A stretch of 64,000 bases of DNA, taken from contig JAGASD010000022.1 in NCBI GenBank assembly GCA_017621885.1, positions 1-64,000 of the forward strand. Direction: 5' to 3'. This document shows positions 1 through 64,000 of the stretch, piece by piece. Origin of the DNA: Clostridia bacterium (GTDB taxonomy: Bacteria; Bacillota; Clostridia; Oscillospirales; Acutalibacteraceae). The translations under genes were made by a program, and so were the position numbers. The notes under the pieces were generated by a model that was not told the DNA's origin, did not search any database, and saw nothing but the letters and a program-made list of their open reading frames with translations. Position 1 is the first letter of the stretch. Each line of letters begins with the position of its first letter.

Positions 1-27
1 TCCTCCCTACTTGTAGGGAGGGGGACC
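1..27. repeat. REP-like hairpin at window edge
   Basis: Positions 5-20 form a palindrome (CTCCCTAC, short loop, GTAGGGAG) followed by GGGGACC. The same design, a CTC-rich hairpin followed by GGGGACC, opens the second 107-bp repeat unit at 7651, so both probably belong to one dispersed intergenic repeat family. The left part may be cut off by the window edge. Confidence 0.5.
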
Positions 28-148
28 ATTCTTGGATGAAATTCGTGCTTTTTATTCAGTTATTACGGGCGAAAAAAAGTTTATAAAGCAAAGCTCGGGC
101 GGAATGGTGGAAGGTACCATTGCCGTAAAGCTAAAGAAAAAAGAATAA
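17..148 (+). pseudogene. C-terminal remnant of unknown protein
   Basis: An open frame of about 43 codons ends in a lysine-rich tail and TAA at 146-148. Reading leftwards in the same frame meets TAG at 14-16, inside the palindromic repeat at the window edge, and there is no start codon or ribosome binding site. The last 40 residues (FLDEIRAFYS ... AVKLKKKE) have a coding-like composition, so this is most likely the 3' end of a gene whose upstream part is disrupted by the repeat or lies outside the window. The family is not recognised. Confidence 0.3.
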
Positions 149-149
149 A

Positions 150-297
150 TAATAATGAATAATTTCGCAACTGCGTTAGCAATTATAATCGGAAACGAAG
201 TTTCCCCGATAATTACACATTAAGCATTACGAATTACGCATTATAATCGGCGCTTTGCGCCCCGAAACTCCTCACTCCTCACTCCTAACTCCTCACT
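150..297. repeat. Intergenic heptamer and GCGTTAGC-type repeats
   Basis: No gene is seen here. The stretch contains ACTGCGTTAGCA and two GC-rich palindromic blocks ending CCCGA (GGAAACGAAGTTTCC; GGCGCTTTGCGCC), then a seven-base array of the type CTCCTCA repeated about four times (268-298). The same CCCCGAAA plus CTCCTCA array occurs inverted at 11001-11040, and ACTGCGTTAGCA recurs at 19846-19857, so it is a dispersed intergenic repeat. Confidence 0.6.
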
Positions 298-328
298 AAA
301 AAAACCGGTCGCTTTCGCGACCGTTTTT
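298..328. terminator. Bidirectional terminator after purL
   Basis: A seven-pair stem (CGGTCGC, loop TTTC, GCGACCG; 306-323) is flanked by A7 on the left and T5 on the right, so it can terminate on either strand. It sits just after the purL stop codon and closes the purine operon. Confidence 0.85.
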
Positions 329-332
329 CATT

Positions 333-3300
333 TTATTTAAAGTATTTAACAGCGGCTTTGAACATCTGGATGTCATAATTACCTGAAACGTTCTTATAAA
401 GACCGTCACCGATACGCTCGCTGTGACCCATTTTACCGAATACTCTGCCGTCGGGTGATGTGATACCTTCGATTGCAAACATTGAGTCATTGGGATTAAA
501 ATGAACGTCAACTGTTGCATTGCCGTCAAGGTCAACGTACTGTGTTGCAATCTGTCCGTTTTCAGCAAGCTTTCTGATAAGCTCTTCACTTGCAAGGAAG
601 CGACCCTCACCGTGAGAAATCGGAACGTTATAAACATCGCCAACCTCTGTAAGCGCAAGCCAGGGTGACTTGTTAGATGCAATTCTTGTTCTTACAATTC
701 TTGACTGGTGACGTGCAATTGTGTTGTAAGTAAGAGTGGGGCAATTTTCATCAGTATCAATGATTTTTCCGTAAGGTACAAGACCGAGCTTAATAAGTGC
801 CTGGAAGCCGTTACAGATACCGCACATAAGACCGTCGCGGTTATCAAGAAGATCTGTTACGCCCTCTTTAATATTAGCGTTACGGAAGAATGCAGTAATA
901 AATTTAGCTGAACCGTCAGGCTCGTCACCGCCTGAGAAGCCACCGGGAATGAATATCATCTGTGCATCCTTGAGCTTTGTTGCAAACTCATTTACACTCT
1001 CGGTAATACCTGCAGACGTGCGGTTTTTAATAACGATAATTTCGGGCTCTGCACCTGCATCACGAACAGCCTTTGCGCTGTCGAATTCACAGTTTGTACC
1101 GGGGAATGCAGGGATAAGAACCTTAGGCTTTGCAACCTTGATTGCGGGAGCCTTGCGCTCTGTTGCAGAATATGAGAAGTTTTCAACAGGTGTTGCAGTA
1201 TCGGGAATATTGCAGCTGTAAACGCTCTCAAGCTTGTCCTCATAAATATCAAGAACTTCTGTTAAATCGAGCTTTTCTGCTCCGAGTGTGAATGCCTTTT
1301 CTTCAGTAACAGTACCGATGAATTCAGCATCAATATCCTCTGCTGCTTCAAGGATAAATGAAGCGTAATTGTAGCCGAAAATGTCATTAAGTGTAAGAGC
1401 ATCGTTGAATGCGAAGCCGAAGCCGTTACCGAAAGCCATTTTCATAACTGCTTCTGCAATACCGCCCATACCGGGTGTGTAGCAAGAAACTGCCTTACCT
1501 TCACGAAGAAGAGCTGTTACTTTATTGAAAACAGCAATGAGTGATTCTGTTACGGGCAAGCCGTTCAAATCAAATTCGGGCTTAATAATATAAACCTTGT
1601 TACCTGCCTTTTTAAATTCGGGAGAAACAATGTCTTTCACCTTTTCAGTTGTAACTGCGAAAGAAACGAGTGTGGGAGGAACATCAATATCCTCGAATGT
1701 ACCGCTCATTGAGTCCTTACCGCCGATTGAGCCGACACCCAACTCCTTCTGTGCTTTAAATGCACCAAGAAGAGCTGCAAGAGGTTTACCCCAACGCTTG
1801 GGCTCTTTGTTTACTCTTTCAAAATATTCCTGGAATGTAAGGTATACATCCTCAAATTTTGCACCTGTTGCAATAAGCTTACAGATAGATTCAACAACTG
1901 CAAAGTATGCACCGTGATAGGGGCTCTTTTCTGTAATGAAGGGATTGTAGCCCCAGGACATAAGTGAGCAGTCATCTGTATGCTTCTTTTCAACGGAAAT
2001 CTTCTGTACCATTGCCTGAATGGGAGTAAGCTGATTCTTACCGCCGAAGGGCATAAGAACCGTTCCTGCACCGATTGTTGAGTCAAAACGCTCTGAAAGT
2101 CCACGCTTTGAGCAGATGTTAAGGTCATCTGCCATAGTTTTCATATTTTCGGTAAATGTACCGCTGATTTCTTTATCATAGTTTTCAGGCTTTGCAGTAA
2201 CAACATCAACGTGCTTGTCTGCACCGTTGGAGTTAAGGAATTCACGGCTGATGTCACAAATAACCTTGCCGTTCCAATGCATAACAAGTCTTGCTTCCTC
2301 TGTTACCTCAGCAACGGGGCAAGCCTGAAGGTTTTCTGTAGCTGCAAGCTCAAGGAATCTTTGAACATTTACCTTCTCAACTACAACAGCCATTCTTTCC
2401 TGAGATTCGGAAATTGCAAGCTCTGTACCGTCAAGACCCTCGTATTTCTTAGGAACTGCGTTAAGGTCAATTTTAAGACCGTCTGCAAGCTCACCGATAG
2501 CAACGGAAACACCGCCTGCACCGAAGTCATTACAACGCTTAATCATAAGTGTTGCTTCTTTATTTCTGAACAATCTCTGGAGCTTTCTTTCTTCGGGAGC
2601 ATTACCCTTCTGAACCTCTGCACCGCAGGTTTCAAGTGACGTTGCCGTGTGTGATTTTGAAGAGCCTGTTGCACCGCCGCAGCCGTCACGACCTGTTGAA
2701 CCGCCAAGAAGAATAACAATATCACCGGGGTCGGGACATTCACGACGAACATTCTCCTGAGGAGCAGCCGCAACAACAGCACCGATTTCCATACGCTTTG
2801 CAGCATAACCGGGATGATAAATTTCATCAACGATACCTGTTGCAAGACCAATCTGGTTACCGTAAGAGGAGTAGCCTGCAGCAGCAGTTGTAACGATTGT
2901 TCTCTGAGGAAGCTTACCCTTAATTGTTTCGGAAACGGGCTTCAAGGGGTCAGCAGCACCTGTAACACGCATTGCACCGTAAACGTAAGCACGACCTGAA
3001 AGAGGGTCACGGATAGCGCCGCCGATACAAGTAGCAGCACCGCCAAAGGGCTCAATTTCTGTTGGGTGGTTATGTGTTTCATTCTTAAAGAGAAGAAGCC
3101 AGGGCTCACTTACACCGTCAACATCAACATTGATTTTAACCGTGCAAGCATTGATTTCTTCGGATTCATCAAGCTTATCAAGCTTACCGTTAACGCGAAG
3201 ATATTTAACAGCAACAGTTGCAAGGTCCATAAGGCAGATGGGCTTTGTTCTGCCAAGCTCTTCTCTTGTTGCAATATATTCTTCATATGTTTTCTGAAGA

Positions 3301-4019
3301 AGCTCATCTTCAAACTCAACGTTATCAATAACAGTAAGGAATGTTGTATGACGGCAGTGGTCAGACCAGTATGTATCAATCATTCTGATTTCTGTTATTG
3401 TGGGATCGCGGTCTTCAGATTTAAAGTAATTCTGACAGAACTGGATATCATCAGCATCCATTGCAAGACCGAATTCTTTAACGAAGTTTTCAAGACCTGC
3501 TCTGTCAAGGTCAATAAAGCCCTCAAGAGTTTTAACCTCTGTGGGGATTTCGTACTGCATTGCAAGAGTGTCATACTTTTCAAGTGTTGCTTCTCTTGCT
3601 TCAACAGGGTTGATAACGTATTTTTTAATTTCAGCAATATCGCTGTCGGTAAGGTCACCGTAAAGAGCATAAACCTTTGCACTCTTTACTGTGGGACGCT
3701 CGCCCTGAGAGATAATCTGAATACACTGTGCGGCTGAATCTGCACGCTGATCGAACTGACCCGGCAAAAACTCAACAGCAAAAACAGTTGCACCGCTTAA
3801 ATCAACTTCAGCAGTTGCAATATCAAGCTGAGGCTCTGAAAAAACTGTTTTGATAGCATAATCAAAAAGCTCTTCAGTAATATTTTCAGCATCGTAACGG
3901 TTGATAACACGAACATCTTTAAGATTTTCGATACCCAAAAGAGAACGAGCTTCACCTAAAAGTGACTTTGCCTCATTAGCAAGTTCTTTTTTCTTTTCAA
4001 CATATACTCTGTATACCAT
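333..4019 (-). CDS. purL: Phosphoribosylformylglycinamidine synthase, fused PurS/PurL/PurQ form
   Basis: This enzyme converts FGAR to FGAM using glutamine and ATP, the fourth step of purine synthesis. At 1228 aa it is the long single-chain form: a PurS-like N-terminus (about 1-160), the duplicated AIR-synthetase-like catalytic core (about 170-950) with HNHPTEIEPFGGAAT, and a class I glutamine amidotransferase from about residue 960 (PGTNCEF). The nucleophile lies in GICNGFQ (about 1066) and the catalytic His in SHGEGRF (about 1134). The ATG at 4019 has a GGAG box 9 bases upstream. It is the last gene of the operon, 5 bases after purD. Most Bacillus-type Firmicutes have three separate subunits; the fused form is common in Clostridia and Proteobacteria. 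Confidence 0.97.
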   Translation of the reverse strand: MVYRVYVEKKKELANEAKSLLGEARSLLGIENLKDVRVINRYDAENITEELFDYAIKTVFSEPQLDIATAEVDLSGATVFAVEFLPGQFDQRADSAAQCIQIISQGERPTVKSAKVYALYGDLTDSDIAEIKKYVINPVEAREATLEKYDTLAMQYEIPTEVKTLEGFIDLDRAGLENFVKEFGLAMDADDIQFCQNYFKSEDRDPTITEIRMIDTYWSDHCRHTTFLTVIDNVEFEDELLQKTYEEYIATREELGRTKPICLMDLATVAVKYLRVNGKLDKLDESEEINACTVKINVDVDGVSEPWLLLFKNETHNHPTEIEPFGGAATCIGGAIRDPLSGRAYVYGAMRVTGAADPLKPVSETIKGKLPQRTIVTTAAAGYSSYGNQIGLATGIVDEIYHPGYAAKRMEIGAVVAAAPQENVRRECPDPGDIVILLGGSTGRDGCGGATGSSKSHTATSLETCGAEVQKGNAPEERKLQRLFRNKEATLMIKRCNDFGAGGVSVAIGELADGLKIDLNAVPKKYEGLDGTELAISESQERMAVVVEKVNVQRFLELAATENLQACPVAEVTEEARLVMHWNGKVICDISREFLNSNGADKHVDVVTAKPENYDKEISGTFTENMKTMADDLNICSKRGLSERFDSTIGAGTVLMPFGGKNQLTPIQAMVQKISVEKKHTDDCSLMSWGYNPFITEKSPYHGAYFAVVESICKLIATGAKFEDVYLTFQEYFERVNKEPKRWGKPLAALLGAFKAQKELGVGSIGGKDSMSGTFEDIDVPPTLVSFAVTTEKVKDIVSPEFKKAGNKVYIIKPEFDLNGLPVTESLIAVFNKVTALLREGKAVSCYTPGMGGIAEAVMKMAFGNGFGFAFNDALTLNDIFGYNYASFILEAAEDIDAEFIGTVTEEKAFTLGAEKLDLTEVLDIYEDKLESVYSCNIPDTATPVENFSYSATERKAPAIKVAKPKVLIPAFPGTNCEFDSAKAVRDAGAEPEIIVIKNRTSAGITESVNEFATKLKDAQMIFIPGGFSGGDEPDGSAKFITAFFRNANIKEGVTDLLDNRDGLMCGICNGFQALIKLGLVPYGKIIDTDENCPTLTYNTIARHQSRIVRTRIASNKSPWLALTEVGDVYNVPISHGEGRFLASEELIRKLAENGQIATQYVDLDGNATVDVHFNPNDSMFAIEGITSPDGRVFGKMGHSERIGDGLYKNVSGNYDIQMFKAAVKYFK

Positions 4020-4024
4020 ATCGT

Positions 4025-5293
4025 TTACTCCTTTATTGCAGCAAGTGCTTTTGCACCTATATCGTGACGGTAAAATGCATTACCGAAGCTGATTTTTTCC
4101 ACAAGTCCGTATGATGCATCAACAGCCGCTTTAAGATTTTCTTCAACAGCAGTAACACCTAAAACTCTGCCGCCGTTTGTAAGAAGCTTGCCGTCTTTAA
4201 GCTCTGCACCTGCAACATAAACATTCGAGCTGATTTCTTCAGGGATTGTCATTTCATAACCCTTTTCATATTTAACAGGATAACCTTCGGAAGCCATAAT
4301 TACACAGCAAGCACTTTTTTCGCTGAACTTAACCTCAGTTTCTGCAAGAGTGCCGTTCGTTGTAGCCTGCATAATTGTAAGAAGGTCACTTTCAAGAAGA
4401 GGAAGAACAACCTGTGTTTCAGGGTCACCGAAACGGCAGTTATATTCAATAACCTTGGGGCCGTCAGGGGTAATCATAAGACCAAAATAAAGACAACCCT
4501 TGAATGTTCTGCCCTCTTTATTCATCGCATCAATTGTGGGAAGGAAAATCTTTTCCATACACACATCTGCAACCTCTGCAGTATAGTAGGGGTTGGGAGC
4601 AACCGTTCCCATACCGCCTGTGTTAAGACCTGTGTCATTATCCCCTGCTCTTTTGTGGTCCATTGAAGAAACCATAGGAGCAACTGTTTTACCATCGGTA
4701 AATGCAAGAACTGAAACCTCGGGACCTGTAAGAAATTCTTCAATAACGATGTTATCACCGCTTGTGCCGAACATCTTGTCCTGCATCATTGAAACAACTG
4801 CTGCCTTTGCTTCGTCACGGGTTGTGGCAATAATAACACCTTTACCGAGAGCAAGTCCGTCAGCCTTGATAACTGTGGGAATGGGAGCAGTTTCAAGATA
4901 TTCGAGAGCCTTCTCCATATCATTGAAAACCTCATAAGCTGCTGTGGGAATATTGTATTTTTTCATAAGATTTTTTGAGAAAACCTTACTACCCTCAATG
5001 ATTGCAGCCTTTGCTTCAGGACCGAAGCAAGGTATACCTTTTTCGTTAAGAGCATCAACGCAACCTAAAACAAGGGGATCATCGGGTGCTACAACCGCAT
5101 AATCAATTGCATTTTCTACTGCAAATTCAACGATTTTGTCAATATCCTTTGCACCGATATTAACGCAAGTTGCATCACTTGCAATACCACCGTTTCCGGG
5201 AAGAGCAAAAATCTCGGAAACGTTTTTATTTTCTTTTATCTTTTTGATGATAGCGTGCTCACGACCGCCACCACCGACAACCATAATTTTCAT
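4025..5293 (-). CDS. purD: Phosphoribosylamine-glycine ligase (GAR synthetase)
   Basis: The product joins glycine to 5-phosphoribosylamine with ATP, the second step of purine synthesis. The 422-aa protein has the family's N-terminal VVGGGGREHAI motif (residues 4-14), an ATP-grasp domain with KADGLALGKGV (about 143-153), and the metal and ATP site EYNCRFGDPETQ (about 287-298). Length is normal. The ATG at 5293 is preceded only by a weak purine stretch and by the 106-bp structured repeat at 5338-5443, so translation may depend on that leader. It sits between the formyltransferase gene and purL in the same operon. Confidence 0.97.
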   Translation of the reverse strand: MKIMVVGGGGREHAIIKKIKENKNVSEIFALPGNGGIASDATCVNIGAKDIDKIVEFAVENAIDYAVVAPDDPLVLGCVDALNEKGIPCFGPEAKAAIIEGSKVFSKNLMKKYNIPTAAYEVFNDMEKALEYLETAPIPTVIKADGLALGKGVIIATTRDEAKAAVVSMMQDKMFGTSGDNIVIEEFLTGPEVSVLAFTDGKTVAPMVSSMDHKRAGDNDTGLNTGGMGTVAPNPYYTAEVADVCMEKIFLPTIDAMNKEGRTFKGCLYFGLMITPDGPKVIEYNCRFGDPETQVVLPLLESDLLTIMQATTNGTLAETEVKFSEKSACCVIMASEGYPVKYEKGYEMTIPEEISSNVYVAGAELKDGKLLTNGGRVLGVTAVEENLKAAVDASYGLVEKISFGNAFYRHDIGAKALAAIKE

Positions 5294-5337
5294 CTAAACA
5301 CCATCTTCTTGGTTTTTATATTTAATTTAAATTATCT

Positions 5338-5443
5338 GAATTTGAAAGAAAATTGTTCAGAGTGCCTCGTTTAGTCGAGCGATGCCGTATGAAGATACTG
5401 CCCCGAGGCTAAACAGGTGCTATGGGCAATTTTATTCAAATTC
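5338..5443 (-). repeat. 106-bp structured repeat, copy 1
   Basis: The copy lies in the operon between the formyltransferase gene and purD. On the transcribed strand it folds into nested stems: GAATTTGAA with TTCAAATTC, AAAATTG with CAATTTT, CCTGTTTAG with CTAAACGAGG (one bulge), and an inner GTAT/ATAC hairpin. A second copy of exactly the same length lies at 6675-6780 on the other side of the gene, with changes that keep the pairings. No known RNA family is assigned. Confidence 0.75.
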
Positions 5444-5445
5444 CC

Positions 5446-6630
5446 TTAATGGTGGAATAATCTCATACCTGTAAATGCCATTGTCATACCGTACTTATCT
5501 GCACATTCAATAACAATATCATCACGGATTGAACCGCCGGGCTCTGCAATGTATTTAACACCGCTGCGCTTTGCGCGTTCAATATTATCACTGAAAGGGA
5601 AGAAAGCATCTGAACCGAGAGCAACACCGTCAATTGTTGCAAAATAAGCCTTAACATCTTCATCTGTAAGGGGTTCGGGTCTTTCTGTAAAATATTTCTG
5701 CCAGTTACCCTCTGCGCAAACATCCTCTTCATTTTTATTGATGTAGCCGTCAATAACATTATCGCGGTCGGGTCTGCCGAGTGTATCCTTAAAGGGAAGG
5801 TTAAGCACCTTTTCGTGCTGACGAAGGAACCATGTATCAGCCTTTGTACCTGCAAGACGTGTACAATGTATTCTTGACTGCTGACCTGCACCCACGCCGA
5901 TTGCCTGACCGTCAACTGCATAGCAAACTGAGTTTGACTGTGTATATTTAAGTGTAATAAGAGCAATTATCAAATCACGGATTGCGCTTTCAGGCATATC
6001 CTTGTTTTCGGTAACAATATTTGTAAGAAGCTCGCGATTGATTTCAAAATTATTTCTGCCCTGTTCAAAGGTAATACCGTAAACCTGCTTATGCTCAATG
6101 GGAGCAGGCACGTAATCGGGGTCAATTTTAACTATATTATAGTTACCTTTTCTTTTTGATTTAAGAATTTCAAGTGCTTCGGGTTCATAACCGGGAGCAA
6201 TGATACCGTCGGAAACCTCTCGCTGAATAAGCTTTGCAGTTGTAACGTCACAAACATCTGAAAGAGCAACCCAGTCACCGAATGAGCACATTCTGTCTGT
6301 ACCTCTTGCTCTTGCATATGCACAAGCGAGGGGTGATTCGTCAAGACCCTCAATATCATCAACGAAGCAAGCCTTTTTAAGCTTATCGGAAAGCGGAATA
6401 CCAACCGCCGCTGATGTGGGGCTTACGTGCTTGAAGGATGTTACAGCAGGAAGACCGAGAGCTTCTTTAAGCTCCTTTACAAGCTGCCAGCTGTTGAAAG
6501 CATCAAGGAAATTTATAAAACCGGGTCTGCCGCAGAGAATTTCAATAGGAAGCTCGCTGCCGTCAGCCATAAAGATTTTTGCAGGTTTCTGGTTGGGGTT
6601 GCAACCGTATTTTAATTCAAATTCTTTCAT
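5446..6630 (-). CDS. purH: Stand-alone AICAR formyltransferase (PurH C-terminal domain only)
   Basis: It transfers a formyl group from 10-formyl-tetrahydrofolate to AICAR, giving FAICAR, the ninth step of purine synthesis. At 394 aa it contains only the transformylase module; the MGS-like IMP cyclohydrolase domain that begins normal PurH (about 510 aa) is absent. The family sequences TSFKHVSPTSAAVGIPL (about 65-81) and IGVGAGQQSRIHCTRLAG (about 246-263) are present; in the bifunctional enzyme the Lys-His of the first are active-site residues. Ring closure would be done by the purO product encoded immediately upstream. ATG at 6630 with AAAGGGACG upstream. Structured repeats flank it on both sides. 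Confidence 0.92.
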   Translation of the reverse strand: MKEFELKYGCNPNQKPAKIFMADGSELPIEILCGRPGFINFLDAFNSWQLVKELKEALGLPAVTSFKHVSPTSAAVGIPLSDKLKKACFVDDIEGLDESPLACAYARARGTDRMCSFGDWVALSDVCDVTTAKLIQREVSDGIIAPGYEPEALEILKSKRKGNYNIVKIDPDYVPAPIEHKQVYGITFEQGRNNFEINRELLTNIVTENKDMPESAIRDLIIALITLKYTQSNSVCYAVDGQAIGVGAGQQSRIHCTRLAGTKADTWFLRQHEKVLNLPFKDTLGRPDRDNVIDGYINKNEEDVCAEGNWQKYFTERPEPLTDEDVKAYFATIDGVALGSDAFFPFSDNIERAKRSGVKYIAEPGGSIRDDIVIECADKYGMTMAFTGMRLFHH

Positions 6631-6674
6631 TGTTTGTTACCGTCCCTTTAAATAATAATATATATACAGTATGT

Positions 6675-6780
6675 AAATTTGAAAGAAAATTGTTCAGAAT
6701 GCCTTTTTAGTCGAGCGGTGCTGTATATAGATACCGCCCCGAGACTAAAAAAGGTACTATGGGCAATTTTACTCAAATTT
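6675..6780 (-). repeat. 106-bp structured repeat, copy 2
   Basis: This copy fills the gap between purO, whose stop codon it touches, and the formyltransferase gene. The stems seen in copy 1 are kept: AAATTTGA with TCAAATTT, AAAATTG with CAATTTT, CCTTTTTTAGT with ACTAAAAAGG, and GTAT/ATAC. The middle stem differs from copy 1 by paired changes (G-C in copy 1 is T-A or A-T here), as expected for a conserved RNA fold. Confidence 0.75.
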
Positions 6781-7496
6781 TATTTGTTTTTGTTAACTAT
6801 ACGAGATTCATACTTACCTGTTTCAAGGTCAATGTATCTTACGAAAAGAGAAACCTTGTTGTCTTCATTAAGATTTTTCCAGATAAGGTCTGTTAATGAA
6901 TCAATATCCGTATCAGGAAGTTCGAGTGTTTTGGGCTCACCCTCAAAGCTGGGAAGAGGATTTCCGTCGCATTTGTATGTATGAATAAACTTTGCTTTAC
7001 CGGGAAGCGGATTAGAATAAGCAAAGGTGTATCTCTGACAGGACGAACCGTCACCGTCAGCAGATTTAAGAATTGACATTGCGTAATTCATATCACCGTT
7101 TTCAAGACGGATAATACCCGAAATACGGGGTGTGTAGTTGGGAGCATCGTCCTCAAACTCACGGGTACGAAGAGCCTGCTCAAAGGTCATCTGTTTATCC
7201 ATCAATTCGTAGATAGTGTCGGTCTGATCACCGTTTGTAACAATTGTTTTGTTACCGAGAACTCTTACGGGAGCATAGATAATAAGATGGGGGTCAACCA
7301 TTTTTGACTCGTCAAAAGCCTGTGTTCTTATACCTTCACCATCTTCAACGAAAACGCGGTTACGGCTGTTTTCGCTTCTGCCCATTATAAAGTAAGCTGC
7401 AACAGCCTTTTTGCCGTCAGCACTTTTACCGATAATTATACCTCTGCCGTGATAAGGAAGAGAGTTAAGTTCATTTGCAAGATTTCTGATTTCCAT
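6780..7496 (-). CDS. purO: IMP cyclohydrolase, archaeal-type PurO
   Basis: The protein (238 aa) resembles the PurO family first known from archaea, which closes FAICAR to IMP, the last step of de novo purine synthesis. The N-terminal LPYHGRGIIIGKS (about 13-25), an SRNRVF segment and the downstream FAYSNPLPG are what I recognise. It lies directly before a formyltransferase that lacks its own cyclohydrolase domain, which strongly supports the role. An ATG at 7505 overlaps the ribosome binding site (AAAGGATG), so the second ATG at 7496, 8 bases downstream of AAAGGA, is chosen. Confidence 0.85.
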   Translation of the reverse strand: MEIRNLANELNSLPYHGRGIIIGKSADGKKAVAAYFIMGRSENSRNRVFVEDGEGIRTQAFDESKMVDPHLIIYAPVRVLGNKTIVTNGDQTDTIYELMDKQMTFEQALRTREFEDDAPNYTPRISGIIRLENGDMNYAMSILKSADGDGSSCQRYTFAYSNPLPGKAKFIHTYKCDGNPLPSFEGEPKTLELPDTDIDSLTDLIWKNLNEDNKVSLFVRYIDLETGKYESRIVNKNK

Positions 7497-7543
7497 TATA
7501 AACATCCTTTCTTTGAATAAAATTCAGGTCAAGCCATTAATTC

Positions 7544-7756
7544 TACCTCTCCGGCGAAGAGAGGGCGACCGCGCCGAAACTCGTTTTGGCGTGGTGGAGA
7601 GTTCTAGCCCGTAAGGGCGTATAATCAAATACGCGTTAGCGTTTTACCTCTACCTCTCTGGCGAAGAGAGGGGGACCGCGCCGAAACTCGTTTTGGCGTG
7701 GTGGAGAGTTCTAGCCCGTAAGGGCGTATAATCAAATACGCGTTAGCGTTTTACCT
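7544..7756. repeat. Two tandem copies of a 107-bp repeat
   Basis: Unit 1 is 7544-7650 and unit 2 is 7651-7756; they differ at two positions only. Each unit carries a CTC/GAG hairpin, a GC-rich block, AGCCCGTAAGGGCGTAT and ACGCGTTAGCGTTTTACC. Unit 2 ends at the purN stop codon region. The region spans the 260-base gap between purO and purN and holds no gene. Several internal palindromes suggest it folds in the operon mRNA. Confidence 0.85.
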
Positions 7757-8388
7757 TATTCTGAAATGATGGTTTTTCCATCTTCAACCGTAATTTTATC
7801 ATCACAAAAAAGCTGCACTGCTTTAGGAAGAATCTTCCATTCTGCCTCCTGCATAATTCTTTTCTGTAAGCTTTCGGGGGTATCGCCCTCTTCAACTGCA
7901 ACAGCTTTTTGAAGAATAATGGGACCTGCGTCACACTCTGCTGTTACAAAATGCACCGTTGCACCCGAAACCTTAACGCCTTTTTCCAAAGCACATTCGT
8001 GAACGTGAAGACCGTAAAAGCCTTTACCGCAGAACGAAGGAATAAGTGCAGGATGAACATTTATCATCTTGTTTTCAAATGCATCACATACATTTTCATC
8101 AAGAATTGTCATAAAGCCTGCATAAACAATCAAATCTGCTTTTTCTTCAATAAGTGCATCGCACATTGCTTTGCTGTATGATGCAATGTCACTGTATTCT
8201 TTTCTTACAAGCACACGGGTTTTGATGTTGTTTTCTTCAGCACGTGTAAGAGCATAAGCATCCGCCTTTGATGAAATAACACAAGTGATTTTTCCGTTTC
8301 CTAATTCACCGCGTTTCTCTGCATCAATAAGTGCCTGTAAATTTGTACCGCCGCCCGAAACGAGGACAACTATATTTTTAAAGGACAT
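7756..8388 (-). CDS. purN: Phosphoribosylglycinamide formyltransferase 1
   Basis: This 10-formyl-THF-dependent GAR transformylase makes FGAR, the third step of purine synthesis. The 210-aa protein begins with the Rossmann-like VLVSGGGTNLQAL, carries the catalytic region INVHPALIPSF (about 112-122) with the family's Asn and His, and GATVHFVTAECDAGPII (about 142-158) with the catalytic Asp. The ATG at 8388 has GGAGG 8 bases upstream. Length and motifs are typical. Its 3' end abuts the tandem repeat. Confidence 0.95.
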   Translation of the reverse strand: MSFKNIVVLVSGGGTNLQALIDAEKRGELGNGKITCVISSKADAYALTRAEENNIKTRVLVRKEYSDIASYSKAMCDALIEEKADLIVYAGFMTILDENVCDAFENKMINVHPALIPSFCGKGFYGLHVHECALEKGVKVSGATVHFVTAECDAGPIILQKAVAVEEGDTPESLQKRIMQEAEWKILPKAVQLFCDDKITVEDGKTIISE

Positions 8389-8419
8389 TTTTTATCCTCC
8401 TAAAATCATTCAAGATAAA

Positions 8420-9469
8420 TTATTCAAGAATTATCTTATCTTCGCCTTCAATAATTTCACCGATCACGTAAGCATCAATGCCGTTGTCTTTAAGAACTGA
8501 AATAGAAGCTTCTACTTCATTCTCGGGAACTACGATGCTCATACCAACGCCCATATTATATGTATTGAACATATCTCTTTCAGGAATGTTACCCCATTTT
8601 GCAATAACGTCAAAAATAGGAAGAACCTTAACAGCAGACTTATCAATCTTTGCACACAAGCCATCGGGAATTGAACGGGGAATATTTTCGTAAAAGCCAC
8701 CGCCGGTGATATGAGAAATACCCTTAACGTCAATCTTTTCCAAAAGAGCAAGAACGGGCTTAACATAAATTTTAGTAGGAACAAGCAAAGCCTCCGCAAT
8801 ACTTTTACCGTCTAATTCTTCGCGCTCCACATAAAGCTCGGGGTTATTATTATCAATATCAAAAACCTTACGGCATAAGCTGAAGCCGTTTGAATGAATA
8901 CCTGTTGAAGGAAGAGCAATAACAACGTCACCTGCTGCCATTTTGCTGTTATCAATCATTTTGGGCTTATCAACAATACCAACCGCAAAGCCTGCAAGGT
9001 CGTAATCCTCAACCGACATAAGACCGGGATGCTCTGCAGTTTCGCCGCCGATAAGAGCACAACCGGACTGAACACAACCCTCTGCAACACCGCCTACGAT
9101 TTCTGCAATTTTTTCGGGAATGTTTTTACCGCAAGCAATATAGTCAAGGAAATATAAAGGCTTTGCACCGACGCAAACAATATCGTTTACGCACATAGCT
9201 ACTGCATCAATACCGATTGTATCGTGCTTATCCATAAGAATAGCCAATTTTACTTTAGTACCGCAACCGTCAGTACCTGAAACCAACACGGGGTGCTCCA
9301 TACCTGCAGCACAACCGAGGTCAAAGCAACCGCCGAAGCCGCCAACGTCATCCAATGAACCTTCATTACGTGTTCTGGCAACGTGCTTTTTCATAAGTTC
9401 AACTGCTTTGTAGCCTGCAGTAATATCAACGCCTGCAGCTGCGTAGCTTTCTGATCTTGAATTATTCAT
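8420..9469 (-). CDS. purM: Phosphoribosylformylglycinamidine cyclo-ligase (AIR synthetase)
   Basis: It closes FGAM to AIR with ATP, the fifth step. The 349-aa protein shows SYAAAGVDITAGYKAVE at the start, GGFGGCFDLG, LVSGTDGCGTKVKLA and the ITGGGFYENIPR segment (about 239-250), all typical of PurM. A TTG 18 bases upstream keeps the frame open but overlaps the AAGGAG box; the ATG at 9469, 8 bases after AAGGAG, is the start. It follows purF by 47 bases. Confidence 0.96.
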   Translation of the reverse strand: MNNSRSESYAAAGVDITAGYKAVELMKKHVARTRNEGSLDDVGGFGGCFDLGCAAGMEHPVLVSGTDGCGTKVKLAILMDKHDTIGIDAVAMCVNDIVCVGAKPLYFLDYIACGKNIPEKIAEIVGGVAEGCVQSGCALIGGETAEHPGLMSVEDYDLAGFAVGIVDKPKMIDNSKMAAGDVVIALPSTGIHSNGFSLCRKVFDIDNNNPELYVEREELDGKSIAEALLVPTKIYVKPVLALLEKIDVKGISHITGGGFYENIPRSIPDGLCAKIDKSAVKVLPIFDVIAKWGNIPERDMFNTYNMGVGMSIVVPENEVEASISVLKDNGIDAYVIGEIIEGEDKIILE

Positions 9470-9516
9470 CGTTCTTTCTCCTTGCAATTTTTATCAAAAT
9501 AACTTACTTAACTTAA

Positions 9517-10950
9517 TTAACCTTTTCCGTTCCAACAATATGTGCAAAGGTCTTCTTCGGGAAGTCCGATAGCCTCTACAATACCTTCAAGTGACTGGAA
9601 CTCAAGGGATGCGAAATGAAGCTTTTCACAAATTGCTTTTCTTAATTTTGCACCGCGCTCCGTAGACGCATCGCTGTATTCTTCAATGTGCTTAAAGCCC
9701 TCCTCACCCTCAAGCTCCATAATAGTACTTCTTGAAATAAGCTCCATATCAGAAGTGCCTCTTGAGAAATTGAGATATTTGCAACCGTACATAATAGGGG
9801 GACAAGCCGACCTCATATGTACTTCTTCAGCACCGTTCTCATAAAGGAATTCAACGGTTTCGCGAAGCTGTGTGCCTCTTACAATGCTGTCATCAACAAA
9901 AAGAAGCTTTTTGTCCTTGATAAGCTCGTGAACGGGAATCTGTTTCATTTTGGCAACCTTGCTTCTTTCCCTCTGGTTTGAAGGCATAAAGCTACGAGGC
10001 CATGTGGGAGTATATTTAATAAAGGGTCTTGCAAAAGGAATACTGCTTTCGTTTGAATAGCCGATTGCGTGAGGTGTGCCCGAATCGGGAACACCGCTGA
10101 CATAGTCGATATCCTGAGCTACGTTCGCCGCTTTGTCTGTTTTAGCCATTATCTGACCGTTTTTGTAACGCATAACCTCAACGTTCACACCCTCATAGCA
10201 GGATGTGGGATAGCCGTAGTAAGACCAGAGGAATGCACATATTTTTTTCTTTTTACCCGGAGCTTTAAGAACCTTAACCTCATCGCAGGAAATTTCAACA
10301 ATTTCACCGGGACCCAATTCTTTATAATCCTCAAAGCCTAATTTTTTATATGCAAAATCTTCAAAGGATACGCAGAAGCCGTCTTCACGTTTACCGAGAA
10401 TAACGGGAATTCTGCCTAATTTATCACGGGCAGCAATAAGATTGCCGTCCTCTTTAAGAATAAGAATTGAGCAAGTGCCGTCAATAACGTTCTGTGCAAA
10501 AGCAATACCCTCTTCAAAGCTGCTTTTCTGGTCAATCATAGCGGCAACAAGCTCGGAAGCGTTAATTCCCGTAACACCTGTGGTTGTCATTGCACCGAAG
10601 TGACCGCCGCTGAATGAAAGATATTGGTCAACAAGAGCATCGCTGTTATTTATTATGCCTATTGTACAAATAGCATAAAGACCGTGATTAGAACGAATGA
10701 GCAAGGGCTGTGCGTCTGAATCGCTTATACAACCAACGGCTGTATTACCCTCCATTTCATCAAGTATTCTCTCAAACTTCGTTCTGAACGGAGAATTTTC
10801 TATTTTATGAATTTTTCTTTGCATACCAAGCTCGGGATGGTATGCTGCCATACCCGCGCGGCGTGTACCAAGATGTGAATGATAGTCAACGCCGAAGAAG
10901 GTATCAAGTACTGCATCGTTTTTTGATGCTACACCAAAAAATCCGCCCAT
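9517..10950 (-). CDS. purF: Amidophosphoribosyltransferase-like PurF lacking the N-terminal cysteine
   Basis: PurF catalyses the first committed step, PRPP plus glutamine to 5-phosphoribosylamine. The 477-aa protein has the Ntn-glutaminase fold at the start (YHSHLGTRRAGM, about 20-31) and a clear PRPP loop LLFVDDSIVRGTQ (about 340-352); CTYC near the C-terminus resembles an iron-sulfur ligand pair. The expected Cys1 nucleophile is replaced: the mature start reads MGGFFGVA. GAGGTG precedes the ATG at 10950. An in-frame TTG upstream overlaps this box and is not a credible start. The glutaminase may therefore be inactive, with the phosphoribosyl transfer site intact. Confidence 0.88.
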   Translation of the reverse strand: MGGFFGVASKNDAVLDTFFGVDYHSHLGTRRAGMAAYHPELGMQRKIHKIENSPFRTKFERILDEMEGNTAVGCISDSDAQPLLIRSNHGLYAICTIGIINNSDALVDQYLSFSGGHFGAMTTTGVTGINASELVAAMIDQKSSFEEGIAFAQNVIDGTCSILILKEDGNLIAARDKLGRIPVILGKREDGFCVSFEDFAYKKLGFEDYKELGPGEIVEISCDEVKVLKAPGKKKKICAFLWSYYGYPTSCYEGVNVEVMRYKNGQIMAKTDKAANVAQDIDYVSGVPDSGTPHAIGYSNESSIPFARPFIKYTPTWPRSFMPSNQRERSKVAKMKQIPVHELIKDKKLLFVDDSIVRGTQLRETVEFLYENGAEEVHMRSACPPIMYGCKYLNFSRGTSDMELISRSTIMELEGEEGFKHIEEYSDASTERGAKLRKAICEKLHFASLEFQSLEGIVEAIGLPEEDLCTYCWNGKG

Positions 10951-10989
10951 TTTACACCTCAATTATAAAAAGTTGATTGTTCTGAAAAT

Positions 10990-11203
10990 ATTTGTTTAAA
11001 AGTGAGAAGTGAGGAATGAGGAGTGAGGAGTTTCGGGGCTAACATCGATTATATTTTCGTTTCGCTTTGCGAAACATATCGCATACGCAGTATATATCGT
11101 ATCAGCAGATATATCGCACCATAGGTATATCGCCCTCGAAGAGCATACTAAAATGCCGACCGCAGGTCCCAAAATTCCTAATTTCTAATTCCTAATTCCT
11201 AAT
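10990..11203. repeat. ATATCG mini-hairpin array with heptamer repeats
   Basis: No gene is present between purF and purE. At 11001-11035 there is a GTGAGGA-type seven-base array, and at 11171-11204 an ATTCCTA seven-base array. Between them (about 11057-11150) the core ATATCG recurs about every 20 bases. Each spacer is a small palindrome: GTTTCGCtttGCGAAAC, ATACgcaGTAT, TATCagcaGATA, ACCataGGT, CTCgaaGAG. The same core occurs at 14038-14213. Confidence 0.75.
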
Positions 11204-11698
11204 TCAATTGTTATATTTATTTTCTATCCCTGCATTCTTCTCAAGAACCTTTGCAGTGTCTGCTGCGCGTTTATCAGCAAGCTTCTTTTCAAGCACAGGC
11301 TCTGAAAGTGAAAGCATTTCAATCGCAAGAAGTGCCGCATTAACCGCACCGTCAATTGCAACGGTTGCAACGGGAATACCCGAGGGCATCTGCACTGTCG
11401 ACAGAAGAGCTTCCATACCGCCTAAATTCTGTGACTTAATAGGAATACCGATAACGGGCAAAGTTGTGTTAGCCGCAACGGCACCTGCAAGGTGCGCCGC
11501 CATACCTGCCGCAGCAATAATTACACCAAAGCCGTTTTCGCGTGCATTTGCACTGAATTCCTTTGCTTCAACGGGAGTTCTGTGTGCAGAGAAAACGTGA
11601 ACCTCAAAAGGAACCTCAAACTCTTTAAGTGTGTTAATCGCTTTTTCAACAACGGGTAAATCGCTGTCGCTACCCATAATAATGCCAACTTTTTTCAT
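11204..11698 (-). CDS. purE: 5-(carboxyamino)imidazole ribonucleotide mutase
   Basis: PurE rearranges N5-CAIR to CAIR in purine synthesis. The 164-aa protein is class I in size and shows GIIMGSDSDLPV at the start, SAHRTP (about 40-45), AAAGMAAHLAGAVAA (about 61-75) and GIPIKS. The ATG at 11698 has AAGGATG 6-10 bases upstream. It is the first gene of the purine operon and lies directly behind the ZTP riboswitch. No purK, which would supply N5-CAIR, is present in the window. Confidence 0.96.
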   Translation of the reverse strand: MKKVGIIMGSDSDLPVVEKAINTLKEFEVPFEVHVFSAHRTPVEAKEFSANARENGFGVIIAAAGMAAHLAGAVAANTTLPVIGIPIKSQNLGGMEALLSTVQMPSGIPVATVAIDGAVNAALLAIEMLSLSEPVLEKKLADKRAADTAKVLEKNAGIENKYNN

Positions 11699-11725
11699 AA
11701 AAACATCCTTTCAAGAATCACTAAA

Positions 11726-11768
11726 AACACAAAAAGGGCGCACTTGCTCAAAGGGAACAAGTGTGCCC
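11726..11768 (-). terminator. Intrinsic terminator of the ZTP riboswitch
   Basis: On the minus strand GGGCACACTTG pairs with CAAGTGCGCCC, followed by TTTTTGTGTTTTT. The left arm starts inside the conserved CUGGGCA of the aptamer, so ligand-stabilised aptamer and terminator compete. Confidence 0.85.
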
Positions 11769-11901
11769 AGACGGTCGGCTTAAAGTCACTTTATAATTAT
11801 CAGAAAGCAAATTCAAAAATTATTGCCTAAATCCGATAAAAAACCTGCTTCCTTGTGGTGCTCCACATAAAAAACCGTCAGTCACAGGCAGACTTCTCAA
11901 C
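11762..11901 (-). promoter_or_regulatory. ZTP/ZMP (pfl) riboswitch upstream of purE
   Basis: Reading the minus strand, the leader contains CTGACGG, then a GUGG...CCAC hairpin with AAGGAAGC after it, a variable linker, and the conserved CCGACCGTCTGGGCA (11763-11777). This matches the pfl/ZTP motif, an RNA sensor for the purine intermediates ZMP and ZTP that signal folate shortage. The terminator overlaps its 3' end, so ligand binding should turn on the purine operon. Assignment is by recalled consensus. Confidence 0.85.
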
Positions 11902-11907
11902 ACTGTA

Positions 11908-11936
11908 ATTTTATCATTTCTGAAAAATAGTGTCAA
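11908..11936 (-). promoter_or_regulatory. Sigma-A promoter of the purine operon
   Basis: On the minus strand TTGACA (11936-11931), a 17-base spacer and TAAAAT (11913-11908). Predicted start is near 11901, immediately before the riboswitch. Confidence 0.85.
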
Positions 11937-11995
11937 GGCACATAAACTATAATAAAAGGTCAGTTAAATCATATCAATATAGTGAAAATGCTGTA

Positions 11996-12412
11996 TCAGT
12001 TAGCTTTTGTTTCACAGTAAAGACAACGGTAAACGCCATTCTCTCTGTCAGTAAGCTTGAATATATGATTAATCTCCTGTTCGGTTGTTGTAATGCAACG
12101 GGGATTCTTACATTTTATAACGTTTACAAGCTTTTCGGGAAGTTCTACACTAAGCTTCTGAACGCGTTCACAGTTGCGTATAACATTTATTGTTATACCC
12201 GGGTCAACGTAACCGATAACATCAAAATCAAGATCTATGTCCGCATCAATTTTTATAATATCTTTTTTGCCCAATTTTTTGCTTGATACATTTTTGATAA
12301 TTGCAACTGAGCAGTCAAGATTATCAAGCCCCAAAAGGTCATATATACGCATACTTCTGCCGGCGGTAATATGGTCTATAACAAAACCGTTTGTGATAGA
12401 ATCTATATTCAT
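11996..12412 (-). CDS. pyrI: Aspartate carbamoyltransferase regulatory subunit
   Basis: PyrI binds nucleotide effectors and the catalytic trimers of aspartate transcarbamoylase. The 138-aa protein has the allosteric domain (about 1-95; [21 protein letters not shown] at the start) and a C-terminal zinc domain with CKNPRC (about 101-106) and CLYC (about 131-134). Its ATG overlaps the pyrB stop codon by four bases (ATGA), so translation is probably coupled. It ends the pyrimidine operon; no clear terminator follows before the purE promoter. Confidence 0.95.
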
Positions 12413-13329
12413 TTGTCTGCCTCCTCCAAAAGCTTGAGTATAAGTGCCATTCTTACATATTTGCCGTTAAGCACCTGCTTGAAATAACAGGCTCTGGGGT
12501 CGCTGTCAACCGCAACGGATATTTCGTTAACACGAGGAAGCGGATGCATAACAGACAAATCCTTTTTAGCATTTTTAAGCTTTTTGGGCTCAAGAATGTA
12601 GCTGTCTTTGAGTCTTAAATAATCCTCTTCATTAAAGAATCTTTCTCTCTGAACACGTGTCATATAGAGAATATCAAGCTCGGGCATTACCGACTCAAGG
12701 TCAGTTGTCTGCTTGTAAGGGATGTTCTTTTTCTGAAGAACATCTTTCTTAATATAGCTTGGAAGCTTCAGCTCCTCGGGTGAAATAAGAACAACGTTTA
12801 TACCCTCGTATCTTGAAAGAGCGGTAATAAGGGAATGAACCGTTCTGCCGAATTTAAGGTCACCGCAGAAGCCGATTGTCAGATTATTGAAGCCACCCTT
12901 TTCTCTGTAAATTGTAAGAAGGTCTGTAAGTGTCTGTGTGGGGTGATTATGACCTCCGTCACCGGCGTTGATAACGGGAATACTTGCATTCTGTGCAGCA
13001 ACAAGCGGCGCCCCCTCTTTAGGATGACGCATTGCAATAATATCAGCATAACAGCTTATTGTTTTTGCTGTGTCCGCCACACTTTCTCCCTTTGCGGCAG
13101 ATGAGCTGTTTGCCTCGGAGAAACCAAGAACACTGCCACCCAATTCAAGCATGGCAGCCTCAAAGCTGAGCCTTGTTCTTGTGGAGGGCTCAAAGAAAAG
13201 TGTTGCGAGCTTTTTACCTTTGCATTTTTCCGCATATTTTGAAGGATTCGCAATAATGTCATTAGCAGTCGCTAAAAGCTCGTTTAAATCCTCAACGGAA
13301 AAATCAAGAATATCAATAAGACTTCTCAT
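12409..13329 (-). CDS. pyrB: Aspartate carbamoyltransferase catalytic subunit
   Basis: It makes carbamoyl aspartate from carbamoyl phosphate and aspartate. The 306-aa protein has the carbamoyl-phosphate motif STRTRLSFE (about 50-58), [15 protein letters not shown] (about 127-141) and the family [11 protein letters not shown] segment (about 261-271). A GTG at 13338 is also possible, but it sits only three bases from AAGGA; the ATG at 13329 gives the usual MRSLIDILD start and is preferred. A separate PyrI subunit follows, so the enzyme should be the allosteric c6r6 type. Confidence 0.95.
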
Positions 13330-13356
13330 AAAATCCACATATCCTTTTTTAAAAAA

Positions 13357-14013
13357 TTATTCTTTTGCTCCGTTAATTGAGAGATAGTTTTTAATTCTCT
13401 CAACATTTTCGCGATTCTTTTCATCTTCTTCAAGATATTCGATAATATCGTAAACATCAACAACGGAGTATACGGGGAAGCCATATTCCTCGCCAACCTC
13501 TGCCATTGCGGATTTATCTGTCTTACCCTTTTCTTTACGGTCAACCATAACGAATGTTGCGGCAACCTTTGTGCCTTCAAGGCCTGAAAGAATAGACATA
13601 CTTTCACGAATAGCCGTACCCGCTGTAATAACATCTTCTACAATAACGATTTCTTCACCTTCCTGGGGCTTATAGCCAACAAAAACGCCGCCTTCGCCGT
13701 GGTCCTTCTCTTCCTTACGGTTAAAGAAGAAGGGTACGTCAAGACCGTTTTTTGCAAGTGCAACAGCAACTGAAACAGCAATGGGAATGCCTTTGTATGC
13801 AGGTCCGTAAAGAACTGTTTTTTTGTTTCCTACTTTTTCAAAATATGCTTTTGCGTAAAATTCGCCCAATTTGCAAATCTGTTCGCCTGTTTTAATATCA
13901 CCTGCGTTGATGAAATAAGGGATTTTTCTACCGCTTTTTGCTGTAAAATCACCAAATTTAAGAACGCCGGCACCTTCCAAAAACTGTATAAATTCTCTTT
14001 TGTAGCTTTCCAT
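13357..14013 (-). CDS. pyrE: Orotate phosphoribosyltransferase
   Basis: It joins orotate and PRPP to give OMP. The 218-aa protein carries FTAKSGRKIPYFINAGD near the start, KEEKDHGEGG in the flexible catalytic loop (about 103-112) and the PRPP motif IVIVEDVITAGTAIRES (about 124-140). The frame stays open for 25 more codons upstream, but the ATG at 14013 has a strong GGAGG 8 bases away, so that start is used. The upstream gap is filled by a repeat array. Confidence 0.95.
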   Translation of the reverse strand: MESYKREFIQFLEGAGVLKFGDFTAKSGRKIPYFINAGDIKTGEQICKLGEFYAKAYFEKVGNKKTVLYGPAYKGIPIAVSVAVALAKNGLDVPFFFNRKEEKDHGEGGVFVGYKPQEGEEIVIVEDVITAGTAIRESMSILSGLEGTKVAATFVMVDRKEKGKTDKSAMAEVGEEYGFPVYSVVDVYDIIEYLEEDEKNRENVERIKNYLSINGAKE

Positions 14014-14037
14014 TTTTAATCCTCCAAAATTTTCTTG

Positions 14038-14213
14038 TTTCACCGCAAGGTGAAATATATCGAGTGTGAAGCACATATCGAGTCCCAAAGGACATATCGA
14101 ACCGAAGGTATATCGACAGTCGATATGTTCATCTTACGATAAACTCGATATATTGCGATGCAATTCGATATATTTTCTTTTCACTCAAATTCGATATATT
14201 TTGCTTTTGCAAA
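14038..14213. repeat. Inverted ATATCGA mini-hairpin array
   Basis: The 230-base gap between pyrF and pyrE is an ordered array. Four ATATCGA cores are followed by four TCGATAT cores in opposite orientation. Most spacers are small palindromes: TTTCACCgcaaGGTGAAA, GTGtgaagCAC, GTCCcaaaGGAC, ACCgaaGGT, then ATTGCgatGCAAT and ATTTTGCttttGCAAAAT. The whole can also fold on itself as one long hairpin. No gene or promoter is seen. Confidence 0.85.
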
Positions 14214-14245
14214 ATAAGATTCTATAATCCAAAATCGTTTGTTAA

Positions 14246-14947
14246 TTAATCACAAAACTCTGCAACGCATCTGTTATATGCTGCAACAGGGTCTTCTGCT
14301 GCTGTGATGGGTCTGCCCACAACGATGTAGTCAGAACCGATTTCTTTAGCCTGAGCAGGAGTCATAACGCGCTTCTGGTCACCGATGTCACCGTCAGCAA
14401 AACGCACACCGGGAGTAATTGTAAGGAAATCCTTACCGCAGATTTCGTGAACCTTACCTGCTTCAAGAGGTGAGCAAACAACACCGTCAAGACCTGACAC
14501 CTTTGCATTGTGAGCATAGTGCATAACAACCTTGTCAATGGGCTCTTTAATGAGAAGGTCGTTTTCCATGCTCTCCTGGTCTGTGGATGTAAGCTGAGTA
14601 ACAGCAATAAGAAGAGGTCTTGTACCGTCTTCACGTGTGAGACCTTCGAGGGCTGCTTCCATCATACGGCAAGTACCTGAAGCGTGAAGGTTTGTTATAT
14701 CAACGTCAAGTCCTGAAAGAACTGCCATTGATTTTTTAACCGTGTTGGGAATATCATGAAGTTTAAGGTCAAGGAAAATCTTATGACCGCGTTTTTTGAT
14801 TTCACGAACAATCTGAGGACCTTCTGCATAAAAAAGCTCCATACCGATTTTTACGAAGGGCTTTCTTCCGCCTTCAAATTTGTCAAGGAACTCATAAACC
14901 TTTTCTGCACTCGCAAAATCGCAAGCAACAATTACGTCTTTACCCAT
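14246..14947 (-). CDS. pyrF: Orotidine 5'-phosphate decarboxylase
   Basis: It decarboxylates OMP to UMP. The 233-aa protein starts with VIVACDFASAEKV (catalytic-barrel first strand), has the signature FLDLKLHDIPNTV (about 58-70) with the Asp-Lys-Asp catalytic set, and ends with PGVRFADGD and YIVVGRPIT (phosphate site). GGAGGAG precedes the ATG, which shares a base with the pyrD stop codon (TAATG), so it is translationally linked to pyrD. Confidence 0.96.
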   Translation of the reverse strand: MGKDVIVACDFASAEKVYEFLDKFEGGRKPFVKIGMELFYAEGPQIVREIKKRGHKIFLDLKLHDIPNTVKKSMAVLSGLDVDITNLHASGTCRMMEAALEGLTREDGTRPLLIAVTQLTSTDQESMENDLLIKEPIDKVVMHYAHNAKVSGLDGVVCSPLEAGKVHEICGKDFLTITPGVRFADGDIGDQKRVMTPAQAKEIGSDYIVVGRPITAAEDPVAAYNRCVAEFCD

Positions 14948-15858
14948 TATTTTACTCCTCCTATTATATCTTTTAAGTTACTGATACCGTATTTGTCCAT
15001 AACTGCAGGTAAATCGTTGATGATATCACGGCATACATAAGGGTCAATAAGGTTTGCCGCACCGACCTCAACAGCCGTAGCACCTGCAAGCATAAGCTCA
15101 ATTACATCCTCTGCGCTTGAAACACCGCCCATACCTACAACAGGAATACTAACAGCGTTTGCAACCCGGTAAACCATACTCACTGCAACAGGGAAAATTG
15201 CACTGCCTGAAAAACCGCCCATCTTATTTGCAATAACGGGCTTTTTTGTTTTAAGGTCAATTCTCATACCGAGAAGCGTGTTTATAAGGCTTATGCCGTC
15301 TGCACCTGCAGCCTCGCAAGCCTTTGCTATTGAAACAATATCCGTTACGTTAGGTGAAAGCTTAATAATAACGGGTTTTGTTGTTACCTTTTTAACTGCA
15401 GCAGTAACCTCTGCCGCTGCCTCGGGATTTGTGCCGAAGCTCATACCGCCGCCGTGAACATTAGGACAGCTTACGTTTACTTCCAGCCATCCAACCTGCT
15501 CTTCTTTATCGAGCTTTTCGCAAGTATATGCATAGTCTTCAACGGCAAAACCGCTGACATTAGCCATAACCTTTTTGTTAAAGCATTTTTTAAGCTTGGG
15601 TAATTCTTCACTTATAACCTTTTCAACACCGGGATTCTGAAGACCTACCGCGTTTATCATACCTGCATTGCACTCTGCAATACGGGGTGTTGGATTACCG
15701 AATCGGGGATCCTTTGTTGTACCCTTAAAAGAAAATGTACCGAGCACGTTTATATCGTAAAGCTCTGCAAACTCATACCCGTAGCCGAATGTACCGCTTG
15801 CAGGGATAATGGGATTATCAAGAGGTAATCCGCAAAGGTCAACACTTAATCTGCCCAT
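14947..15858 (-). CDS. pyrD: Dihydroorotate dehydrogenase B, catalytic subunit
   Basis: It oxidises dihydroorotate to orotate using FMN. The 303-aa protein has PIIPASGTFGYG near the start, the class 1 active-site region NVSCPNVHGGG (about 128-138) with the catalytic Cys, IIKLSPNVTD, and GMGGVSSAEDV and the GAxAVEVG phosphate loop near the C-terminus. The neighbouring pyrK shows it is the NAD-dependent class 1B enzyme. It overlaps pyrK by 13 bases. The ATG at 15858 has GGAGGAG upstream. Confidence 0.96.
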   Translation of the reverse strand: MGRLSVDLCGLPLDNPIIPASGTFGYGYEFAELYDINVLGTFSFKGTTKDPRFGNPTPRIAECNAGMINAVGLQNPGVEKVISEELPKLKKCFNKKVMANVSGFAVEDYAYTCEKLDKEEQVGWLEVNVSCPNVHGGGMSFGTNPEAAAEVTAAVKKVTTKPVIIKLSPNVTDIVSIAKACEAAGADGISLINTLLGMRIDLKTKKPVIANKMGGFSGSAIFPVAVSMVYRVANAVSIPVVGMGGVSSAEDVIELMLAGATAVEVGAANLIDPYVCRDIINDLPAVMDKYGISNLKDIIGGVK

Positions 15859-16583
15859 AAAATCTCCTCCTTTTCAAGGACGGGGCCATCTTTACAAATA
15901 CGCTTGTAGCCCGTAATTGTTTTGCAGGAGCAACCCATACAAGCACCAAAGCCGCAACCCATTCTTTCTTCAAAGCTGAACTGACCGCTTGTTGCAGTTG
16001 CCTTATAAAGTGCCTTGAGCATAGGCTCGGGACCGCAGGTATAGAAATATGTATAATCTACATCCGAAAGTGCGTCTGTAACAAAACCTTTCACACCGTA
16101 AGAACCGTCTGCGGTTGCAACAACCACTTCTGCACCAAGTGCTTTAAAATCCTCTTCGCAGAAAATTTCAGCCTTTGTGTTAAAGCCTAAAATAACATTT
16201 ACCTTTTTGCCCTCGGCAATAAGCTTTTTAGCAAGCATATAGAGGGGCGGAACACCAACACCGCCACCGATAAGAAGGGGTTTTTCACCTGAAACAGCCG
16301 TATTGTAGCCGTTTCCGAGACCTGTAAGAACATCAAGCTCTGTGCCGATTTCCATTTCTGCCATTTTTTCCGTACCCTTACCCACAACTTTATATATAAG
16401 GGTAAGAACATCGTTTTCGCTGTCGCAGACAGAAATAGGTCTTCTGAGGTAAAGCCCGTCAATTTTTATATTAACAAACTGACCGGGTGATGTAATATCA
16501 CTCACATCACCGGAAAGCTTCATTTTATACACAGTTTCAGTAAGCTGTGTGTTATTAATTATTCTAAAAAAACTTTGTTTCAT
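15846..16583 (-). CDS. pyrK: Dihydroorotate dehydrogenase B, electron transfer subunit
   Basis: PyrK carries FAD and a [2Fe-2S] cluster and passes electrons from PyrD to NAD+. The 245-aa protein has the ferredoxin-reductase fold: LRRPISVCDSE for FAD binding (about 47-57), LIGGGVGVPPLYMLAKKL for the nucleotide, and the C-terminal cluster CGFGACMGCSC (about 212-222) with a last Cys in RICKDGPVL. Normal length for the family. The ATG at 16583 follows carB by 17 bases. Confidence 0.95.
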   Translation of the reverse strand: MKQSFFRIINNTQLTETVYKMKLSGDVSDITSPGQFVNIKIDGLYLRRPISVCDSENDVLTLIYKVVGKGTEKMAEMEIGTELDVLTGLGNGYNTAVSGEKPLLIGGGVGVPPLYMLAKKLIAEGKKVNVILGFNTKAEIFCEEDFKALGAEVVVATADGSYGVKGFVTDALSDVDYTYFYTCGPEPMLKALYKATATSGQFSFEERMGCGFGACMGCSCKTITGYKRICKDGPVLEKEEILWAD

Positions 16584-16600
16584 ATTTTCAATTCTCCACT

Positions 16601-19600
16601 TTAAGCGTCGATTGTAGAAATTGTGATTGTTGACTCCTCAAGAGCATCAAGAAGAACACGAACAGTATCAAGTGCCGTAAAGATTGTAACATTGTTTTCG
16701 ATTGCGTATCGGCGGATTTCAAGACCGTCGTTTGCAGAGCCTGTAGAGTCAATATCCTTTGTGTTAATAACGTAAGCAATATGACCCTGACGGAGTGCAT
16801 CCGGAATCTCTTCACTGCCGTCGCTGATTTTCTGAAGAGCGTGTGTGCGGATTCCGTTTTCTTTGAGGAATTTAGCGGTACCTTCTGTTGCCTGAATATT
16901 GAAGCCGAGATTATAGAAACGACGGATAAGCGGGAGCGCCTCCTCCTTGTCTTTATCAGCAATTGTAGCAAAAACGGTGCCGTAGTTCTGAAGGTGCATA
17001 CCTGATGCCTGAAGAGCCTTGTAAAGTGCTCTGTTAAGCTTATCGTCGTAACCGATTGCTTCACCTGTTGATTTCATTTCAGGTGAAAGATAAGCATCGA
17101 GTCCGCGGATTTTATTAAATGAGAAAACGGGAACCTTTACGTACCAACGGTTCTTTTCTTCAGGGTAAATATCAAATATGCCTTGCTCTTTAAGGCTCTT
17201 ACCCATAATTACTTCTGTCGCAATATCTGCAAGGCTGTAGCCTGTTGCCTTTGAAAGGAAGGGAACAGTTCTCGAAGAACGCGGGTTAACCTCAATAATA
17301 TAAACGTCGTCTTTTTCGTCAACGATAAACTGAATGTTATAAAGACCGATGATGCCGATACCGAGGCCAAGCTTTTTGGCATACTGAAGAATGATGCCTT
17401 TAACTTTATCCGAAATACTGAATGAGGGATAAACGCTTATTGAGTCACCTGAGTGAACACCTGTTTTTTCAACAAGCTCCATAATACCCGGAATAAATAC
17501 GTCTCTGCCGTCACAGATAGCGTCAACCTCAACCTCTTTGCCCTGGATATATTTATCAACAAGAACGGGCTTGTCCTCATCAATTTCAACGGCTGTTTTT
17601 AGATAGTGACGAAGCTGTTCCTCGTTAGCAACAATCTGCATTGCTCTGCCGCCCAGAACAAAGCTGGGACGAACAAGCACGGGATAGCCTATTTCTGCTG
17701 CAGCATCTACACCTGCCTGAATATTTGTAACAGCTTTACCTTTAGGCTGAGGAATATTAAGGCTGTTAAGAATTTTTTCAAAGCTATCACGGTTTTCAGC
17801 GCGTTCGATAGCTTCGCAATCAGTACCGATAATCTTTACTCCGCGTTTCATAAGGGGCTCTGCAAGGTTAATTGCAGTCTGACCGCCAAGTGAAGCAACA
17901 ACACCGTCCGGCTTTTCAAACTCAATAATATTCATAACATCTTCAGGAGTAAGTGGTTCAAAATAAAGCTTATCAGCTGTTGTGTAGTCAGTAGAAACTG
18001 TTTCAGGGTTATTGTTTATAATAATTGCTTCGTAGCCTGAATTTTTGATTGTTGCTACAGCGTGAACCGTTGAATAGTCAAATTCAACACCCTGACCGAT
18101 ACGAATGGGACCCGCACCGAGAACGACAATTTTCTTTTTATCAGTAAGACGAGAAGCATTATCACCTGTATAAGATGAATAGAAGTACGGAATATATGCG
18201 TTTGTATGACAAGTGTCAACCATCTTGAATACGGGGAAAAGTCCTTTTTCCTTACGCATATTATAAACATCAAGCTCATCGCATTTCCAAAGACGGGCAA
18301 TATATTTATCGCTGAAGCCCATCTTCTTTGCGCCAACAAGAGTATCAAAATCTTTATTAACGCGAAGCTTTTCTTCCATATCGATAATATTTTTGAAGGC
18401 CTGAAGGAAATAGGGCGTAATCATAGTGATTTCGTGAATTTTTTCAATAGAAACTCCGTGATAAATAAGCTCCGCAATAGCAAAGATATTATCGGAACGG
18501 AATTCTGAAATATATTCAAGAAGCTCTTCGACACTCATATTGTCGAACTTTGAAAGGTACATATGGTCAGCACCGATTTCAAGTGAGCGCACGCCTTTAA
18601 GAAGTGCCTCCTCAAGGTTTGAACCGATACCCATAATCTCACCGGTAGCCTTCATCTGAGTACCAAGCTTATTTGTAGCAGAAGCAAATTTATCAAAGGG
18701 AAAACGTGGTAATTTAGCAATAACGTAGTCAAGCTTCGGCTCAAATGCTGCGTTAGTGTTAGCAATCTGTATGTCCTCAAGAGCCATACCTACGGCAATT
18801 TTTGCAGTAACTCTTGCTATGGGGTAGCCTGAAGCCTTTGATGCAAGAGCTGATGAACGTGAAACTCTGGGGTTAACCTCGATAAGGTAATATTCGCTTG
18901 TATGAGGATTGAGTGCGAACTGAACGTTACAGCCACCTTCGATTTTAAGCTCTTTAATGAGCTTGATAGCTGAATCGTTGAGCATCTTCTCATCTTCTTT
19001 GCTGAGTGTCATAATAGGTGCTACAACGCAGGAGTCACCGGTATGAACACCTACGGGGTCAATATTTTCCATACCGCAGATGGTTATTGCATGGTCATTG
19101 GAATCACGCATAACCTCAAACTCGATTTCTTTATAACCCTTAACACTTTTTTCAATAAGCGCCTGGTGAACGGGTGAAAGCTTGAATGCGTTTGTACCGA
19201 TTTCAATAAGCTCTTCTTCATTATAAGCAAAACCGCCGCCTGTACCGCCGAGGGTAAACGCAGGACGTACAACAACGGGATAACCGATACGGCTTGCAGC
19301 CGCTTTTGCCTCCTCTAATGAGTAAGTGATTTCGGAAGGAATAACGGGTTCACCTATAGATTCACAAAGCTCTTTGAAAAGCTCGCGGTCCTCTGCGCGT
19401 TCAATAGATGCACTTGAAGTGCCGAGAAGCTCAACGTTACACTCTTTAAGAATACCCTTCTTTTCAAGCTGCATTGCAAGGTTAAGACCCGTCTGACCGC
19501 CGATACCGGGAACAATTGCATCGGGTCTTTCGTATCTTAAAATTTTAGCAACGTACTCAAGTGTAAGCGGTTCCATATAAACCTTATCGGCAATGGATGT

Positions 19601-19771
19601 ATCTGTCATAATTGTTGCAGGGTTTGAGTTAGCAAGAATAACCTCGTAGCCCTCCTCTTTAAGAGCAAGACAAGCCTGAGTACCTGCATAGTCAAACTCA
19701 GCAGCCTGACCGATAACAATCGGACCTGAGCCGATAATTAAAACCTTCTTGATATCTGTTCTTTTTGCCAT
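16601..19771 (-). CDS. carB: Carbamoyl phosphate synthase large subunit
   Basis: CarB makes carbamoyl phosphate from bicarbonate, ammonia and two ATP. The 1056-aa protein is close to the E. coli length. Two homologous ATP-grasp halves are visible: the first starts with IGSGPIVIGQAAEFDYAGTQ, the second with LGAGPIRIGQGVEFDYST (about 556-573), each with a following VNPR motif. The C-terminal MGS-like domain (from about 935) contains the allosteric site. The glutaminase partner carA is not in the operon or elsewhere in the window, where it is normally adjacent; it must be elsewhere or ammonia is supplied differently. Confidence 0.96.
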   Translation of the reverse strand: MAKRTDIKKVLIIGSGPIVIGQAAEFDYAGTQACLALKEEGYEVILANSNPATIMTDTSIADKVYMEPLTLEYVAKILRYERPDAIVPGIGGQTGLNLAMQLEKKGILKECNVELLGTSSASIERAEDRELFKELCESIGEPVIPSEITYSLEEAKAAASRIGYPVVVRPAFTLGGTGGGFAYNEEELIEIGTNAFKLSPVHQALIEKSVKGYKEIEFEVMRDSNDHAITICGMENIDPVGVHTGDSCVVAPIMTLSKEDEKMLNDSAIKLIKELKIEGGCNVQFALNPHTSEYYLIEVNPRVSRSSALASKASGYPIARVTAKIAVGMALEDIQIANTNAAFEPKLDYVIAKLPRFPFDKFASATNKLGTQMKATGEIMGIGSNLEEALLKGVRSLEIGADHMYLSKFDNMSVEELLEYISEFRSDNIFAIAELIYHGVSIEKIHEITMITPYFLQAFKNIIDMEEKLRVNKDFDTLVGAKKMGFSDKYIARLWKCDELDVYNMRKEKGLFPVFKMVDTCHTNAYIPYFYSSYTGDNASRLTDKKKIVVLGAGPIRIGQGVEFDYSTVHAVATIKNSGYEAIIINNNPETVSTDYTTADKLYFEPLTPEDVMNIIEFEKPDGVVASLGGQTAINLAEPLMKRGVKIIGTDCEAIERAENRDSFEKILNSLNIPQPKGKAVTNIQAGVDAAAEIGYPVLVRPSFVLGGRAMQIVANEEQLRHYLKTAVEIDEDKPVLVDKYIQGKEVEVDAICDGRDVFIPGIMELVEKTGVHSGDSISVYPSFSISDKVKGIILQYAKKLGLGIGIIGLYNIQFIVDEKDDVYIIEVNPRSSRTVPFLSKATGYSLADIATEVIMGKSLKEQGIFDIYPEEKNRWYVKVPVFSFNKIRGLDAYLSPEMKSTGEAIGYDDKLNRALYKALQASGMHLQNYGTVFATIADKDKEEALPLIRRFYNLGFNIQATEGTAKFLKENGIRTHALQKISDGSEEIPDALRQGHIAYVINTKDIDSTGSANDGLEIRRYAIENNVTIFTALDTVRVLLDALEESTITISTIDA

Positions 19772-19789
19772 TTTATAGGCCTCCTTAAT

Positions 19790-19901
19790 TTATATCAGTT
19801 CAATTATTAACAAGTTCTTTGAAATACAAAATTCAAAATTCCGAAACTGCGTTAGCATTATAACCGGCTTGCCCCGAAATTTGCCACTTGCAATTTGCAA
19901 C
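19790..19901. repeat. Short intergenic repeat between pyrC and carB
   Basis: The gap holds CCGAAACTGCGTTAGCATTATAA, CCGGcttgCCCCGAAA and several short ATTTGC/ACTTGC runs. The first block matches the repeat at 168-190 near the window start. No gene is seen. Confidence 0.5.
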
Positions 19902-21131
19902 TTATTTTTTATACACAACTTTTCCGTCGCACACAGTAAGCACACATTCGCCGTCAACAGGCATCCCCTCAAAGGGGGTTGCTTTTCCTTTTGAAAGAAA
20001 ATCCTTAGAGTCAACGGAAGTCTTACTGTCAAGCTTCCATACTGTATAGTCGCACCCTAAAGGAATCCCGAATCTTTCGCGAGGCGCAACCGCCAAAAGC
20101 TCAACAAGTTTTTCAAGGGTTATTACCCCCGTTTTTACAAGGTTTGTATACATTATCTGGAAAGCTGTTTCAATACCCACGATACCGAATGCACTGCCCT
20201 CAAGACCTTTTGATTTTTCATCCTCGGAATGGGGTGCGTGGTCGGTTGCAATCATATCAATCGTTCCGTCCTTTATGCCTTCAATGAGAGCGAGTCTGTC
20301 TTCCTCGGAGCGAAGGGGCGGATTCATTTTAAAGCATCCGCTTTCTTCAAGATCGCTATCATCAAGCACAAGGTAATGAGGACCTGTTTCACAAGTAATA
20401 TCAAGTCCTTCTGCTTTTGCCTTTCTTATCAGCTCGACACTCTCTTTTGTTGATATGTGACAAACGTGGTACTTACAGCCCGTTTCTCTTATTAATTCAA
20501 TATCTCTTGCAATGGGGCCCCATTCACTTTCACTGCAAATACCTCTGTGGGAATGAGCCTTTGCGTATTCTCCATCGTGTATATATCCTCCGTGAAGAAG
20601 TGAATTATCTTCACAATGGGCAACAATCATTTTACCGAGCGACTTTGCTTTGAGCATAGCCTCTTTCATAAGCTCTTTGCTTTGCACTCCCCTGCCGTCG
20701 TCAGAAAAAGCAATGCAATCTTCAGCCATACCCGCTAAATCCGAAAGAGCTTCACCCTTCTGTCCTACCGTTATTGATGCGTAAGGATAAACGTGAATTG
20801 TACCGTCCTTTTCAATAATCTCTCTTTGCATTTTCAGATTGCCGACGCTGTCGGGCACAGGGTTAAGATTAGGCATTGTGCAAACGGCTGTATAACCGCC
20901 CCTTGCAGAAGCCTCACAACCTGTTTTTATGGTTTCTTTATATGAAAAACCCGGCTCACGAAAATGCACATGCACATCGCAAAAACCGGGAAAAATAAAA
21001 TATTCAGAACAATTAAAAACAGACATAGAGGGAAAAGAGTCCAAATGAGCCGCAACACGTGAACAAAAAGCGTCAGCACTTGTTCCTGTTACAGCAAATT
21101 CAACTGTTTTTGCCTTAAATTGCTTACTCAT
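19902..21131 (-). CDS. pyrC: Dihydroorotase
   Basis: It closes carbamoyl aspartate to dihydroorotate. The 410-aa protein is the long amidohydrolase (class I, PyrC/allantoinase-like) type: FPGFCDVHVHFREPG (about 46-60) supplies the first two zinc His, followed by VAHCEDNSLLHGG and CHISTKESVELI for further His ligands and ATDHAPHS (about 295-302) with the catalytic Asp. The ATG at 21131 has GGAAGGG 7 bases upstream. It is the first structural gene of the operon, and its start overlaps the stop of a short leader ORF. Confidence 0.95.
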   Translation of the reverse strand: MSKQFKAKTVEFAVTGTSADAFCSRVAAHLDSFPSMSVFNCSEYFIFPGFCDVHVHFREPGFSYKETIKTGCEASARGGYTAVCTMPNLNPVPDSVGNLKMQREIIEKDGTIHVYPYASITVGQKGEALSDLAGMAEDCIAFSDDGRGVQSKELMKEAMLKAKSLGKMIVAHCEDNSLLHGGYIHDGEYAKAHSHRGICSESEWGPIARDIELIRETGCKYHVCHISTKESVELIRKAKAEGLDITCETGPHYLVLDDSDLEESGCFKMNPPLRSEEDRLALIEGIKDGTIDMIATDHAPHSEDEKSKGLEGSAFGIVGIETAFQIMYTNLVKTGVITLEKLVELLAVAPRERFGIPLGCDYTVWKLDSKTSVDSKDFLSKGKATPFEGMPVDGECVLTVCDGKVVYKK

Positions 21132-21226
21132 AAAAAATCCCTTCCAATAAAAAAAGCCTTGCTTTGCGGCAAGGCTTGAATACACAAAAACATTGATACA
21201 GTCGCACCTGTACCGATATAATTCAT
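21128..21226 (-). CDS. Possible leader peptide of the pyr operon
   Basis: A 32-codon ORF (or 21 codons from the inner ATG at 21193) runs through the attenuator hairpin and ends TGA at 21130-21128, overlapping the pyrC ATG as TTATGAG. The inner start has AGGTG 11 bases upstream; the outer start has no clear box. The arrangement recalls E. coli pyrBI, where translation of a leader coupled to UTP-sensitive polymerase pausing prevents termination. Whether it is translated is inferred only. Confidence 0.35.
   Translation of the reverse strand: MNYIGTGATVSMFLCIQALPQSKAFFIGRDFL
21149..21177 (-). terminator. Attenuator terminator before pyrC
   Basis: On the minus strand AGCCTTGC, loop, GCAAGGCT is followed by a run of seven T, 18 bases before the pyrC start. 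An upstream GGCAAG (21240-21235) can pair with CTTGCC of the stem, a possible antiterminator. No PyrR-binding consensus is seen. Confidence 0.8.
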
Positions 21227-21271
21227 ATAACAATCTTGCCGATATCTCGTATCGTCTTAAAGATCTTAAAT

Positions 21272-21300
21272 ATGATACCAAATATCAGTATTTTTGTCAA
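21272..21300 (-). promoter_or_regulatory. Sigma-A promoter of the pyrimidine operon
   Basis: TTGACA (21300-21295), 17-base spacer, TATCAT (21277-21272) on the minus strand, about 115 bases before the attenuator run of T. Confidence 0.75.
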
Positions 21301-21383
21301 TAGAATTACGCGTGTTTTACCCCTTGTTCAGCAGATGTTTTTTGAGAGAAAAACTTACATTTTTTGTAAAAAATGACGAAATG

Positions 21384-22220
21384 TTATTTCTTACGGTATC
21401 TGTCAGTTTCCTTCAGGTAATTTATAAGCATCAGAGCCCAGTCGGTCTGAATCATATCGTACCCTTTATCTGCAAGCCAACCCCAGCCGTATTCCTCAGA
21501 AACGGTAAAAGCTGTATCATCGCTGTGACCGCCTGCAAGCTGTTCCTTGTAATCGTAAATAATAGAATTAACCCACACCAATTTACCGTCATTGTGCATC
21601 ATCTCAATAAACCGAGGATCAGCCATAAATGAATCCTCTTTTTCAAAAAGCACCTCTGCACCGATATAATTGATACTGCTCTTCATAAGCTCCTCGTGAT
21701 AAGGATGTGTGTCCCTTACAATAGGCATAAAGGCAACATCGGGGCAAAAATCCTCAACCGTCTTTATAATTCCCGGTCTGAGCTTGCTTTTCACAACAAC
21801 CTGAGAAAGCATATTGTGACGTTTGACAGTTTCATAGATTTTTTCGGGATCATCCCAGAATTTATCAATATTTATAAAGCACCTGTCTTTGAATTGTTCA
21901 AGAAAATCATCAAATGTTGACACACCGAATTGTGTAACGGAATTGTCATAATTCACGTATCTTTCCTTAGCAATACTCTCATACTTCATTCTTTTGAAAT
22001 TGATTTTCTTATTAAAATGGTCTTCCTCCATACCCGGATGGAAAATAAAAAGCTTATCGTCTTTACTCTTGCTCACATCAACCTCAATCATATCCGCACC
22101 CTGTTTGAGAGCAATTTCATAAGCAGTAAGCGTATTACAAGGAATGTTACCACCGCAAGCACCGCGGTGTGCAACAACAATTATATTTTCTTTTGCTTTT
22201 TCAAATAAATCAAAATCCAT
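21384..22220 (-). CDS. Glycerophosphodiester phosphodiesterase family protein
   Basis: The 278-aa protein has the GDPD TIM-barrel pattern: VVAHRGACGGNIPCNT near the start (HRG with the catalytic His, then the NT pair), ADMIEVDVSKSKDD (metal-binding Glu and Asp, about 42-55) and FHPG (second catalytic His region). It would hydrolyse glycerophosphodiesters to glycerol-3-phosphate and an alcohol. The C-terminal WGWLADKGYDMIQTDWA is typical. No signal peptide, so cytoplasmic. The GTG at 22229 lies too close to GGAG; ATG at 22220 is used. It stands alone behind the pyr promoter. Confidence 0.88.
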   Translation of the reverse strand: MDFDLFEKAKENIIVVAHRGACGGNIPCNTLTAYEIALKQGADMIEVDVSKSKDDKLFIFHPGMEEDHFNKKINFKRMKYESIAKERYVNYDNSVTQFGVSTFDDFLEQFKDRCFINIDKFWDDPEKIYETVKRHNMLSQVVVKSKLRPGIIKTVEDFCPDVAFMPIVRDTHPYHEELMKSSINYIGAEVLFEKEDSFMADPRFIEMMHNDGKLVWVNSIIYDYKEQLAGGHSDDTAFTVSEEYGWGWLADKGYDMIQTDWALMLINYLKETDRYRKK

Positions 22221-22367
22221 ATTCACCACTCCGATGTTTTATAAAAAGAATTATATCACAACAAAATGCCTTAAACAAGCAAAACTAAATTCTGCACATC
22301 AAAATTTTTTTGTGATTTTTACCAAATCTCAACTCACAATTTTGTTACCTTACAATGGTGATAATTC

Positions 22368-22396
22368 TTGAATATATTTTACTTATAGTATAAAAT
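22368..22396 (+). promoter_or_regulatory. Promoter of the glycyl-radical enzyme operon
   Basis: TTGAAT (22368-22373), 17-base spacer, TAAAAT (22391-22396), 33 bases before the first start codon. Confidence 0.6.
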
Positions 22397-22428
22397 AAAC
22401 TAATAAACATTTAAAAGGTGGTGGAAGT

Positions 22429-23175
22429 TTGTCCGATTGTGATTATATCCGCATTTTTCAAAAAGGCTTCAATTATTCTCAGGATGGACCGGGTAACCGC
22501 CTTGTGTATCACCTGTCCGGGTGTAATTTAAAATGTCCCTGGTGCTCTAATCCGGAAGGGTTAAAGGACACAGACGCCACCGTTAAGATTAATATTAACG
22601 ATATTGTAAAAGAAGCAATTTCCGCTAAAATGATTTTTATTGACGGCGGCGGTGTAACTCTTACGGGCGGTGAGGTTACCTGCCAAAAGGATGCAGTTTT
22701 AATTCTTTTAAAAAAGCTTAAAGAAAACGGCATACATACCTGCATTGAAACAAACGCATCACTCCCCTTTTGTGAAGAGATATTTGAAGCAGTTGACTAT
22801 ATGATTGCCGATTTCAAATCTCCCGACGAGGAAAAAGTAAAAAGTATTCTCGGCGGCGATATAAATACCATCAGAAACAATCTTTTGTACAGAGCCGAGA
22901 CGGGTAAACCCCTGCTTGTAAGAATCCCGCTTATCCGCTTTTTCAACTGCGGTAAGGAAAACGCTTCGGGCTTTGGGGATTTTTTCAATATATTAAAAGC
23001 AACGGGTAACACCGAGCTTTATTTTGAAATACTTACATACCACGAATACGGCAAGGATAAATACGAAAAGCTGGGTATGGATTACTCCGTTTCAGACGGC
23101 TTTGTTACTCAGGAAGACGTAAATATTCTCCTGAATATTTTAAAAGAAAACAACTTGAAAGTTATCAATACTTGA
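22429..23175 (+). CDS. Glycyl-radical enzyme activating enzyme (radical SAM)
   Basis: The 248-aa protein is a PFL-activase-like radical SAM enzyme that would install the glycyl radical on the enzyme encoded next. It has SGCNLKCPWCSNPEG (about 30-44) with CxxxCxxC for the [4Fe-4S]-SAM cluster, TLTGGEVTCQ (about 79-88, SAM-binding GGE) and ETNAS. It lacks the extra ferredoxin-type cysteine clusters (about 60 aa) of the glycerol/choline lyase activases, so it is of the short type. The start is TTG at 22429 behind GGTGGTGG. It lies 9 bases before its partner gene. Confidence 0.9.
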   Translation: MSDCDYIRIFQKGFNYSQDGPGNRLVYHLSGCNLKCPWCSNPEGLKDTDATVKININDIVKEAISAKMIFIDGGGVTLTGGEVTCQKDAVLILLKKLKENGIHTCIETNASLPFCEEIFEAVDYMIADFKSPDEEKVKSILGGDINTIRNNLLYRAETGKPLLVRIPLIRFFNCGKENASGFGDFFNILKATGNTELYFEILTYHEYGKDKYEKLGMDYSVSDGFVTQEDVNILLNILKENNLKVINT

Positions 23176-23184
23176 GGTGATTTT

Positions 23185-25548
23185 ATGTATAATTTTGACC
23201 CTATTAAAGCAACAGACTCTGCGAAAGCACTTTTCAAAGAAGAGCGCGCAATAAACCATCTTGAAGGCTGGTTTATCATAAAGGAAACACAGCAGAAATA
23301 CCACGAAAAATATGCTGAGCTTCCGCCTATGAGAAGAGCTGCCGAAAAATTCCGAGAGGCTGTTAAAGTCTTACCTTTAAGCATCAGTAATAACGCAATT
23401 TTTGCAGGTACACAGCGTGACGCTTTCGCAAGAAGCTATGCACTCATCAACCCTTCTTTCAGAGTTGAAACCTTTGCAGGCTACTGCGATCCTACCGCTG
23501 TTTATGATGATATTGACCATACAGAAGAATTTACCGCGGAGCGCATCAATGCTTTGAGAGAGCTTGATAAAGAAACTGAATATGTAAGGAATCTCAGCGA
23601 GGTTTATGACAGCTGTGAAAAGCTCACGGGCGAGGTTGCATTCTTCGTTGAGCAGGTTACGGGCCACCTTATCCCCGATATGCGTTATGCGTTAAAATAC
23701 GGTGTTAAAACAATGCTTTCGGATATTGAAGAAAAGCAGAAAACTGCAAATGCCGAACAGTACGATAACTATGAAGCAATGAAAATCGCTCTTGACTGTG
23801 TACTTATTCTTACAAGCCGTTATAAAGCAATTGCAGAAGAAAAGCTTTCAACCGCAACAGGCGAAAGAAAAGAGCAGCTACAGCTTATGGTAAACACACT
23901 CTCCAAGGTTCCCGAAAGCGGTGCAGAAACCCTTTACGAAGCACTCCAGAGCTTTATGCTCCTTTGGGAGATTATGTGTCTTGAACAAGCTCCAAATCCC
24001 TTTGCATTCTCTGTCGGTAATGCAGACAGAATTTTTGAGCCTTACAGAGCCGCCGACAATCTTTCAAGAGAAGAAACCGCGGCCCTCTTCAAGCATTTCC
24101 TTGTTTTCTTCAACGTTGCCGACAGAAGCTGGGCAATTTCACAGAACCTTATTGTCAGCGGTCGCGACAAGGACGGAAATGACCTTACAAACGATTCAAC
24201 CTACGCACTTCTTGATGCGTACTATGATATGAATCTTCCCCAGCCCATACTTTCAGTTAAGCTCCACAAAAACACTCCCGAAAAGCTTTACAAGGAATTG
24301 GGCAGATTCCTTTTCACCCCCGGTTGCCTTACACCTTCATTCTTTAACGATGATTCTCTTTTCAAGGTGCTTCCCGAGGCAGGTGTTGACATTGATGACG
24401 TTGTTGATACATCAATTGCAGGCTGTCAGGAGCCCCTTATTATGGGTAAAGACAACGGCAACACCACAAACAGCTGGTTTAATCTGGGTAAAATCCTTGA
24501 GCTTACACTTAATAACGGATACTCAACAGTTACGGGTGAAAAAATCGCAACTGTATGCGAAGAAACAGATGCTCTTTCCGCTCTCAAAAGCATCCGCGAA
24601 AGATTCTATAAAAATGCACAGTATTTCTGTGATGAAATGGTCAATGCCGCAAACGGTGCTTCACGCGCATTGTCACATCTTCCTGTGCCTTTCTTGAGCA
24701 CGGTTATGGGCGGTATTGAAAGCGGATACGATACGCGCGACATCAATCATCAAGGCACCAAATACAACGGCAGCGGTTGTCTTATTCACGGCACAAGCGT
24801 GGTCGCCGACTCCTTCATTGCAATTGACAAGCTTATTAACGAGCGTCCCGAGGATGCACAGAATCTTCTTGATGCTCTTAAAAATAATTTTGAAGGCTAT
24901 GAAAAATTAAGAGAATTTTTGCTTTCTGCACCTAAATTCGGTAACAATATTGAAGAGGTTGACCGCGAAACTGCGGAGTTAACTTCTAAGATTGCCGATA
25001 TGGTAAGAAACAGCAAAAACTATCTGGGCAACAATTTCCGCCCCGACTTTTCAACACCTTCAACACACCTTCTTTACGGTTATTGGGTTGGTGCTTTACC
25101 TTGCGGAAGAAAATCACGCGATATGCTCAACTACGGTGTTGACCCCCTTTACGGTGAAGCACAGAACGGTCTTGGCTTCCGTACACTTTCACTTATGAAG
25201 CTTCCCTTCAACAAAATGTGCGGTGGCTACGCTTCCCACTTCGGTATTGACCCCAAATATTTTTCAAGCGCAGATTACGAGGGCAAGGGCATTGAATTCC
25301 GCGACAAGGTTATGAAGCCCCTTTTCTTTAACGAGCTTAACGAGAATGTTGCACCCTTCTATCTCTACGTTAATGTTACTACAGCAGAAATTCTCAGGAA
25401 AGTGCTTGCAGAGCCTAAGAAGTATGCTCCGAGCGGAGTTTACATCATGAGAATACACGGAACATTCGTAAACTTCCTTGACCTTTCCCCTGCAATTCAG
25501 CAGGATATTATCCGCCGTCTTGACCCCGCTTCAACAAATATAAGTTGA
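23185..25548 (+). CDS. Divergent glycyl radical enzyme of unknown substrate
   Basis: The 787-aa protein is of the pyruvate-formate-lyase superfamily. The active-site cysteine loop reads SIAGCQEP (Cys414, Glu416); the Cys-x-Glu arrangement is that of the dehydratase/eliminase members rather than the Cys-Cys of PFL. The radical loop near the C-terminus reads RIHGTFVNFLDLSP with Gly759, where most members have RVxGY. It follows its activase and precedes a sugar kinase and an isomerase, suggesting a polyol- or sugar-derived substrate (inference). AGGTGA precedes the ATG. The stop codon lies in the left inverted repeat of a MITE. Confidence 0.85.
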   Translation: MYNFDPIKATDSAKALFKEERAINHLEGWFIIKETQQKYHEKYAELPPMRRAAEKFREAVKVLPLSISNNAIFAGTQRDAFARSYALINPSFRVETFAGYCDPTAVYDDIDHTEEFTAERINALRELDKETEYVRNLSEVYDSCEKLTGEVAFFVEQVTGHLIPDMRYALKYGVKTMLSDIEEKQKTANAEQYDNYEAMKIALDCVLILTSRYKAIAEEKLSTATGERKEQLQLMVNTLSKVPESGAETLYEALQSFMLLWEIMCLEQAPNPFAFSVGNADRIFEPYRAADNLSREETAALFKHFLVFFNVADRSWAISQNLIVSGRDKDGNDLTNDSTYALLDAYYDMNLPQPILSVKLHKNTPEKLYKELGRFLFTPGCLTPSFFNDDSLFKVLPEAGVDIDDVVDTSIAGCQEPLIMGKDNGNTTNSWFNLGKILELTLNNGYSTVTGEKIATVCEETDALSALKSIRERFYKNAQYFCDEMVNAANGASRALSHLPVPFLSTVMGGIESGYDTRDINHQGTKYNGSGCLIHGTSVVADSFIAIDKLINERPEDAQNLLDALKNNFEGYEKLREFLLSAPKFGNNIEEVDRETAELTSKIADMVRNSKNYLGNNFRPDFSTPSTHLLYGYWVGALPCGRKSRDMLNYGVDPLYGEAQNGLGFRTLSLMKLPFNKMCGGYASHFGIDPKYFSSADYEGKGIEFRDKVMKPLFFNELNENVAPFYLYVNVTTAEILRKVLAEPKKYAPSGVYIMRIHGTFVNFLDLSPAIQQDIIRRLDPASTNIS

Positions 25549-25702
25549 CGACAGATGAACACTGCACGGTTTTGGAAGACAAAAATTTCCACTAACTGCG
25601 TTAAAACTCTTGAAAGGAGAAAGTATATCAAGACGAAAAACGGCTTGATACGCCGAAATTCTTGAATTTAAGGCGTACAGGGCTCGTCTGTCGCCAACTT
25701 AT
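25542..25702. mobile_element. MITE-like element with TA target duplication
   Basis: Terminal inverted repeats AAGTTGACGACAGATGAAC (25542-25560) and its near-complement at 25682-25700 (16 of 19 positions) bound about 160 bp. TA dinucleotides lie at both ends, as for IS630/mariner-derived MITEs. The right half (25626-25702) contains hairpins TATCAAG/CTTGATA, CGCC/GGCG and ACAG/CTGT and is repeated at 49500-49578. The left repeat supplies the stop codon of the preceding gene. There is no transposase. Confidence 0.7.
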
Positions 25703-25712
25703 GGTGTTAAAT

Positions 25713-27074
25713 ATGAAAATTTTAGGAATTGATATAGGAACAACCTCAATTACTGCGTTGCTCCTTGATACAGAAAAAAAGACTGTAATTAAAAGCAAGA
25801 CACTAAAGAACGACACATTTATCGAGGGTAAAGCCTTTGAAAAAATTCAGGACCCCGTTGCGATTCTCGGGAAAGTTAAATCTGCCGTATCGGATGTATG
25901 CGCAGAAAACACTCCTGATGCAATTGGTGTTACGGGTCAGATGCACGGAATACTCTACCTTGATAAAGACAACACACCTTGCTCACCTCTTATGATCTGG
26001 CAGGATGAACGAGGCAATGAAATTTATGAAAACAAAGAAAGCTATGCTGATTATCTTACCCGCACAACGGGTATAAAAGCAGCTTCAGGCTTCGGGCTTA
26101 CAACGCATTTTTTCAACACAAAGAATAAACTTGTACCCGAAAACGCTGTTATGCTTTCAACAATTCACGACTATATTGTAAGTGTGTTGACAAATACAAA
26201 ACCCGTTACACATTCAAGCGACGGTGCAAGCCTTGGTTTCTTTAATTTAGAAAACCTTTGTTTTGACGATAACGCACTTTCAAGAGTTGGGATTGATAAA
26301 AATTTTCTTCCGAAAGTTATTTCCGCAACCTCTCTTGCAGGAAAAACAAATTGCGATTTTCTTCCCAACGGTATACCCGTAGCGGTAGCTATAGGTGACA
26401 ATCAGGCAAGCTTTTTAGGCTCTGTTGCAGAGCCCGAGAAATCCGTTCTTGTTAACGTAGGCACGGGTAGCCAGGTTTCGTTCTTAACCAAGAATTTCAC
26501 AACGCCCCCCTGCGGTGAAATACGTCCCCTTACAGACGAAGATTACATTTTTGTCGGCTCGTCACTTTGCGGCGGCAGAGCTTATGCAATACTCAAAAAC
26601 TTTTTCAGCCTTTGTGCTGATATGCTCGGTGGCTCTGATGATAATCTGTACAAGAAAATGGATTCTCTCTCCGAAAATATTTTCAATATCACAGATGAAC
26701 TTACAGTAAACTGTGAATTCTGCGGAAGCCGTGAAAACCCATCAAAACGAGGCAGCATTGAAAATATCGGTATTGATAACTTCACTCCCGAAAAACTCAT
26801 TTGCGGAGTATTGAAGGGTGTTTGTACCGAGCTTTTGGACATGTATAATCAGGTAAGCACACACCTTGATTTCAATCCTGAAAAAATTGTCTGCTCAGGT
26901 AACGGCTTGAGAAAAAGTGAAATCTGGCGCAGAATTTTCAGCAACGGCTTTAAACTTCCCGCCTTCCTTCCCCTTCACTCGGAGGAGGCAGCCGTCGGTG
27001 CTTGTATTTTTGCAGGTGCCGCCGCAGGATTATACAACAACATCAAACTTGCACAAGACACACTATTGAGGTGA
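25713..27074 (+). CDS. FGGY-family carbohydrate kinase (xylulokinase-like)
   Basis: The 453-aa protein has the sugar-kinase ATP site GIDIGTTSITALLLD at its start, VTGQMHGILYL (about 75-85, a xylulokinase and sedoheptulokinase signature), IWQDERG with the catalytic-region Asp, and DNQASFLGSVAEPE and NVGTGSQVSF in the C-terminal half. It would phosphorylate a ketose or polyol. The frame extends 17 codons upstream into the MITE; the ATG at 25713 gives the conserved N-terminus but has only a weak upstream box (ATGGTG), possibly because the MITE displaced the original leader. It lies 8 bases before the isomerase gene. The substrate is unknown. Confidence 0.85.
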   Translation: MKILGIDIGTTSITALLLDTEKKTVIKSKTLKNDTFIEGKAFEKIQDPVAILGKVKSAVSDVCAENTPDAIGVTGQMHGILYLDKDNTPCSPLMIWQDERGNEIYENKESYADYLTRTTGIKAASGFGLTTHFFNTKNKLVPENAVMLSTIHDYIVSVLTNTKPVTHSSDGASLGFFNLENLCFDDNALSRVGIDKNFLPKVISATSLAGKTNCDFLPNGIPVAVAIGDNQASFLGSVAEPEKSVLVNVGTGSQVSFLTKNFTTPPCGEIRPLTDEDYIFVGSSLCGGRAYAILKNFFSLCADMLGGSDDNLYKKMDSLSENIFNITDELTVNCEFCGSRENPSKRGSIENIGIDNFTPEKLICGVLKGVCTELLDMYNQVSTHLDFNPEKIVCSGNGLRKSEIWRRIFSNGFKLPAFLPLHSEEAAVGACIFAGAAAGLYNNIKLAQDTLLR

Positions 27075-27082
27075 CGTGAATT

Positions 27083-28144
27083 ATGGATACAGCAAAATTG
27101 GCTTCCTTGCCCGTTTTTTTTGAAAAGAACAGAGTTTTCAGAGTATATCTGGGCGGCAAGCTTTTCTCGGATTTTTTCGGTGATAACAGCGAGGACGGTT
27201 TTTATCCCGAAGAATGGATATGCTCGTCAACCAAGGCACTAAACGAAGGCAGCACAGATGAATTCGAAGGACTTTCAACAGTTAAAGGCACGGGCATCCG
27301 TTTTAACGAGCTTATTGAAAAACAAAAAGAGCTTATGCTCGGCAACAGAAAAGGGCTTGATGTGCTTGTAAAAGCACTTGACTCTGCAATCCGTTTGCCC
27401 GTACAGGCACACCCTGACAAAGCTTTTTCAAGAAAGAACTTCAACTCTGAGTTCGGTAAAGCCGAGTCCTGGCTCGTTTTAGGTGCAAGAGAGGATGCCT
27501 GCATTTATTTCGGTTTCAAGGACGGTGTAACAAAAGAAGATTTTGAAGATGCCGTTTTGAAGAGCGAGACCGATAAATCAGCCATGGAAAAGCTTTTGAA
27601 CAAAATCCCCGTTAAACCGGGTGACGTGTACTTTATTCCCGCAAAGGCAGTACACGCAATCGGCTACGGATGTCTCATTCTCGAGGTACAGGAGCCCACG
27701 GATTTCACCATACAGCCGGAGCGCTGGTGCGGTGACTATAAGCTTTCAGACAACGAAATGTATCTCGGACTAAAAAAAGAGACCGCTTTAAGTGTTTTTG
27801 ATTATTCATATAATTTAGAAAAAGTTCTTAAAGAATGCAAAAAAACACCTGCAATCATTTATGAAAATGATGGTTGCAAAAAAGAGTGCCTTATCAGTAA
27901 AGCGGATACCCCTTGCTTTAGCGTCGAAAGGTATATTGTGAATAACGGGGAAACAGATAACCTCCTCGCACCTTGCGTTTACGTTGTTACAGAGGGATCA
28001 GGAACGCTTTCCGGTGACGGTTACGAAAAGGATTTGAAAAAGGGCGATTATTTCTTTATGCCCTATTCCTGCAAAAACAAGTTTACTGTTAAAAGCTCAG
28101 GCAAAATCACAGTTGCTGCTTGTATTCCGCCGGAGGTAGAATGA
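27083..28144 (+). CDS. Mannose-6-phosphate isomerase-like protein, class I
   Basis: The 353-aa protein has the type I cupin core: LPVQAHPDKAFSRKNF (about 109-124; Gln and His zinc ligands), HAIGYGCLILEVQEPTDFTIQPERW (about 190-215 with the Glu and Arg) and a C-terminal cupin (EGSGTLSGDG, KKGDYFFMPY). The family interconverts mannose- and fructose-6-phosphate; here the operon partners are a glycyl radical enzyme and a sugar kinase, so it may act on a related sugar phosphate. GAGGTGA lies upstream of the ATG. Its stop overlaps the next start (ATGATG). Confidence 0.85.
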   Translation: MDTAKLASLPVFFEKNRVFRVYLGGKLFSDFFGDNSEDGFYPEEWICSSTKALNEGSTDEFEGLSTVKGTGIRFNELIEKQKELMLGNRKGLDVLVKALDSAIRLPVQAHPDKAFSRKNFNSEFGKAESWLVLGAREDACIYFGFKDGVTKEDFEDAVLKSETDKSAMEKLLNKIPVKPGDVYFIPAKAVHAIGYGCLILEVQEPTDFTIQPERWCGDYKLSDNEMYLGLKKETALSVFDYSYNLEKVLKECKKTPAIIYENDGCKKECLISKADTPCFSVERYIVNNGETDNLLAPCVYVVTEGSGTLSGDGYEKDLKKGDYFFMPYSCKNKFTVKSSGKITVAACIPPEVE

Positions 28145-28797
28145 TGATTAATAAGTTTTTCAAGAAAAATTTTTGGGATAATGAAACAAAGGATGAATTT
28201 CTTCAGACGTTGGCAATTTACAGCGATGATGAGAAGTGCCGGTTTATTTTTGATATAATACCTCAAATTTTAAAATCCAATAATAACATGAACATTATCA
28301 ATGCTGAAAACATTCTTGTTTATGCTACGCAGCATTTTTTCAACAATGTGTCCGACACGCACTGCAAAGCGTTGGTTTATTACCGCCTTGGTCAGGTTTA
28401 CGAGCTTTATTGGGAAGATTATATAAGAGCGTATACCGCTTATAAAAAATATGAGCTTAACAACACTCAATACGATGGCGTTCATTCAATTCTTTTGAGA
28501 GTACTTCTTTTAAGGGATAACTTCACATATTCCGAAGAGCTTCAGAAAGAGCTTGAATTAAGCTACGGTGAAACGGATTTAGGGCTCAGAAAAGACCGAA
28601 TATACGAAAACATCGGCTCACTTATAATGGCTCAAAAGGAAAGCAACGATGAGCTTTGTGAAAAACTCACAAAACGCATAAAAGCTATTGTAAAATCTGA
28701 CGAATGGTTCTTTCTTGACCTCATTTTCAGAAAAGACACCATACCCGATTCACTTAAAGCTCCCCAAAAGCTTCTTGATTATGTAAACAGTCTTTAA
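28141..28797 (+). CDS. Unknown helical (TPR-like) protein
   Basis: The 218-aa protein is not recognised. It is rich in predicted helices with a repeat-like pattern (YYRLGQVYELYWEDYIRAY, about 80-98), has no signal peptide or membrane segment and resembles tetratricopeptide proteins only in style. GGAGG lies just before the ATG at 28141, which overlaps the stop of the isomerase gene by four bases, so it is the last gene of the glycyl-radical operon. A strong terminator follows. Confidence 0.75.
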   Translation: MMINKFFKKNFWDNETKDEFLQTLAIYSDDEKCRFIFDIIPQILKSNNNMNIINAENILVYATQHFFNNVSDTHCKALVYYRLGQVYELYWEDYIRAYTAYKKYELNNTQYDGVHSILLRVLLLRDNFTYSEELQKELELSYGETDLGLRKDRIYENIGSLIMAQKESNDELCEKLTKRIKAIVKSDEWFFLDLIFRKDTIPDSLKAPQKLLDYVNSL

Positions 28798-28798
28798 T

Positions 28799-28840
28799 AA
28801 AAAACTCCGCCACTCATTCGAATGGGTGACGGAGTTTTCT
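28799..28840. terminator. Terminator of the glycyl-radical operon
   Basis: AAAACTCCG, an internal TCA/TGA stem and CGGAGTTTT form a long hairpin with A-runs on the left and TTTTCTTT on the right, directly behind the last gene of the operon. It could work in both directions. Confidence 0.85.
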
Positions 28841-28917
28841 TTAGTATTTAGTTTTAAAACAAATCTTACCTGCGGTAAATTATATTACCGAAATGCTATT
28901 GTAACGCTGAGCAAATT

Positions 28918-29088
28918 GAAGTGAAGTTTTCCGCATTGCGAAAAGTGAAGTTGCAACAAGTTGCAGTGAAGTTTTACATTTTCAATGAAAAGTGAAGTTA
29001 AGTTTGCAAAATCACTTGCGAAGCAAACTTCACTACAAAGTAACTTCACTCACAAAGTGAACTTCACTTGCCGCCAGGCAAACTTAGT
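28918..29088. repeat. Inverted GTGAAGTT mini-hairpin array
   Basis: Four GTGAAGTT cores are followed by three AACTTCAC cores in opposite orientation. Spacers are small palindromes such as CGCattGCG, GCAACaaGTTGC, ATTttcAAT, ACTacaaAGT, CACTcacaaAGTG and TTGCCgccaGGCAA; the centre is an AAGTTTGC/GCAAACTT hairpin. The layout copies the ATATCGA array at 14.1 kb with an unrelated core. It lies between convergent operons. Confidence 0.85.
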
Positions 29089-29092
29089 TTCT

Positions 29093-29134
29093 AAAAGAAA
29101 TAAACCCTTGCCGAAGCAAAGGTTTATTTCTTTT
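29093..29134. terminator. Perfect 14-bp hairpin downstream of htpG
   Basis: AAAAGAAATAAACC (29093-29106) and GGTTTATTTCTTTT (29121-29134) are exact complements around a 14-base loop. Position between convergent operons suggests a terminator, although the T-run is interrupted. The remaining 116 bases to htpG show nothing else. Confidence 0.55.
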
Positions 29135-29250
29135 GGAAAGAGAAAATGAAATGATTGAGCAATCAAATTGTCTATATATTATATAACATATCAATGTTGC
29201 AACAATTTCACAACTTTGTAAACAATTTGTGAACAAATCCATTTTTTTAG

Positions 29251-31137
29251 TTATTTTACCATCAAATCGCTGATTATTCTGCTGAGCTCAGCAGGGTCTT
29301 TAACAGAAACGCCGCTTATAAGACAACCCTGAGCATACAAGAGCTTTGCGTAGTCTTTCAATTCATCTTTTTTGTCATTCTCATAAAGAGAAATAATTTT
29401 ATCCGCAACGGGATGTGAAGCATTGATTTCAAGAACAATTTCAGCCTTAACCTTGTTGTCATTGGGCATTGCGTTAAGTACCTTTTCCATTTCAAGAGAA
29501 ATTCCGCCCTCGCTGGTAAGACAAACCGAATATGTTTTCAGTTTATTCGTAAAACGAACACCGCTCACGTCACCGTCAAGGGACTCTTTGATAAATTGAA
29601 GCGCATCCTTTGACTTTTCGTTCTTTTCCTTAATTGCATTTTTCTCTTCTTCTGTGTCAAGGTCAAGATTTTCATCACAGATATTCTGGAAGCGTTTGCC
29701 CTCATACTCTGCAAGCATTTTTATACAGAACTCATCAACGTATTCTGTAAGATAAAGCACCTCATATCCTTTTTCTTTAACAGCATCCATCTGAGGAAGC
29801 ATATCGATTTTTTCAACAGTTTCACCGCAGGCATAGTAAATTACATCCTGTGACTCCCCTGCTCTTTCAACATATTCTTCCAACGTAACGTATTTTTTCT
29901 CAAGGGTAGATTTGAACATAATAAGGTCTTTAAGGTCATCCTTGTTCATTCCGTAGCTGTTATAGATACCGAATTTCAACTGTAAGCCAAAGTTTTTGAA
30001 GAATTCTTCATAGGCTTCACGTTCGTTGTTAAGCATTTTTTTAAGCTCTGTTCTGATTTTCTTTTCAATGGTTTTGGCAATAAGCTTTAACTGACCGTCA
30101 TTTTGTAAGGTCTCACGAGAAATGTTCAGAGACAAATCCTCGCTGTCAACAAGACCTTTAACAAAGCTGAAATAGTCCGGAAGAAGCTCTTTGCACTTAT
30201 CCATAATAAGCACACCGCGTGAATAAAGCTGTAAGCCCTTTTCAAAATCCTTTGAAAAATAATCGAACGGCGGATGCTTAGGAATAAATAGAAGTGCATT
30301 ATAGGTTGCATTACCCTCAGTTTTTGAGTGAATCACCTTAACAGGTGCTTCGTAATCATAAAACTTATCGGTATAGAATGCCGTATACTCTTCCTCTGTT
30401 ACCTCATTTTTATTCTTTTTCCAGATAGGCACTCTGCTGTTGAGAATTTTATCTTCAACAATTGTTTCAAATTCATCCTCACTGCCGTCTTTCAGTCTTT
30501 CGGTTTCAACCTGCATTTTTATGGGATGGCGGATATAGTCCGAATATTTCTTAACGAGAGCTTCAATTTTATACTGTTCAAGATATGTGCTGTATTTTTC
30601 ACTTTCGGTATCAGCTTTAATATAAAGTGTGATTTCCGTACCGAATGAATTTTTTTCGCACTCCTCAACGGTATATCCGTCAGCACCCTCAGAAGTCCAT
30701 CTGAAAGCCTTTTCGGCACCGTAGGGTTTACTTACAACCTCAACCTTATCACTCACCATAAACGCCGAATAAAAGCCAACGCCAAACTGACCGATGATGT
30801 CAACGTCTTCTGTTTTCTCGTTTTCGGTTTTGAAGGCAAGAGAGCCGCTTTTTGCGATTGTACCAAGGTTGTTTTCAAGCTCCGTTTCTGTCATACCGCA
30901 ACCGTTATCTGCGATTTTAATGAGACGTGCATCCTTATCTATATCAATGCGGATAACAAATTCGTCTTTTGTAAGTCCGACAGTTGAATCGGTGAGAGAA
31001 CGGAAATAGAGCTTGTCAAGAGCGTCGCTTGCATTGGAAATGAGCTCCCTTAAAAATATTTCCTTATTAGTGTAGATGGAGTTAATCATTAAATCCATCA
31101 ATTTTTTTGATTCTGCTTTAAACTGTTTTTTTATCAT
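29251..31137 (-). CDS. htpG: Chaperone HtpG (Hsp90)
   Basis: The 628-aa cytosolic ATP-dependent chaperone has the GHKL ATPase motifs: FLRELISNASDALDKL (about 28-43, Glu and Asn of the Bergerat fold), IADNGCGMTE (Asp and GxG), and GQFGVGFYSAFMV (about 115-127). The middle domain contains the catalytic-loop segment NISRETLQND. Length is normal. It follows clpB with a 31-base gap and is likely co-transcribed from the CIRCE-controlled promoter; htpG under HrcA control is not the B. subtilis pattern. Confidence 0.97.
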   Translation of the reverse strand: MIKKQFKAESKKLMDLMINSIYTNKEIFLRELISNASDALDKLYFRSLTDSTVGLTKDEFVIRIDIDKDARLIKIADNGCGMTETELENNLGTIAKSGSLAFKTENEKTEDVDIIGQFGVGFYSAFMVSDKVEVVSKPYGAEKAFRWTSEGADGYTVEECEKNSFGTEITLYIKADTESEKYSTYLEQYKIEALVKKYSDYIRHPIKMQVETERLKDGSEDEFETIVEDKILNSRVPIWKKNKNEVTEEEYTAFYTDKFYDYEAPVKVIHSKTEGNATYNALLFIPKHPPFDYFSKDFEKGLQLYSRGVLIMDKCKELLPDYFSFVKGLVDSEDLSLNISRETLQNDGQLKLIAKTIEKKIRTELKKMLNNEREAYEEFFKNFGLQLKFGIYNSYGMNKDDLKDLIMFKSTLEKKYVTLEEYVERAGESQDVIYYACGETVEKIDMLPQMDAVKEKGYEVLYLTEYVDEFCIKMLAEYEGKRFQNICDENLDLDTEEEKNAIKEKNEKSKDALQFIKESLDGDVSGVRFTNKLKTYSVCLTSEGGISLEMEKVLNAMPNDNKVKAEIVLEINASHPVADKIISLYENDKKDELKDYAKLLYAQGCLISGVSVKDPAELSRIISDLMVK

Positions 31138-31168
31138 AATACATAATATCCTCCATTATATAACGAAT

Positions 31169-33757
31169 TTAAAGTGATGCGGAGACCTTAAGCTTCCCAT
31201 CAACAAAATCTACTGTAAGGGTGGTACCGGGTGCAATATCTTCTGAAATAATTGTTTTTGCAATAAGTGTTTCAAGCTTTGTCTGCATAAATCTCTTCAA
31301 AGGTCTTGCACCCATAACAGGATCATAACCCTCATTGACAAGATACTCTTTAGCACCCTCGGAAAGCTGAATCTTCAACTGTTTATCCTCAAGACGTTTT
31401 GAAATATCCTGAAGCAGAAGTTCTGCGATTGCCGTAATATTATCTTTAGTAAGAGGTTTAAAGAAAACTGTCTCATCAAGTCTGTTGAGAAATTCGGGTC
31501 TGAAGCTTTGTTTTAAAAGCTGTTCAACCATTTTTCTTGATGCTTCATTTATTTCACCATCAGCGCCGATACCTTCAAGTATTATATCCGAACCCAGATT
31601 GCTTGTCAAAATAATTATTGTGTTTTTAAAGTCTACTGTACGACCCTGACTGTCGGTAATTCTGCCGTCATCAAGAACCTGAAGAAGAACGTTGAATACA
31701 TCCGGATGCGCTTTTTCAACCTCGTCAAAAAGCACAACCGCATAAGGCTTTCTGCGTACCGCCTCAGTAAGCTGACCACCTTCATCATACCCCACGTATC
31801 CGGGAGGCGCACCAATAAGACGGGACACAGAATATTTCTCCATATACTCAGTCATATCAATTCGTACAATTGCTTTTTCATCATCAAAAAGAGCCTCTGC
31901 GAGCGCCTTTGCAAGCTCTGTTTTGCCGACACCCGTAGGACCTAAAAACAAAAACGAGCCCGTTGGTCTTTTGGGATCCTGAATACCTGCTCTTGAACGG
32001 AGAATAGCGTCACAGACCTTTTCCACACCCTCATCCTGACCTACCACTCTTTTATGAAGAATTTTGTCAAGACCAAGAAGCTTTTCCCTTTCGCTTTCCA
32101 CAAGCTTTGAAACGGGAATACCCGTCCATCTTGCAACAATACGGGCTATTTCCTCCTCAGTTACTCTGTCACGCAGGAGTGTAGCCTTTGCTTTATTCTC
32201 AACCTCTTTTTCAGCCTCTTCGAGCTTTTTTTTCAAAAGCGGAAGCTTGCCGTATTTCAGCTCTGCAGCCTTTGATAAATCATAGCTGTTTTCAGCCTTT
32301 TCAATATCCGCATTAACAGCATCAATTTCTTCACGTATACGCTGCAAATTATTTATATAATTCTTTTCATTTTCCCATTTCAGTTTCATTTCATTAAAGT
32401 CATCCCGAAGCTCGGAAAGTTCTTTTCTGATTTCAGAAAGATGCTCAACGGATAGCTTATCGGTCTCTTTATTAAGCGCCGCTTCTTCAATTTCCAACTG
32501 CATTATTTTTCTTGAAATCTCATCTAACTCAGTGGGCATTGAATTCATTTCTGTTTTAATAAGAGCGCAAGCCTCATCAACAAGGTCAATTGCCTTATCA
32601 GGCAAAAATCTGTCGGATATATATCTGTCCGAAAGGGTTGCGGCACAAATAAGTGCGTTATCCTGAATTTTTACACCGTGGAAAATCTCGTACCTCTCTT
32701 TAAGTCCGCGGAGTATGGCAATTGTATCCTCAACTGCAGGTTCTTTTACAAGTACAGGCTGAAAACGTCTCTCAAGAGCCGCATCCTTTTCAATATAAAG
32801 CCGATATTCGTTAAGGGTCGTAGCCCCGATACAATGAAGCTCACCCCTTGCAAGCAAGGGCTTGAGAAGGTTGCCCGCATCCATTGCGCCGTCACCCTTG
32901 CCTGCCCCCACAATAAGGTGCAATTCATCAATGAAGAGAATAATTTCGCCATTGCTTTTCTGCACCTCATTAAGCACGGCTTTTAATCGTTCTTCAAACT
33001 CTCCGCGATATTTTGCACCCGCAATAAGCGCACCCATATCTAGAGAAAATATTGATTTGTTTTTAAGATTTTCCGGCACGTCTTCTTTTAATATTCTTAA
33101 TGCGAGTCCCTCTGCAATGGCTGTTTTACCAACTCCGGGCTCACCTATAAGACAAGGATTGTTTTTAGTTTTACGTGACAAGATACGTATTACGTTGCGG
33201 ATTTCATCATCTCTGCCTATAACAGGGTCCAGCTTTCTTTCTCTTGCGAGAGCCACCAAATCTCTGCCGTATTTTTTAAGAACGTCATAGGTGCTTTCAG
33301 GGTCCTCGCTCGTTACGGTGCTGTTGCCCCTTACATCTTTAAGGCACAGCAAAAAGGCTTCTTCAGTAATGTTGAATTGCTTAAAGATTTTTCCCAGCTC
33401 GGTTGAAGTATGCTCAAGCATACCCAAAACAAGATGCTCAACAGAAATGTAGCTATCCTTCATATATTCTGCTTGTTTTTCAGCTTCGTCCAAAGCCATT
33501 GCAAGGTCGTTTGAAGCAAAAACATCACCTCCGCTTACTTTAGGAAGGCGTTCAATCACTGACTGTATTTCTCTTTCAAGACCTTTAACGTCACCGCATA
33601 TTTTCTCCATAAGACCGCCGATAAGACCGTCTTCCTGTTTCAGTAAAGCAAGAAGCAAATGCACCTGCTTCAACTCGCTGTTTCCGTATTCACGGGCAAT
33701 GGACTGTGCAGAATTGACAGCCTCAATGCTTTTATGTGTAAATTTCTGAAAATTCAT
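31169..33757 (-). CDS. clpB: ATP-dependent disaggregase ClpB
   Basis: ClpB works with DnaK to dissolve aggregates. The 862-aa protein has the Clp-N repeats (1-145), AAA+ module 1 with GEPGVGKTAIAEG (about 201-213) and the LFIDELH Walker B, a long coiled-coil middle domain (about 405-520, charged heptads) that marks ClpB rather than ClpC, and AAA+ module 2 with LGPTGVGKTELAK (about 600) and VLFDEVEKAHPDV. The C-terminal domain has FRPEFLNRLDE. AAAGGAG precedes the ATG at 33757. Upstream lies a perfect CIRCE. Confidence 0.97.
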   Translation of the reverse strand: MNFQKFTHKSIEAVNSAQSIAREYGNSELKQVHLLLALLKQEDGLIGGLMEKICGDVKGLEREIQSVIERLPKVSGGDVFASNDLAMALDEAEKQAEYMKDSYISVEHLVLGMLEHTSTELGKIFKQFNITEEAFLLCLKDVRGNSTVTSEDPESTYDVLKKYGRDLVALARERKLDPVIGRDDEIRNVIRILSRKTKNNPCLIGEPGVGKTAIAEGLALRILKEDVPENLKNKSIFSLDMGALIAGAKYRGEFEERLKAVLNEVQKSNGEIILFIDELHLIVGAGKGDGAMDAGNLLKPLLARGELHCIGATTLNEYRLYIEKDAALERRFQPVLVKEPAVEDTIAILRGLKERYEIFHGVKIQDNALICAATLSDRYISDRFLPDKAIDLVDEACALIKTEMNSMPTELDEISRKIMQLEIEEAALNKETDKLSVEHLSEIRKELSELRDDFNEMKLKWENEKNYINNLQRIREEIDAVNADIEKAENSYDLSKAAELKYGKLPLLKKKLEEAEKEVENKAKATLLRDRVTEEEIARIVARWTGIPVSKLVESEREKLLGLDKILHKRVVGQDEGVEKVCDAILRSRAGIQDPKRPTGSFLFLGPTGVGKTELAKALAEALFDDEKAIVRIDMTEYMEKYSVSRLIGAPPGYVGYDEGGQLTEAVRRKPYAVVLFDEVEKAHPDVFNVLLQVLDDGRITDSQGRTVDFKNTIIILTSNLGSDIILEGIGADGEINEASRKMVEQLLKQSFRPEFLNRLDETVFFKPLTKDNITAIAELLLQDISKRLEDKQLKIQLSEGAKEYLVNEGYDPVMGARPLKRFMQTKLETLIAKTIISEDIAPGTTLTVDFVDGKLKVSASL

Positions 33758-33843
33758 ATAAACACACTCCTTTATTATTTCGTTTTTAGTATACCCCTAT
33801 GTTTTAGCCTTTTTATGAATATATTGTGAACAAATTATTAAAA

Positions 33844-33870
33844 TTAGCACTCAGTATGCAAGAGTGCTAA
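33844..33870. promoter_or_regulatory. CIRCE operator (HrcA binding site)
   Basis: TTAGCACTC, nine bases, GAGTGCTAA: an exact match to the CIRCE consensus. It lies 87 bases before the clpB start. On the minus strand TTGCAT within the operator and AATAAT 16 bases further could form the promoter, so HrcA would block polymerase. It is also only 15 bases from the tex promoter on the plus strand. Confidence 0.93.
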
Positions 33871-33884
33871 TTTTAGTTTTGCGG

Positions 33885-33913
33885 ATGACATTTCAATATA
33901 GTTATGGTATTAT
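33885..33913 (+). promoter_or_regulatory. Putative promoter of tex
   Basis: ATGACA (33885-33890), 17-base spacer, TATTAT (33908-33913) ahead of the tex start at 33943. Confidence 0.45.
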
Positions 33914-33942
33914 GTATGTATTATTACACAAAGGAAGATTCT

Positions 33943-36096
33943 ATGGATATTTTAAAAGTTTTACAAACCGAATTCAGCGTCAGCGAACCTCACATCAAAA
34001 ACATTGTGGAGCTTATTGACGACGGTAATACTATACCCTTTATTGCCCGATACAGAAAGGAAATGACCGGCTCTTGCGACGACCAGAAGTTGAGAGATAT
34101 AAACGACCGTCTTTCATATTTAAGAAATCTCGAAAAAAGAAAAGAAGAGGTTACTTCTTCAATTGAAGAGCAAGGGAAGCTTACGGAAGAAATTGCAGAG
34201 GCTATCGCCGCAGCCATAACGCTTGCAGAGGTTGAGGATATATACAGACCCTACAAGCAAAAAAGGAAAACCAGAGCGTCCGTCGCTAAAGAAAAAGGCT
34301 TAGAGCCTTTAGCAGAAATTCTTTTCTCATTCACATTAAAAGGTGTTGAACTTACAGAAATCGCGGCAGACTACGTCGACCCGGAAAAAGGTGTCGAAAC
34401 TCCCGAAGACGCTCTCCAAGGCGCTTCAGACATCATTGCTGAACAAATTTCAGACTCTCCCGAAGCAAGAAAGGTTTTGAAGGATCTTATTTCAAAACGC
34501 GGACTTATCAAATCCGTTGCAAAAACCGAAGAAGACAGCGTTTATTCAATGTATTACGAATATTCAGAGCCTGTCAGCAAAATCCCCTCCCACAGAATAC
34601 TTGCAATCAACCGTGGAGAAAAAGAAAATTTCCTCAAGGTTACTGTTGAAATTGATGAAGATACTGCCCTTTCTTTACTGAATCAGCTCTTCATAAAAGA
34701 AGGCAGTTCTTCCACAGATTTTTGCAAGAATGCCGCTGCAGACAGCTTTTCAAGATTAATTTTCCCCTCACTTGAAAGAGAAACAAGAAACAATCTTACC
34801 GAAAAAGCAGATGAACAAGCAATAAAAATGTTCGGAAGCAATTTAAAGCCCCTTCTTATGCAGCCACCTATCAAAAATAAGACAGTTCTTGCAGTTGACC
34901 CTGCATACAGAACAGGCTGTAAGCTGGCAGTTGTTGACGGCAACAGTCGCGTTCTTTTCACGGGCGTTATATACCCCACTCCCCCTCAGTCAAAAATTGA
35001 AGAATCCGAGAAGCGCGTTCTTGAGCTTATAAAGAAGTACAATATTGACTGCATTTCAATCGGTAACGGTACAGCGAGTAAAGAAAGCGAAATATTCATT
35101 GCTGACACAATAAAAAAGGCACCCCATCCCGTTTCATACATGGTAGTTAACGAGGCCGGTGCTTCTGTTTACTCCGCCTCAAAATTAGGTGCAGAAGAAT
35201 TCCCTGATTTCGATGTTTCCGTACGTTCCGCGGTATCAATCGCAAGACGTTTGCAGGACCCTCTCTCAGAGCTTGTAAAAATAGAACCAAAGAGCATCGG
35301 TGTTGGTCAGTACCAGCACGACGTGCCTCCTGCAAGACTTGAAGAATCCTTGGGAGGTGTAGTTGAAGACTGCGTAAACTCCGTTGGTGTCGACCTTAAC
35401 ACAGCTTCCGTTTCACTTCTTAAATATATCGCGGGTGTAAGTGCATCTACAGCCAAAAACATTGTTGCATACAGAGAAGAAAACGGCGCTTTCAATTCAC
35501 GAACAGATTTGAAAAAGGTCAAAGGCCTCGGATCCAAAGCATTCCAACAGTGTGCCGGCTTCCTGCGCATCCCCGGCGGCAAAATTCCCCTCGACAACAC
35601 AGGTGTTCACCCTGAAAGCTACGATGCCGCAAAGAAGCTCCTTGACCTTTTCGGTTACTCACAAAAAGACGTTGCTGACAAAGGTGCTTCAGGCATTAGC
35701 GAAAGAGCAAAGGAATACGGTATAGCAAAAGCCGCAGAAGAATGCGGTGTAGGTGCACCTACCCTTACAGATATTATAGGCGAGCTTGAAAAACCCGGCA
35801 GAGATATCCGTGACGAATTGCCCAAGCCAATGCTCCGTTCAGATATTATGGATATGAACGATTTAAAAGAAGGTATGGAGCTTACAGGAACGGTAAGAAA
35901 CGTTATCGACTTCGGTGTGTTTGTTGACATTGGTGTGCATCAGGACGGACTTGTTCACATCTCTCAGATATGCGACCGCTTCATCAAGCACCCTTCAGAG
36001 GTACTCAAAGTCGGCGAAGTTGTTAAGGTTAAGGTTTTAGGTGTTGAAACACAGAAAAAGCGTATTTCCCTTACAATGAAAGGTGTTCAACAATAA
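33943..36096 (+). CDS. tex: Tex/YhgF family S1 RNA-binding protein
   Basis: The 717-aa protein matches Tex, a nucleic-acid-binding factor linked to transcription. N-terminal helical region with TIPFIARYRKEMTG (about 36-49), a YqgF/RNase-H-like domain (about 320-450; VLAVDPAYRTGCKLAVVD), helix-hairpin-helix repeats (VGVDLNTASVSLLKYIAGV) and a C-terminal S1 domain (GMELTGTVRNVIDFGVFVDIG, about 646-665). The frame is open for 13 more codons upstream, but AAGGAAG lies 6 bases before the ATG at 33943. Confidence 0.95.
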   Translation: MDILKVLQTEFSVSEPHIKNIVELIDDGNTIPFIARYRKEMTGSCDDQKLRDINDRLSYLRNLEKRKEEVTSSIEEQGKLTEEIAEAIAAAITLAEVEDIYRPYKQKRKTRASVAKEKGLEPLAEILFSFTLKGVELTEIAADYVDPEKGVETPEDALQGASDIIAEQISDSPEARKVLKDLISKRGLIKSVAKTEEDSVYSMYYEYSEPVSKIPSHRILAINRGEKENFLKVTVEIDEDTALSLLNQLFIKEGSSSTDFCKNAAADSFSRLIFPSLERETRNNLTEKADEQAIKMFGSNLKPLLMQPPIKNKTVLAVDPAYRTGCKLAVVDGNSRVLFTGVIYPTPPQSKIEESEKRVLELIKKYNIDCISIGNGTASKESEIFIADTIKKAPHPVSYMVVNEAGASVYSASKLGAEEFPDFDVSVRSAVSIARRLQDPLSELVKIEPKSIGVGQYQHDVPPARLEESLGGVVEDCVNSVGVDLNTASVSLLKYIAGVSASTAKNIVAYREENGAFNSRTDLKKVKGLGSKAFQQCAGFLRIPGGKIPLDNTGVHPESYDAAKKLLDLFGYSQKDVADKGASGISERAKEYGIAKAAEECGVGAPTLTDIIGELEKPGRDIRDELPKPMLRSDIMDMNDLKEGMELTGTVRNVIDFGVFVDIGVHQDGLVHISQICDRFIKHPSEVLKVGEVVKVKVLGVETQKKRISLTMKGVQQ

Positions 36097-36164
36097 TTCT
36101 TTACAAACACGATTTTGTATGGTATAATTGATAAGATTTTTAATGAAAAGCGAGGTACTTAACA

Positions 36165-37043
36165 GTGCTTGAACTCAATAACGCCCTTGAACTTATAATG
36201 AAAGGTATTGATGCACCGCTTTCTGAATATGGTTTCAAGGTAGAATATCCGGAAGGTGTAAGACCTCCCGAACTACCCGTAACCCAAAGCGGAAACAAAT
36301 CAATTATTATGTATCGCGGTGAAAACGGCCGTGTAAGACTTGAACACGAAAACGGAAAGCTTGCTCTTTTCTGTGCCCGCGCTGACGAAGAAGACACTCC
36401 CGATGACGATATGAATCGTGTCTCACTCTCTCTTCTGGATTTAGAAGAATTCAACGAGAAGGATATTAAGTACATCTGCGGAGAATACACCGAGTCTTTG
36501 GAAAAGATTTTTTCCAAAAAATCACAATACAGCGGCAAAAAAATGCCCACACCCGTTTCAAGAACACAGGCAAAAAGCGGCGCACTCTCATATGATGCAA
36601 ATACTTTGGGCAGTCGTTTCACCACAATATATCCCGAGCTTCGTGATGAATACAAATTAAACGTTGAAACATACGGTGAGTTTCTTGCTGAAGATTTCTT
36701 CTTAAACCACGGCAACACAATTGTACTCAAAACAATTGAAGAAAACGACAAAATCAAAATGCGCCAGCTCTTCAAGCTTCTTAACGACATTTATGAAGAC
36801 GGCACAAACGATACGCAAAGCCTTGTAGGTGTCACAATCCTTGGTGAAACCCTTGCAGGTAAGCCCGAACTTTTCGAAAATGCAAAGGAATATTTCAGCG
36901 ATACAATGACTGAACCTGTAACAGAGATTTACACCTATCTTTCAAAGAGCAAAAGCGCAAGAATGCGCTTACAGACCCCCCCTATTTACAAGCCTAAAAA
37001 AGATAAGAAAAAAGGCTTATTTTCATCTATGATGAATATGTAA
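36165..37043 (+). CDS. Hypothetical protein
   Basis: A 292-aa protein I do not recognise. It has no membrane segments or signal peptide, is rich in acidic residues (EEDTPDDDMNR region about 76-86), and ends in a basic tail (KPKKDKKKG). GAGGT precedes a GTG start at 36165. It follows tex by 68 bases and could be read from the same transcript. The central EYKLNVETYGEFLAEDFFL region has alternating helix-like charge. Function unknown. Confidence 0.75.
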   Translation: MLELNNALELIMKGIDAPLSEYGFKVEYPEGVRPPELPVTQSGNKSIIMYRGENGRVRLEHENGKLALFCARADEEDTPDDDMNRVSLSLLDLEEFNEKDIKYICGEYTESLEKIFSKKSQYSGKKMPTPVSRTQAKSGALSYDANTLGSRFTTIYPELRDEYKLNVETYGEFLAEDFFLNHGNTIVLKTIEENDKIKMRQLFKLLNDIYEDGTNDTQSLVGVTILGETLAGKPELFENAKEYFSDTMTEPVTEIYTYLSKSKSARMRLQTPPIYKPKKDKKKGLFSSMMNM

Positions 37044-37053
37044 AACAAAAACC

Positions 37054-37092
37054 AACGGGTTAGATGCTTGAGCATTTAACCCGTTATTTTAC
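37054..37092 (+). terminator. Terminator after the tex-hypothetical operon
   Basis: AACGGGTTA/TAACCCGTT with inner GATGC/GCATT forms a continuous hairpin ending in ATTTTA, directly after the stop codon at 37043. Confidence 0.8.
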
Positions 37093-37110
37093 AACATAAG
37101 TTTCTAACAT

Positions 37111-37151
37111 AAAAAACAACAAGCCTTGCAACGCTTTCGCGTTACAAGGCT
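37111..37151 (-). terminator. Terminator of the cohesin-like gene
   Basis: On the minus strand AGCCTTG, ACGC/GCGT inner pairs, CAAGGCT, followed after a few bases by T6. It lies 35 bases behind the stop codon of the gene at 37186. Confidence 0.75.
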
Positions 37152-37185
37152 AAACATTTATTGATTATGAACTTGCGATTTCAAA

Positions 37186-38268
37186 TCAAACAGTTTCTTT
37201 TTTCTTTCTTGTGAGTACGAATGCTGCGCTCGCTGCTACAAATACTGTTGCCGCAAGAGCTACGCCCATATCACCTGTTTTTTCAGAACCTGTTGAAGAA
37301 CCGCTTGCTGTTGTTGATGCTGAGTCTTCAGCAGTTGTATCTTCCTCTGCACCGGCAGCTGCTGTTGTCTTTTCGTCATCAGGGCCATTATTGAAGAGGC
37401 TCATAATGAATTCAATAATCATATTGAGGATGTCTTCGAACATACTGAAGTCAAGACCGAGACCGCCAAGGAATTCCTGGAAGATTTCAGAAATGTCAAT
37501 GTTACCGTCTACAAGCTGTTCAATAATATCTGTGAGCTCTGCGTTACCGAGAACGTTTGCAATAGCATCTGCGAAATCGCCGAATGTCACACCGTTACCG
37601 TTAAGCATATCTCTGATAAGCTGAAGAAGACCGTTGATATCGTCAGCACTTGTGCCTTCGCTTTCAACATCAGGCTCTGTTGTTTCAGCAGGGGGAGTAT
37701 CTTCGGGGAAAGCAAAGTTTACAACTCTGTTTTCAAGAAGAAGTGTTGCTGTAATATCATTTTCATTGTTGCCGTCGTCTGTACGGAACTCATCAATGTA
37801 GAGATTAACGGATGTTTCTGTTATTGTGGTGTCGAGAACAGCAAATGTTATGTACATAAGGTCTCTTGCCTGGTTTTTAGAAACACCGTCACCTGAAGGA
37901 ATCCAAGCTAAAGCATATTCGTTATCTGTGTTTGCTTTAAGACCTGAAACGAGCATACCGTTGAAGAAGGGGTTTCCATTACCTTCGCCGTCAACAGTTC
38001 CTGCAAGACCTGCCTTTGCAACTGCAAGAACAGCAGGGTCAAATTCGAAGTATAAGTTTACACCGACGAGCTTCTGAATACCCTTAGGTGCTTTAACAAC
38101 AATTGTGAATGTGTTTGTTGTAACAGAAGCAACCTGAGAAGCTGATTCTGAATAGCCGCCCTCAATAACTCTTGTAGCGAGCTCGGGTGCTGTTACCGCC
38201 ATACCCATCGGTGCAATACTGATGCAAACGAGGAGGACGGAAAGGAAAATCGCAAGTACTTTTTTCAT
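37186..38268 (-). CDS. Secreted cohesin-like domain protein with C-terminal anchor
   Basis: The 360-aa protein starts with a signal peptide (MKKVLAIFLSVLLVCISIAP, cleavage near AMA), then a beta-rich domain (about 35-190) with features of cohesin modules (NYFEFDP-like strand, LMYITFAVLD, ITATLLLENRVVNF). A low-complexity acidic and Gly/Asn linker follows, and the C-terminus reads SEKTGDMG plus a hydrophobic segment and RKKKE, like the KTGD-type surface anchors of Clostridia. It is probably displayed on the cell surface; binding partner unknown. The frame extends 39 codons upstream of the ATG at 38268, which has AAAGGAAAG before it. Confidence 0.75.
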   Translation of the reverse strand: MKKVLAIFLSVLLVCISIAPMGMAVTAPELATRVIEGGYSESASQVASVTTNTFTIVVKAPKGIQKLVGVNLYFEFDPAVLAVAKAGLAGTVDGEGNGNPFFNGMLVSGLKANTDNEYALAWIPSGDGVSKNQARDLMYITFAVLDTTITETSVNLYIDEFRTDDGNNENDITATLLLENRVVNFAFPEDTPPAETTEPDVESEGTSADDINGLLQLIRDMLNGNGVTFGDFADAIANVLGNAELTDIIEQLVDGNIDISEIFQEFLGGLGLDFSMFEDILNMIIEFIMSLFNNGPDDEKTTAAAGAEEDTTAEDSASTTASGSSTGSEKTGDMGVALAATVFVAASAAFVLTRKKKETV

Positions 38269-38356
38269 TAATATCTTTCCTTTACATGAAATTTTGTGGC
38301 ATTTACTATACCGCAGCAAGAGGGCATAGATATACCGACACTTATAACCTAAAGAG

Positions 38357-38385
38357 ATTATATTACAAACAAATTCAAATGTCAA
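38357..38385 (-). promoter_or_regulatory. Promoter of the cohesin-like gene
   Basis: Minus strand TTGACA (38385-38380), 17-base spacer, TATAAT (38362-38357): a near-ideal sigma-A promoter with an untranslated leader of about 80 bases. Confidence 0.85.
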
Positions 38386-38472
38386 CAGATAATTTAACTT
38401 TTTATGTGTTTTTTCCTCTGTTTTTTATTATTAATGTATCACAAATCTCTATCTGTTACAAGGAGTATTTGC

Positions 38473-40812
38473 TCAAAGTGAAGCAGATGTTTTTATCTTT
38501 TCGAAAAGACTTTCGAACCCAATCCCGGCTAACGAATCGCCGAGATAATTATCTGTTGCACCGCAAAGCTTACCGCAGATAAACTCAAGATATGCCTTAC
38601 TTTCATCACCCTTCAGATTTTCAACAACAGGCGGTCCGAACACACCCAACGAACATGATTCGCCAAGCTTTTCGGGTATCATTTTAACAGTCACACCGTA
38701 AACAGTGCGTTTTGTAAACGCACAGCCACGTTCACATATTGAGCATACAACCTTTTTTTCTTCAAACGGTAGCGGAGGATTCTTAGCTGAAGGCGCTTTA
38801 CTTACAAGTGCTCCCGTAGGGCAAACGCTTACGCACGCACCGCAGGAAATACATTTACTTTCATCCAGGGGCAAATCAAATGCACTTGTGGGAACAGTTC
38901 CGAAGCCTCTGCCGAAAAGCCCGAGATTTTCCGTTCCCGAAATCTCGCGGCACGCCCTTACACACCGGGCGCAAAGAATACATTTTGAATTATCGCGCAC
39001 AATAAAGGGGTGACTTTTATCCTTAGGATACTGACGGCTTTTACCCCTGAGCTTCAACGAAAGTGCATCATAATCTCTCATAAGCGGTAAGAGCTCGCAG
39101 GAATAAACCGCTGAGCAGCCGCATTCAAGGCAACGGGAAGCCTCCCTCATTGCCTCATCCTTTGTAAAGGTGAACGCCGCCTCACCAAAATTATTTTTTC
39201 TTTTTTCCGGATCAACAAGACGTGTTTCACATCTTGATACCTCGGGTGTCCCGTCAAGAACCTGCGGATTAAAATTTTCATTTACCGAATATGCAGGTAA
39301 TTCGGGCGGAACGGCAACACCGTTCAGATAGCAATCTATTGAACGTGCCGCGTATTTACCGCCCGCAACGGCTCTTATAGCAATATCGGGACCCTTATTT
39401 ATAACGTCACCTGCGGCAAAAACACCGTCAACCGACGTCATATAAGTTGTTTCATCAACGGCAATTGTTGATTTCTTAGTGAGCTCGACGCTATCAATAT
39501 CGCTACCGACAACACCCTGACCAATTGCGCTGATAAGGGTATCGCAAGGAAGAATTTCAACCTCACCTTCAATTGCAACAGGGCGTCTTCTGCCCGACGC
39601 ATCAGGCTCACCCAACTGCATTTTCTGCAATCTTACACCTGTCAGCTTACCGTTTTCACTTAAAACCTCAATAGGTGAGCAAAGGAATTTAAACTCAACA
39701 CCCTCCGCTTTTGCATCGCGTATTTCATCAGGCTCTGCAGGCATTTCTTTTTCTGTTCTTCTGTAAATGAGTGTAACCTTCTCAGCACCTGTGCGCACAG
39801 CAGTACGCACCGCATCAATGGCAGTATTACCGCCGCCTACAACACAAACGCTCTTGCCGAGGTCAACTTTCTCACCCTTTGCAACACGGTAAAGCATATC
39901 TATACCGCCCGTTACACCCGTGCAATTTTCGCCCTCGCAGCCGAGGCTCATTGAACGCCACGCGCCTATACCCACAAAAACCGCATCATATTCATTTTTC
40001 AGCGTTGCAACGGTGAAATCTCTGCCAAGCTTTTTACCGTATTCGATTTCAACCCCCATTGCAACGATGTTTTCAATTTCTTTATCAATCACGTTTTCGG
40101 GCAGTCTGTAAAAAGGGATACCGTATCTCAGCATACCGCCCGCTTTTTCTTCGCTCTCAAAGATTTTTACTTTGTAACCCTTAACGGCAAGGAAATATGC
40201 GCAGGAAAGACCGGCAGGACCGCTGCCCACAACAGCAATATTTTTACCGTTATACTCCGCACATTCGGGAATATAATCCTCATAAGAATCGGCGGCAAAG
40301 CGTTTGAGCGCACAAATCGAAACTGCACCTTCAAGATGCTTTCTTCTGCATTTTTCTTCACAGGGGTGGGGACACACTCTGCCGATTGAAGCAGGTAAGG
40401 GGTTATCCTTCTTTATAAGCTCAAGTGCTTCCTTTTCTTTGCCGTTTGCAATAAGACCTACATATCCCTGAACGTCCTGATGTGTAGGACAAGCCATAAA
40501 GCAAGGCGCTTTACAGTCTCCGTTATGGTCGGACATTATAAGCGAAAGTGAGGCTTTACGGCTTTTTTCAAGCTCGGGAGTGGTTGTTTTAACTGACATA
40601 CCCTCTGTTACGGAAGTTGAGCAAGCCCTCAATGGCTTTCTTACACCCTCAACCTCCACAAGACAAAGTCCGCATCCGCCGTAGCTTTCAAGCTCCTTAT
40701 TATGGCAAAGGTGGGGCAAATATATGCCGTTATCAAGAATATTATCAAGAAGTGTTTTTTCTGTATCTGCAGAATATTCTTTTCCGTTTATTGTTATGTT
40801 TACGACACTCAT
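38473..40812 (-). CDS. GltD-like FAD/NADPH subunit with iron-sulfur domains (StnA-like)
   Basis: A 779-aa multidomain oxidoreductase. It has an N-terminal [2Fe-2S] domain (CHNKELESYGGCGLC, about 36-50), a GltD/NfnB-type FAD and NADPH module (IAVVGSGPAGLSCAYFLA about 192-209; VCVVGGGNTAIDAVR about 327-341), two [4Fe-4S] motifs (CILCARCVRAC and CISCGACVSVCP, about 615-690) and a cysteine-rich C-terminal part (CSICERGC). With the NuoF- and NuoE-like genes it matches the layout I recall for the Sporomusa-type electron-bifurcating ferredoxin:NADP/NAD transhydrogenase. There is no hydrogenase H-cluster domain. Start overlaps the upstream gene by four bases. Confidence 0.8.
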   Translation of the reverse strand: MSVVNITINGKEYSADTEKTLLDNILDNGIYLPHLCHNKELESYGGCGLCLVEVEGVRKPLRACSTSVTEGMSVKTTTPELEKSRKASLSLIMSDHNGDCKAPCFMACPTHQDVQGYVGLIANGKEKEALELIKKDNPLPASIGRVCPHPCEEKCRRKHLEGAVSICALKRFAADSYEDYIPECAEYNGKNIAVVGSGPAGLSCAYFLAVKGYKVKIFESEEKAGGMLRYGIPFYRLPENVIDKEIENIVAMGVEIEYGKKLGRDFTVATLKNEYDAVFVGIGAWRSMSLGCEGENCTGVTGGIDMLYRVAKGEKVDLGKSVCVVGGGNTAIDAVRTAVRTGAEKVTLIYRRTEKEMPAEPDEIRDAKAEGVEFKFLCSPIEVLSENGKLTGVRLQKMQLGEPDASGRRRPVAIEGEVEILPCDTLISAIGQGVVGSDIDSVELTKKSTIAVDETTYMTSVDGVFAAGDVINKGPDIAIRAVAGGKYAARSIDCYLNGVAVPPELPAYSVNENFNPQVLDGTPEVSRCETRLVDPEKRKNNFGEAAFTFTKDEAMREASRCLECGCSAVYSCELLPLMRDYDALSLKLRGKSRQYPKDKSHPFIVRDNSKCILCARCVRACREISGTENLGLFGRGFGTVPTSAFDLPLDESKCISCGACVSVCPTGALVSKAPSAKNPPLPFEEKKVVCSICERGCAFTKRTVYGVTVKMIPEKLGESCSLGVFGPPVVENLKGDESKAYLEFICGKLCGATDNYLGDSLAGIGFESLFEKIKTSASL

Positions 40813-42566
40813 TCCATACCCTCCCCGCTTAAAACTTCAATTGCACCGAATTTACAGGTGCTTATACACTCACCGCAACGGATACACTTCTGCGCATCAA
40901 TTGTATAAGGTGATTTTATCTGACCGCTGATTGCTTCAACGGGACATTTTTTGCTGCAAAGGGAACAACCTTTACACTTGTTTGCATCAATTTTATACTC
41001 AATAAGAGCAGTACATTTTTTAGCAGGGCAACATTTCTCTTTAATGTGTGCTTCATATTCATTTCTGAAATATTTTATGGTTGTAAGCACGGGATTGGGT
41101 GCAGAGTTGCCGAGACCGCACAAAGCCCCCGTTTTAATGCTTTCGCCTAAATCAACGAGAGTTTCAATATCGCTCTCTTCGCCCTCACCTTTTACAATAC
41201 GCTCAAGAATTTCAAGCATTCGTGTTGTACCGATACGGCAAGGCACACACTTACCGCAGCTTTCTTTACTTGTGAAATCCATAAAGAATTTTGCCATATC
41301 GACCATACAGGTTTTTTCGTCCATAACAATCATACCGCCCGAGCCCATAATTGCACCCGTTTTAGCAATATTTTCATAGTCAATGGGTGTATCAAGCATA
41401 TCCTTAGGTATACAACCGCCAGAAGGACCACCCATCTGCACAGCCTTTATCTCTGCATCTTCTTTGATGCCACCGCAAATATCAAAAACAATTTCATTTA
41501 TTGTAAGACCCATAGGAACCTCAACAAGACCGCCTCTTTTTACGCGACCTGCAAGAGCGAACACCTTTGTACCCTTGCTGCCGTCTGTCCCCATAGAAGC
41601 AAACGCTGCACCGCCGTTTTCAATAATCCAGCTCACATTTGCAAAGGTTTCTACGTTATTTATATTTGTAGGCTGTTTTCTGAATCCTTTTTGTGCAGGG
41701 AACGGTGGTTTTGTAACAGGCATACCTCTGTTACCGCCCAAAGAAGCAAGGAGGGCTGTTTCCTCACCGCAAACAAATGCACCTGCGCCCATCATTATTC
41801 TGAAATCGAAGCTAAAGCCGCTGTCAAAGATATTATCGCCCAAAATACCTTTTTCTCTCATTTGCTCAATAGCCATTTTGAGACGTTTAACCGCAAGGGG
41901 ATATTCAGCTCTGACATAAATAATACCCGTGCTTGCACCTACGGCAATACCCGAAATCATCATACCCTCAAGAACCCTGTGGGGATCCCCTTCAAGGACA
42001 GCTCTGTCCATAAATGCACCGGGGTCACCCTCATCAGCATTGCACACGATATATTTTTCTTCAGCAACGGAATTACGTGCCGACTGCCATTTGATATACG
42101 TAGGAAAGCCCGCACCGCCTCTACCGCGCAAGCCTGATATTTTTATTTCTTCAATTATTTTTTCCGCACCCATACTGAGTGCTGTTTTAAGTGCGGTGTA
42201 GCCCCCATTTTCTATATAAGACTCAATATTTTCCGGGTCAATTTTACCGCATCCCGACAAAACGATTCGCTTCTGACCGTTAAGAAACGCCATTTCCTCG
42301 TCTGAAAGCCTGTTATTTAAAGGAAGCTCGCCTTTTTTCACACTCTCTGCAAGTTCAATTGCAGTTGTTTCGTTAAGTCTGCCGTAAAGGAAGCTCTCAC
42401 CCGAATCAGTAACAACCTCAACAATCGGCTCTGCAAAGCAAAGTCCGTTACAGCCTACTTTTTCAACAATATAATCTGTACCCTCAAAAGCCTTTTCAAG
42501 ACCCTTGAGCACCGTTTGGGCTCCGGACGCTATACCGCAAGAGCCGTAACCGAGAAGAAATCTCAT
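40809..42566 (-). CDS. NuoF/HydB-like NADH-binding subunit
   Basis: A 585-aa flavoprotein subunit. Domains: N-terminal thioredoxin-like ferredoxin with CGIASGAQ and VGCNGLCFAEP (about 10-50), NuoF core with GLRGRGGAGFPTYIKW (about 144-159, FMN and NADH) and ESCGKCVPCRIGTTRM (about 430-445, [4Fe-4S]), and two C-terminal ferredoxin clusters (CKGCSLCSKKCP and CIRCGECISTCK, about 540-580). This is the layout of bifurcating HydB, HndC and StnB. It is cytoplasmic, has no transmembrane segment, and overlaps both neighbours by ATGA, indicating tight subunit coupling. Confidence 0.9.
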   Translation of the reverse strand: MRFLLGYGSCGIASGAQTVLKGLEKAFEGTDYIVEKVGCNGLCFAEPIVEVVTDSGESFLYGRLNETTAIELAESVKKGELPLNNRLSDEEMAFLNGQKRIVLSGCGKIDPENIESYIENGGYTALKTALSMGAEKIIEEIKISGLRGRGGAGFPTYIKWQSARNSVAEEKYIVCNADEGDPGAFMDRAVLEGDPHRVLEGMMISGIAVGASTGIIYVRAEYPLAVKRLKMAIEQMREKGILGDNIFDSGFSFDFRIMMGAGAFVCGEETALLASLGGNRGMPVTKPPFPAQKGFRKQPTNINNVETFANVSWIIENGGAAFASMGTDGSKGTKVFALAGRVKRGGLVEVPMGLTINEIVFDICGGIKEDAEIKAVQMGGPSGGCIPKDMLDTPIDYENIAKTGAIMGSGGMIVMDEKTCMVDMAKFFMDFTSKESCGKCVPCRIGTTRMLEILERIVKGEGEESDIETLVDLGESIKTGALCGLGNSAPNPVLTTIKYFRNEYEAHIKEKCCPAKKCTALIEYKIDANKCKGCSLCSKKCPVEAISGQIKSPYTIDAQKCIRCGECISTCKFGAIEVLSGEGME

Positions 42567-43039
42567 TTACCTTCCTCCTCTTTAATTGAATTTATAACAG
42601 ATATAACCTTATCCTGCGTAAGATTACCGTAAACAGTATCGTTTATCATCATTGCAGGGGAGATACTGCAGCAACCGAGACACGCAACCTCTTCCCAAGA
42701 AAAAAGTCCGTCGTCTGTAACATCACCGGCATCAATGCCGAGCACGCGCTTAACCGTATCACCCATACGCTCCGAGCCGTTAACGTGACACGCTGTACCC
42801 ATACAAACCATTATTCGATATTTACCCACCGGTTTAAGTCTGAAGCCTGCATAAAAGGATGCAACACCCATAATCCTACCGGATGCAACACCTGTTTTTT
42901 CGGTAATATATTCAACGGCTTCCCGAGAAATATAACCCAAAAAGCCTTGAACATCCTGAAGAATTGCAATAAGACTCTCTTCGGGGTTATCATATTTCAG
43001 TAAAACCGCATCTATTTTGTTTTTTAATTCACTAATCAT
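42563..43039 (-). CDS. NuoE/HydC-like [2Fe-2S] subunit
   Basis: A 158-aa thioredoxin-like ferredoxin subunit with the four NuoE cysteines: CMGTACHVNGS (about 79-89) and CLGCCSISPAM (about 119-130). The N-terminal helix bundle (about 1-70) includes QGFLGYISREAVEYI. It is the first gene of the three-gene complex and lies behind a good promoter. The product would relay electrons within the flavin complex. Confidence 0.92.
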   Translation of the reverse strand: MISELKNKIDAVLLKYDNPEESLIAILQDVQGFLGYISREAVEYITEKTGVASGRIMGVASFYAGFRLKPVGKYRIMVCMGTACHVNGSERMGDTVKRVLGIDAGDVTDDGLFSWEEVACLGCCSISPAMMINDTVYGNLTQDKVISVINSIKEEEGK

Positions 43040-43073
43040 TTTGTTACGCCTTCTTTAAAAACTTATAGAGTAG

Positions 43074-43102
43074 ATTTTACACCACATAAACAATTCTTGC
43101 AA
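43074..43102 (-). promoter_or_regulatory. Promoter of the NuoE/NuoF/GltD-like operon
   Basis: Minus strand TTGCAA (43102-43097), 17-base spacer, TAAAAT (43079-43074), 35 bases before the start codon. Confidence 0.65.
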
Positions 43103-43144
43103 TAGTAAATTTAAGCAAAAATACAAATATATTAAAAACTTGTG

Positions 43145-43173
43145 TTTACAATTCTCTTTTCTCATTGTAAAAT
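43145..43173 (+). promoter_or_regulatory. Promoter of the HAD phosphatase gene
   Basis: TTTACA (43145-43150), 17-base spacer, TAAAAT (43168-43173), 17 bases before the ATG at 43190, so the leader is very short. Confidence 0.55.
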
Positions 43174-43189
43174 AATATCGGTGATTATA

Positions 43190-43834
43190 ATGAAAGAATA
43201 CAACTACTATCTTTTTGACTTTGACGGCACACTTTGTGATACAACGGAGGGTATTTTTAACTCCGTAATTTATTCTTTAAAATGCTTCGGTATAACTGAA
43301 AACGATATGGAAAAGCTGCGTTTTTTTGTTGGGCCTCCCCTTTTTGAATCATACAAAACACTTTACAACGTAAGTGATGATGATGCAAAATGGCTTATTG
43401 AAAAATACCGTGAGCGTTACAGAAAAAAAGCGGCGGAGGAATCCTCGGTTTATCCTGGTGTGATAACGCTTCTTGCTGAACTAAAGAAAAAAGGCAAAAA
43501 AATAGCAATTGCATCATCAAAGCCTGAATTTTTTGTTAATGAAATTTCAAAGCATCACAATATAGATATATACTATGATTTTGTTTCGGCAGAAAGCTTC
43601 AAAAACAACCATTCAAGTAAAAAAGAGCTTATTGAAAGCTGCCTTGAATTTTTCGGTAATCCACCCAAAGAAGATGTTTTAATGATTGGTGACCGTTTTT
43701 ATGACATTGACGGTGCAACTGCCGCAGGGTTAGACAGCGCAGGTGCGGTTTACGGCTTTGGCACGGAAGAAGAGCTGACAAAAGCCGGTGCTACACACAT
43801 TCTTTATAAACCTTGTGATTTATTAAAATGATAA
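43190..43834 (+). CDS. HAD-superfamily phosphatase (phosphoglycolate phosphatase-like)
   Basis: The 214-aa protein has HAD motif I FDFDGTLCDT (about 8-17), motif II IAIASSKPE (about 103-111), Lys region and motif IV MIGDRFYDIDGATAAG (about 163-178). The small helical cap between motifs I and II (about 18-90) places it among Gph/PGP-like class C1 phosphatases. Substrate not predictable. The frame opens 16 codons earlier, but the ATG at 43190 gives the normal family start; the box upstream is weak (TCGGTGA). It is transcribed alone and ends in a terminator. The stop codon ends at 43831 or just inside the terminator flank. Confidence 0.88.
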
Positions 43835-43888
43835 TAAAAAGAACAACTGTTTATCCGGATTTAAGGATAAACAGTTGTTTTGTTTTTT
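43834..43888. terminator. Bidirectional terminator
   Basis: AACAACTGTTTATCC and GGATAAACAGTTGTT are perfect 15-base complements (43842-43856 and 43865-43879) with A-rich flank on the left and TTTTGTTTTTT on the right. It separates the convergent phosphatase and nuclease genes. Confidence 0.92.
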
Positions 43889-45023
43889 ACGGATTGCATA
43901 CTTTACATTTCGAATAGCCCTGATCGAGCAAATCCTGTATTGAACCGCTGTATTCTTGTTTGTTTGCTTCGTTCATTGATTTTGCCGAAGAGCAACCCGG
44001 CTTATGGATTTTCTTTGTGTTAGTGTTAAGCAGATATGTACCGCTCGGGGTATTCTGTGAAGAAGCTGAATTATCCGACCCGTTATTACCGTTACCCACG
44101 GGCTTTCCGATTGCGGGCTTTATTCCGTCATCAAATTCTTCACTTTCGCCGTTTGCATAATTGATACGGACACCCGGTTGATTGTTGTAGCAATACACGT
44201 TAAAGCATATACCGTCACCATTATCTTCAACAGAAAGCGCTTCCATCTGCACACCGCGTGCAACAAGCTCTTTACCGCTATATACGGGAGTAACTCTGTA
44301 AAGAACGTGGTTGCCCGTTTCTTTTATATAGTCAGCAATCATATTTTCAAAAGGCAACATACCGTCAACGTTCATATAACGTGTGCCTGTTATAAGGTTT
44401 CTTTCGTTTGCATTTTCACCCGAAAGCTGAAAGCCTATAAGGTGGCATCTGTTATATAAATATTTACCGTCAACGCAGTCATACTTAACTGTTTTCCAAC
44501 CGCTGGGCTTAACCTGACCGATTTCACCGCGCTCCTCTGTAGGCATGGTCTCCTTACCGAGGCAAGCCTCAGCAACACCGCATCTTCCGAGGTTATCAAG
44601 GGGCGCATATTTTTCATAATATTTTTTACCGCCGTTACCTCCGGGGAAGCTCGGGGTATTGTTGTTAAGGGCATAATACGGCTTACCTGAATATTCGGGG
44701 ATATCCGAAAGCTTTAAAACAAATTCTCCTGCACTGTTGGGTGAAGAAGGAGTTTCGGGAACACCTGCCACCCCGCTCTTACCCGTGGTCTCTTCCGAGC
44801 CGTTCTGAATATTGTTTGCAGGATTTCCTGAAGAAGACTCTGACGGGCCGTAGTCCTCACCGTCACTCTGCTCACCATTGGGAACAACAAGAGCACCGTC
44901 CGCAACGGTTGTTTCAACATTTTCTCGCAATACAAGGTTTTCACTCAGAACCATACCGCCTGCAAAAACCGCTATAACTGCAACAACAGCGATTATAATT
45001 CCGATTATTTTTTTGTTTTTCAT
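43887..45023 (-). CDS. Membrane-anchored or secreted DNA/RNA non-specific endonuclease
   Basis: The 378-aa protein has an N-terminal hydrophobic segment (IIGIIIAVVAVIAVFAGGMV, about 5-24), a low-complexity linker (about 40-100), a nuclease domain (about 105-295) with YNRCHLIGFQLSGENANERN, the beta-beta-alpha-metal core of the EndA/NucA-type endonucleases (His as base, Asn metal ligand), and a C-terminal domain with THxxH-like HKPGCSSAKSM and CKVCNP, a CxxC metal-binding module found on such nucleases. It would degrade extracellular nucleic acid. Its start touches the stop of the upstream small gene. Confidence 0.85.
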   Translation of the reverse strand: MKNKKIIGIIIAVVAVIAVFAGGMVLSENLVLRENVETTVADGALVVPNGEQSDGEDYGPSESSSGNPANNIQNGSEETTGKSGVAGVPETPSSPNSAGEFVLKLSDIPEYSGKPYYALNNNTPSFPGGNGGKKYYEKYAPLDNLGRCGVAEACLGKETMPTEERGEIGQVKPSGWKTVKYDCVDGKYLYNRCHLIGFQLSGENANERNLITGTRYMNVDGMLPFENMIADYIKETGNHVLYRVTPVYSGKELVARGVQMEALSVEDNGDGICFNVYCYNNQPGVRINYANGESEEFDDGIKPAIGKPVGNGNNGSDNSASSQNTPSGTYLLNTNTKKIHKPGCSSAKSMNEANKQEYSGSIQDLLDQGYSKCKVCNP

Positions 45024-45418
45024 TATACCACCCTTTTATAAACCTCTTTTGTTATTTTTTCGTGGGAAAAGCCTTCAAGCTCAGTTTGCTCCGTAAGAAA
45101 ATACTTAGAAAAATCAATATCGCAATAAAAATCCGACGGATAAACTCTGTTCCATTTGTAAACAATTACTTCATCTGCATCGCATTGTGAAACTGCTTGA
45201 TTTTCAACAAAGCAAATATTACCGTTTAAAAGAAAATCCTCCGAAACGCAAACATCATCTCTGAAATTTTCAAACAGAATCTGTGAAAACGGGGATATAT
45301 AAAGCTTTTCTCCCTCAAGATTTTTAACAATATCTTCACAGACAACTCTGTCACGGCTTTGCCTTCTGTTATTAAAAAGCATACCGCTGTTGTCATCAAG
45401 GCACACAATTATTTTCAT
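45023..45418 (-). CDS. Hypothetical protein upstream of the nuclease
   Basis: The 131-aa cytoplasmic protein is not firmly recognised. It begins with a strand-rich MKIIVCLDDNSGMLFNNRRQ and reads like a small alpha/beta protein. Similar small proteins are remembered beside other clostridial genes but no function is known to me. GAAGGTGA precedes the ATG at 45418. It ends at the start codon of the nuclease gene, so the two are translated together. Confidence 0.7.
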   Translation of the reverse strand: MKIIVCLDDNSGMLFNNRRQSRDRVVCEDIVKNLEGEKLYISPFSQILFENFRDDVCVSEDFLLNGNICFVENQAVSQCDADEVIVYKWNRVYPSDFYCDIDFSKYFLTEQTELEGFSHEKITKEVYKRVV

Positions 45419-45491
45419 AAAATCACCTTCAAAAATATTATAGCAAATCCACATAAAAAAAGAAAGCGATTTTCACCGCTTTCCGAAAATT

Positions 45492-46691
45492 TTATATTTT
45501 TTCATAATATTGAGGGAACACTTCAAGACTTCTTTTTAAAATCCCGTGCATCTGTGCAATAGCAACACCGTAATTCACAACGGGTACGCCCTGCTCTTTT
45601 GCACATAAAAGCCTATACTTCATTTCTTTTTCATTAAGCATACACCCACCGCAATGTACAACAAGTGAAATTTCTGATAAATCCTCGGGGAATTCACCAC
45701 CCGAGGTAAATACAAACTCAGGCTCACTTTTTGTATAATTCTTTATCCAACCGGGTATTTTAACCGTTCCTATATCATTACATTGTCTGTGATGGGTACA
45801 ACCCTCGCTTATGAGAATCTTATCCCCGTCTTTTATACTGTTAAGCTTCGCCGCACCGTCAACAAGAGCATCTAAATCACCCTTATAACGAGCCATAAGT
45901 ATCGAAAAAGAGGTTAAAAGCAAATCATCGGGAACAATTTTTGAAACAGCACCGAAGGCCTGCGAATCTGTAATAACAAGCTTAGGCTTCTTACTCAAAT
46001 TATAAAGTGTACTTTTAAGCTCATTCACCTGACAACAAACAACAGTACAGTTCTTATCAAGAACATCCCTTATTGTCATTTGCTGCGGTAAAATAAGCCT
46101 TCCCTTTGGTGCAGATTCATCAATGGGAATAACAAGCACAACGGTATCACCCGCATCAAGCAAATCGGAAACAATATACTTTTCTTTGGTATCATCCTTT
46201 AAAAGTGATGCCATTTTTTCTTTTAGCTCATTTATATTTTCATTTTTCAGTGCACTGACGAATATTTCATTTTCTTTTGTAGCTGGAACTTCTGCAAGCA
46301 AATCGCTTTTGTTGTATACCACAATATAAGGAATACTGCGTTTTTCGAAAACGGAAATCAACTCCTCATCCGCTTGTTGCTTGCCCCTTAAAGCATCCAC
46401 AACAAGAACCGCAATGTTGGTTTTATTAAGTATTCCGTAGGTTTTTTCCACTCTTTTTTCACCAAGAGCGCCCTCATCGTCAATACCCGGAGTATCAATT
46501 ACTACAACGGGACCCAGTGGCAGGATTTCCATCGCCTTTTTAACGGGGTCGGTTGTTGTACCCTTAACCTCGGAAACAACAGCAAGCTCCTGCCCCGTCA
46601 CCGCATTAACTACGCTTGATTTACCTGCATTGCGAAGACCGAAAAAACCGATATGCACACGTTCCGCGCTGACAACGCCGTTCAAGCTCAT
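45492..46691 (-). CDS. hydF: [FeFe]-hydrogenase maturation GTPase HydF
   Basis: HydF is the scaffold on which the diiron subcluster is assembled before transfer to the hydrogenase. The 399-aa protein has a GTPase domain (GLRNAGKSSVVNAV about 18-31; DTPGIDDEG; NKSD), a dimerisation domain, and a C-terminal domain with CTHHRQCND (about 299-307) and HCGGCML (about 345-351), which hold the [4Fe-4S] cluster. It is the last gene of the maturation operon. No hydrogenase catalytic subunit lies in the window. Confidence 0.95.
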   Translation of the reverse strand: MSLNGVVSAERVHIGFFGLRNAGKSSVVNAVTGQELAVVSEVKGTTTDPVKKAMEILPLGPVVVIDTPGIDDEGALGEKRVEKTYGILNKTNIAVLVVDALRGKQQADEELISVFEKRSIPYIVVYNKSDLLAEVPATKENEIFVSALKNENINELKEKMASLLKDDTKEKYIVSDLLDAGDTVVLVIPIDESAPKGRLILPQQMTIRDVLDKNCTVVCCQVNELKSTLYNLSKKPKLVITDSQAFGAVSKIVPDDLLLTSFSILMARYKGDLDALVDGAAKLNSIKDGDKILISEGCTHHRQCNDIGTVKIPGWIKNYTKSEPEFVFTSGGEFPEDLSEISLVVHCGGCMLNEKEMKYRLLCAKEQGVPVVNYGVAIAQMHGILKRSLEVFPQYYEKI

Positions 46692-46715
46692 TTTCTCACA
46701 TCCTTTCGAAGTAAA

Positions 46716-48164
46716 TCAAAATCTGAAATCGCGTCTGTTTGAATTTTTTATATCTTCAATATTCTGCTTTGCAATATTACGAACTTTTTCTAAAGGTATT
46801 TTGTTAAGCTCGTCATCAATCATTTTAAAGCCTGTTTTTTTAGTTTCGTCGCTTGCATAGTCAACAAGATATTCCGTAAGAGTCATAAGTGCGTTGGGAT
46901 GGCAACAGTTAAGAATCTGTCCGCTTTTGCAAAGGCTCATAAATCTGTCGCCGGTTCTGCCCTCTCTGTAGCAAGCAGTACAGAATGAAGGAATGTGGCC
47001 GTTTTCCATAAGCCAACGAACAACCTCATCAAGAGTACGCTGGTCAGAAACGTCAAACTGCTCAGAATCGTGGGGGCGTTCCTCCTCTGTGTAACCGCCG
47101 ACAGAGGTGCGTGATGCACCGCTTATCTGTGAAATACCCATATGAAGCGCTTCACCGCGAACCTTTTCGCTTTCACGGGTAGAAATAATCATGCCTGTGT
47201 AAGGAACAGCAATGCGGATACAAGCAATAATCTTCTTAAACATTTCGTCGCTTATGCCGTTGTCAAATGCATCGGGGTCAATATCGTCCGCGCGTTTAAG
47301 ACGCGGAACGCTTATTGTATGAGGACCGACACCGTGAACAGCCTCAAGATGCTCTGCGTGCATAAGAAGACCAACAAATTCATACATATATCTCTCAAGT
47401 CCGAAAAGAACACCGAGACCTACATCATCAATACCGCCTTCCATTGCTCTGTCCATAGCCTCGGTATGATAATCGTAATCGTGCTTTGGTCCTGTGGGAT
47501 GAAGCTGGAGGTAGCTTTCCTTATGGTATGTTTCCTGGAAAAGGATATAGGTACCGATTCCTGCATCCTTGAGCTTTCTGTAGTTTTCAACCGTTGTGGC
47601 GGCAATATTCACGTTAACTCTGCGAATCGCACCGTTTTTGTGGTTCACGCTGTAAATTGTTTTGATACATTCAAGTATGTATTCAATGGGGTTGTTTTTA
47701 GGATCCTCACCTGCTTCAATGGCAAGACGCTTGTGACCCATATCCTGCAAAGCGATAACCTCTTTTTTTACCTCCTCCTGAGTGAGCTTTTTACGGGCAA
47801 TGTGCTTATTTTTAAGGTGATAAGGGCAATAAACACAGCCGTTCACGCAGTAATTCGAAAGATACAAGGGTGCAAACATAACGATTCTGTTACCGTAGAA
47901 TTTCTGTTTGATGTCATTGGCGAGCTTATACATTTCATCAATTTTTTCAGGAATATCACAAGCAAGAAGCACCGCAGCATCTCTGTGAGTAAGACCTGTG
48001 CAACGGTAGCCGTTACCCTCCTTCAAGGGCTGTGCTTTTTTTAGAATTGAATCAATAAGCTCAACGTTGTTCTTATTTTCTTCTGCATATTTTATTGTTT
48101 CAAGAATTTCACCGTCGTTGATGAATTCCTCTGCTTTTAATGATTTGGGGTTATAAATTGCCAT
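46716..48164 (-). CDS. hydG: [FeFe]-hydrogenase maturation radical SAM tyrosine lyase HydG
   Basis: HydG splits tyrosine to give the CO and CN ligands of the H-cluster. The 482-aa protein has LSNYCVNGCVYCPYH (about 102-116) with the radical-SAM CxxxCxxC, the ThiH-like barrel with LAIEAGEDPKNNP, and the C-terminal auxiliary-cluster motif CTACYREGRTGDRFM (about 392-406; CxxC...C type). Length is as in the family. It lies between hydE and hydF, 20 bases behind hydE. Confidence 0.96.
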   Translation of the reverse strand: MAIYNPKSLKAEEFINDGEILETIKYAEENKNNVELIDSILKKAQPLKEGNGYRCTGLTHRDAAVLLACDIPEKIDEMYKLANDIKQKFYGNRIVMFAPLYLSNYCVNGCVYCPYHLKNKHIARKKLTQEEVKKEVIALQDMGHKRLAIEAGEDPKNNPIEYILECIKTIYSVNHKNGAIRRVNVNIAATTVENYRKLKDAGIGTYILFQETYHKESYLQLHPTGPKHDYDYHTEAMDRAMEGGIDDVGLGVLFGLERYMYEFVGLLMHAEHLEAVHGVGPHTISVPRLKRADDIDPDAFDNGISDEMFKKIIACIRIAVPYTGMIISTRESEKVRGEALHMGISQISGASRTSVGGYTEEERPHDSEQFDVSDQRTLDEVVRWLMENGHIPSFCTACYREGRTGDRFMSLCKSGQILNCCHPNALMTLTEYLVDYASDETKKTGFKMIDDELNKIPLEKVRNIAKQNIEDIKNSNRRDFRF

Positions 48165-48184
48165 AATATTTCCTCTCTTACGTG

Positions 48185-49231
48185 TTATTGTTTTATATCG
48201 CCTCGTTCAGTAACAATACTGAAACCGATTTTTTTCATTCTGTTTTGTAATTCTTCTATATGGGCGGCGCTTTCTGCACCCGTGCTCAGCTTATTATTAT
48301 AAAGCTCGTATTTACCGCGCACATCTTTAGGTGAGAGATTGGGCATTACAACGTTTGCTCCCGAAAGTATGCCCTTTTCACGACCCGTCGGGTCAACTGT
48401 ACCGAGGGCAGTTGTGGCAGGTAAAAGAATGTTGGGTTTAATGAGCCTTATTATTGAGAGAAGGTAAAGGGTAAGCTCTGTGCTCCCTGCTTTCTCATCC
48501 TTAAAAACCGTGTCTTTATGCGGCACAAAAGGACCTATTCCGCACATATCGGGCTGAAACTCTTCAATAAATTTCAAATCCTTTGCAAGGTGATGTGCCG
48601 TCTGGTAAGGTGCACCAACCATAAAACCGCAGCCCGTCTGAAAGCCGATTTCTTTTAAATTTTTAAGACATTCCATACGGTTTTTCAAGAGAAGGTTTTC
48701 GGGGTGAAGTTTTCCGTACAATTCATTATCTGCTGCTTCGTGCCTTAAAAGGTATCTGTCCGCACCTGCATCATATAAATTTTGGTAGCTTTCCCGACTT
48801 CTTTCACCTAATGAAAGAGTGATTGCACAATCCGGGAAGAGCTTTTTTATATCTTTAATAAGCTTACAGAGAATTTCATCCGTAAAGTAAGCATCCTCGC
48901 CCCCTTGAAGCACAAATGTGCGAAAGCCTAAAGAATATCCGCTTTTGCAGCACTCAATAATTTCTTCGGGAGTAAGTCTGTAACGCTGACAGTTGGCATT
49001 TTCGCCCCTGATACCGCAATAATAGCAATTATTTTTACAGATATTGCTTATTTCAATAAGCCCTCTTATAAAAACCTTGTTGCCGTAAACGGATTTTCGC
49101 AATTCATCTGCTTTTTTCTGCAAATATTGAGCCGTTTCGTCAGTACGACAAGATATAAGCTCCTCATATTCAGCCACACTCAAGGAGTGTTCTTTATAAA
49201 GCTTTTCGGCAAGTTTTAACAAATTATTCAT
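48185..49231 (-). CDS. hydE: [FeFe]-hydrogenase maturation radical SAM enzyme HydE
   Basis: HydE acts on the HydG-derived Fe(CO)2CN complex in H-cluster assembly. The 348-aa protein has ISNICKNNCYYCGIRG (about 62-77, CxxxCxxC cluster), FVLQGGEDAYF (about 106-116) and the barrel sequence GFMVGAPYQTAHHLAKDL. Length and motifs fit the family. It overlaps the TM1266-like regulator gene by eight bases and precedes hydG by 20 bases. Confidence 0.95.
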   Translation of the reverse strand: MNNLLKLAEKLYKEHSLSVAEYEELISCRTDETAQYLQKKADELRKSVYGNKVFIRGLIEISNICKNNCYYCGIRGENANCQRYRLTPEEIIECCKSGYSLGFRTFVLQGGEDAYFTDEILCKLIKDIKKLFPDCAITLSLGERSRESYQNLYDAGADRYLLRHEAADNELYGKLHPENLLLKNRMECLKNLKEIGFQTGCGFMVGAPYQTAHHLAKDLKFIEEFQPDMCGIGPFVPHKDTVFKDEKAGSTELTLYLLSIIRLIKPNILLPATTALGTVDPTGREKGILSGANVVMPNLSPKDVRGKYELYNNKLSTGAESAAHIEELQNRMKKIGFSIVTERGDIKQ

Positions 49232-49481
49232 CGCTTATCACATTTGAAAGCACGGTTTTTGCGCTGACGCCCTTCAGATTGCCGATTTTTCCGCTCAAGG
49301 TTGAAATAATATCCTGAGGCGCATCAACCGCAACAGAAATCACGCTTATATTCCTCTGCCGATAAGGAATGCCCATTCTGCCGACAATATATTTACCGTA
49401 ATCGTGTAAAATCCCGTTGAGAGCTTCAACAGACTCGCTGTTCTCTACGATAATACTTATTACACCGACTCTTGATGCCAA
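49224..49481 (-). CDS. TM1266-family iron-only hydrogenase system regulator
   Basis: An 85-aa ACT-like/NikR C-terminal-like domain (SRVGVISIIVENSESVE at the start, YGKYIVGRMGIPYRQRNI in the middle) that matches the small TM1266-type protein accompanying hydrogenase maturases. Longer reading upstream enters a repeat; the TTG at 49481 with AGGGAGG 7 bases before it gives the family length. It is the first gene of the maturation operon and overlaps hydE by eight bases. Confidence 0.85.
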   Translation of the reverse strand: MASRVGVISIIVENSESVEALNGILHDYGKYIVGRMGIPYRQRNISVISVAVDAPQDIISTLSGKIGNLKGVSAKTVLSNVISDE

Positions 49482-49499
49482 AATAACGCCTCCCTTAGC

Positions 49500-49578
49500 G
49501 TATATCAAGACGAAAAACGACTTGATACGCCGAAACACTAGAATTTAAGGCGTACAGGATTCATCTGTCGCCAACTTA
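49500..49578. repeat. Partial copy of the MITE right half
   Basis: The 79 bases match 25626-25702 at about nine of ten positions, including the hairpins TATCAAG/CTTGATA, CGCC/GGCG and ACAG/CTGT and the end CGCCAACTTA. The left end of the element is missing. It lies in the leader of the hydrogenase maturation operon. Confidence 0.75.
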
Positions 49579-49607
49579 AAAAAAGCCGCACCTATAAAAG
49601 GTACGGC
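49578..49607 (-). terminator. Attenuator in the hydrogenase-maturation leader
   Basis: On the minus strand GCCGTACC, TTTTATA, GGTGCGGC is followed by a run of T. It lies between the promoter and the first gene, about 90 bases into the transcript. GGTCGGC at 49661-49655 can pair with the left arm (one bulge) as an antiterminator. Confidence 0.8.
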
Positions 49608-49697
49608 AATACAACAACTATATATGACTATATAGAAAAAATCAAAAGTATTCAGCCGACCTTTCAATCAGGAAAAAAGCCCTTTATGTCAGGTACA
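49608..49697 (-). promoter_or_regulatory. Structured leader, candidate riboswitch or attenuator
   Basis: About 90 bases between promoter and attenuator that do not code for protein. GGTCGGC can compete for the terminator stem; ACCT at the 5' end can in turn pair with AGGT of that segment. GGGC and CCTGATTGAAAGG add local hairpins. No known riboswitch class or T-box is recognised. Confidence 0.45.
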
Positions 49698-49702
49698 AAT
49701 AC

Positions 49703-49731
49703 ATTATACAACATTGTTTAAATTTTATCAA
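49703..49731 (-). promoter_or_regulatory. Promoter of the hydrogenase-maturation operon
   Basis: Minus strand TTGATA (49731-49726), 17-base spacer, TATAAT (49708-49703). Confidence 0.8.
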
Positions 49732-49798
49732 TATCAAAATTAAGAATAATTTGTAAAAGAAATGAAAGAATAAATAAAAAATCAAAGGTCGTGTTTTA

Positions 49799-50236
49799 TT
49801 GAATAATACAGATTATAAAAATTTAGTTCACAGCACAACACCAAAATCACCCAACTTAAAAAACTGCATAAAAGCATTTGTTTTCGGTGGTAGCATTTGC
49901 TGTTTTGGTCAGGTTTTAAAAACCCTTTACGGACTAACGGAGCTTAACGAGGACGAAATTAAGCTTGCAGTTTCAACCACCCTTATTGTTATAACAGCAA
50001 TTCTTACGGGTGCAGGTGTTTTTGATAATATAGCAAAGCACGCAGGCGCAGGTACCGCAGTCCCCATTACAGGCTTTGCTAACTCCGTTGTTTCCCCTGC
50101 GGTGGAATTTAAATCCGAAGGGTTTATTTTAGGTATGGGCGCAAAGATGTTTAACCTTGCGGGACCCGTTATAGTTTTCGGGTGCTCTGCCGCGAGTGTT
50201 TATGGGCTGATTTATTGGATAACACAAATAATATAA
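49799..50236 (+). CDS. spoVAC: Stage V sporulation protein AC
   Basis: SpoVAC is an inner forespore membrane protein of the channel that moves dipicolinic acid. The 145-aa protein has four predicted hydrophobic stretches (AFVFGGSICCFGQVL, VSTTLIVITAILTGAGVF, and two in the C-terminal half) and the conserved HAGAGTAVPITGFANSVVSPA segment (about 81-101). Start is a TTG at 49799; the upstream AAAGGTCGTG is a moderate box. SpoVAD normally follows directly; here a convergent gene intervenes. Confidence 0.9.
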   Translation: MNNTDYKNLVHSTTPKSPNLKNCIKAFVFGGSICCFGQVLKTLYGLTELNEDEIKLAVSTTLIVITAILTGAGVFDNIAKHAGAGTAVPITGFANSVVSPAVEFKSEGFILGMGAKMFNLAGPVIVFGCSAASVYGLIYWITQII

Positions 50237-50240
50237 CCAA

Positions 50241-50274
50241 GAAATCGGCTTCGACAAATATCGAAGCCGATTTC
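50241..50274. terminator. Terminator between spoVAC and convergent gene
   Basis: GAAATCGGCTTCGA, CAAATA, TCGAAGCCGATTTC: a perfect 14-bp stem. T-run is weak. It is shared by two convergent genes. Confidence 0.7.
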
Positions 50275-50277
50275 AGT

Positions 50278-51192
50278 TTAAACTGCTATTGCCGACGCAA
50301 TTATGACAGAAATAAATGCACTAATAAATGAGCCTATTTCTGCAATCCCCCAAAACTCGACCACACACATTTCGTCAGATTTGCACGATAAACGATCTTT
50401 GATGTTCCATAAAATTATGCTTGAAGCAATCATATGAAGAGTTAACGGTATAATACCAATAATTAACCAATCCGTAATAAAAGCAAAGATAATATTTAAA
50501 ACCGTGTATATTAAATGAAAAATGGTTGTTGTTTTGAAATAACTTTTTATAATTTTTGCTTTACGATTCCCAAAAACAACTGTTTTCTTTACAGCATTGT
50601 AGCCCTTCTTACTTTCAAAAAAGATACAAACACCAATACCTACAGCACCTATAAATGCTAACGGTGCTAAATCGAATATATGATACCACCAAGGCCGACT
50701 TACAATTATTTCTAATGTACTGTTTGCGGACGCTTTATATACCTGAAACTTATCGAAATAATAGTCCCCCTCTATATAATGTTCGATATTTTCTTCTTCC
50801 TCGTTATAATTCAAATCCGAGTTTTCTTCGTTTTCAAGTGCTAAAAATGAACCGTTTTCAGAATCATAAATATATGCATCTTCATCATAAATTATCAGTT
50901 TATCATCTTGCAATACAAAATAGGAGTTGCGCATATACGGAGTAGCTACACACCATAGGAATTCACCACTTTCGGTGTATACATTTACACAGTTGGCATC
51001 GTTATAGCACACATAAATTTGCTTTAAATCTTCATCATAAAGAACAGTATCTATTGTGTCCGGAACAAATGATTCGGGTTGTATTTCCTTATAACTATCG
51101 TTACTGCGAGTACAGAATACACGACCAAACAACCCCAAAGCAATACCGAAAGCAAACAGAACAACAGAAACAGAAAATAATATTTTTTTCAT
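50278..51192 (-). CDS. Membrane protein of unknown function
   Basis: The 304-aa protein has an N-terminal signal-like membrane segment (KKILFSVSVVLFAFGIALGLF), an outside domain (about 30-170) with alternating strands resembling a beta-propeller blade pattern (YVCYNDANCVNVYTESGEFLW), and four C-terminal hydrophobic segments (about 175-300). I do not recognise the family. It is transcribed against spoVAC and spoVAD, splitting the usual spoVA operon. AAGGGCGG precedes the ATG at 51192. Confidence 0.7.
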   Translation of the reverse strand: MKKILFSVSVVLFAFGIALGLFGRVFCTRSNDSYKEIQPESFVPDTIDTVLYDEDLKQIYVCYNDANCVNVYTESGEFLWCVATPYMRNSYFVLQDDKLIIYDEDAYIYDSENGSFLALENEENSDLNYNEEEENIEHYIEGDYYFDKFQVYKASANSTLEIIVSRPWWYHIFDLAPLAFIGAVGIGVCIFFESKKGYNAVKKTVVFGNRKAKIIKSYFKTTTIFHLIYTVLNIIFAFITDWLIIGIIPLTLHMIASSIILWNIKDRLSCKSDEMCVVEFWGIAEIGSFISAFISVIIASAIAV

Positions 51193-51315
51193 AACCGAAC
51201 CGCCCTTTCATACCACGTTTATTATATCACAAATAAAAATCCGCTTCAATTATCGGGGTATAAATTTTTAAAAAATGCAAACAATTAGAACAGATTTATA
51301 TAAAGGATGTATACT

Positions 51316-52056
51316 ATGCCTGAAATAAAAGGTTTCAATACAGTTGTTCTTAAAAATAAACCATCAATAATCGGATACGCTGCAGCAGTTGGTAAAAAAG
51401 AGGCGGAAGGACCGCTCGGAGAATATTTTGATAAAATTTATCAAGATGAATTTTGCGGTGAAAAGACCTTTGAAAAAGCCGAAACACATTTGCAAAAAGC
51501 GGCAATCGAAACAGCTTTAAAAAAAGCAAAATTAAGTAAGACCGATATACAATGTGCTTTTGCAGGCGACCTTTTAAACCAATGTATAGGCTCCTCTTTC
51601 GGTATGCGCGATTTACAACTCCCCTTTGCGGGTCTTTACGGAGCCTGCTCCACAATGGCGCTTTCCCTTGCTTTAGCAGGAATTCTTGTAGATTCGGGTG
51701 CGGCAAAAAATACGGTTGCCGCCGCATCTTCACATTTCTGCTCTGCAGAGCGACAATACAGATACCCCCTTGAATACGGCGGTCAGCGTTCCCCTGCGGC
51801 ACAGTGGACTGTTACGGGTGCAGGCTGTGCTGTTGTAAGCGACCAAAAAGCCGAAAATGCTCCGCAGATTGAAAAGGTTATTATCGGTGCTGTGCGAGAT
51901 TTGGGAATCACCGACATAAACAATATGGGTGCGGCGATGGCACCTGTTAATGTTAAACTAAGACCATATACAAAAGGTATGGTCTTTCTACACAATCAAT
52001 TTCAAGAAAGGAGACACATTAAACAAAATGAATGTAACATTTACACATCAGCGTAA
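51316..52056 (+). pseudogene. spoVAD: SpoVAD, truncated by an inserted element
   Basis: SpoVAD is a thiolase-like protein that binds dipicolinic acid during spore formation; the normal length is about 338 aa. The N-terminal 210 residues align with the family by eye (AGDLLNQ, FAGLYGACSTMALSLAL with the thiolase-like Cys, AERQYRYPLEYGGQ, DLGITDINNMGAAMAP). Immediately after Ala-Pro (about 51945) homology stops and 36 unrelated residues lead to TAA at 52056. The missing C-terminal third is not in the window. AAAGG lies upstream of the ATG at 51316; an earlier ATG overlaps that box. This looks like the left junction of an integrated element. Confidence 0.85.
51936..51950. other. Probable left attachment junction inside spoVAD
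   Basis: Conserved SpoVAD sequence ends at GATGGCACCTG (51936-51946) and non-homologous sequence begins. In intact relatives the frame continues with Ala-Ala-Ala after Ala-Pro. The junction is inferred from protein homology only; the second junction lies outside the window. Confidence 0.65.
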
Positions 52057-52067
52057 ATGTTACATTC
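51961..52067. repeat. Inverted repeats next to the attachment junction
   Basis: AGACCAT/ATGGTCT (51961-51985) is followed by a perfect 15-bp pair, GAATGTAACATTTAC and GTAAATGTTACATTC (52030-52044 and 52053-52067). They start 15 bases inside the presumed junction and could be recombinase binding sites or terminators. Confidence 0.6.
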
Positions 52068-52584
52068 GTTTCGTTAATACTAATCACATACATTAAACAC
52101 TATAGGTATTTTATTATACAGGTTAAATAAAAGCCTAAAAACTTCGCTTGCTAAAAGTTTGCAACTCACATGTCGCCTTTAAACACCAATGCAAACGCTT
52201 CTATAACACGAGTAAGTAAAACTATAAAAACACGTACATACAATTATAAAATACATATGCTGAGGAAAGTTAACACATAACAACCGTCCTTATAATAATA
52301 TAAAGCAAGTGTATTGTTTTTAAAATAACAACTACATATCCACACAAAAAATTATTCTATTCACAACTAAACAATGTTATTTATTTGATTTTTTTAGTTG
52401 ATTTTTTTAGTTGATTTTTTTAGTTGATTTTTTTAGTTGATTTTTTTATTAGACCTTTTCATCAATTAAAAGTTTCTTAACATTATTATAGTGTTCTTTG
52501 TCCGTCATAACCAGTACTACAATGGCTATAGTTGCTATGAGCGAGATGATTGATATCAAACAAAGCTAAAACACAATACTACAC
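52068..52584. other. Non-coding AT-rich stretch with 13-bp tandem repeat
   Basis: No convincing gene is seen in this 500-base stretch. At 52385-52449 a 13-base unit (TTGATTTTTTTAG) is repeated five times, the last unit diverged. A 36-codon TTG-started frame on the minus strand (52449-52559) has no ribosome binding site. Confidence 0.6.
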
Positions 52585-52657
52585 GGGGCATTAACTCAAC
52601 TGAGATGAGTGTTTGACTAACAGCCAAGAGATCAGGGTTCGCCCCTATGCTCCACCA
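52585..52657 (+). tRNA. Degenerate tRNA-like sequence ending in CCA
   Basis: The 73 bases fold into an acceptor stem GGGGCAT/ATGCTCC with ACCA, a D-arm ACTC/GAGT, and an anticodon arm with loop CTAACAG (would read AAC). The T-arm is short: AGGG TTCG CCCT lacks about three bases of a normal TTCGAAT loop. The D-loop lacks the GG pair. It could be a decayed tRNA, an unusual tRNA-like RNA or a tRNA fragment carried by the element. Confidence 0.45.
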
Positions 52658-52704
52658 TATAAAATGGTCGACACCTAATATTGAGGTCCGACCATTTTAT
52701 ATGG
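52655..52704. terminator. Perfect 16-bp hairpin between tRNA-like sequence and U32 gene
   Basis: CCATATAAAATGGTCG and CGACCATTTTATATGG pair completely, with an inner ACCT/AGGT. The left arm begins with the CCA of the tRNA-like sequence. It can end transcripts from both sides. Confidence 0.7.
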
Positions 52705-52720
52705 AATAAATCTATATTTT

Positions 52721-53797
52721 TCAGAGTTTTTTATAAAAATTATCACAATAAGTACAAGTTTCTCCACATATTTCATTTGAGCAACGATGTGTCTTGTTTG
52801 AAAACCAAAATTCAAGAAAACCATCAAGTTTTTCATTAAGAATAACAAAAGGTGGTACAAAGAGATCATTATTACAACTTATTGTTTCAAGATGTTTCCA
52901 TAGTTCTAATAAGTTCCCCTCATAATGTTGGCTCATATAAGCCGAAATTATTCGTTTCATATACTCCGTTGAACCAGTCCGACCAGTTAACTTAAAATGA
53001 TTTATACCAATTTGATTATATAAACCCATATCTTCAGGCCGAATAAAATTCGATTTTAACCAGCCAAGTGCATTGTTTCTGCTATTTATACAACGTTGCA
53101 TAGGGTAATCATCAAAGTACACATCATTCACATCATATCCTAGGGAATGTAGCTGATAACAATGTGTTCGATATATACAATCAGTATAAGAGCAATATCC
53201 ATCATAACAAGTTCCGTTTATACAAAATTCATTCGCCAAGAGTGATAAGACTATTTCGTTACTATTACAATAATTTGATAAATTTTCCAAGAAAGTAATA
53301 TCTCTATTTCTACTTAAGTTCCCACATAATTTATTAACATTGTAATATTCTTTCCAAAGCTTTACCTGTGTAACAGTATCTATATTGGCAATTGTACTTA
53401 TTTCTATGTTTACTTCGTCACTTAATTCCCTTATAAACTCAGCCATTATCGGTAGGGTTATCGTGATTGTTTTTACACCACAATCCATAAGAAATCTAAT
53501 ATAATCTTGAATTGTTTTTTTTATTTTAAAGATATCTTTTTTGTTTCCAAGACAAGAAGTGTTTAATGTATAGTTAAAACCAATATTGTTTTGTTGTAGT
53601 TTTTCAATGTGTTTTCTAAACTCGTGTCTAGAGACATCTGGTATCCTAAATGCAGGTCTGGCAGTTAAAAAGCTACTTTCTTTTCTGGAACCATAAACCT
53701 CGTAGATTTTGCTTTTTTGACAACAAAGGTTTTGCTCTATTAGGAAATCCAATAAATCATAAGTGAAGTTGTATCCCACTTTCAAATGTTCCACCAT
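52721..53797 (-). CDS. U32-family iron-sulfur protein (peptidase U32/TrhP/UbiU-like)
   Basis: The 358-aa protein has the U32 barrel pattern (KVGYNFTYD near the start, YEVYGS, ITITLPIMAEF, STIANIDT) and a cysteine-rich centre (CINGTC, GYCSYTDC, RTHC, about 205-228) like the [4Fe-4S] ligands of this family, then IRPEDMGLYNQIGINHFKLTGR. Known relatives hydroxylate tRNA uridine (TrhP), 23S rRNA cytidine (RlhA) or ubiquinone precursors without oxygen. ATG at 53797, nine bases after GGAGG; an ATG six bases earlier is too close. It overlaps the preceding gene and ends the cargo operon. Confidence 0.8.
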   Translation of the reverse strand: MVEHLKVGYNFTYDLLDFLIEQNLCCQKSKIYEVYGSRKESSFLTARPAFRIPDVSRHEFRKHIEKLQQNNIGFNYTLNTSCLGNKKDIFKIKKTIQDYIRFLMDCGVKTITITLPIMAEFIRELSDEVNIEISTIANIDTVTQVKLWKEYYNVNKLCGNLSRNRDITFLENLSNYCNSNEIVLSLLANEFCINGTCYDGYCSYTDCIYRTHCYQLHSLGYDVNDVYFDDYPMQRCINSRNNALGWLKSNFIRPEDMGLYNQIGINHFKLTGRTGSTEYMKRIISAYMSQHYEGNLLELWKHLETISCNNDLFVPPFVILNEKLDGFLEFWFSNKTHRCSNEICGETCTYCDNFYKKL

Positions 53798-54572
53798 ATC
53801 CATTCACCTCCATTGTAAAACCATTTCTACTCCATAGCCATAATGGAGTATGAATATCTATCGGACACAAGGAAGTACCCTCAAATATATATGCCCATTG
53901 CGAGCTGACAAAATCTCTAATATCGCTTCTTTCAAGATCAGTGTCGTTGATTAATCCTAAAACCTTACTTGCTTGTAATACATGTGTATCGGGAGCAACT
54001 GATATTTTTTCTCTGTCGATGAAATGTATATCTGAATATTGTTCAATGACATATAGCCAATAATTTCTTATTTTTTCTCCCGATATATAAGGAAAGGATT
54101 TTTTATTAGAAAGCATATATGATTTTATTCTATCTACTGAAAAGTCATTGTATGAAATAAAATTACGCACACTTCCTTGAAATTGAATTGCTAGTGTTTC
54201 TGAGATTTTCATCCAAATTTCTGGATGTTTATTGGGTTGAAGCGCCACTTTATATTTAAGAAGATGTTGGCGTAATTCATTAATCGATAAGTTGCAAACA
54301 TCGTTTGGAGAAAAAACAACATTTGTAGTTTCATCTTCATATGTAGTTTTTGCTGCTTCCCAAAGCTTATAAGAGTTTCTTTGATAATTAAGAGCCATTG
54401 GAAGGGTAAAGTATAATAAGTTTTCCTCAGAGCATAAATCCAAATGAGGATTTGAGTCTTCAGGCATTGTTTCACCCCCAAGTTCTCCTTTTTGGTACAG
54501 ATCAATTAATTTTTCTGCTACCAATAATATCTCATCTTTCTTTTTTTTATCAAAACTGATGGTTTTTCCCAT
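53757..54572 (-). CDS. HhH-GPD-like protein, possibly a DNA-glycosylase or base pyrophosphorylase relative
   Basis: The 271-aa protein is mostly helical. ISGEKIRNYWLYVI (about 165-178) takes the place of the hairpin of endonuclease III, and SVAPDTHVLQASKVLGL (about 192-208) resembles the VDTHV...LG catalytic-Asp segment of HhH-GPD glycosylases. CPIDIHTPLWLWSRNG (about 238-253) lies near the end. No Lys for lyase chemistry and no Fe-S cysteines are evident. Phage base-hypermodification enzymes of the aGPT-PPlase type share this fold, so a base-linked role is possible. GGAGG precedes the ATG, one base after the previous gene's stop. Confidence 0.55.
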   Translation of the reverse strand: MGKTISFDKKKKDEILLVAEKLIDLYQKGELGGETMPEDSNPHLDLCSEENLLYFTLPMALNYQRNSYKLWEAAKTTYEDETTNVVFSPNDVCNLSINELRQHLLKYKVALQPNKHPEIWMKISETLAIQFQGSVRNFISYNDFSVDRIKSYMLSNKKSFPYISGEKIRNYWLYVIEQYSDIHFIDREKISVAPDTHVLQASKVLGLINDTDLERSDIRDFVSSQWAYIFEGTSLCPIDIHTPLWLWSRNGFTMEVNGYGGTFESGIQLHL

Positions 54573-54573
54573 T

Positions 54574-55830
54574 TTAATCCTCCTTATAAAAAATAGCTAC
54601 AGTTACCGTTTCAAGATCTTTGTAATCAATACATCCTTTTTCTGCTGCAATGGTTATTGCAGAAGAAATTTCGTTTGTAAGTAAGCCAGCTTTAATAGAA
54701 TTTGCTGAAACCAACTGCAATCCAATGTCTCCCATAAGCTTTATTAATTCATCTATAGAATATGTGAAAGAAAAGACTTCAGCAGTTTCACCAGAATCTA
54801 AAACAAATATTGTTTTGTCTCCTTTTGAAGCACTTCCTCTTAACAATGATGCCCATTGCTTTGCTGGTAAAGAAAAAGCCAAGTAACCCCCAGATTTTAA
54901 TAATCTAAAAAGTTCACAAATTGCTTCGGGATAAAAATAAGGATCTCCTAGAGAACAAACGATAACATCAAATGATTCGGCTGGATAAGGTATACAACGA
55001 ACACTTGTAATTATTTTACTTGTAGAGCCATTTATATTAGACATTTCTTTTGAAATGTCAGCAAAACAATACTGTTCACAAGTAGGCGTTACTACCTCAT
55101 ATAACCACCCTTGACCAGGACCTATTTCTAAAACTTTGCTATCAGCTTTTACATAATCATAAAAAAACTTCTTAAAGAACGACGCGGAAAGTTCATGGAA
55201 ATTTCTTGTTGTTATTCGTTTTTCTTCTGTAAAATACTTTGCAACTTTATTATACCCTACCCTATTTATATAATCAACAAATCCTGTTCTGGGAAAGGCA
55301 TCACAATATCTTAGGTATGTAGAAATCTTATTGTGTAAATATTCTGCATTTTTTTCGATTGATGCACCATGATCATTATAAAAAATAATATCAAAGTCAT
55401 CTTCACATATTGAATTATAGTATTCAGCATCTTCGTCATTACGCGTTGATTTGATGGGTTGAGATTTAAGTAATATTGAAATAACATTATCTTTTAAGAG
55501 CTGATTAATTTTTTTATGATTTTGAGGGTGGATTTCTTTTATCAAAAGGATACCATCTTTTAAATTTTCCAAAATAAAGTCACGTCTCATTCCATAGTAA
55601 TTTCCATAAACTTTATCAATGTTGAGAATTTCTCCTTTTTCTGATAAATCAAAAAACTGCTCAGATGATATAAAGATATACTCATTATTAGTTTCTTCAG
55701 GGCGTTGTTTTCGGGTTGTATAGGATATAGGGCGTAAATAAACATCTGGATACATTTCTATTAGTTTATTTATTAAAGTTGTTTTTCCACTTCCACTTTT
55801 TCCGCCAATTAAAATTAACTTCGAGTTCAA
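54574..55830 (-). CDS. Guanylate-kinase-like domain fused to SAM methyltransferase
   Basis: A 418-aa fusion. Residues 1-190 are a guanylate-kinase-like P-loop domain: LIGGKSGSGKTTLINKL (Walker A), SYTTRKQRPEE (nucleotide-monophosphate-binding segment as in GMK) and an EYIFISSEQF segment. Residues about 230-418 are a class I methyltransferase: VLEIGPGQGWLYEV (motif I), FDVIVCSLGD (motif IV region) and LLKSGGYLAFSLP (post-motif). Start is TTG at 55830 with AAGGAGG 6 bases upstream. A free-nucleotide kinase joined to a methylase suggests modification of a nucleotide (inference). Confidence 0.8.
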   Translation of the reverse strand: MNSKLILIGGKSGSGKTTLINKLIEMYPDVYLRPISYTTRKQRPEETNNEYIFISSEQFFDLSEKGEILNIDKVYGNYYGMRRDFILENLKDGILLIKEIHPQNHKKINQLLKDNVISILLKSQPIKSTRNDEDAEYYNSICEDDFDIIFYNDHGASIEKNAEYLHNKISTYLRYCDAFPRTGFVDYINRVGYNKVAKYFTEEKRITTRNFHELSASFFKKFFYDYVKADSKVLEIGPGQGWLYEVVTPTCEQYCFADISKEMSNINGSTSKIITSVRCIPYPAESFDVIVCSLGDPYFYPEAICELFRLLKSGGYLAFSLPAKQWASLLRGSASKGDKTIFVLDSGETAEVFSFTYSIDELIKLMGDIGLQLVSANSIKAGLLTNEISSAITIAAEKGCIDYKDLETVTVAIFYKED

Positions 55831-55842
55831 GATAGTACCTCC

Positions 55843-56589
55843 TTAATGTGAAATAAAAACAATATTTTTATTTGATTTATTAATACAAAATGCACAATTT
55901 GCACAGTTAGCAACTAAATTGTATTGTTCTGGACAAATCAAGAAATCTTTTTTATTTTTATACATAGCAATCTCGCTAATTTTATCTACTGTTATGCTCA
56001 TTTTTAGGTTGGGTTTTTGATGCATTGAAGAATCATAAGACGCAAATAAGTTAACATTTTCAAGAGATGAAAGTTCGTTTATTGAAGGTTTTAATTCAGG
56101 GACAGCCCAAGAACGCGTGTATCCCCAAAAATTAACATTACTCAGTTTTTTACATATACTAATCCACATATCAATGTATTCTATTGAAAAAAAGTCACCA
56201 CTCGAATGTAGTCTAACAGCTATTTTTTTCTCCTTATTATCAAGTATTTGATTAATAATATCTGTTTCTAATTTTTTTGGTTCATTTATTGTATACCACC
56301 AGTTTTCACACCAAAGTTCTATATTATAAATATTCGACCTTAAATCCAAATTGTAACAATGAGTATGACACCATGAAGAAGCTCCAGGACATGTAACACA
56401 TGGTGGTAGATTCCATACGTATACTACATCAAAAAACTTGCCAGTAGTACCCGTTTTTGTATTTCCTTCCTCTAAATGCCAAATAGTTGATCGAGTGGGC
56501 TTTTGTGGTGATAGTTGTATAAATTTTTCAAAAATATTGTTTCGTTCTTTCTGTTTGTTAAGATCTATTCCTTTGCGTTTGAGTTTCAT
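55843..56589 (-). CDS. Gp88-like cysteine-rich protein
   Basis: The 248-aa protein resembles the phage Gene-product-88 family as I recall it: LPPCVTCPGASSWCHTHCYN (about 61-80) with four cysteines, IAVRLHSSGDFFSIEYIDMW (about 122-141), FWGYTRSW (about 152-159), SYDSS, and a C-terminal CPEQ, CANCAFC cluster. The cysteine spacing suggests an iron-sulfur or zinc site. Biochemical function unknown. CGGAG lies 7 bases before the ATG at 56589; an in-frame ATG 18 bases upstream precedes the box. It is 12 bases from the kinase-methylase gene. Confidence 0.65.
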   Translation of the reverse strand: MKLKRKGIDLNKQKERNNIFEKFIQLSPQKPTRSTIWHLEEGNTKTGTTGKFFDVVYVWNLPPCVTCPGASSWCHTHCYNLDLRSNIYNIELWCENWWYTINEPKKLETDIINQILDNKEKKIAVRLHSSGDFFSIEYIDMWISICKKLSNVNFWGYTRSWAVPELKPSINELSSLENVNLFASYDSSMHQKPNLKMSITVDKISEIAMYKNKKDFLICPEQYNLVANCANCAFCINKSNKNIVFISH

Positions 56590-56749
56590 TGCGTTTCTCC
56601 GTTGCATTGTGTTTTAGCTACTGTAGCATATATTATAATGTTACATATCTATAAGATACATTTTTTTGATTATTGTGGTAATTATCCAGCAAATGTTTAT
56701 AGTACCTCTATTAGGCTTTTTTAGTTGCAAAAGTTTTTGGTGCAAAAAT

Positions 56750-57754
56750 TTATTTGTATATTGGAAACCCACACCAAGCAGCCAGTTGATTTTTATGACC
56801 GTTATTAGTGATAAAGAATTCCAAAAACTTGCCATTATTATTTAAATATTTTTCATATATTTTTTTATCAAAATCGTCATTTTTTTTAGGTAATCTATTT
56901 ATGATAATTATTACATCATATTTGGGAGGATTTTGCTCATAAAACAGTTCTTGTGTTACAGATTGTAATTTTAAAAGATTTTTAAATGTTGGCGTAATTA
57001 AATGATCAGTTCCTGCTTGTACCAATAAAACATCTTTATTTTTAAAAAATTCAGCCATTTTGATGCAACATGACTCAATTAATTTTTTTCTTATTACCGA
57101 AAAAATACTCAACCCTATTAAAAGTACGATAGTCATAATTACAAATAGAAATATAATTAAATCTGTAAGTACAACATAAAAAACAACGGCCACGATTATT
57201 ATGAGGATTTTGTGAATATCCTTCTTATGAACTCCTAAATCGGTAAATGGGATTACAAAAAAATGAAAAAATTTTCTTGTGCGATTAACTTTGATTGCTT
57301 CGTGGTTTATATTTTTGAAAAGGTCTTCTAACGGAACAACAAAACCTATATAAAGAGAAAGACTACTAACAGTCCAACTCAAATAATTGAAACTTTGACT
57401 CTTTGTAAAATACAATAACAATGATACAATAGCATTAAGCAACAAAGTCAAGCAAAAAACACTTGAAATTTGCTTTGATGTAACAGCTGTTGTATCATCT
57501 GATTTTATTACCAATTTCGGAATTACTATTGATGTAATGAAGAGTATAATTGTATATAATATCAACATTATAAAGTCTTTTATAAAGTCTTTTAGTTCAA
57601 AAAAGGATAATAAAGAGCTTCCCACATAATATATTGATAAAATAACTAGTGAGCTTAAGATTATCCGCATAATGTTTTCAAACTTTATACCGGAATACTC
57701 TCCTACATCCTTTTTATACATATAAATGTCACGATTTTGTTTACAAGTTTCCAT
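56750..57754 (-). CDS. Membrane protein of unknown function with cytosolic C-terminal domain
   Basis: The 334-aa protein has about seven hydrophobic segments between residues 28 and 225 in pairs, then a soluble C-terminal domain (about 230-334) with DVLLVQAGTDHLITPTF and PPKYDVIIIINRLPKK, reminiscent of a nucleotide- or signal-sensing Rossmann-like strand order. Family not recognised. GGAGG precedes the ATG at 57754. A 160-base gap separates it from the Gp88-like gene. It has the low GC of the neighbouring cargo. Confidence 0.65.
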   Translation of the reverse strand: METCKQNRDIYMYKKDVGEYSGIKFENIMRIILSSLVILSIYYVGSSLLSFFELKDFIKDFIMLILYTIILFITSIVIPKLVIKSDDTTAVTSKQISSVFCLTLLLNAIVSLLLYFTKSQSFNYLSWTVSSLSLYIGFVVPLEDLFKNINHEAIKVNRTRKFFHFFVIPFTDLGVHKKDIHKILIIIVAVVFYVVLTDLIIFLFVIMTIVLLIGLSIFSVIRKKLIESCCIKMAEFFKNKDVLLVQAGTDHLITPTFKNLLKLQSVTQELFYEQNPPKYDVIIIINRLPKKNDDFDKKIYEKYLNNNGKFLEFFITNNGHKNQLAAWCGFPIYK

Positions 57755-57833
57755 AATTATCCTCCAATACTTTAAGTTTTATATTTAATTTATACTGTAA
57801 GAGTTGGAACAAGTTACTGCGTTGTTACACAAC

Positions 57834-58058
57834 TTAATTTTCCTCTTCTTTATTTCTATAACCCTCAATTCTCTTAATCCACTCTTCTTTTTCTTCAGGA
57901 GTTAATTCTCCTAGTGGTTTACGCAATATCCTTGCTGCCTTAGATGCATAAAACAGCAATTCTATATTATCTTTATGTAAAGGATTTTTGCCTATCCTCA
58001 TCATAGTGGCTTTCTTCAAAACAAAAGCTGCAAATGAAAATACTGCATTTTTAATCAT
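57834..58058 (-). CDS. Small hypothetical protein
   Basis: A 74-aa protein with an N-terminal amphipathic segment (MIKNAVFSFAAFVLKKATMM) and a charged C-terminal helix (ELTPEEKEEWIKRIEGYR). GGAGGTG lies 8 bases before the ATG at 58058. Not recognised; probably an accessory gene of the integrated element. Confidence 0.6.
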   Translation of the reverse strand: MIKNAVFSFAAFVLKKATMMRIGKNPLHKDNIELLFYASKAARILRKPLGELTPEEKEEWIKRIEGYRNKEEEN

Positions 58059-58153
58059 CTTAAATGCACCTCCATATATATATGACTAAAAATTCAAAAT
58101 ACTTCACAAAATTTTTCGAAAATATTTAAAATCGTGAAATTCGACAAAAAACG

Positions 58154-58194
58154 ACACCGTGTTTCGTGCAACTACGACAATACGGTGTTTTTTT
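58154..58194 (+). terminator. Terminator or attenuator ahead of the plus-strand operon
   Basis: ACACCGT/ACGGTGT with inner CGT/ACG and a following T7, 80 bases before the first start codon. It can end a short leader RNA or serve as an attenuator. Confidence 0.7.
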
Positions 58195-58275
58195 ATATAT
58201 ACCCATATGAAAGGAGTTGGTGATAAATATGAATCACCCATAAATTTTAACAATAATTAATAGGAGTTGATTTTA

Positions 58276-58578
58276 ATGAATTTAGGTAAAAAGCATCCAA
58301 GATTGATTGGTATGTCAGATCGTGACGAAAGAGAACTAAACTCTATTGAAGAAGTTGCAAAATATATATGTGAAAAAGGTGTGTCAGGTGATGTAACAAT
58401 TACATACGAAGACGGAACTCCGTTCTTAAACACCTTCGGAATATATATTGATAGGATTTCTGATATGGAGTATCGTTCAGAATTGTTAAAAGTCCTTATT
58501 CCTATGCAGAAAGCATTGGACGGCACAGAAGATTTTGGTGATCCCGATGACTCTGAAGATATGGGAATCGAAATGTAA
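58276..58578 (+). CDS. Small conserved-looking element protein
   Basis: A 100-aa acidic protein (GEDFGDPDDSED-like tail). Start ATG at 58276 with TAGGAG 9 bases upstream, chosen over a TTG nine bases earlier that overlaps the box. The middle (DVTITYEDGTPFLNTFGIYID) looks beta-rich. Not recognised; it lies 15 bases before the DUF4314 gene and is probably part of the same operon of the conjugative element. Confidence 0.65.
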   Translation: MNLGKKHPRLIGMSDRDERELNSIEEVAKYICEKGVSGDVTITYEDGTPFLNTFGIYIDRISDMEYRSELLKVLIPMQKALDGTEDFGDPDDSEDMGIEM

Positions 58579-58593
58579 AAGAGGTGAAATTTT

Positions 58594-58887
58594 ATGAGCT
58601 CATTTGAGAATATGTCACGATATGCAGAACGAATGCAGAAGCAGTATCCCGAAGGTACTCGCCTTTTGTTGAACAGCATGAATGATCCTTACGCTCCTGT
58701 TCCACCCGGTACAAGAGGTACAGTTAACTTTGTAGATGATGCTGGGCAAATTCATATGAAATGGGATAACGGTAGAACACTTGCAATCGTTCCCAGTGAA
58801 GACGATTTCAGAAAGCTCACCGATGAAGAATTGGCAGAAGAATCTGAAATCGAAGAAGAATCAGAAAATTTTGAACAAACAATGTAA
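58594..58887 (+). CDS. DUF4314 domain protein
   Basis: The 97-aa protein matches DUF4314: PPGTRGTVNFVDDAGQIHM (about 36-54) then WDNGRTLAIVPSEDDF, an SH3-like small beta-barrel found in conjugative elements of Firmicutes. Acidic C-terminal tail. GAGGTG precedes the ATG. Function of the family is unknown. Confidence 0.88.
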   Translation: MSSFENMSRYAERMQKQYPEGTRLLLNSMNDPYAPVPPGTRGTVNFVDDAGQIHMKWDNGRTLAIVPSEDDFRKLTDEELAEESEIEEESENFEQTM

Positions 58888-58916
58888 AAAGAGGTGTTAA
58901 AAACTAAATAATCAGA

Positions 58917-60041
58917 ATGGTCGGATGCCGTATGGCAATCCGATTTTTTGATATGTTTGCAGGTATCGGTGGTTTTCGTACAGGATTAACTAAAATAGGA
59001 GGTTTTGAGTGTGTCGGTCATTGTGAAATTGATAAATACGCTAATGCAGCGTATTGTGCGATGTATAAAACCGGGGGTGAGCAATATTATGAAGATGCGC
59101 GAGAAATCGACCCCCAAAATCTCCCCAACTTTGACCTGCTCTGTGCAGGATTTCCTTGCCAAGCTTTCAGCGTTGCCGGAAAGCGAATGGGATTCAGTGA
59201 TACAAGAGGAACTCTCTTCTTCGATGTTGCCCGAATCCTTGAAGTTAAAAAACCTGCATTTGTATTCTTGGAAAACGTTCAAGGTTTGTTATCGCATGAC
59301 TCAGGCGAAACACTTAAAACTATCTACTCCGTGCTTGTTGAAATGGGGTATAATCTCGAATGGTGTGTGCTTAACAGCAAATATTTCGGAGTCCCCCAAC
59401 AAAGACGGCGGTTGTATATTATCGGATATCTTGATGGACGATGTACCGGACAAATATTTCCTGTCGAATGCTGCAATGGAGCGAATCTTAAAGAAATCAT
59501 CCCCGGCAGTCAAGGACAGAGAGTCTATGACATAACAGGTGTTTCTTGTACATTGTGTGCAGGTGGCGGTGGTATGGGTGGAAAAACAGGATTGTACTTT
59601 ATTGATATGAATAGTGATCCTATTATCACTCCCCAAGCACGATGCATAACTGCACGACAAGATTCAGGTGTAAGCAATCGCAAAGGAGAACACTCAGGTG
59701 TGTTGGTAGAAGATGCTCCGAGAGCAATATTGACACCCGACAGAGAAAAGGTTCGTCAGCAAGGCAGACGGATGAAAGAACCAAATGAGGAAATGTTCAC
59801 AATAACTGCTCAAGATAGACATGGCGTTTATCATAAGGGCAGAATCCGTAAGCTTATGCCCATTGAGTGTTGGCGTTTGCAAGGGTTTGAAGACAAACAA
59901 TTTAATAAGGTTGTCGCATCTGGTATTAAGGATGGACAGTTATATAAGATGGCTGGTAACTCTGTGAGTGTACCGGTCATTTCTGCTATTGGCAGAAAAA
60001 TAAGAGAAGTTAATGAAAAATATCAAATTGTAAAGGAGTGA
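58917..60041 (+). CDS. DNA (cytosine-5) methyltransferase
   Basis: A 374-aa type II-like orphan C5-methylase. Motif I FFDMFAGIGGFRTGL (about 10-24), motif IV GFPCQAFSVAGKR (about 78-90; catalytic Cys), motif VI ENVQGL (about 117-122), motif VIII QRRRLY, and motifs IX-X at the end (LQGF, AGNSVSVPVI). No restriction endonuclease gene is adjacent. ATG at 58917 or at 58932 (MAIRFF) are both possible. It may protect the element from host restriction. Confidence 0.93.
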   Translation: MVGCRMAIRFFDMFAGIGGFRTGLTKIGGFECVGHCEIDKYANAAYCAMYKTGGEQYYEDAREIDPQNLPNFDLLCAGFPCQAFSVAGKRMGFSDTRGTLFFDVARILEVKKPAFVFLENVQGLLSHDSGETLKTIYSVLVEMGYNLEWCVLNSKYFGVPQQRRRLYIIGYLDGRCTGQIFPVECCNGANLKEIIPGSQGQRVYDITGVSCTLCAGGGGMGGKTGLYFIDMNSDPIITPQARCITARQDSGVSNRKGEHSGVLVEDAPRAILTPDREKVRQQGRRMKEPNEEMFTITAQDRHGVYHKGRIRKLMPIECWRLQGFEDKQFNKVVASGIKDGQLYKMAGNSVSVPVISAIGRKIREVNEKYQIVKE

Positions 60042-60045
60042 TAGT

Positions 60046-61116
60046 ATGCCGAACCATGTTACTAATCGTATCAAGTTTTCGGGTGATCCCGAAAGAATCA
60101 GAGCGATTATGGAAGGTATAAAACACGATGAAATGGGTCTTGGTTCTGTTGATTTCAACAAGATAATTCCTATGCCTGAATCATTGAATATTACAGCAGG
60201 TTCGATTACAGATAAAGGTCTTAAAGCATATAAAGACTTTGTCTCTGTTCTTTTATTTGATGGTGCAAACAAAGGAATTGACCTTCTGAATATTCCCGAA
60301 GAAAAAGAAGCTATCTTCTTAAAACAAAGAACAGATATTAAAGAAGACGAGTGGTCAGCAGGTCGTCAGGCTTTCCGTAACATTCAGCAGTACGGTTTTC
60401 CTACATGGTATGAATGGAGTATCAACAATTGGGGTACAAAATGGAATGCCTACGACTGTATTGAAATTGAAGGTACATCAGAAGAACAGTGTGAACTCTG
60501 TTTTAATACTGCCTGGTCTGCTCCACATCCTATTCTGTCAAAACTTGCGCAGATGTATCCCGATGTTGAAATTGAACACGAATGGGCAGACGAGGACTTC
60601 GGTCATAATCTTGGTAGAGTAAAGTACAAGGGTGATACAATTCTTGAAGAATATATACCCAAAACAACGAAAGAAGCCTATGAGTTTGCCTTAAAGGTTC
60701 ACGGATATGAAGATATGGAAACTGTTGGTCTAACATTGAATTTAACTGAAACCGACTATATTCCTATTTGGCATGAAGAATTATCTGCTGTTCAGTTTCA
60801 GGATAAGGTCTTTTTGTTCTCTGAAAGCAGAAAGACTGCAGCTGATGTTCCTAAAGGCTTCTACTGTTATGAATGCAGAACAAGTGATGACCAAAGCTTT
60901 TTGGCAACTCTTGAACCGAATGTAAAAGTAAACTACGGTGGTACTCTCATTACGGATGAACCGATTGAATTCGGAGAAAAAGGCTATATAGACCTTAAAA
61001 AAGAACCAATTTTATTCCCCGATATTGACGAGGTGTCTTTTGAAAGGTTTATGAACGATAAGGCAGAAATTGAACAGGAAATGGTAGGTGCAGAAAGTTG
61101 TCAGTTAAGTCAGTAA
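60046..61116 (+). CDS. YubB-like ferredoxin-fold and LPD domain protein
   Basis: The 356-aa protein starts with MPNHVTNRIKFSG, typical of the DUF1281/YubB ferredoxin-like N-terminal domain, includes WYEWSINNWGTKWNAYD (about 122-138), also typical of that group, and ends in a beta-rich region (about 215-330) like the LPD28 large polyvalent protein domain of mobile elements. The AAGGAG box lies before the ATG. It follows the Dcm gene by four bases. Its function is unknown; such proteins are usual in conjugative elements. Confidence 0.75.
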   Translation: MPNHVTNRIKFSGDPERIRAIMEGIKHDEMGLGSVDFNKIIPMPESLNITAGSITDKGLKAYKDFVSVLLFDGANKGIDLLNIPEEKEAIFLKQRTDIKEDEWSAGRQAFRNIQQYGFPTWYEWSINNWGTKWNAYDCIEIEGTSEEQCELCFNTAWSAPHPILSKLAQMYPDVEIEHEWADEDFGHNLGRVKYKGDTILEEYIPKTTKEAYEFALKVHGYEDMETVGLTLNLTETDYIPIWHEELSAVQFQDKVFLFSESRKTAADVPKGFYCYECRTSDDQSFLATLEPNVKVNYGGTLITDEPIEFGEKGYIDLKKEPILFPDIDEVSFERFMNDKAEIEQEMVGAESCQLSQ

Positions 61117-61691
61117 ATACAGAAGAACTTCGTAGTATGTCCAATACCGAAGGTCTTGTGTTGCAGGGATGTGGTGGTGAACTAAAAGAATGGATTGACG
61201 GCATCAACGGTCTGTTTAAAAGAGCTGGTATTCTTCTTGAAGACTGCGAATTTAAAGAGGATGACTGTTATACATTCAAAAATGGTGACCTCACATGTTT
61301 ACTGTTTCCTTTCGATGAGGATATTCAAGTCGATTTAGGAAAAATGGCAATGTGGCGTTTGCAGACACATCAGGAGCTTGGCGGTACTTGGTTTTCGGAC
61401 TATGTGGATAACCGTCTCGGTGGTTTTATTAAAGAAAATGAATCACCCGAAGAAAAGGCTAAACCCGATTGTGCTTTGATTGGTGAAGATGGCAATATTT
61501 TCAATCTTATGGGTATTGCATCAAGAACTTTAAAAGAACATGGTATGGCTGATGAAGCTAAAGAAATGTGCGAACGAGTACGAGAATCGAGCAACTATTA
61601 TGAAGCTCTCGGTGTAATTGGTGAATATGTAAATATCACCTCCTCCGAAGATATGACCGAAGATGAAAGTGAGGAAATTGCATTACAATGA
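61098..61691 (+). CDS. Hypothetical element protein
   Basis: A 197-aa acidic protein. The frame begins with TTG at 61098, overlapping the previous gene by 19 bases; an ATG at 61137 (MSNTEGLVLQG) is an alternative start. Sequence EWIDGINGLFKRAGILLEDC looks like a small alpha/beta fold, and it lacks membrane segments. It overlaps the DUF3789 gene by four bases, so it is in the element operon. Not recognised. Confidence 0.65.
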   Translation: MSVKSVNTEELRSMSNTEGLVLQGCGGELKEWIDGINGLFKRAGILLEDCEFKEDDCYTFKNGDLTCLLFPFDEDIQVDLGKMAMWRLQTHQELGGTWFSDYVDNRLGGFIKENESPEEKAKPDCALIGEDGNIFNLMGIASRTLKEHGMADEAKEMCERVRESSNYYEALGVIGEYVNITSSEDMTEDESEEIALQ

Positions 61692-61831
61692 GTGAAATCC
61701 TTGCATTTATCATAGGTGCTATGTTAAGCAGTATAGTAACTACCACAGCGATGTGTTGCGTTTTTATAAACAAAAAGAATTACTATGAAGAAAAAATCAT
61801 AGAACTTAAAAAATCAAATAAGCAAGAGTAA
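61688..61831 (+). CDS. DUF3789-like small membrane protein
   Basis: A 47-aa protein with one transmembrane helix (ILAFIIGAMLSSIVTTTAM, about 4-22), a Cys-Cys pair, and a basic tail. The size and pattern fit DUF3789 proteins of Firmicute conjugative elements. Its ATG overlaps the stop of the previous gene (ATGA). Confidence 0.75.
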   Translation: MSEILAFIIGAMLSSIVTTTAMCCVFINKKNYYEEKIIELKKSNKQE

Positions 61832-61874
61832 GACGGTATTTATCACAAAATGATGAATACCGTCTTTTTTTATG
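61832..61874 (+). terminator. Terminator after the small membrane protein gene
   Basis: AGACGGTATT, loop, AATACCGTCT followed by TTTTTT. A strong intrinsic terminator inside the element. Confidence 0.92.
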
Positions 61875-61894
61875 CCCAAAAGTGAGGTGATTCA

Positions 61895-62872
61895 ATGAAA
61901 ACCCCTGTATCAAGGGTTGGTAACAAAAGTTCAATACTCAACATTCTCTATGCTGTATTTCCTTTACAGTACGGCAGATTTGTTGATGTGTTCGGTGGTT
62001 CCGGTAGCGTCCTTCTGGGAAAAGAGCAGGTTGACTCCTTCGAGGTTTACAATGACTATGACAGGAATTTGGTAAACCTTTTCCATTGCATGAAGGAACG
62101 AACTATGGCAACAATTCGTGAAATCGGCTTTTGCAATCTTAACTCACGTGAGGATTTTAACTCTGTTAAAAAGTTCTTTGAGTTTGAAGAATTCAAAGAT
62201 GATTTTTACAGAGAAGAATTACTGTTGACAGAACTGATGTTTCCACCCCCCGAAGCAAATGAACTTAATGAAATAAGAACTCGTATTACTAAAGACTATG
62301 ATGTCCGTAGAGCAGCAATGTTTCTCAAACTCTTACGATACAGTTATTCAAGCGGCTGTAAGTCTTTTGCATCACAGCCATTTGATATACGAAAGTTGTT
62401 TGAACTTATAAAACAACTTGAAAACAGAATGGCAAATGTAGTGGTTGAAAACCAGGACTTTGAAACGCTTATAAAGCACTACGACAGACAGGATACTTTT
62501 TTCTATGCTGATCCCCCATATTTTTCTACTGAAGATATGTATGCTGTAGGCTTTAATTGGAGCGACCACGTGCGCTTAAAGGATACACTTTCCAAAATAC
62601 AAGGTAAGTTCTTGCTTTCATATAACGATTGTCCTGAGATAAGGGAACTGTACAAAGGCTTTTCTATGCTTGATTTTTCTCGTACTCATTCTATGGCACA
62701 AAGGTACGAAGCCGGAAAAGAATTTAAAGAGTTGCTTATATCAAACTATGACTTATACGAAAGAGAACGAAGCAAACCACAACAGTTAACCTTATTTAGT
62801 TGTTGTGATGACAAGTATGATTATGAAAAAGTATTAAAGGAGTGTATTGTCCAATGCAGAATTCAGAGTTAA
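61895..62872 (+). CDS. DNA adenine methyltransferase, D12 class
   Basis: A 325-aa N6-adenine methylase. VFGGSGSVLLG (about 32-42) is motif I, ADPPYFSTEDMY (about 207-218) the catalytic DPPY motif IV, and FLLSYNDCPE follows. GNKSS near the start is the family's N-terminal motif X. Target not predictable (Dam-like enzymes methylate GATC). No restriction partner adjacent; with the C5-methylase the element carries two methylases. GAGGTG precedes the ATG. Confidence 0.93.
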   Translation: MKTPVSRVGNKSSILNILYAVFPLQYGRFVDVFGGSGSVLLGKEQVDSFEVYNDYDRNLVNLFHCMKERTMATIREIGFCNLNSREDFNSVKKFFEFEEFKDDFYREELLLTELMFPPPEANELNEIRTRITKDYDVRRAAMFLKLLRYSYSSGCKSFASQPFDIRKLFELIKQLENRMANVVVENQDFETLIKHYDRQDTFFYADPPYFSTEDMYAVGFNWSDHVRLKDTLSKIQGKFLLSYNDCPEIRELYKGFSMLDFSRTHSMAQRYEAGKEFKELLISNYDLYERERSKPQQLTLFSCCDDKYDYEKVLKECIVQCRIQS

Positions 62873-63015
62873 ATCAAGATAGTATTTTTCTTTCTATACC
62901 TCTTGAAGATTTTGAGAGTTTAAACATTTCAGTAGAGAGAGTCCGTTCGGTTCGTTCGGGTATAGGAACATTACATATTAAAATAACAAACAACGAAAGC
63001 GAGGTTGAAAACTGA
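62854..63015 (+). CDS. Small hypothetical protein
   Basis: A 53-aa protein starting at 62854, overlapping the end of the Dam gene by 19 bases and preceded by AAAGGAG. Its stop shares a base with the next ATG (TGATG). Read as MQNSELNQDSIFLSIPLEDF ... SEVEN. Not recognised. Confidence 0.65.
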   Translation: MQNSELNQDSIFLSIPLEDFESLNISVERVRSVRSGIGTLHIKITNNESEVEN

Positions 63016-63320
63016 TGGCAAAAATATATCGTGTGCTCGGTAAAAAAGGAAGGGTTACAATTCCTTTTGAATTGAGGCAGTCCGTAGGTTTTAAATATAA
63101 CGATATTTTATCATTTACTGAATCTGAGGACGGAAGTTCAATAATTGTTAAAAGAGAAAAAGTTTGCGATAACTGTAAGCTAACTGATTCATCTCAAATA
63201 GATGAAATGACTTTATTTGATTTTCTGAATGAGCTTCCCATTGAACAGCAAAAGGCTGCACTTGTCCATCTTTCAGTTAAATGGGCAATGGAACAGGCAG
63301 GTGTTAATCTTGAAAAGTAA
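63015..63320 (+). CDS. AbrB/SpoVT-type DNA-binding protein
   Basis: A 101-aa protein with the swapped-hairpin AbrB fold at the start (LGKKGRVTIPFELRQSVGF, about 8-26; YNDILSF), which in the family binds DNA as a dimer. A CDNCKL segment follows at about 54, a possible metal site in combination with further residues. The C-terminal helix is unique. Probably a regulator of the element. Good coupling to the previous gene (TGATG). Confidence 0.85.
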   Translation: MAKIYRVLGKKGRVTIPFELRQSVGFKYNDILSFTESEDGSSIIVKREKVCDNCKLTDSSQIDEMTLFDFLNELPIEQQKAALVHLSVKWAMEQAGVNLEK

Positions 63321-63444
63321 TATCTTTCAAATTAATAATGAACGAGATGCCGCTGATATCAAGTTTATGAACTTTGACAGAACGGCACGAATTCAGAAAA
63401 CAGACAAAATAAAGCCTAAAATAATATTCGTCAAAACACATTGA
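63310..63444 (+). CDS. Possible small element protein
   Basis: A 44-codon frame from a TTG at 63310 (GGCAGGTG upstream) overlaps the AbrB gene end and stops at 63444. The sequence NERDAADIKFMNFDRTARI and a basic KPKIIFVK end look protein-like and resemble short proteins seen in other elements. Start is uncertain; low support. Confidence 0.4.
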   Translation: MKSNIFQINNERDAADIKFMNFDRTARIQKTDKIKPKIIFVKTH

Positions 63445-63492
63445 CAAAAGCATTAAAGAAGCTTGAACAAAAATACACAAAAGGTGGTAGCA

Positions 63493-64000
63493 ATGGATAA
63501 ATATGTTCCTCTGTATCTCTTTTCTTTAAAAGAAGCCAAAGAATATGAAGAAATCGACAAATGGAGAAAGAGTCATAGTGCCAACTGTGATTGTGCAAGA
63601 ACTATTGAACGCGCAATACGAGATAACTATAAAAACAATGTTCTTGAAAAGTGCATCAACGATATTGTAAAAGCCTATGGACTTGACAGAGTTAATTGGG
63701 TTTTGGCAAACACCATACAGCAGAATAAAACGGATGGTCGTTTTTCAGAAGACAACAAGAAATGGGCAAAAGATATCTGGATTCCGAGAGAAGAACATTG
63801 TTGGCAGTTTGTCGTTGATTCACATCCCGGTTTGGTAGATTTATTTGTAAACCAAGCAAGAGCTTACTATAAAGATTTAGGTCTGTTCGATTCAAGTCAT
63901 TGTACTGATGAAAAAGACTATGCAGGTAAGGTTTTGGTTATCACACCAAGAACACTTAAAGACGAGTATAAGACTGCTGATTTTCAGTTGTTTTTTGCGA
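63493..64000 (+). CDS. DUF3849-like element protein (partial)
   Basis: The reading frame starts with ATG at 63493 (GGTGGTAG upstream) and runs off the right edge after 169 codons. MDKYVPLYLFSLKEAKEYEEIDKWRKS at the start is split here only for reading: the family shows KYVPLY, a DKWRKSH segment, and the HCWQFVVDSHPGLVDLF region (about 118-134). It matches DUF3849 of Firmicute conjugative elements as I recall it. Function unknown. Confidence 0.75.
   Translation, partial: MDKYVPLYLFSLKEAKEYEEIDKWRKSHSANCDCARTIERAIRDNYKNNVLEKCINDIVKAYGLDRVNWVLANTIQQNKTDGRFSEDNKKWAKDIWIPREEHCWQFVVDSHPGLVDLFVNQARAYYKDLGLFDSSHCTDEKDYAGKVLVITPRTLKDEYKTADFQLFFA

Follow-up and report, generated by a model that had tools for sequence, protein, structure and literature searches.

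The question raised by this locus is what interrupts its spoVAD gene, which in the window (the whole stretch of DNA analysed, 64,000 nucleotides) loses its resemblance to SpoVAD part way through the reading frame, and whether the gene is ever made whole again. An initial annotation of the window placed an abrupt end of SpoVAD homology near position 51945 and attributed it to an integrative element, a candidate for the kind that is excised in the mother cell during sporulation, an interpretation that is partly supported by the analysis described here. It is highly probable that the window contains the attL end of an ICE inserted by a large serine recombinase at a fixed site in spoVAD, the CC of the Pro codon of the MGAAMAP motif; that excision is programmed or selected is possible but doubtful.

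A spoVAD gene that breaks off at a proline codon

In a profile search, the SpoVAD family PF07451 matches window 51316-52053 over profile positions 3-206 of 329 (E 1e-85), and PDB SpoVAD (3lma) is matched no further than residue 207 of 347. Three NCBIfam SpoVAD models match the frame over approximately the first two thirds, with scores under their own cut-offs. Past ATG GCA CCT (51937-51945) the frame lies outside the SpoVAD match and continues to a stop at 52056, while the GC content drops from 0.40 at 51-52 kb to 0.28-0.32 across the following 6 kb. The truncated spoVAD is confirmed as a real observation, with the break at the CC of the Pro codon of the conserved MGAAMAP motif (51943-51944), just before the position given in the initial annotation. 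The features of the locus are as follows, in window coordinates.

49799..50236, plus strand: spoVAC, the upstream partner gene of the spoVA locus (Pfam SpoVAC_SpoVAEB, E 2.2e-39)
50278..51192, minus strand: gene between spoVAC and spoVAD (304 aa ORF, no Pfam match)
51316..51944, plus strand: spoVAD 5' part up to the crossover core (PF07451 3-206 of 329; PDB 3lma)
51943..51944, plus strand: attL crossover core CC (from the sequence, and from attL against attR in 24 relatives)
51945..51968, plus strand: attL arm, element-derived, TGTTAATGTTAAACTAAGACCATA (identical in G009, similar in many other split genomes)
51962..51984, no strand: inverted repeat GACCATA / TATGGTC just inside attL (from the sequence)
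51945..52056, plus strand: read-through tail of the truncated spoVAD frame (ORF 51307-52056; profile match ends at 206)
52022..52075, no strand: 23-nt inverted repeat, 91% complementary, with an 8-nt loop (from the sequence)
52721..63999, no strand: left part of the element within the window (Pfam, ORFs, and identity to the element of G018)

A profile search of the organism's own genome (G000; 64 contigs, 94% complete) found no second SpoVAD above the family cut-off, and thus no full-length copy of the kind that the initial annotation had named as evidence against an interruption. Matches on contig C43 and at C7:90305 were considered as second copies and rejected, with E values of 0.019 and 0.26, under the family cut-off. 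The initial annotation had also expected a recombinase and the remaining half of spoVAD at the far end of the element; neither was found in G000, where the window's contig (C7) ends at 94,512, but the spoVAD 3' half lies beside a recombinase, of the serine type, in two congeneric genomes.

The same cut in the genus and the family

Among 22 genomes of the genus that were searched, 18 have an intact spoVAD, three (G000, G009 and G018) are cut at position 206, and one has no match. A scan of species genomes, of which the best 80 loci were considered, returned at least six loci at which spoVAD is cut at the Pro codon and gives way to other sequence (L037, L038, L046, L065, L080 and L105), as well as one, L034, that ends one base beyond this codon. 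In L046 (JAFRCW010000034.1, from approximately 10606 onward), the same-codon cut is followed by an unrelated arm, GCTATTGTCAAGTAGGAACAATAC, which perhaps belongs to another recombinase lineage at the same spoVAD site.

SpoVAD was found in 346 of 398 genomes of a family sample, and 35 of the 346, distributed over 21 genera, are split at the same Pro codon, so that about 1 in 10 of the sampled species of the family carries a split spoVAD, a figure that applies to one family sample and one selection rule. The genomes followed, 42 in number, were chosen by eye for weak best E-values among the family's SpoVAD matches, and junctions were read in the fetched stretches. More split copies may exist, since of the genomes with an intact copy and extra matches only G331 and G272 were looked at. 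Both parts of the gene could be paired in 24 of the 35, with attL alone in seven and attR alone in four; G201, classed with the attL-only genomes, has two attR fragments as well. The 35 leave out G140 and G264, whose contigs end within a frame that shows no element arm; G205, with an empty site and an assembly fork; G331, with an intact copy and two attR sites; G301, whose contig ends at the core and in which the 3' half was not found; G034, G035, G220 and G050, with partial matches; and G133 and G228, with weak partial matches.

All sequences compared are assemblies, and the split cases that could be identified are metagenome-assembled genomes. Most spoVAD halves lie on separate contigs of draft genomes. 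An assembly chimera or a contig-end artefact, in place of an insertion, would account for this distribution and for the absence of the 3' half from the window's own genome. However, the window's cut is not due to chance, because the family sample contains another 30 genomes in which spoVAD breaks off at this codon and element arms come next, mostly like those of the window. With the same codon and element arms in 31 genomes that have attL, an artefact is extremely improbable, and it is already contradicted by G158 and G330, in which both halves and the element are on one contig. The claim that an integrative element interrupts spoVAD is upheld; in the window, foreign DNA follows the cut.

Attachment sites and predicted restoration of the reading frame

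The attL site reads ATG GCN CC and then, in the window, TGTTAATGTTAAACTAAGACCATA, whereas attR of type A reads TATGGTGTACCCTTGACATTTACC and then CCN GCN GC, with arms that differ by type. When the two parts are joined at the shared CC, one open, full-length, in-frame SpoVAD is predicted in all 24 paired genomes, the join reading MGAAMAPAA, and no spoVAD half among the 42 followed genomes contains an internal stop. The bases flanking CC on both sides differ between attL and attR in G009, which places the core at CC. A direct repeat of the junction, GATGGCACCTG, had been proposed; no repeat of that length exists in the common types, where attL and attR share CC only, extending to CCTG in some, a short core as expected for a large serine recombinase. 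Around CC, the attP arms are imperfect inverted repeats of each other, with a mean of 15.5 of 24 matches against 7.2 (s.d. 0.4) for simple shuffles; the score of the host site around CC is 10.7 of 24. In types D and E (genera g73 and g22) the inverted repeat is weaker, at 9-14 of 24, and the core is less certain because attL and attR share most of ATGGCNCC. One genome, G084 (L174 and L152), has an attL of type B and an attR of type C, which suggests two elements in tandem within one spoVAD.

Excision would be unnecessary if the shortened SpoVAD, or its two parts translated separately, were functional, and a 3' frame could indeed start at TTG ACA TTT in attR. The cut, however, falls within a single Pfam family and removes approximately 120 profile positions, and functional parts are very improbable.

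The junction expected of an excised circle, attP, was sought with the pattern CTTGACATTTWCCCCNNNNRATGTTA, which covers the common arm types only and not types D and E; it was found in none of the 398 genomes, not in IMG/VR, and in none of 187 loci, so that no assembled circle bears out the developmental excision envisaged initially. An empty site is present in G205, where the 5' contig ends ...GCACCTG and shares exactly 141 bases, presumably the assembler's k value, with the start of a contig that runs into the uninterrupted gene. This overlap suggests that the de Bruijn graph forked exactly where the crossover lies, with empty and occupied sites coexisting, although the occupied branch of the fork was not found in the bin, and the fork could be a mixture of strains.

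A motif like TATGGTC-TTTCTACACAA, at window 51978-51995, inside attL, recurs in inverted orientation at the recombinase promoter in some elements (L129, L130, L144, L146, L134 and others). The score of the inverted form is higher than in any of 60 shuffles for five of 11 genomes, of which four are near-identical and of type B, but not for the remaining six, among them both type A relatives, G009 and G018. A regulator site common to attL and the recombinase promoter is only a suggestion.

A recombinase clade and a candidate directionality factor

The elements recovered in relatives encode large serine recombinases of the TndX/TnpX type that make up a discrete clade. Eleven full-length recombinases adjoin att sites and share 60-100% identity with one another, and the five relatives' proteins that were scanned all have Resolvase, Recombinase and zinc-ribbon domains and exceed 500 aa. 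Their nearest PDB sequences are TnpX, the best match, and YokA, and the identity to TndX is 36%. In recombinase domains, the TnpV gene and mobilisation genes, the spoVAD elements resemble those of TnpX and TndX, the Tn4451 and Tn5397 types; unlike these, the spoVAD recombinases form a separate clade with another target, tied to one site in a coding sequence.

At E<=1e-150, with at most three candidates scored per genome, the clade is found in 15 of the 398 genomes, 14 of which have a split spoVAD. The fifteenth, G331 (L191, L192 and L198), has an intact spoVAD and two contigs that each carry a recombinase, an attR and a divergent 3' part; these extra copies may be paralogues or foreign contigs, both being possible. 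Conversely, 21 of the 35 split genomes have no recombinase at this threshold, though three of them (G355, G031 and G201) show fragments, and in several split genomes without a match the contigs end close to the junction.

Directly upstream of the recombinase, in all 14 loci viewed (several of them near-identical), is a frame of one type, 82-111 aa in length, and all 10 of these frames that were scanned match DUF6870, a Pfam family of unknown function. From its adjacency and size, the DUF6870 protein is proposed as a candidate recombination directionality factor; the term DUF6870 is not used in the literature matches listed for DUF6870 and recombination directionality factor. The recombinase promoter, read by eye, looks sigma-A-like (TTGAAA - 17 bases - TACAAT in type B), and no promoter of a sporulation type was recognised, also by eye.

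Content and spread of the elements

The element of the window spans 51,945 to at least 94,512; its left end, attL, is in the window, and a right end is seen only in congeners. Within the window its cargo, by Pfam, includes U32-peptidase-like, guanylate kinase/methyltransferase, GP88, DNA methylase and Api92-like proteins, and further along contig C7, at 68-93 kb, are a relaxase, a coupling protein and secretion ATPases (MobL, T4SS-DNA_transf, TraG P-loop and T2SSE). By content, therefore, the element is an ICE, because it encodes a relaxase, a coupling protein and secretion ATPases. Several smaller features accompany the left end: a tandem array of the unit TTTTTTAGTTGAT with 13-nt spacing (52364-52467, just inside the element); a tRNA-like sequence (52585-52654, plus strand) that scores 31.5 bits with the Rfam tRNA model (gathering score 29) and for which ARAGORN gives no call; a 12-nt inverted repeat after this sequence; and, in the cargo (54574-55830, minus strand), a guanylate-kinase-like domain fused to a methyltransferase domain.

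Window 57,834-83,831 is shared with the element of G018, at 98.2% identity over 18.6 kb and 93.0% over 7.4 kb (26 kb in all), and the spoVAD 5' parts of the two genomes differ at a dS of approximately 1.4. The same ICE has therefore moved horizontally between congeners, because its copies are 93-98% identical while the genes that they interrupt are far more diverged. On another contig of G018, the recombinase ends 98 bases ahead of the spoVAD 3' part, and the missing right end of the window's element should be like this one.

The whole insertion is on a single contig in G158 (approximately 11.8 kb) and G330 (approximately 13.6 kb). Both elements encode TnpV, DUF6870 and a 581-aa serine recombinase; NikA/MobC-like and relaxase genes are present in G158, and none were recognised in G330, where the frames were scanned in part. 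In G158, the two parts of spoVAD lie between a SpoVAC gene, on the 5' side, and a gene of the SpoVAC/SpoVAEb family, on the 3' side, so that the insertion looks to be in the chromosomal spoVA locus. A phage origin was considered for the elements and rejected, as the attL and attR patterns gave no match in IMG/VR; that collection holds one distant (36%) relative of the recombinase, and GP88 was the only phage-named domain noted by Pfam among 17 element proteins scanned.

In the proposed mechanism, a large serine recombinase of the TndX/TnpX type would make the crossover that integrates the element at the CC of spoVAD, and the DUF6870 protein encoded just upstream would be the directionality factor for excision. 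Excision as a circle would restore spoVAD, and hence DPA uptake, and the circle could then reintegrate or be transferred by conjugation. Excision might be timed by sporulation, or might take place only stochastically or when the element is transferred.

Sporulation genes in carriers

SpoIVA was searched for in 68 genomes in all, with controls hand-picked from the family list. It is present in 31 of the 35 split genomes and in all 26 of those that are at least 90% complete, the four without it (G031, G084, G276 and G330) being 69-86% complete. Among the controls, it was found in 20 of 20 hand-picked genomes with an intact spoVAD and in 3 of 10 without SpoVAD; G331, G205 and G301 all have it. 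Thus, as all 26 of the more complete split genomes keep spoIVA, the split state does not accompany its loss. A single-contig genome, G028, has SpoIVA and no SpoVAD match.

In same-genus pairs of split genomes, dN/dS is low for both parts of spoVAD, and the flanks of the elements indicate separate or recent acquisition. Selection on spoVAD while it is split was considered as an argument and dropped, because turnover of the elements looks recent.

Known intervening elements and the compartment problem

Like skin, which splits sigK in B. subtilis and C. difficile, the spoVAD elements divide a sporulation gene, encode a serine recombinase, and would restore the reading frame on precise excision. 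Skin, however, is prophage-like and lies in a mother-cell gene, whereas the spoVAD elements are ICEs or IMEs in a gene that belongs to the forespore in the species studied, and their timed excision is unproven. Similarly, vfbin in spoVFB, vrin in spoVR, SPbeta in spsM and yin in yabG, a mother-cell gene, are described as sporulation-gene elements with att sites inside the coding frame, and spoVFB, which encodes dipicolinate synthase, acts in the same pathway as spoVAD. Unlike the spoVAD elements, these four are presented in the accounts concerned as phage, prophage-like or intervening sequences and not as conjugative (PMC4191935, PMC5595907, PMC10747680). Further descriptions exist of the gerE and yabG elements (PMC5595907, PMC10747680). 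The gerE element of B. cereus, gin, is a non-phage element that splits a sporulation gene and uses a serine recombinase with an extra factor, GirX; it differs in that gerE encodes a mother-cell regulator, in its 9-bp shared core, and in a content described as mostly unknown and not conjugative (PMC5595907). In the open-licence literature, none of the matches listed was found to describe integration into spoVAD; one names spoVAD as cargo of islands (PMC6907783).

The model of excision in the mother cell, which the initial annotation adopted from such elements, does not transfer to spoVAD, because the spoVA genes, whose products import DPA, are described as part of the forespore regulon of sigma-G in both B. 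subtilis and C. difficile (PMC4959285, PMC3789822, PMC5629000). SPbeta, by comparison, is reported to excise only in the mother cell and thereby to be kept, as a prophage, in the genome of the spore, and spoVFB and spoVR are given as mother-cell-expressed (PMC4191935). An interrupted sporulation gene and, in relatives, a restorable frame and an element-encoded recombinase are all seen here as in skin; a target expressed in the mother cell is, according to the literature on these two species, not.

Two readings of the excision step follow. According to the first, sporulation triggers excision in the manner of skin and spoVAD is restored for spore maturation. The exact recovery of the reading frame in all 24 paired genomes, the retention of the sporulation gene spoIVA, and the precedents of skin, vfbin, vrin, SPbeta, gin and yin (PMC4191935, PMC5595907, PMC10747680) speak for it, but no sporulation-type promoter was recognised by eye and, for a gene expressed in the forespore of the studied species, nothing would be gained by mother-cell excision. 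A timed element of this kind is rather doubtful.

According to the second reading, opportunist ICEs and IMEs use spoVAD as a target that is conserved and dispensable vegetatively, their excision is untimed, and spores are defective, or not made, unless the element is lost. This agrees with the horizontal spread and recent turnover of the elements, with a recombinase promoter that is sigma-A-like by eye, and with the consideration that timed excision in a forespore gene would strip the element from the germline. Furthermore, C. perfringens without spoVA is described as making spores that are still stable, but heat-sensitive, and the same source leaves open whether SpoVAD is required in C. difficile (PMC4959285). 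Less easily accommodated are the occurrence of split genes in 35 of 346 genomes across 21 genera, the presence of spoIVA in every one of the 26 split genomes that are at least 90% complete, against 3 of 10 genomes without SpoVAD, and the halves free of internal stops, although recent insertion would explain each of these too. On the whole, opportunist use of the site is somewhat favoured.

Implications

The published intervening elements that were found lie in mother-cell genes; since the mother cell dies, losing the element there does no harm. If spoVAD must be restored, excision would have to take place ahead of division or in the cell that becomes the spore, which predicts that the element is lost, carried along as a circle, or reintegrated. 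A precedent for reversal is active lysogeny, in which a Listeria prophage occupies comK: excision restores the host gene and could be reversed with the element still retained, which is what an element in a forespore gene would require. That case, however, concerns a prophage and a competence gene, and reversibility at spoVAD is hypothetical. It is conceivable, if unlikely, that ICEs and IMEs in spoVAD are intervening elements of the germline compartment, which must leave the forespore chromosome for spoVAD to be restored. They would then stay in the spore as a circle and integrate again once it has germinated, or else each sporulation would cure the cell of the element, to be regained by conjugation. 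Were this so, inheritance of the element would be tied to spore formation, and the spoVAD elements would be the first intervening elements in a forespore-expressed gene among those found.

The element family provides a clade of site-specific recombinases whose attB is defined, together with DUF6870 as a candidate directionality factor. It also raises the question of how the hosts make DPA-loaded spores without losing the element, and a split spoVAD may affect spore resistance and the transmission of gut commensals.
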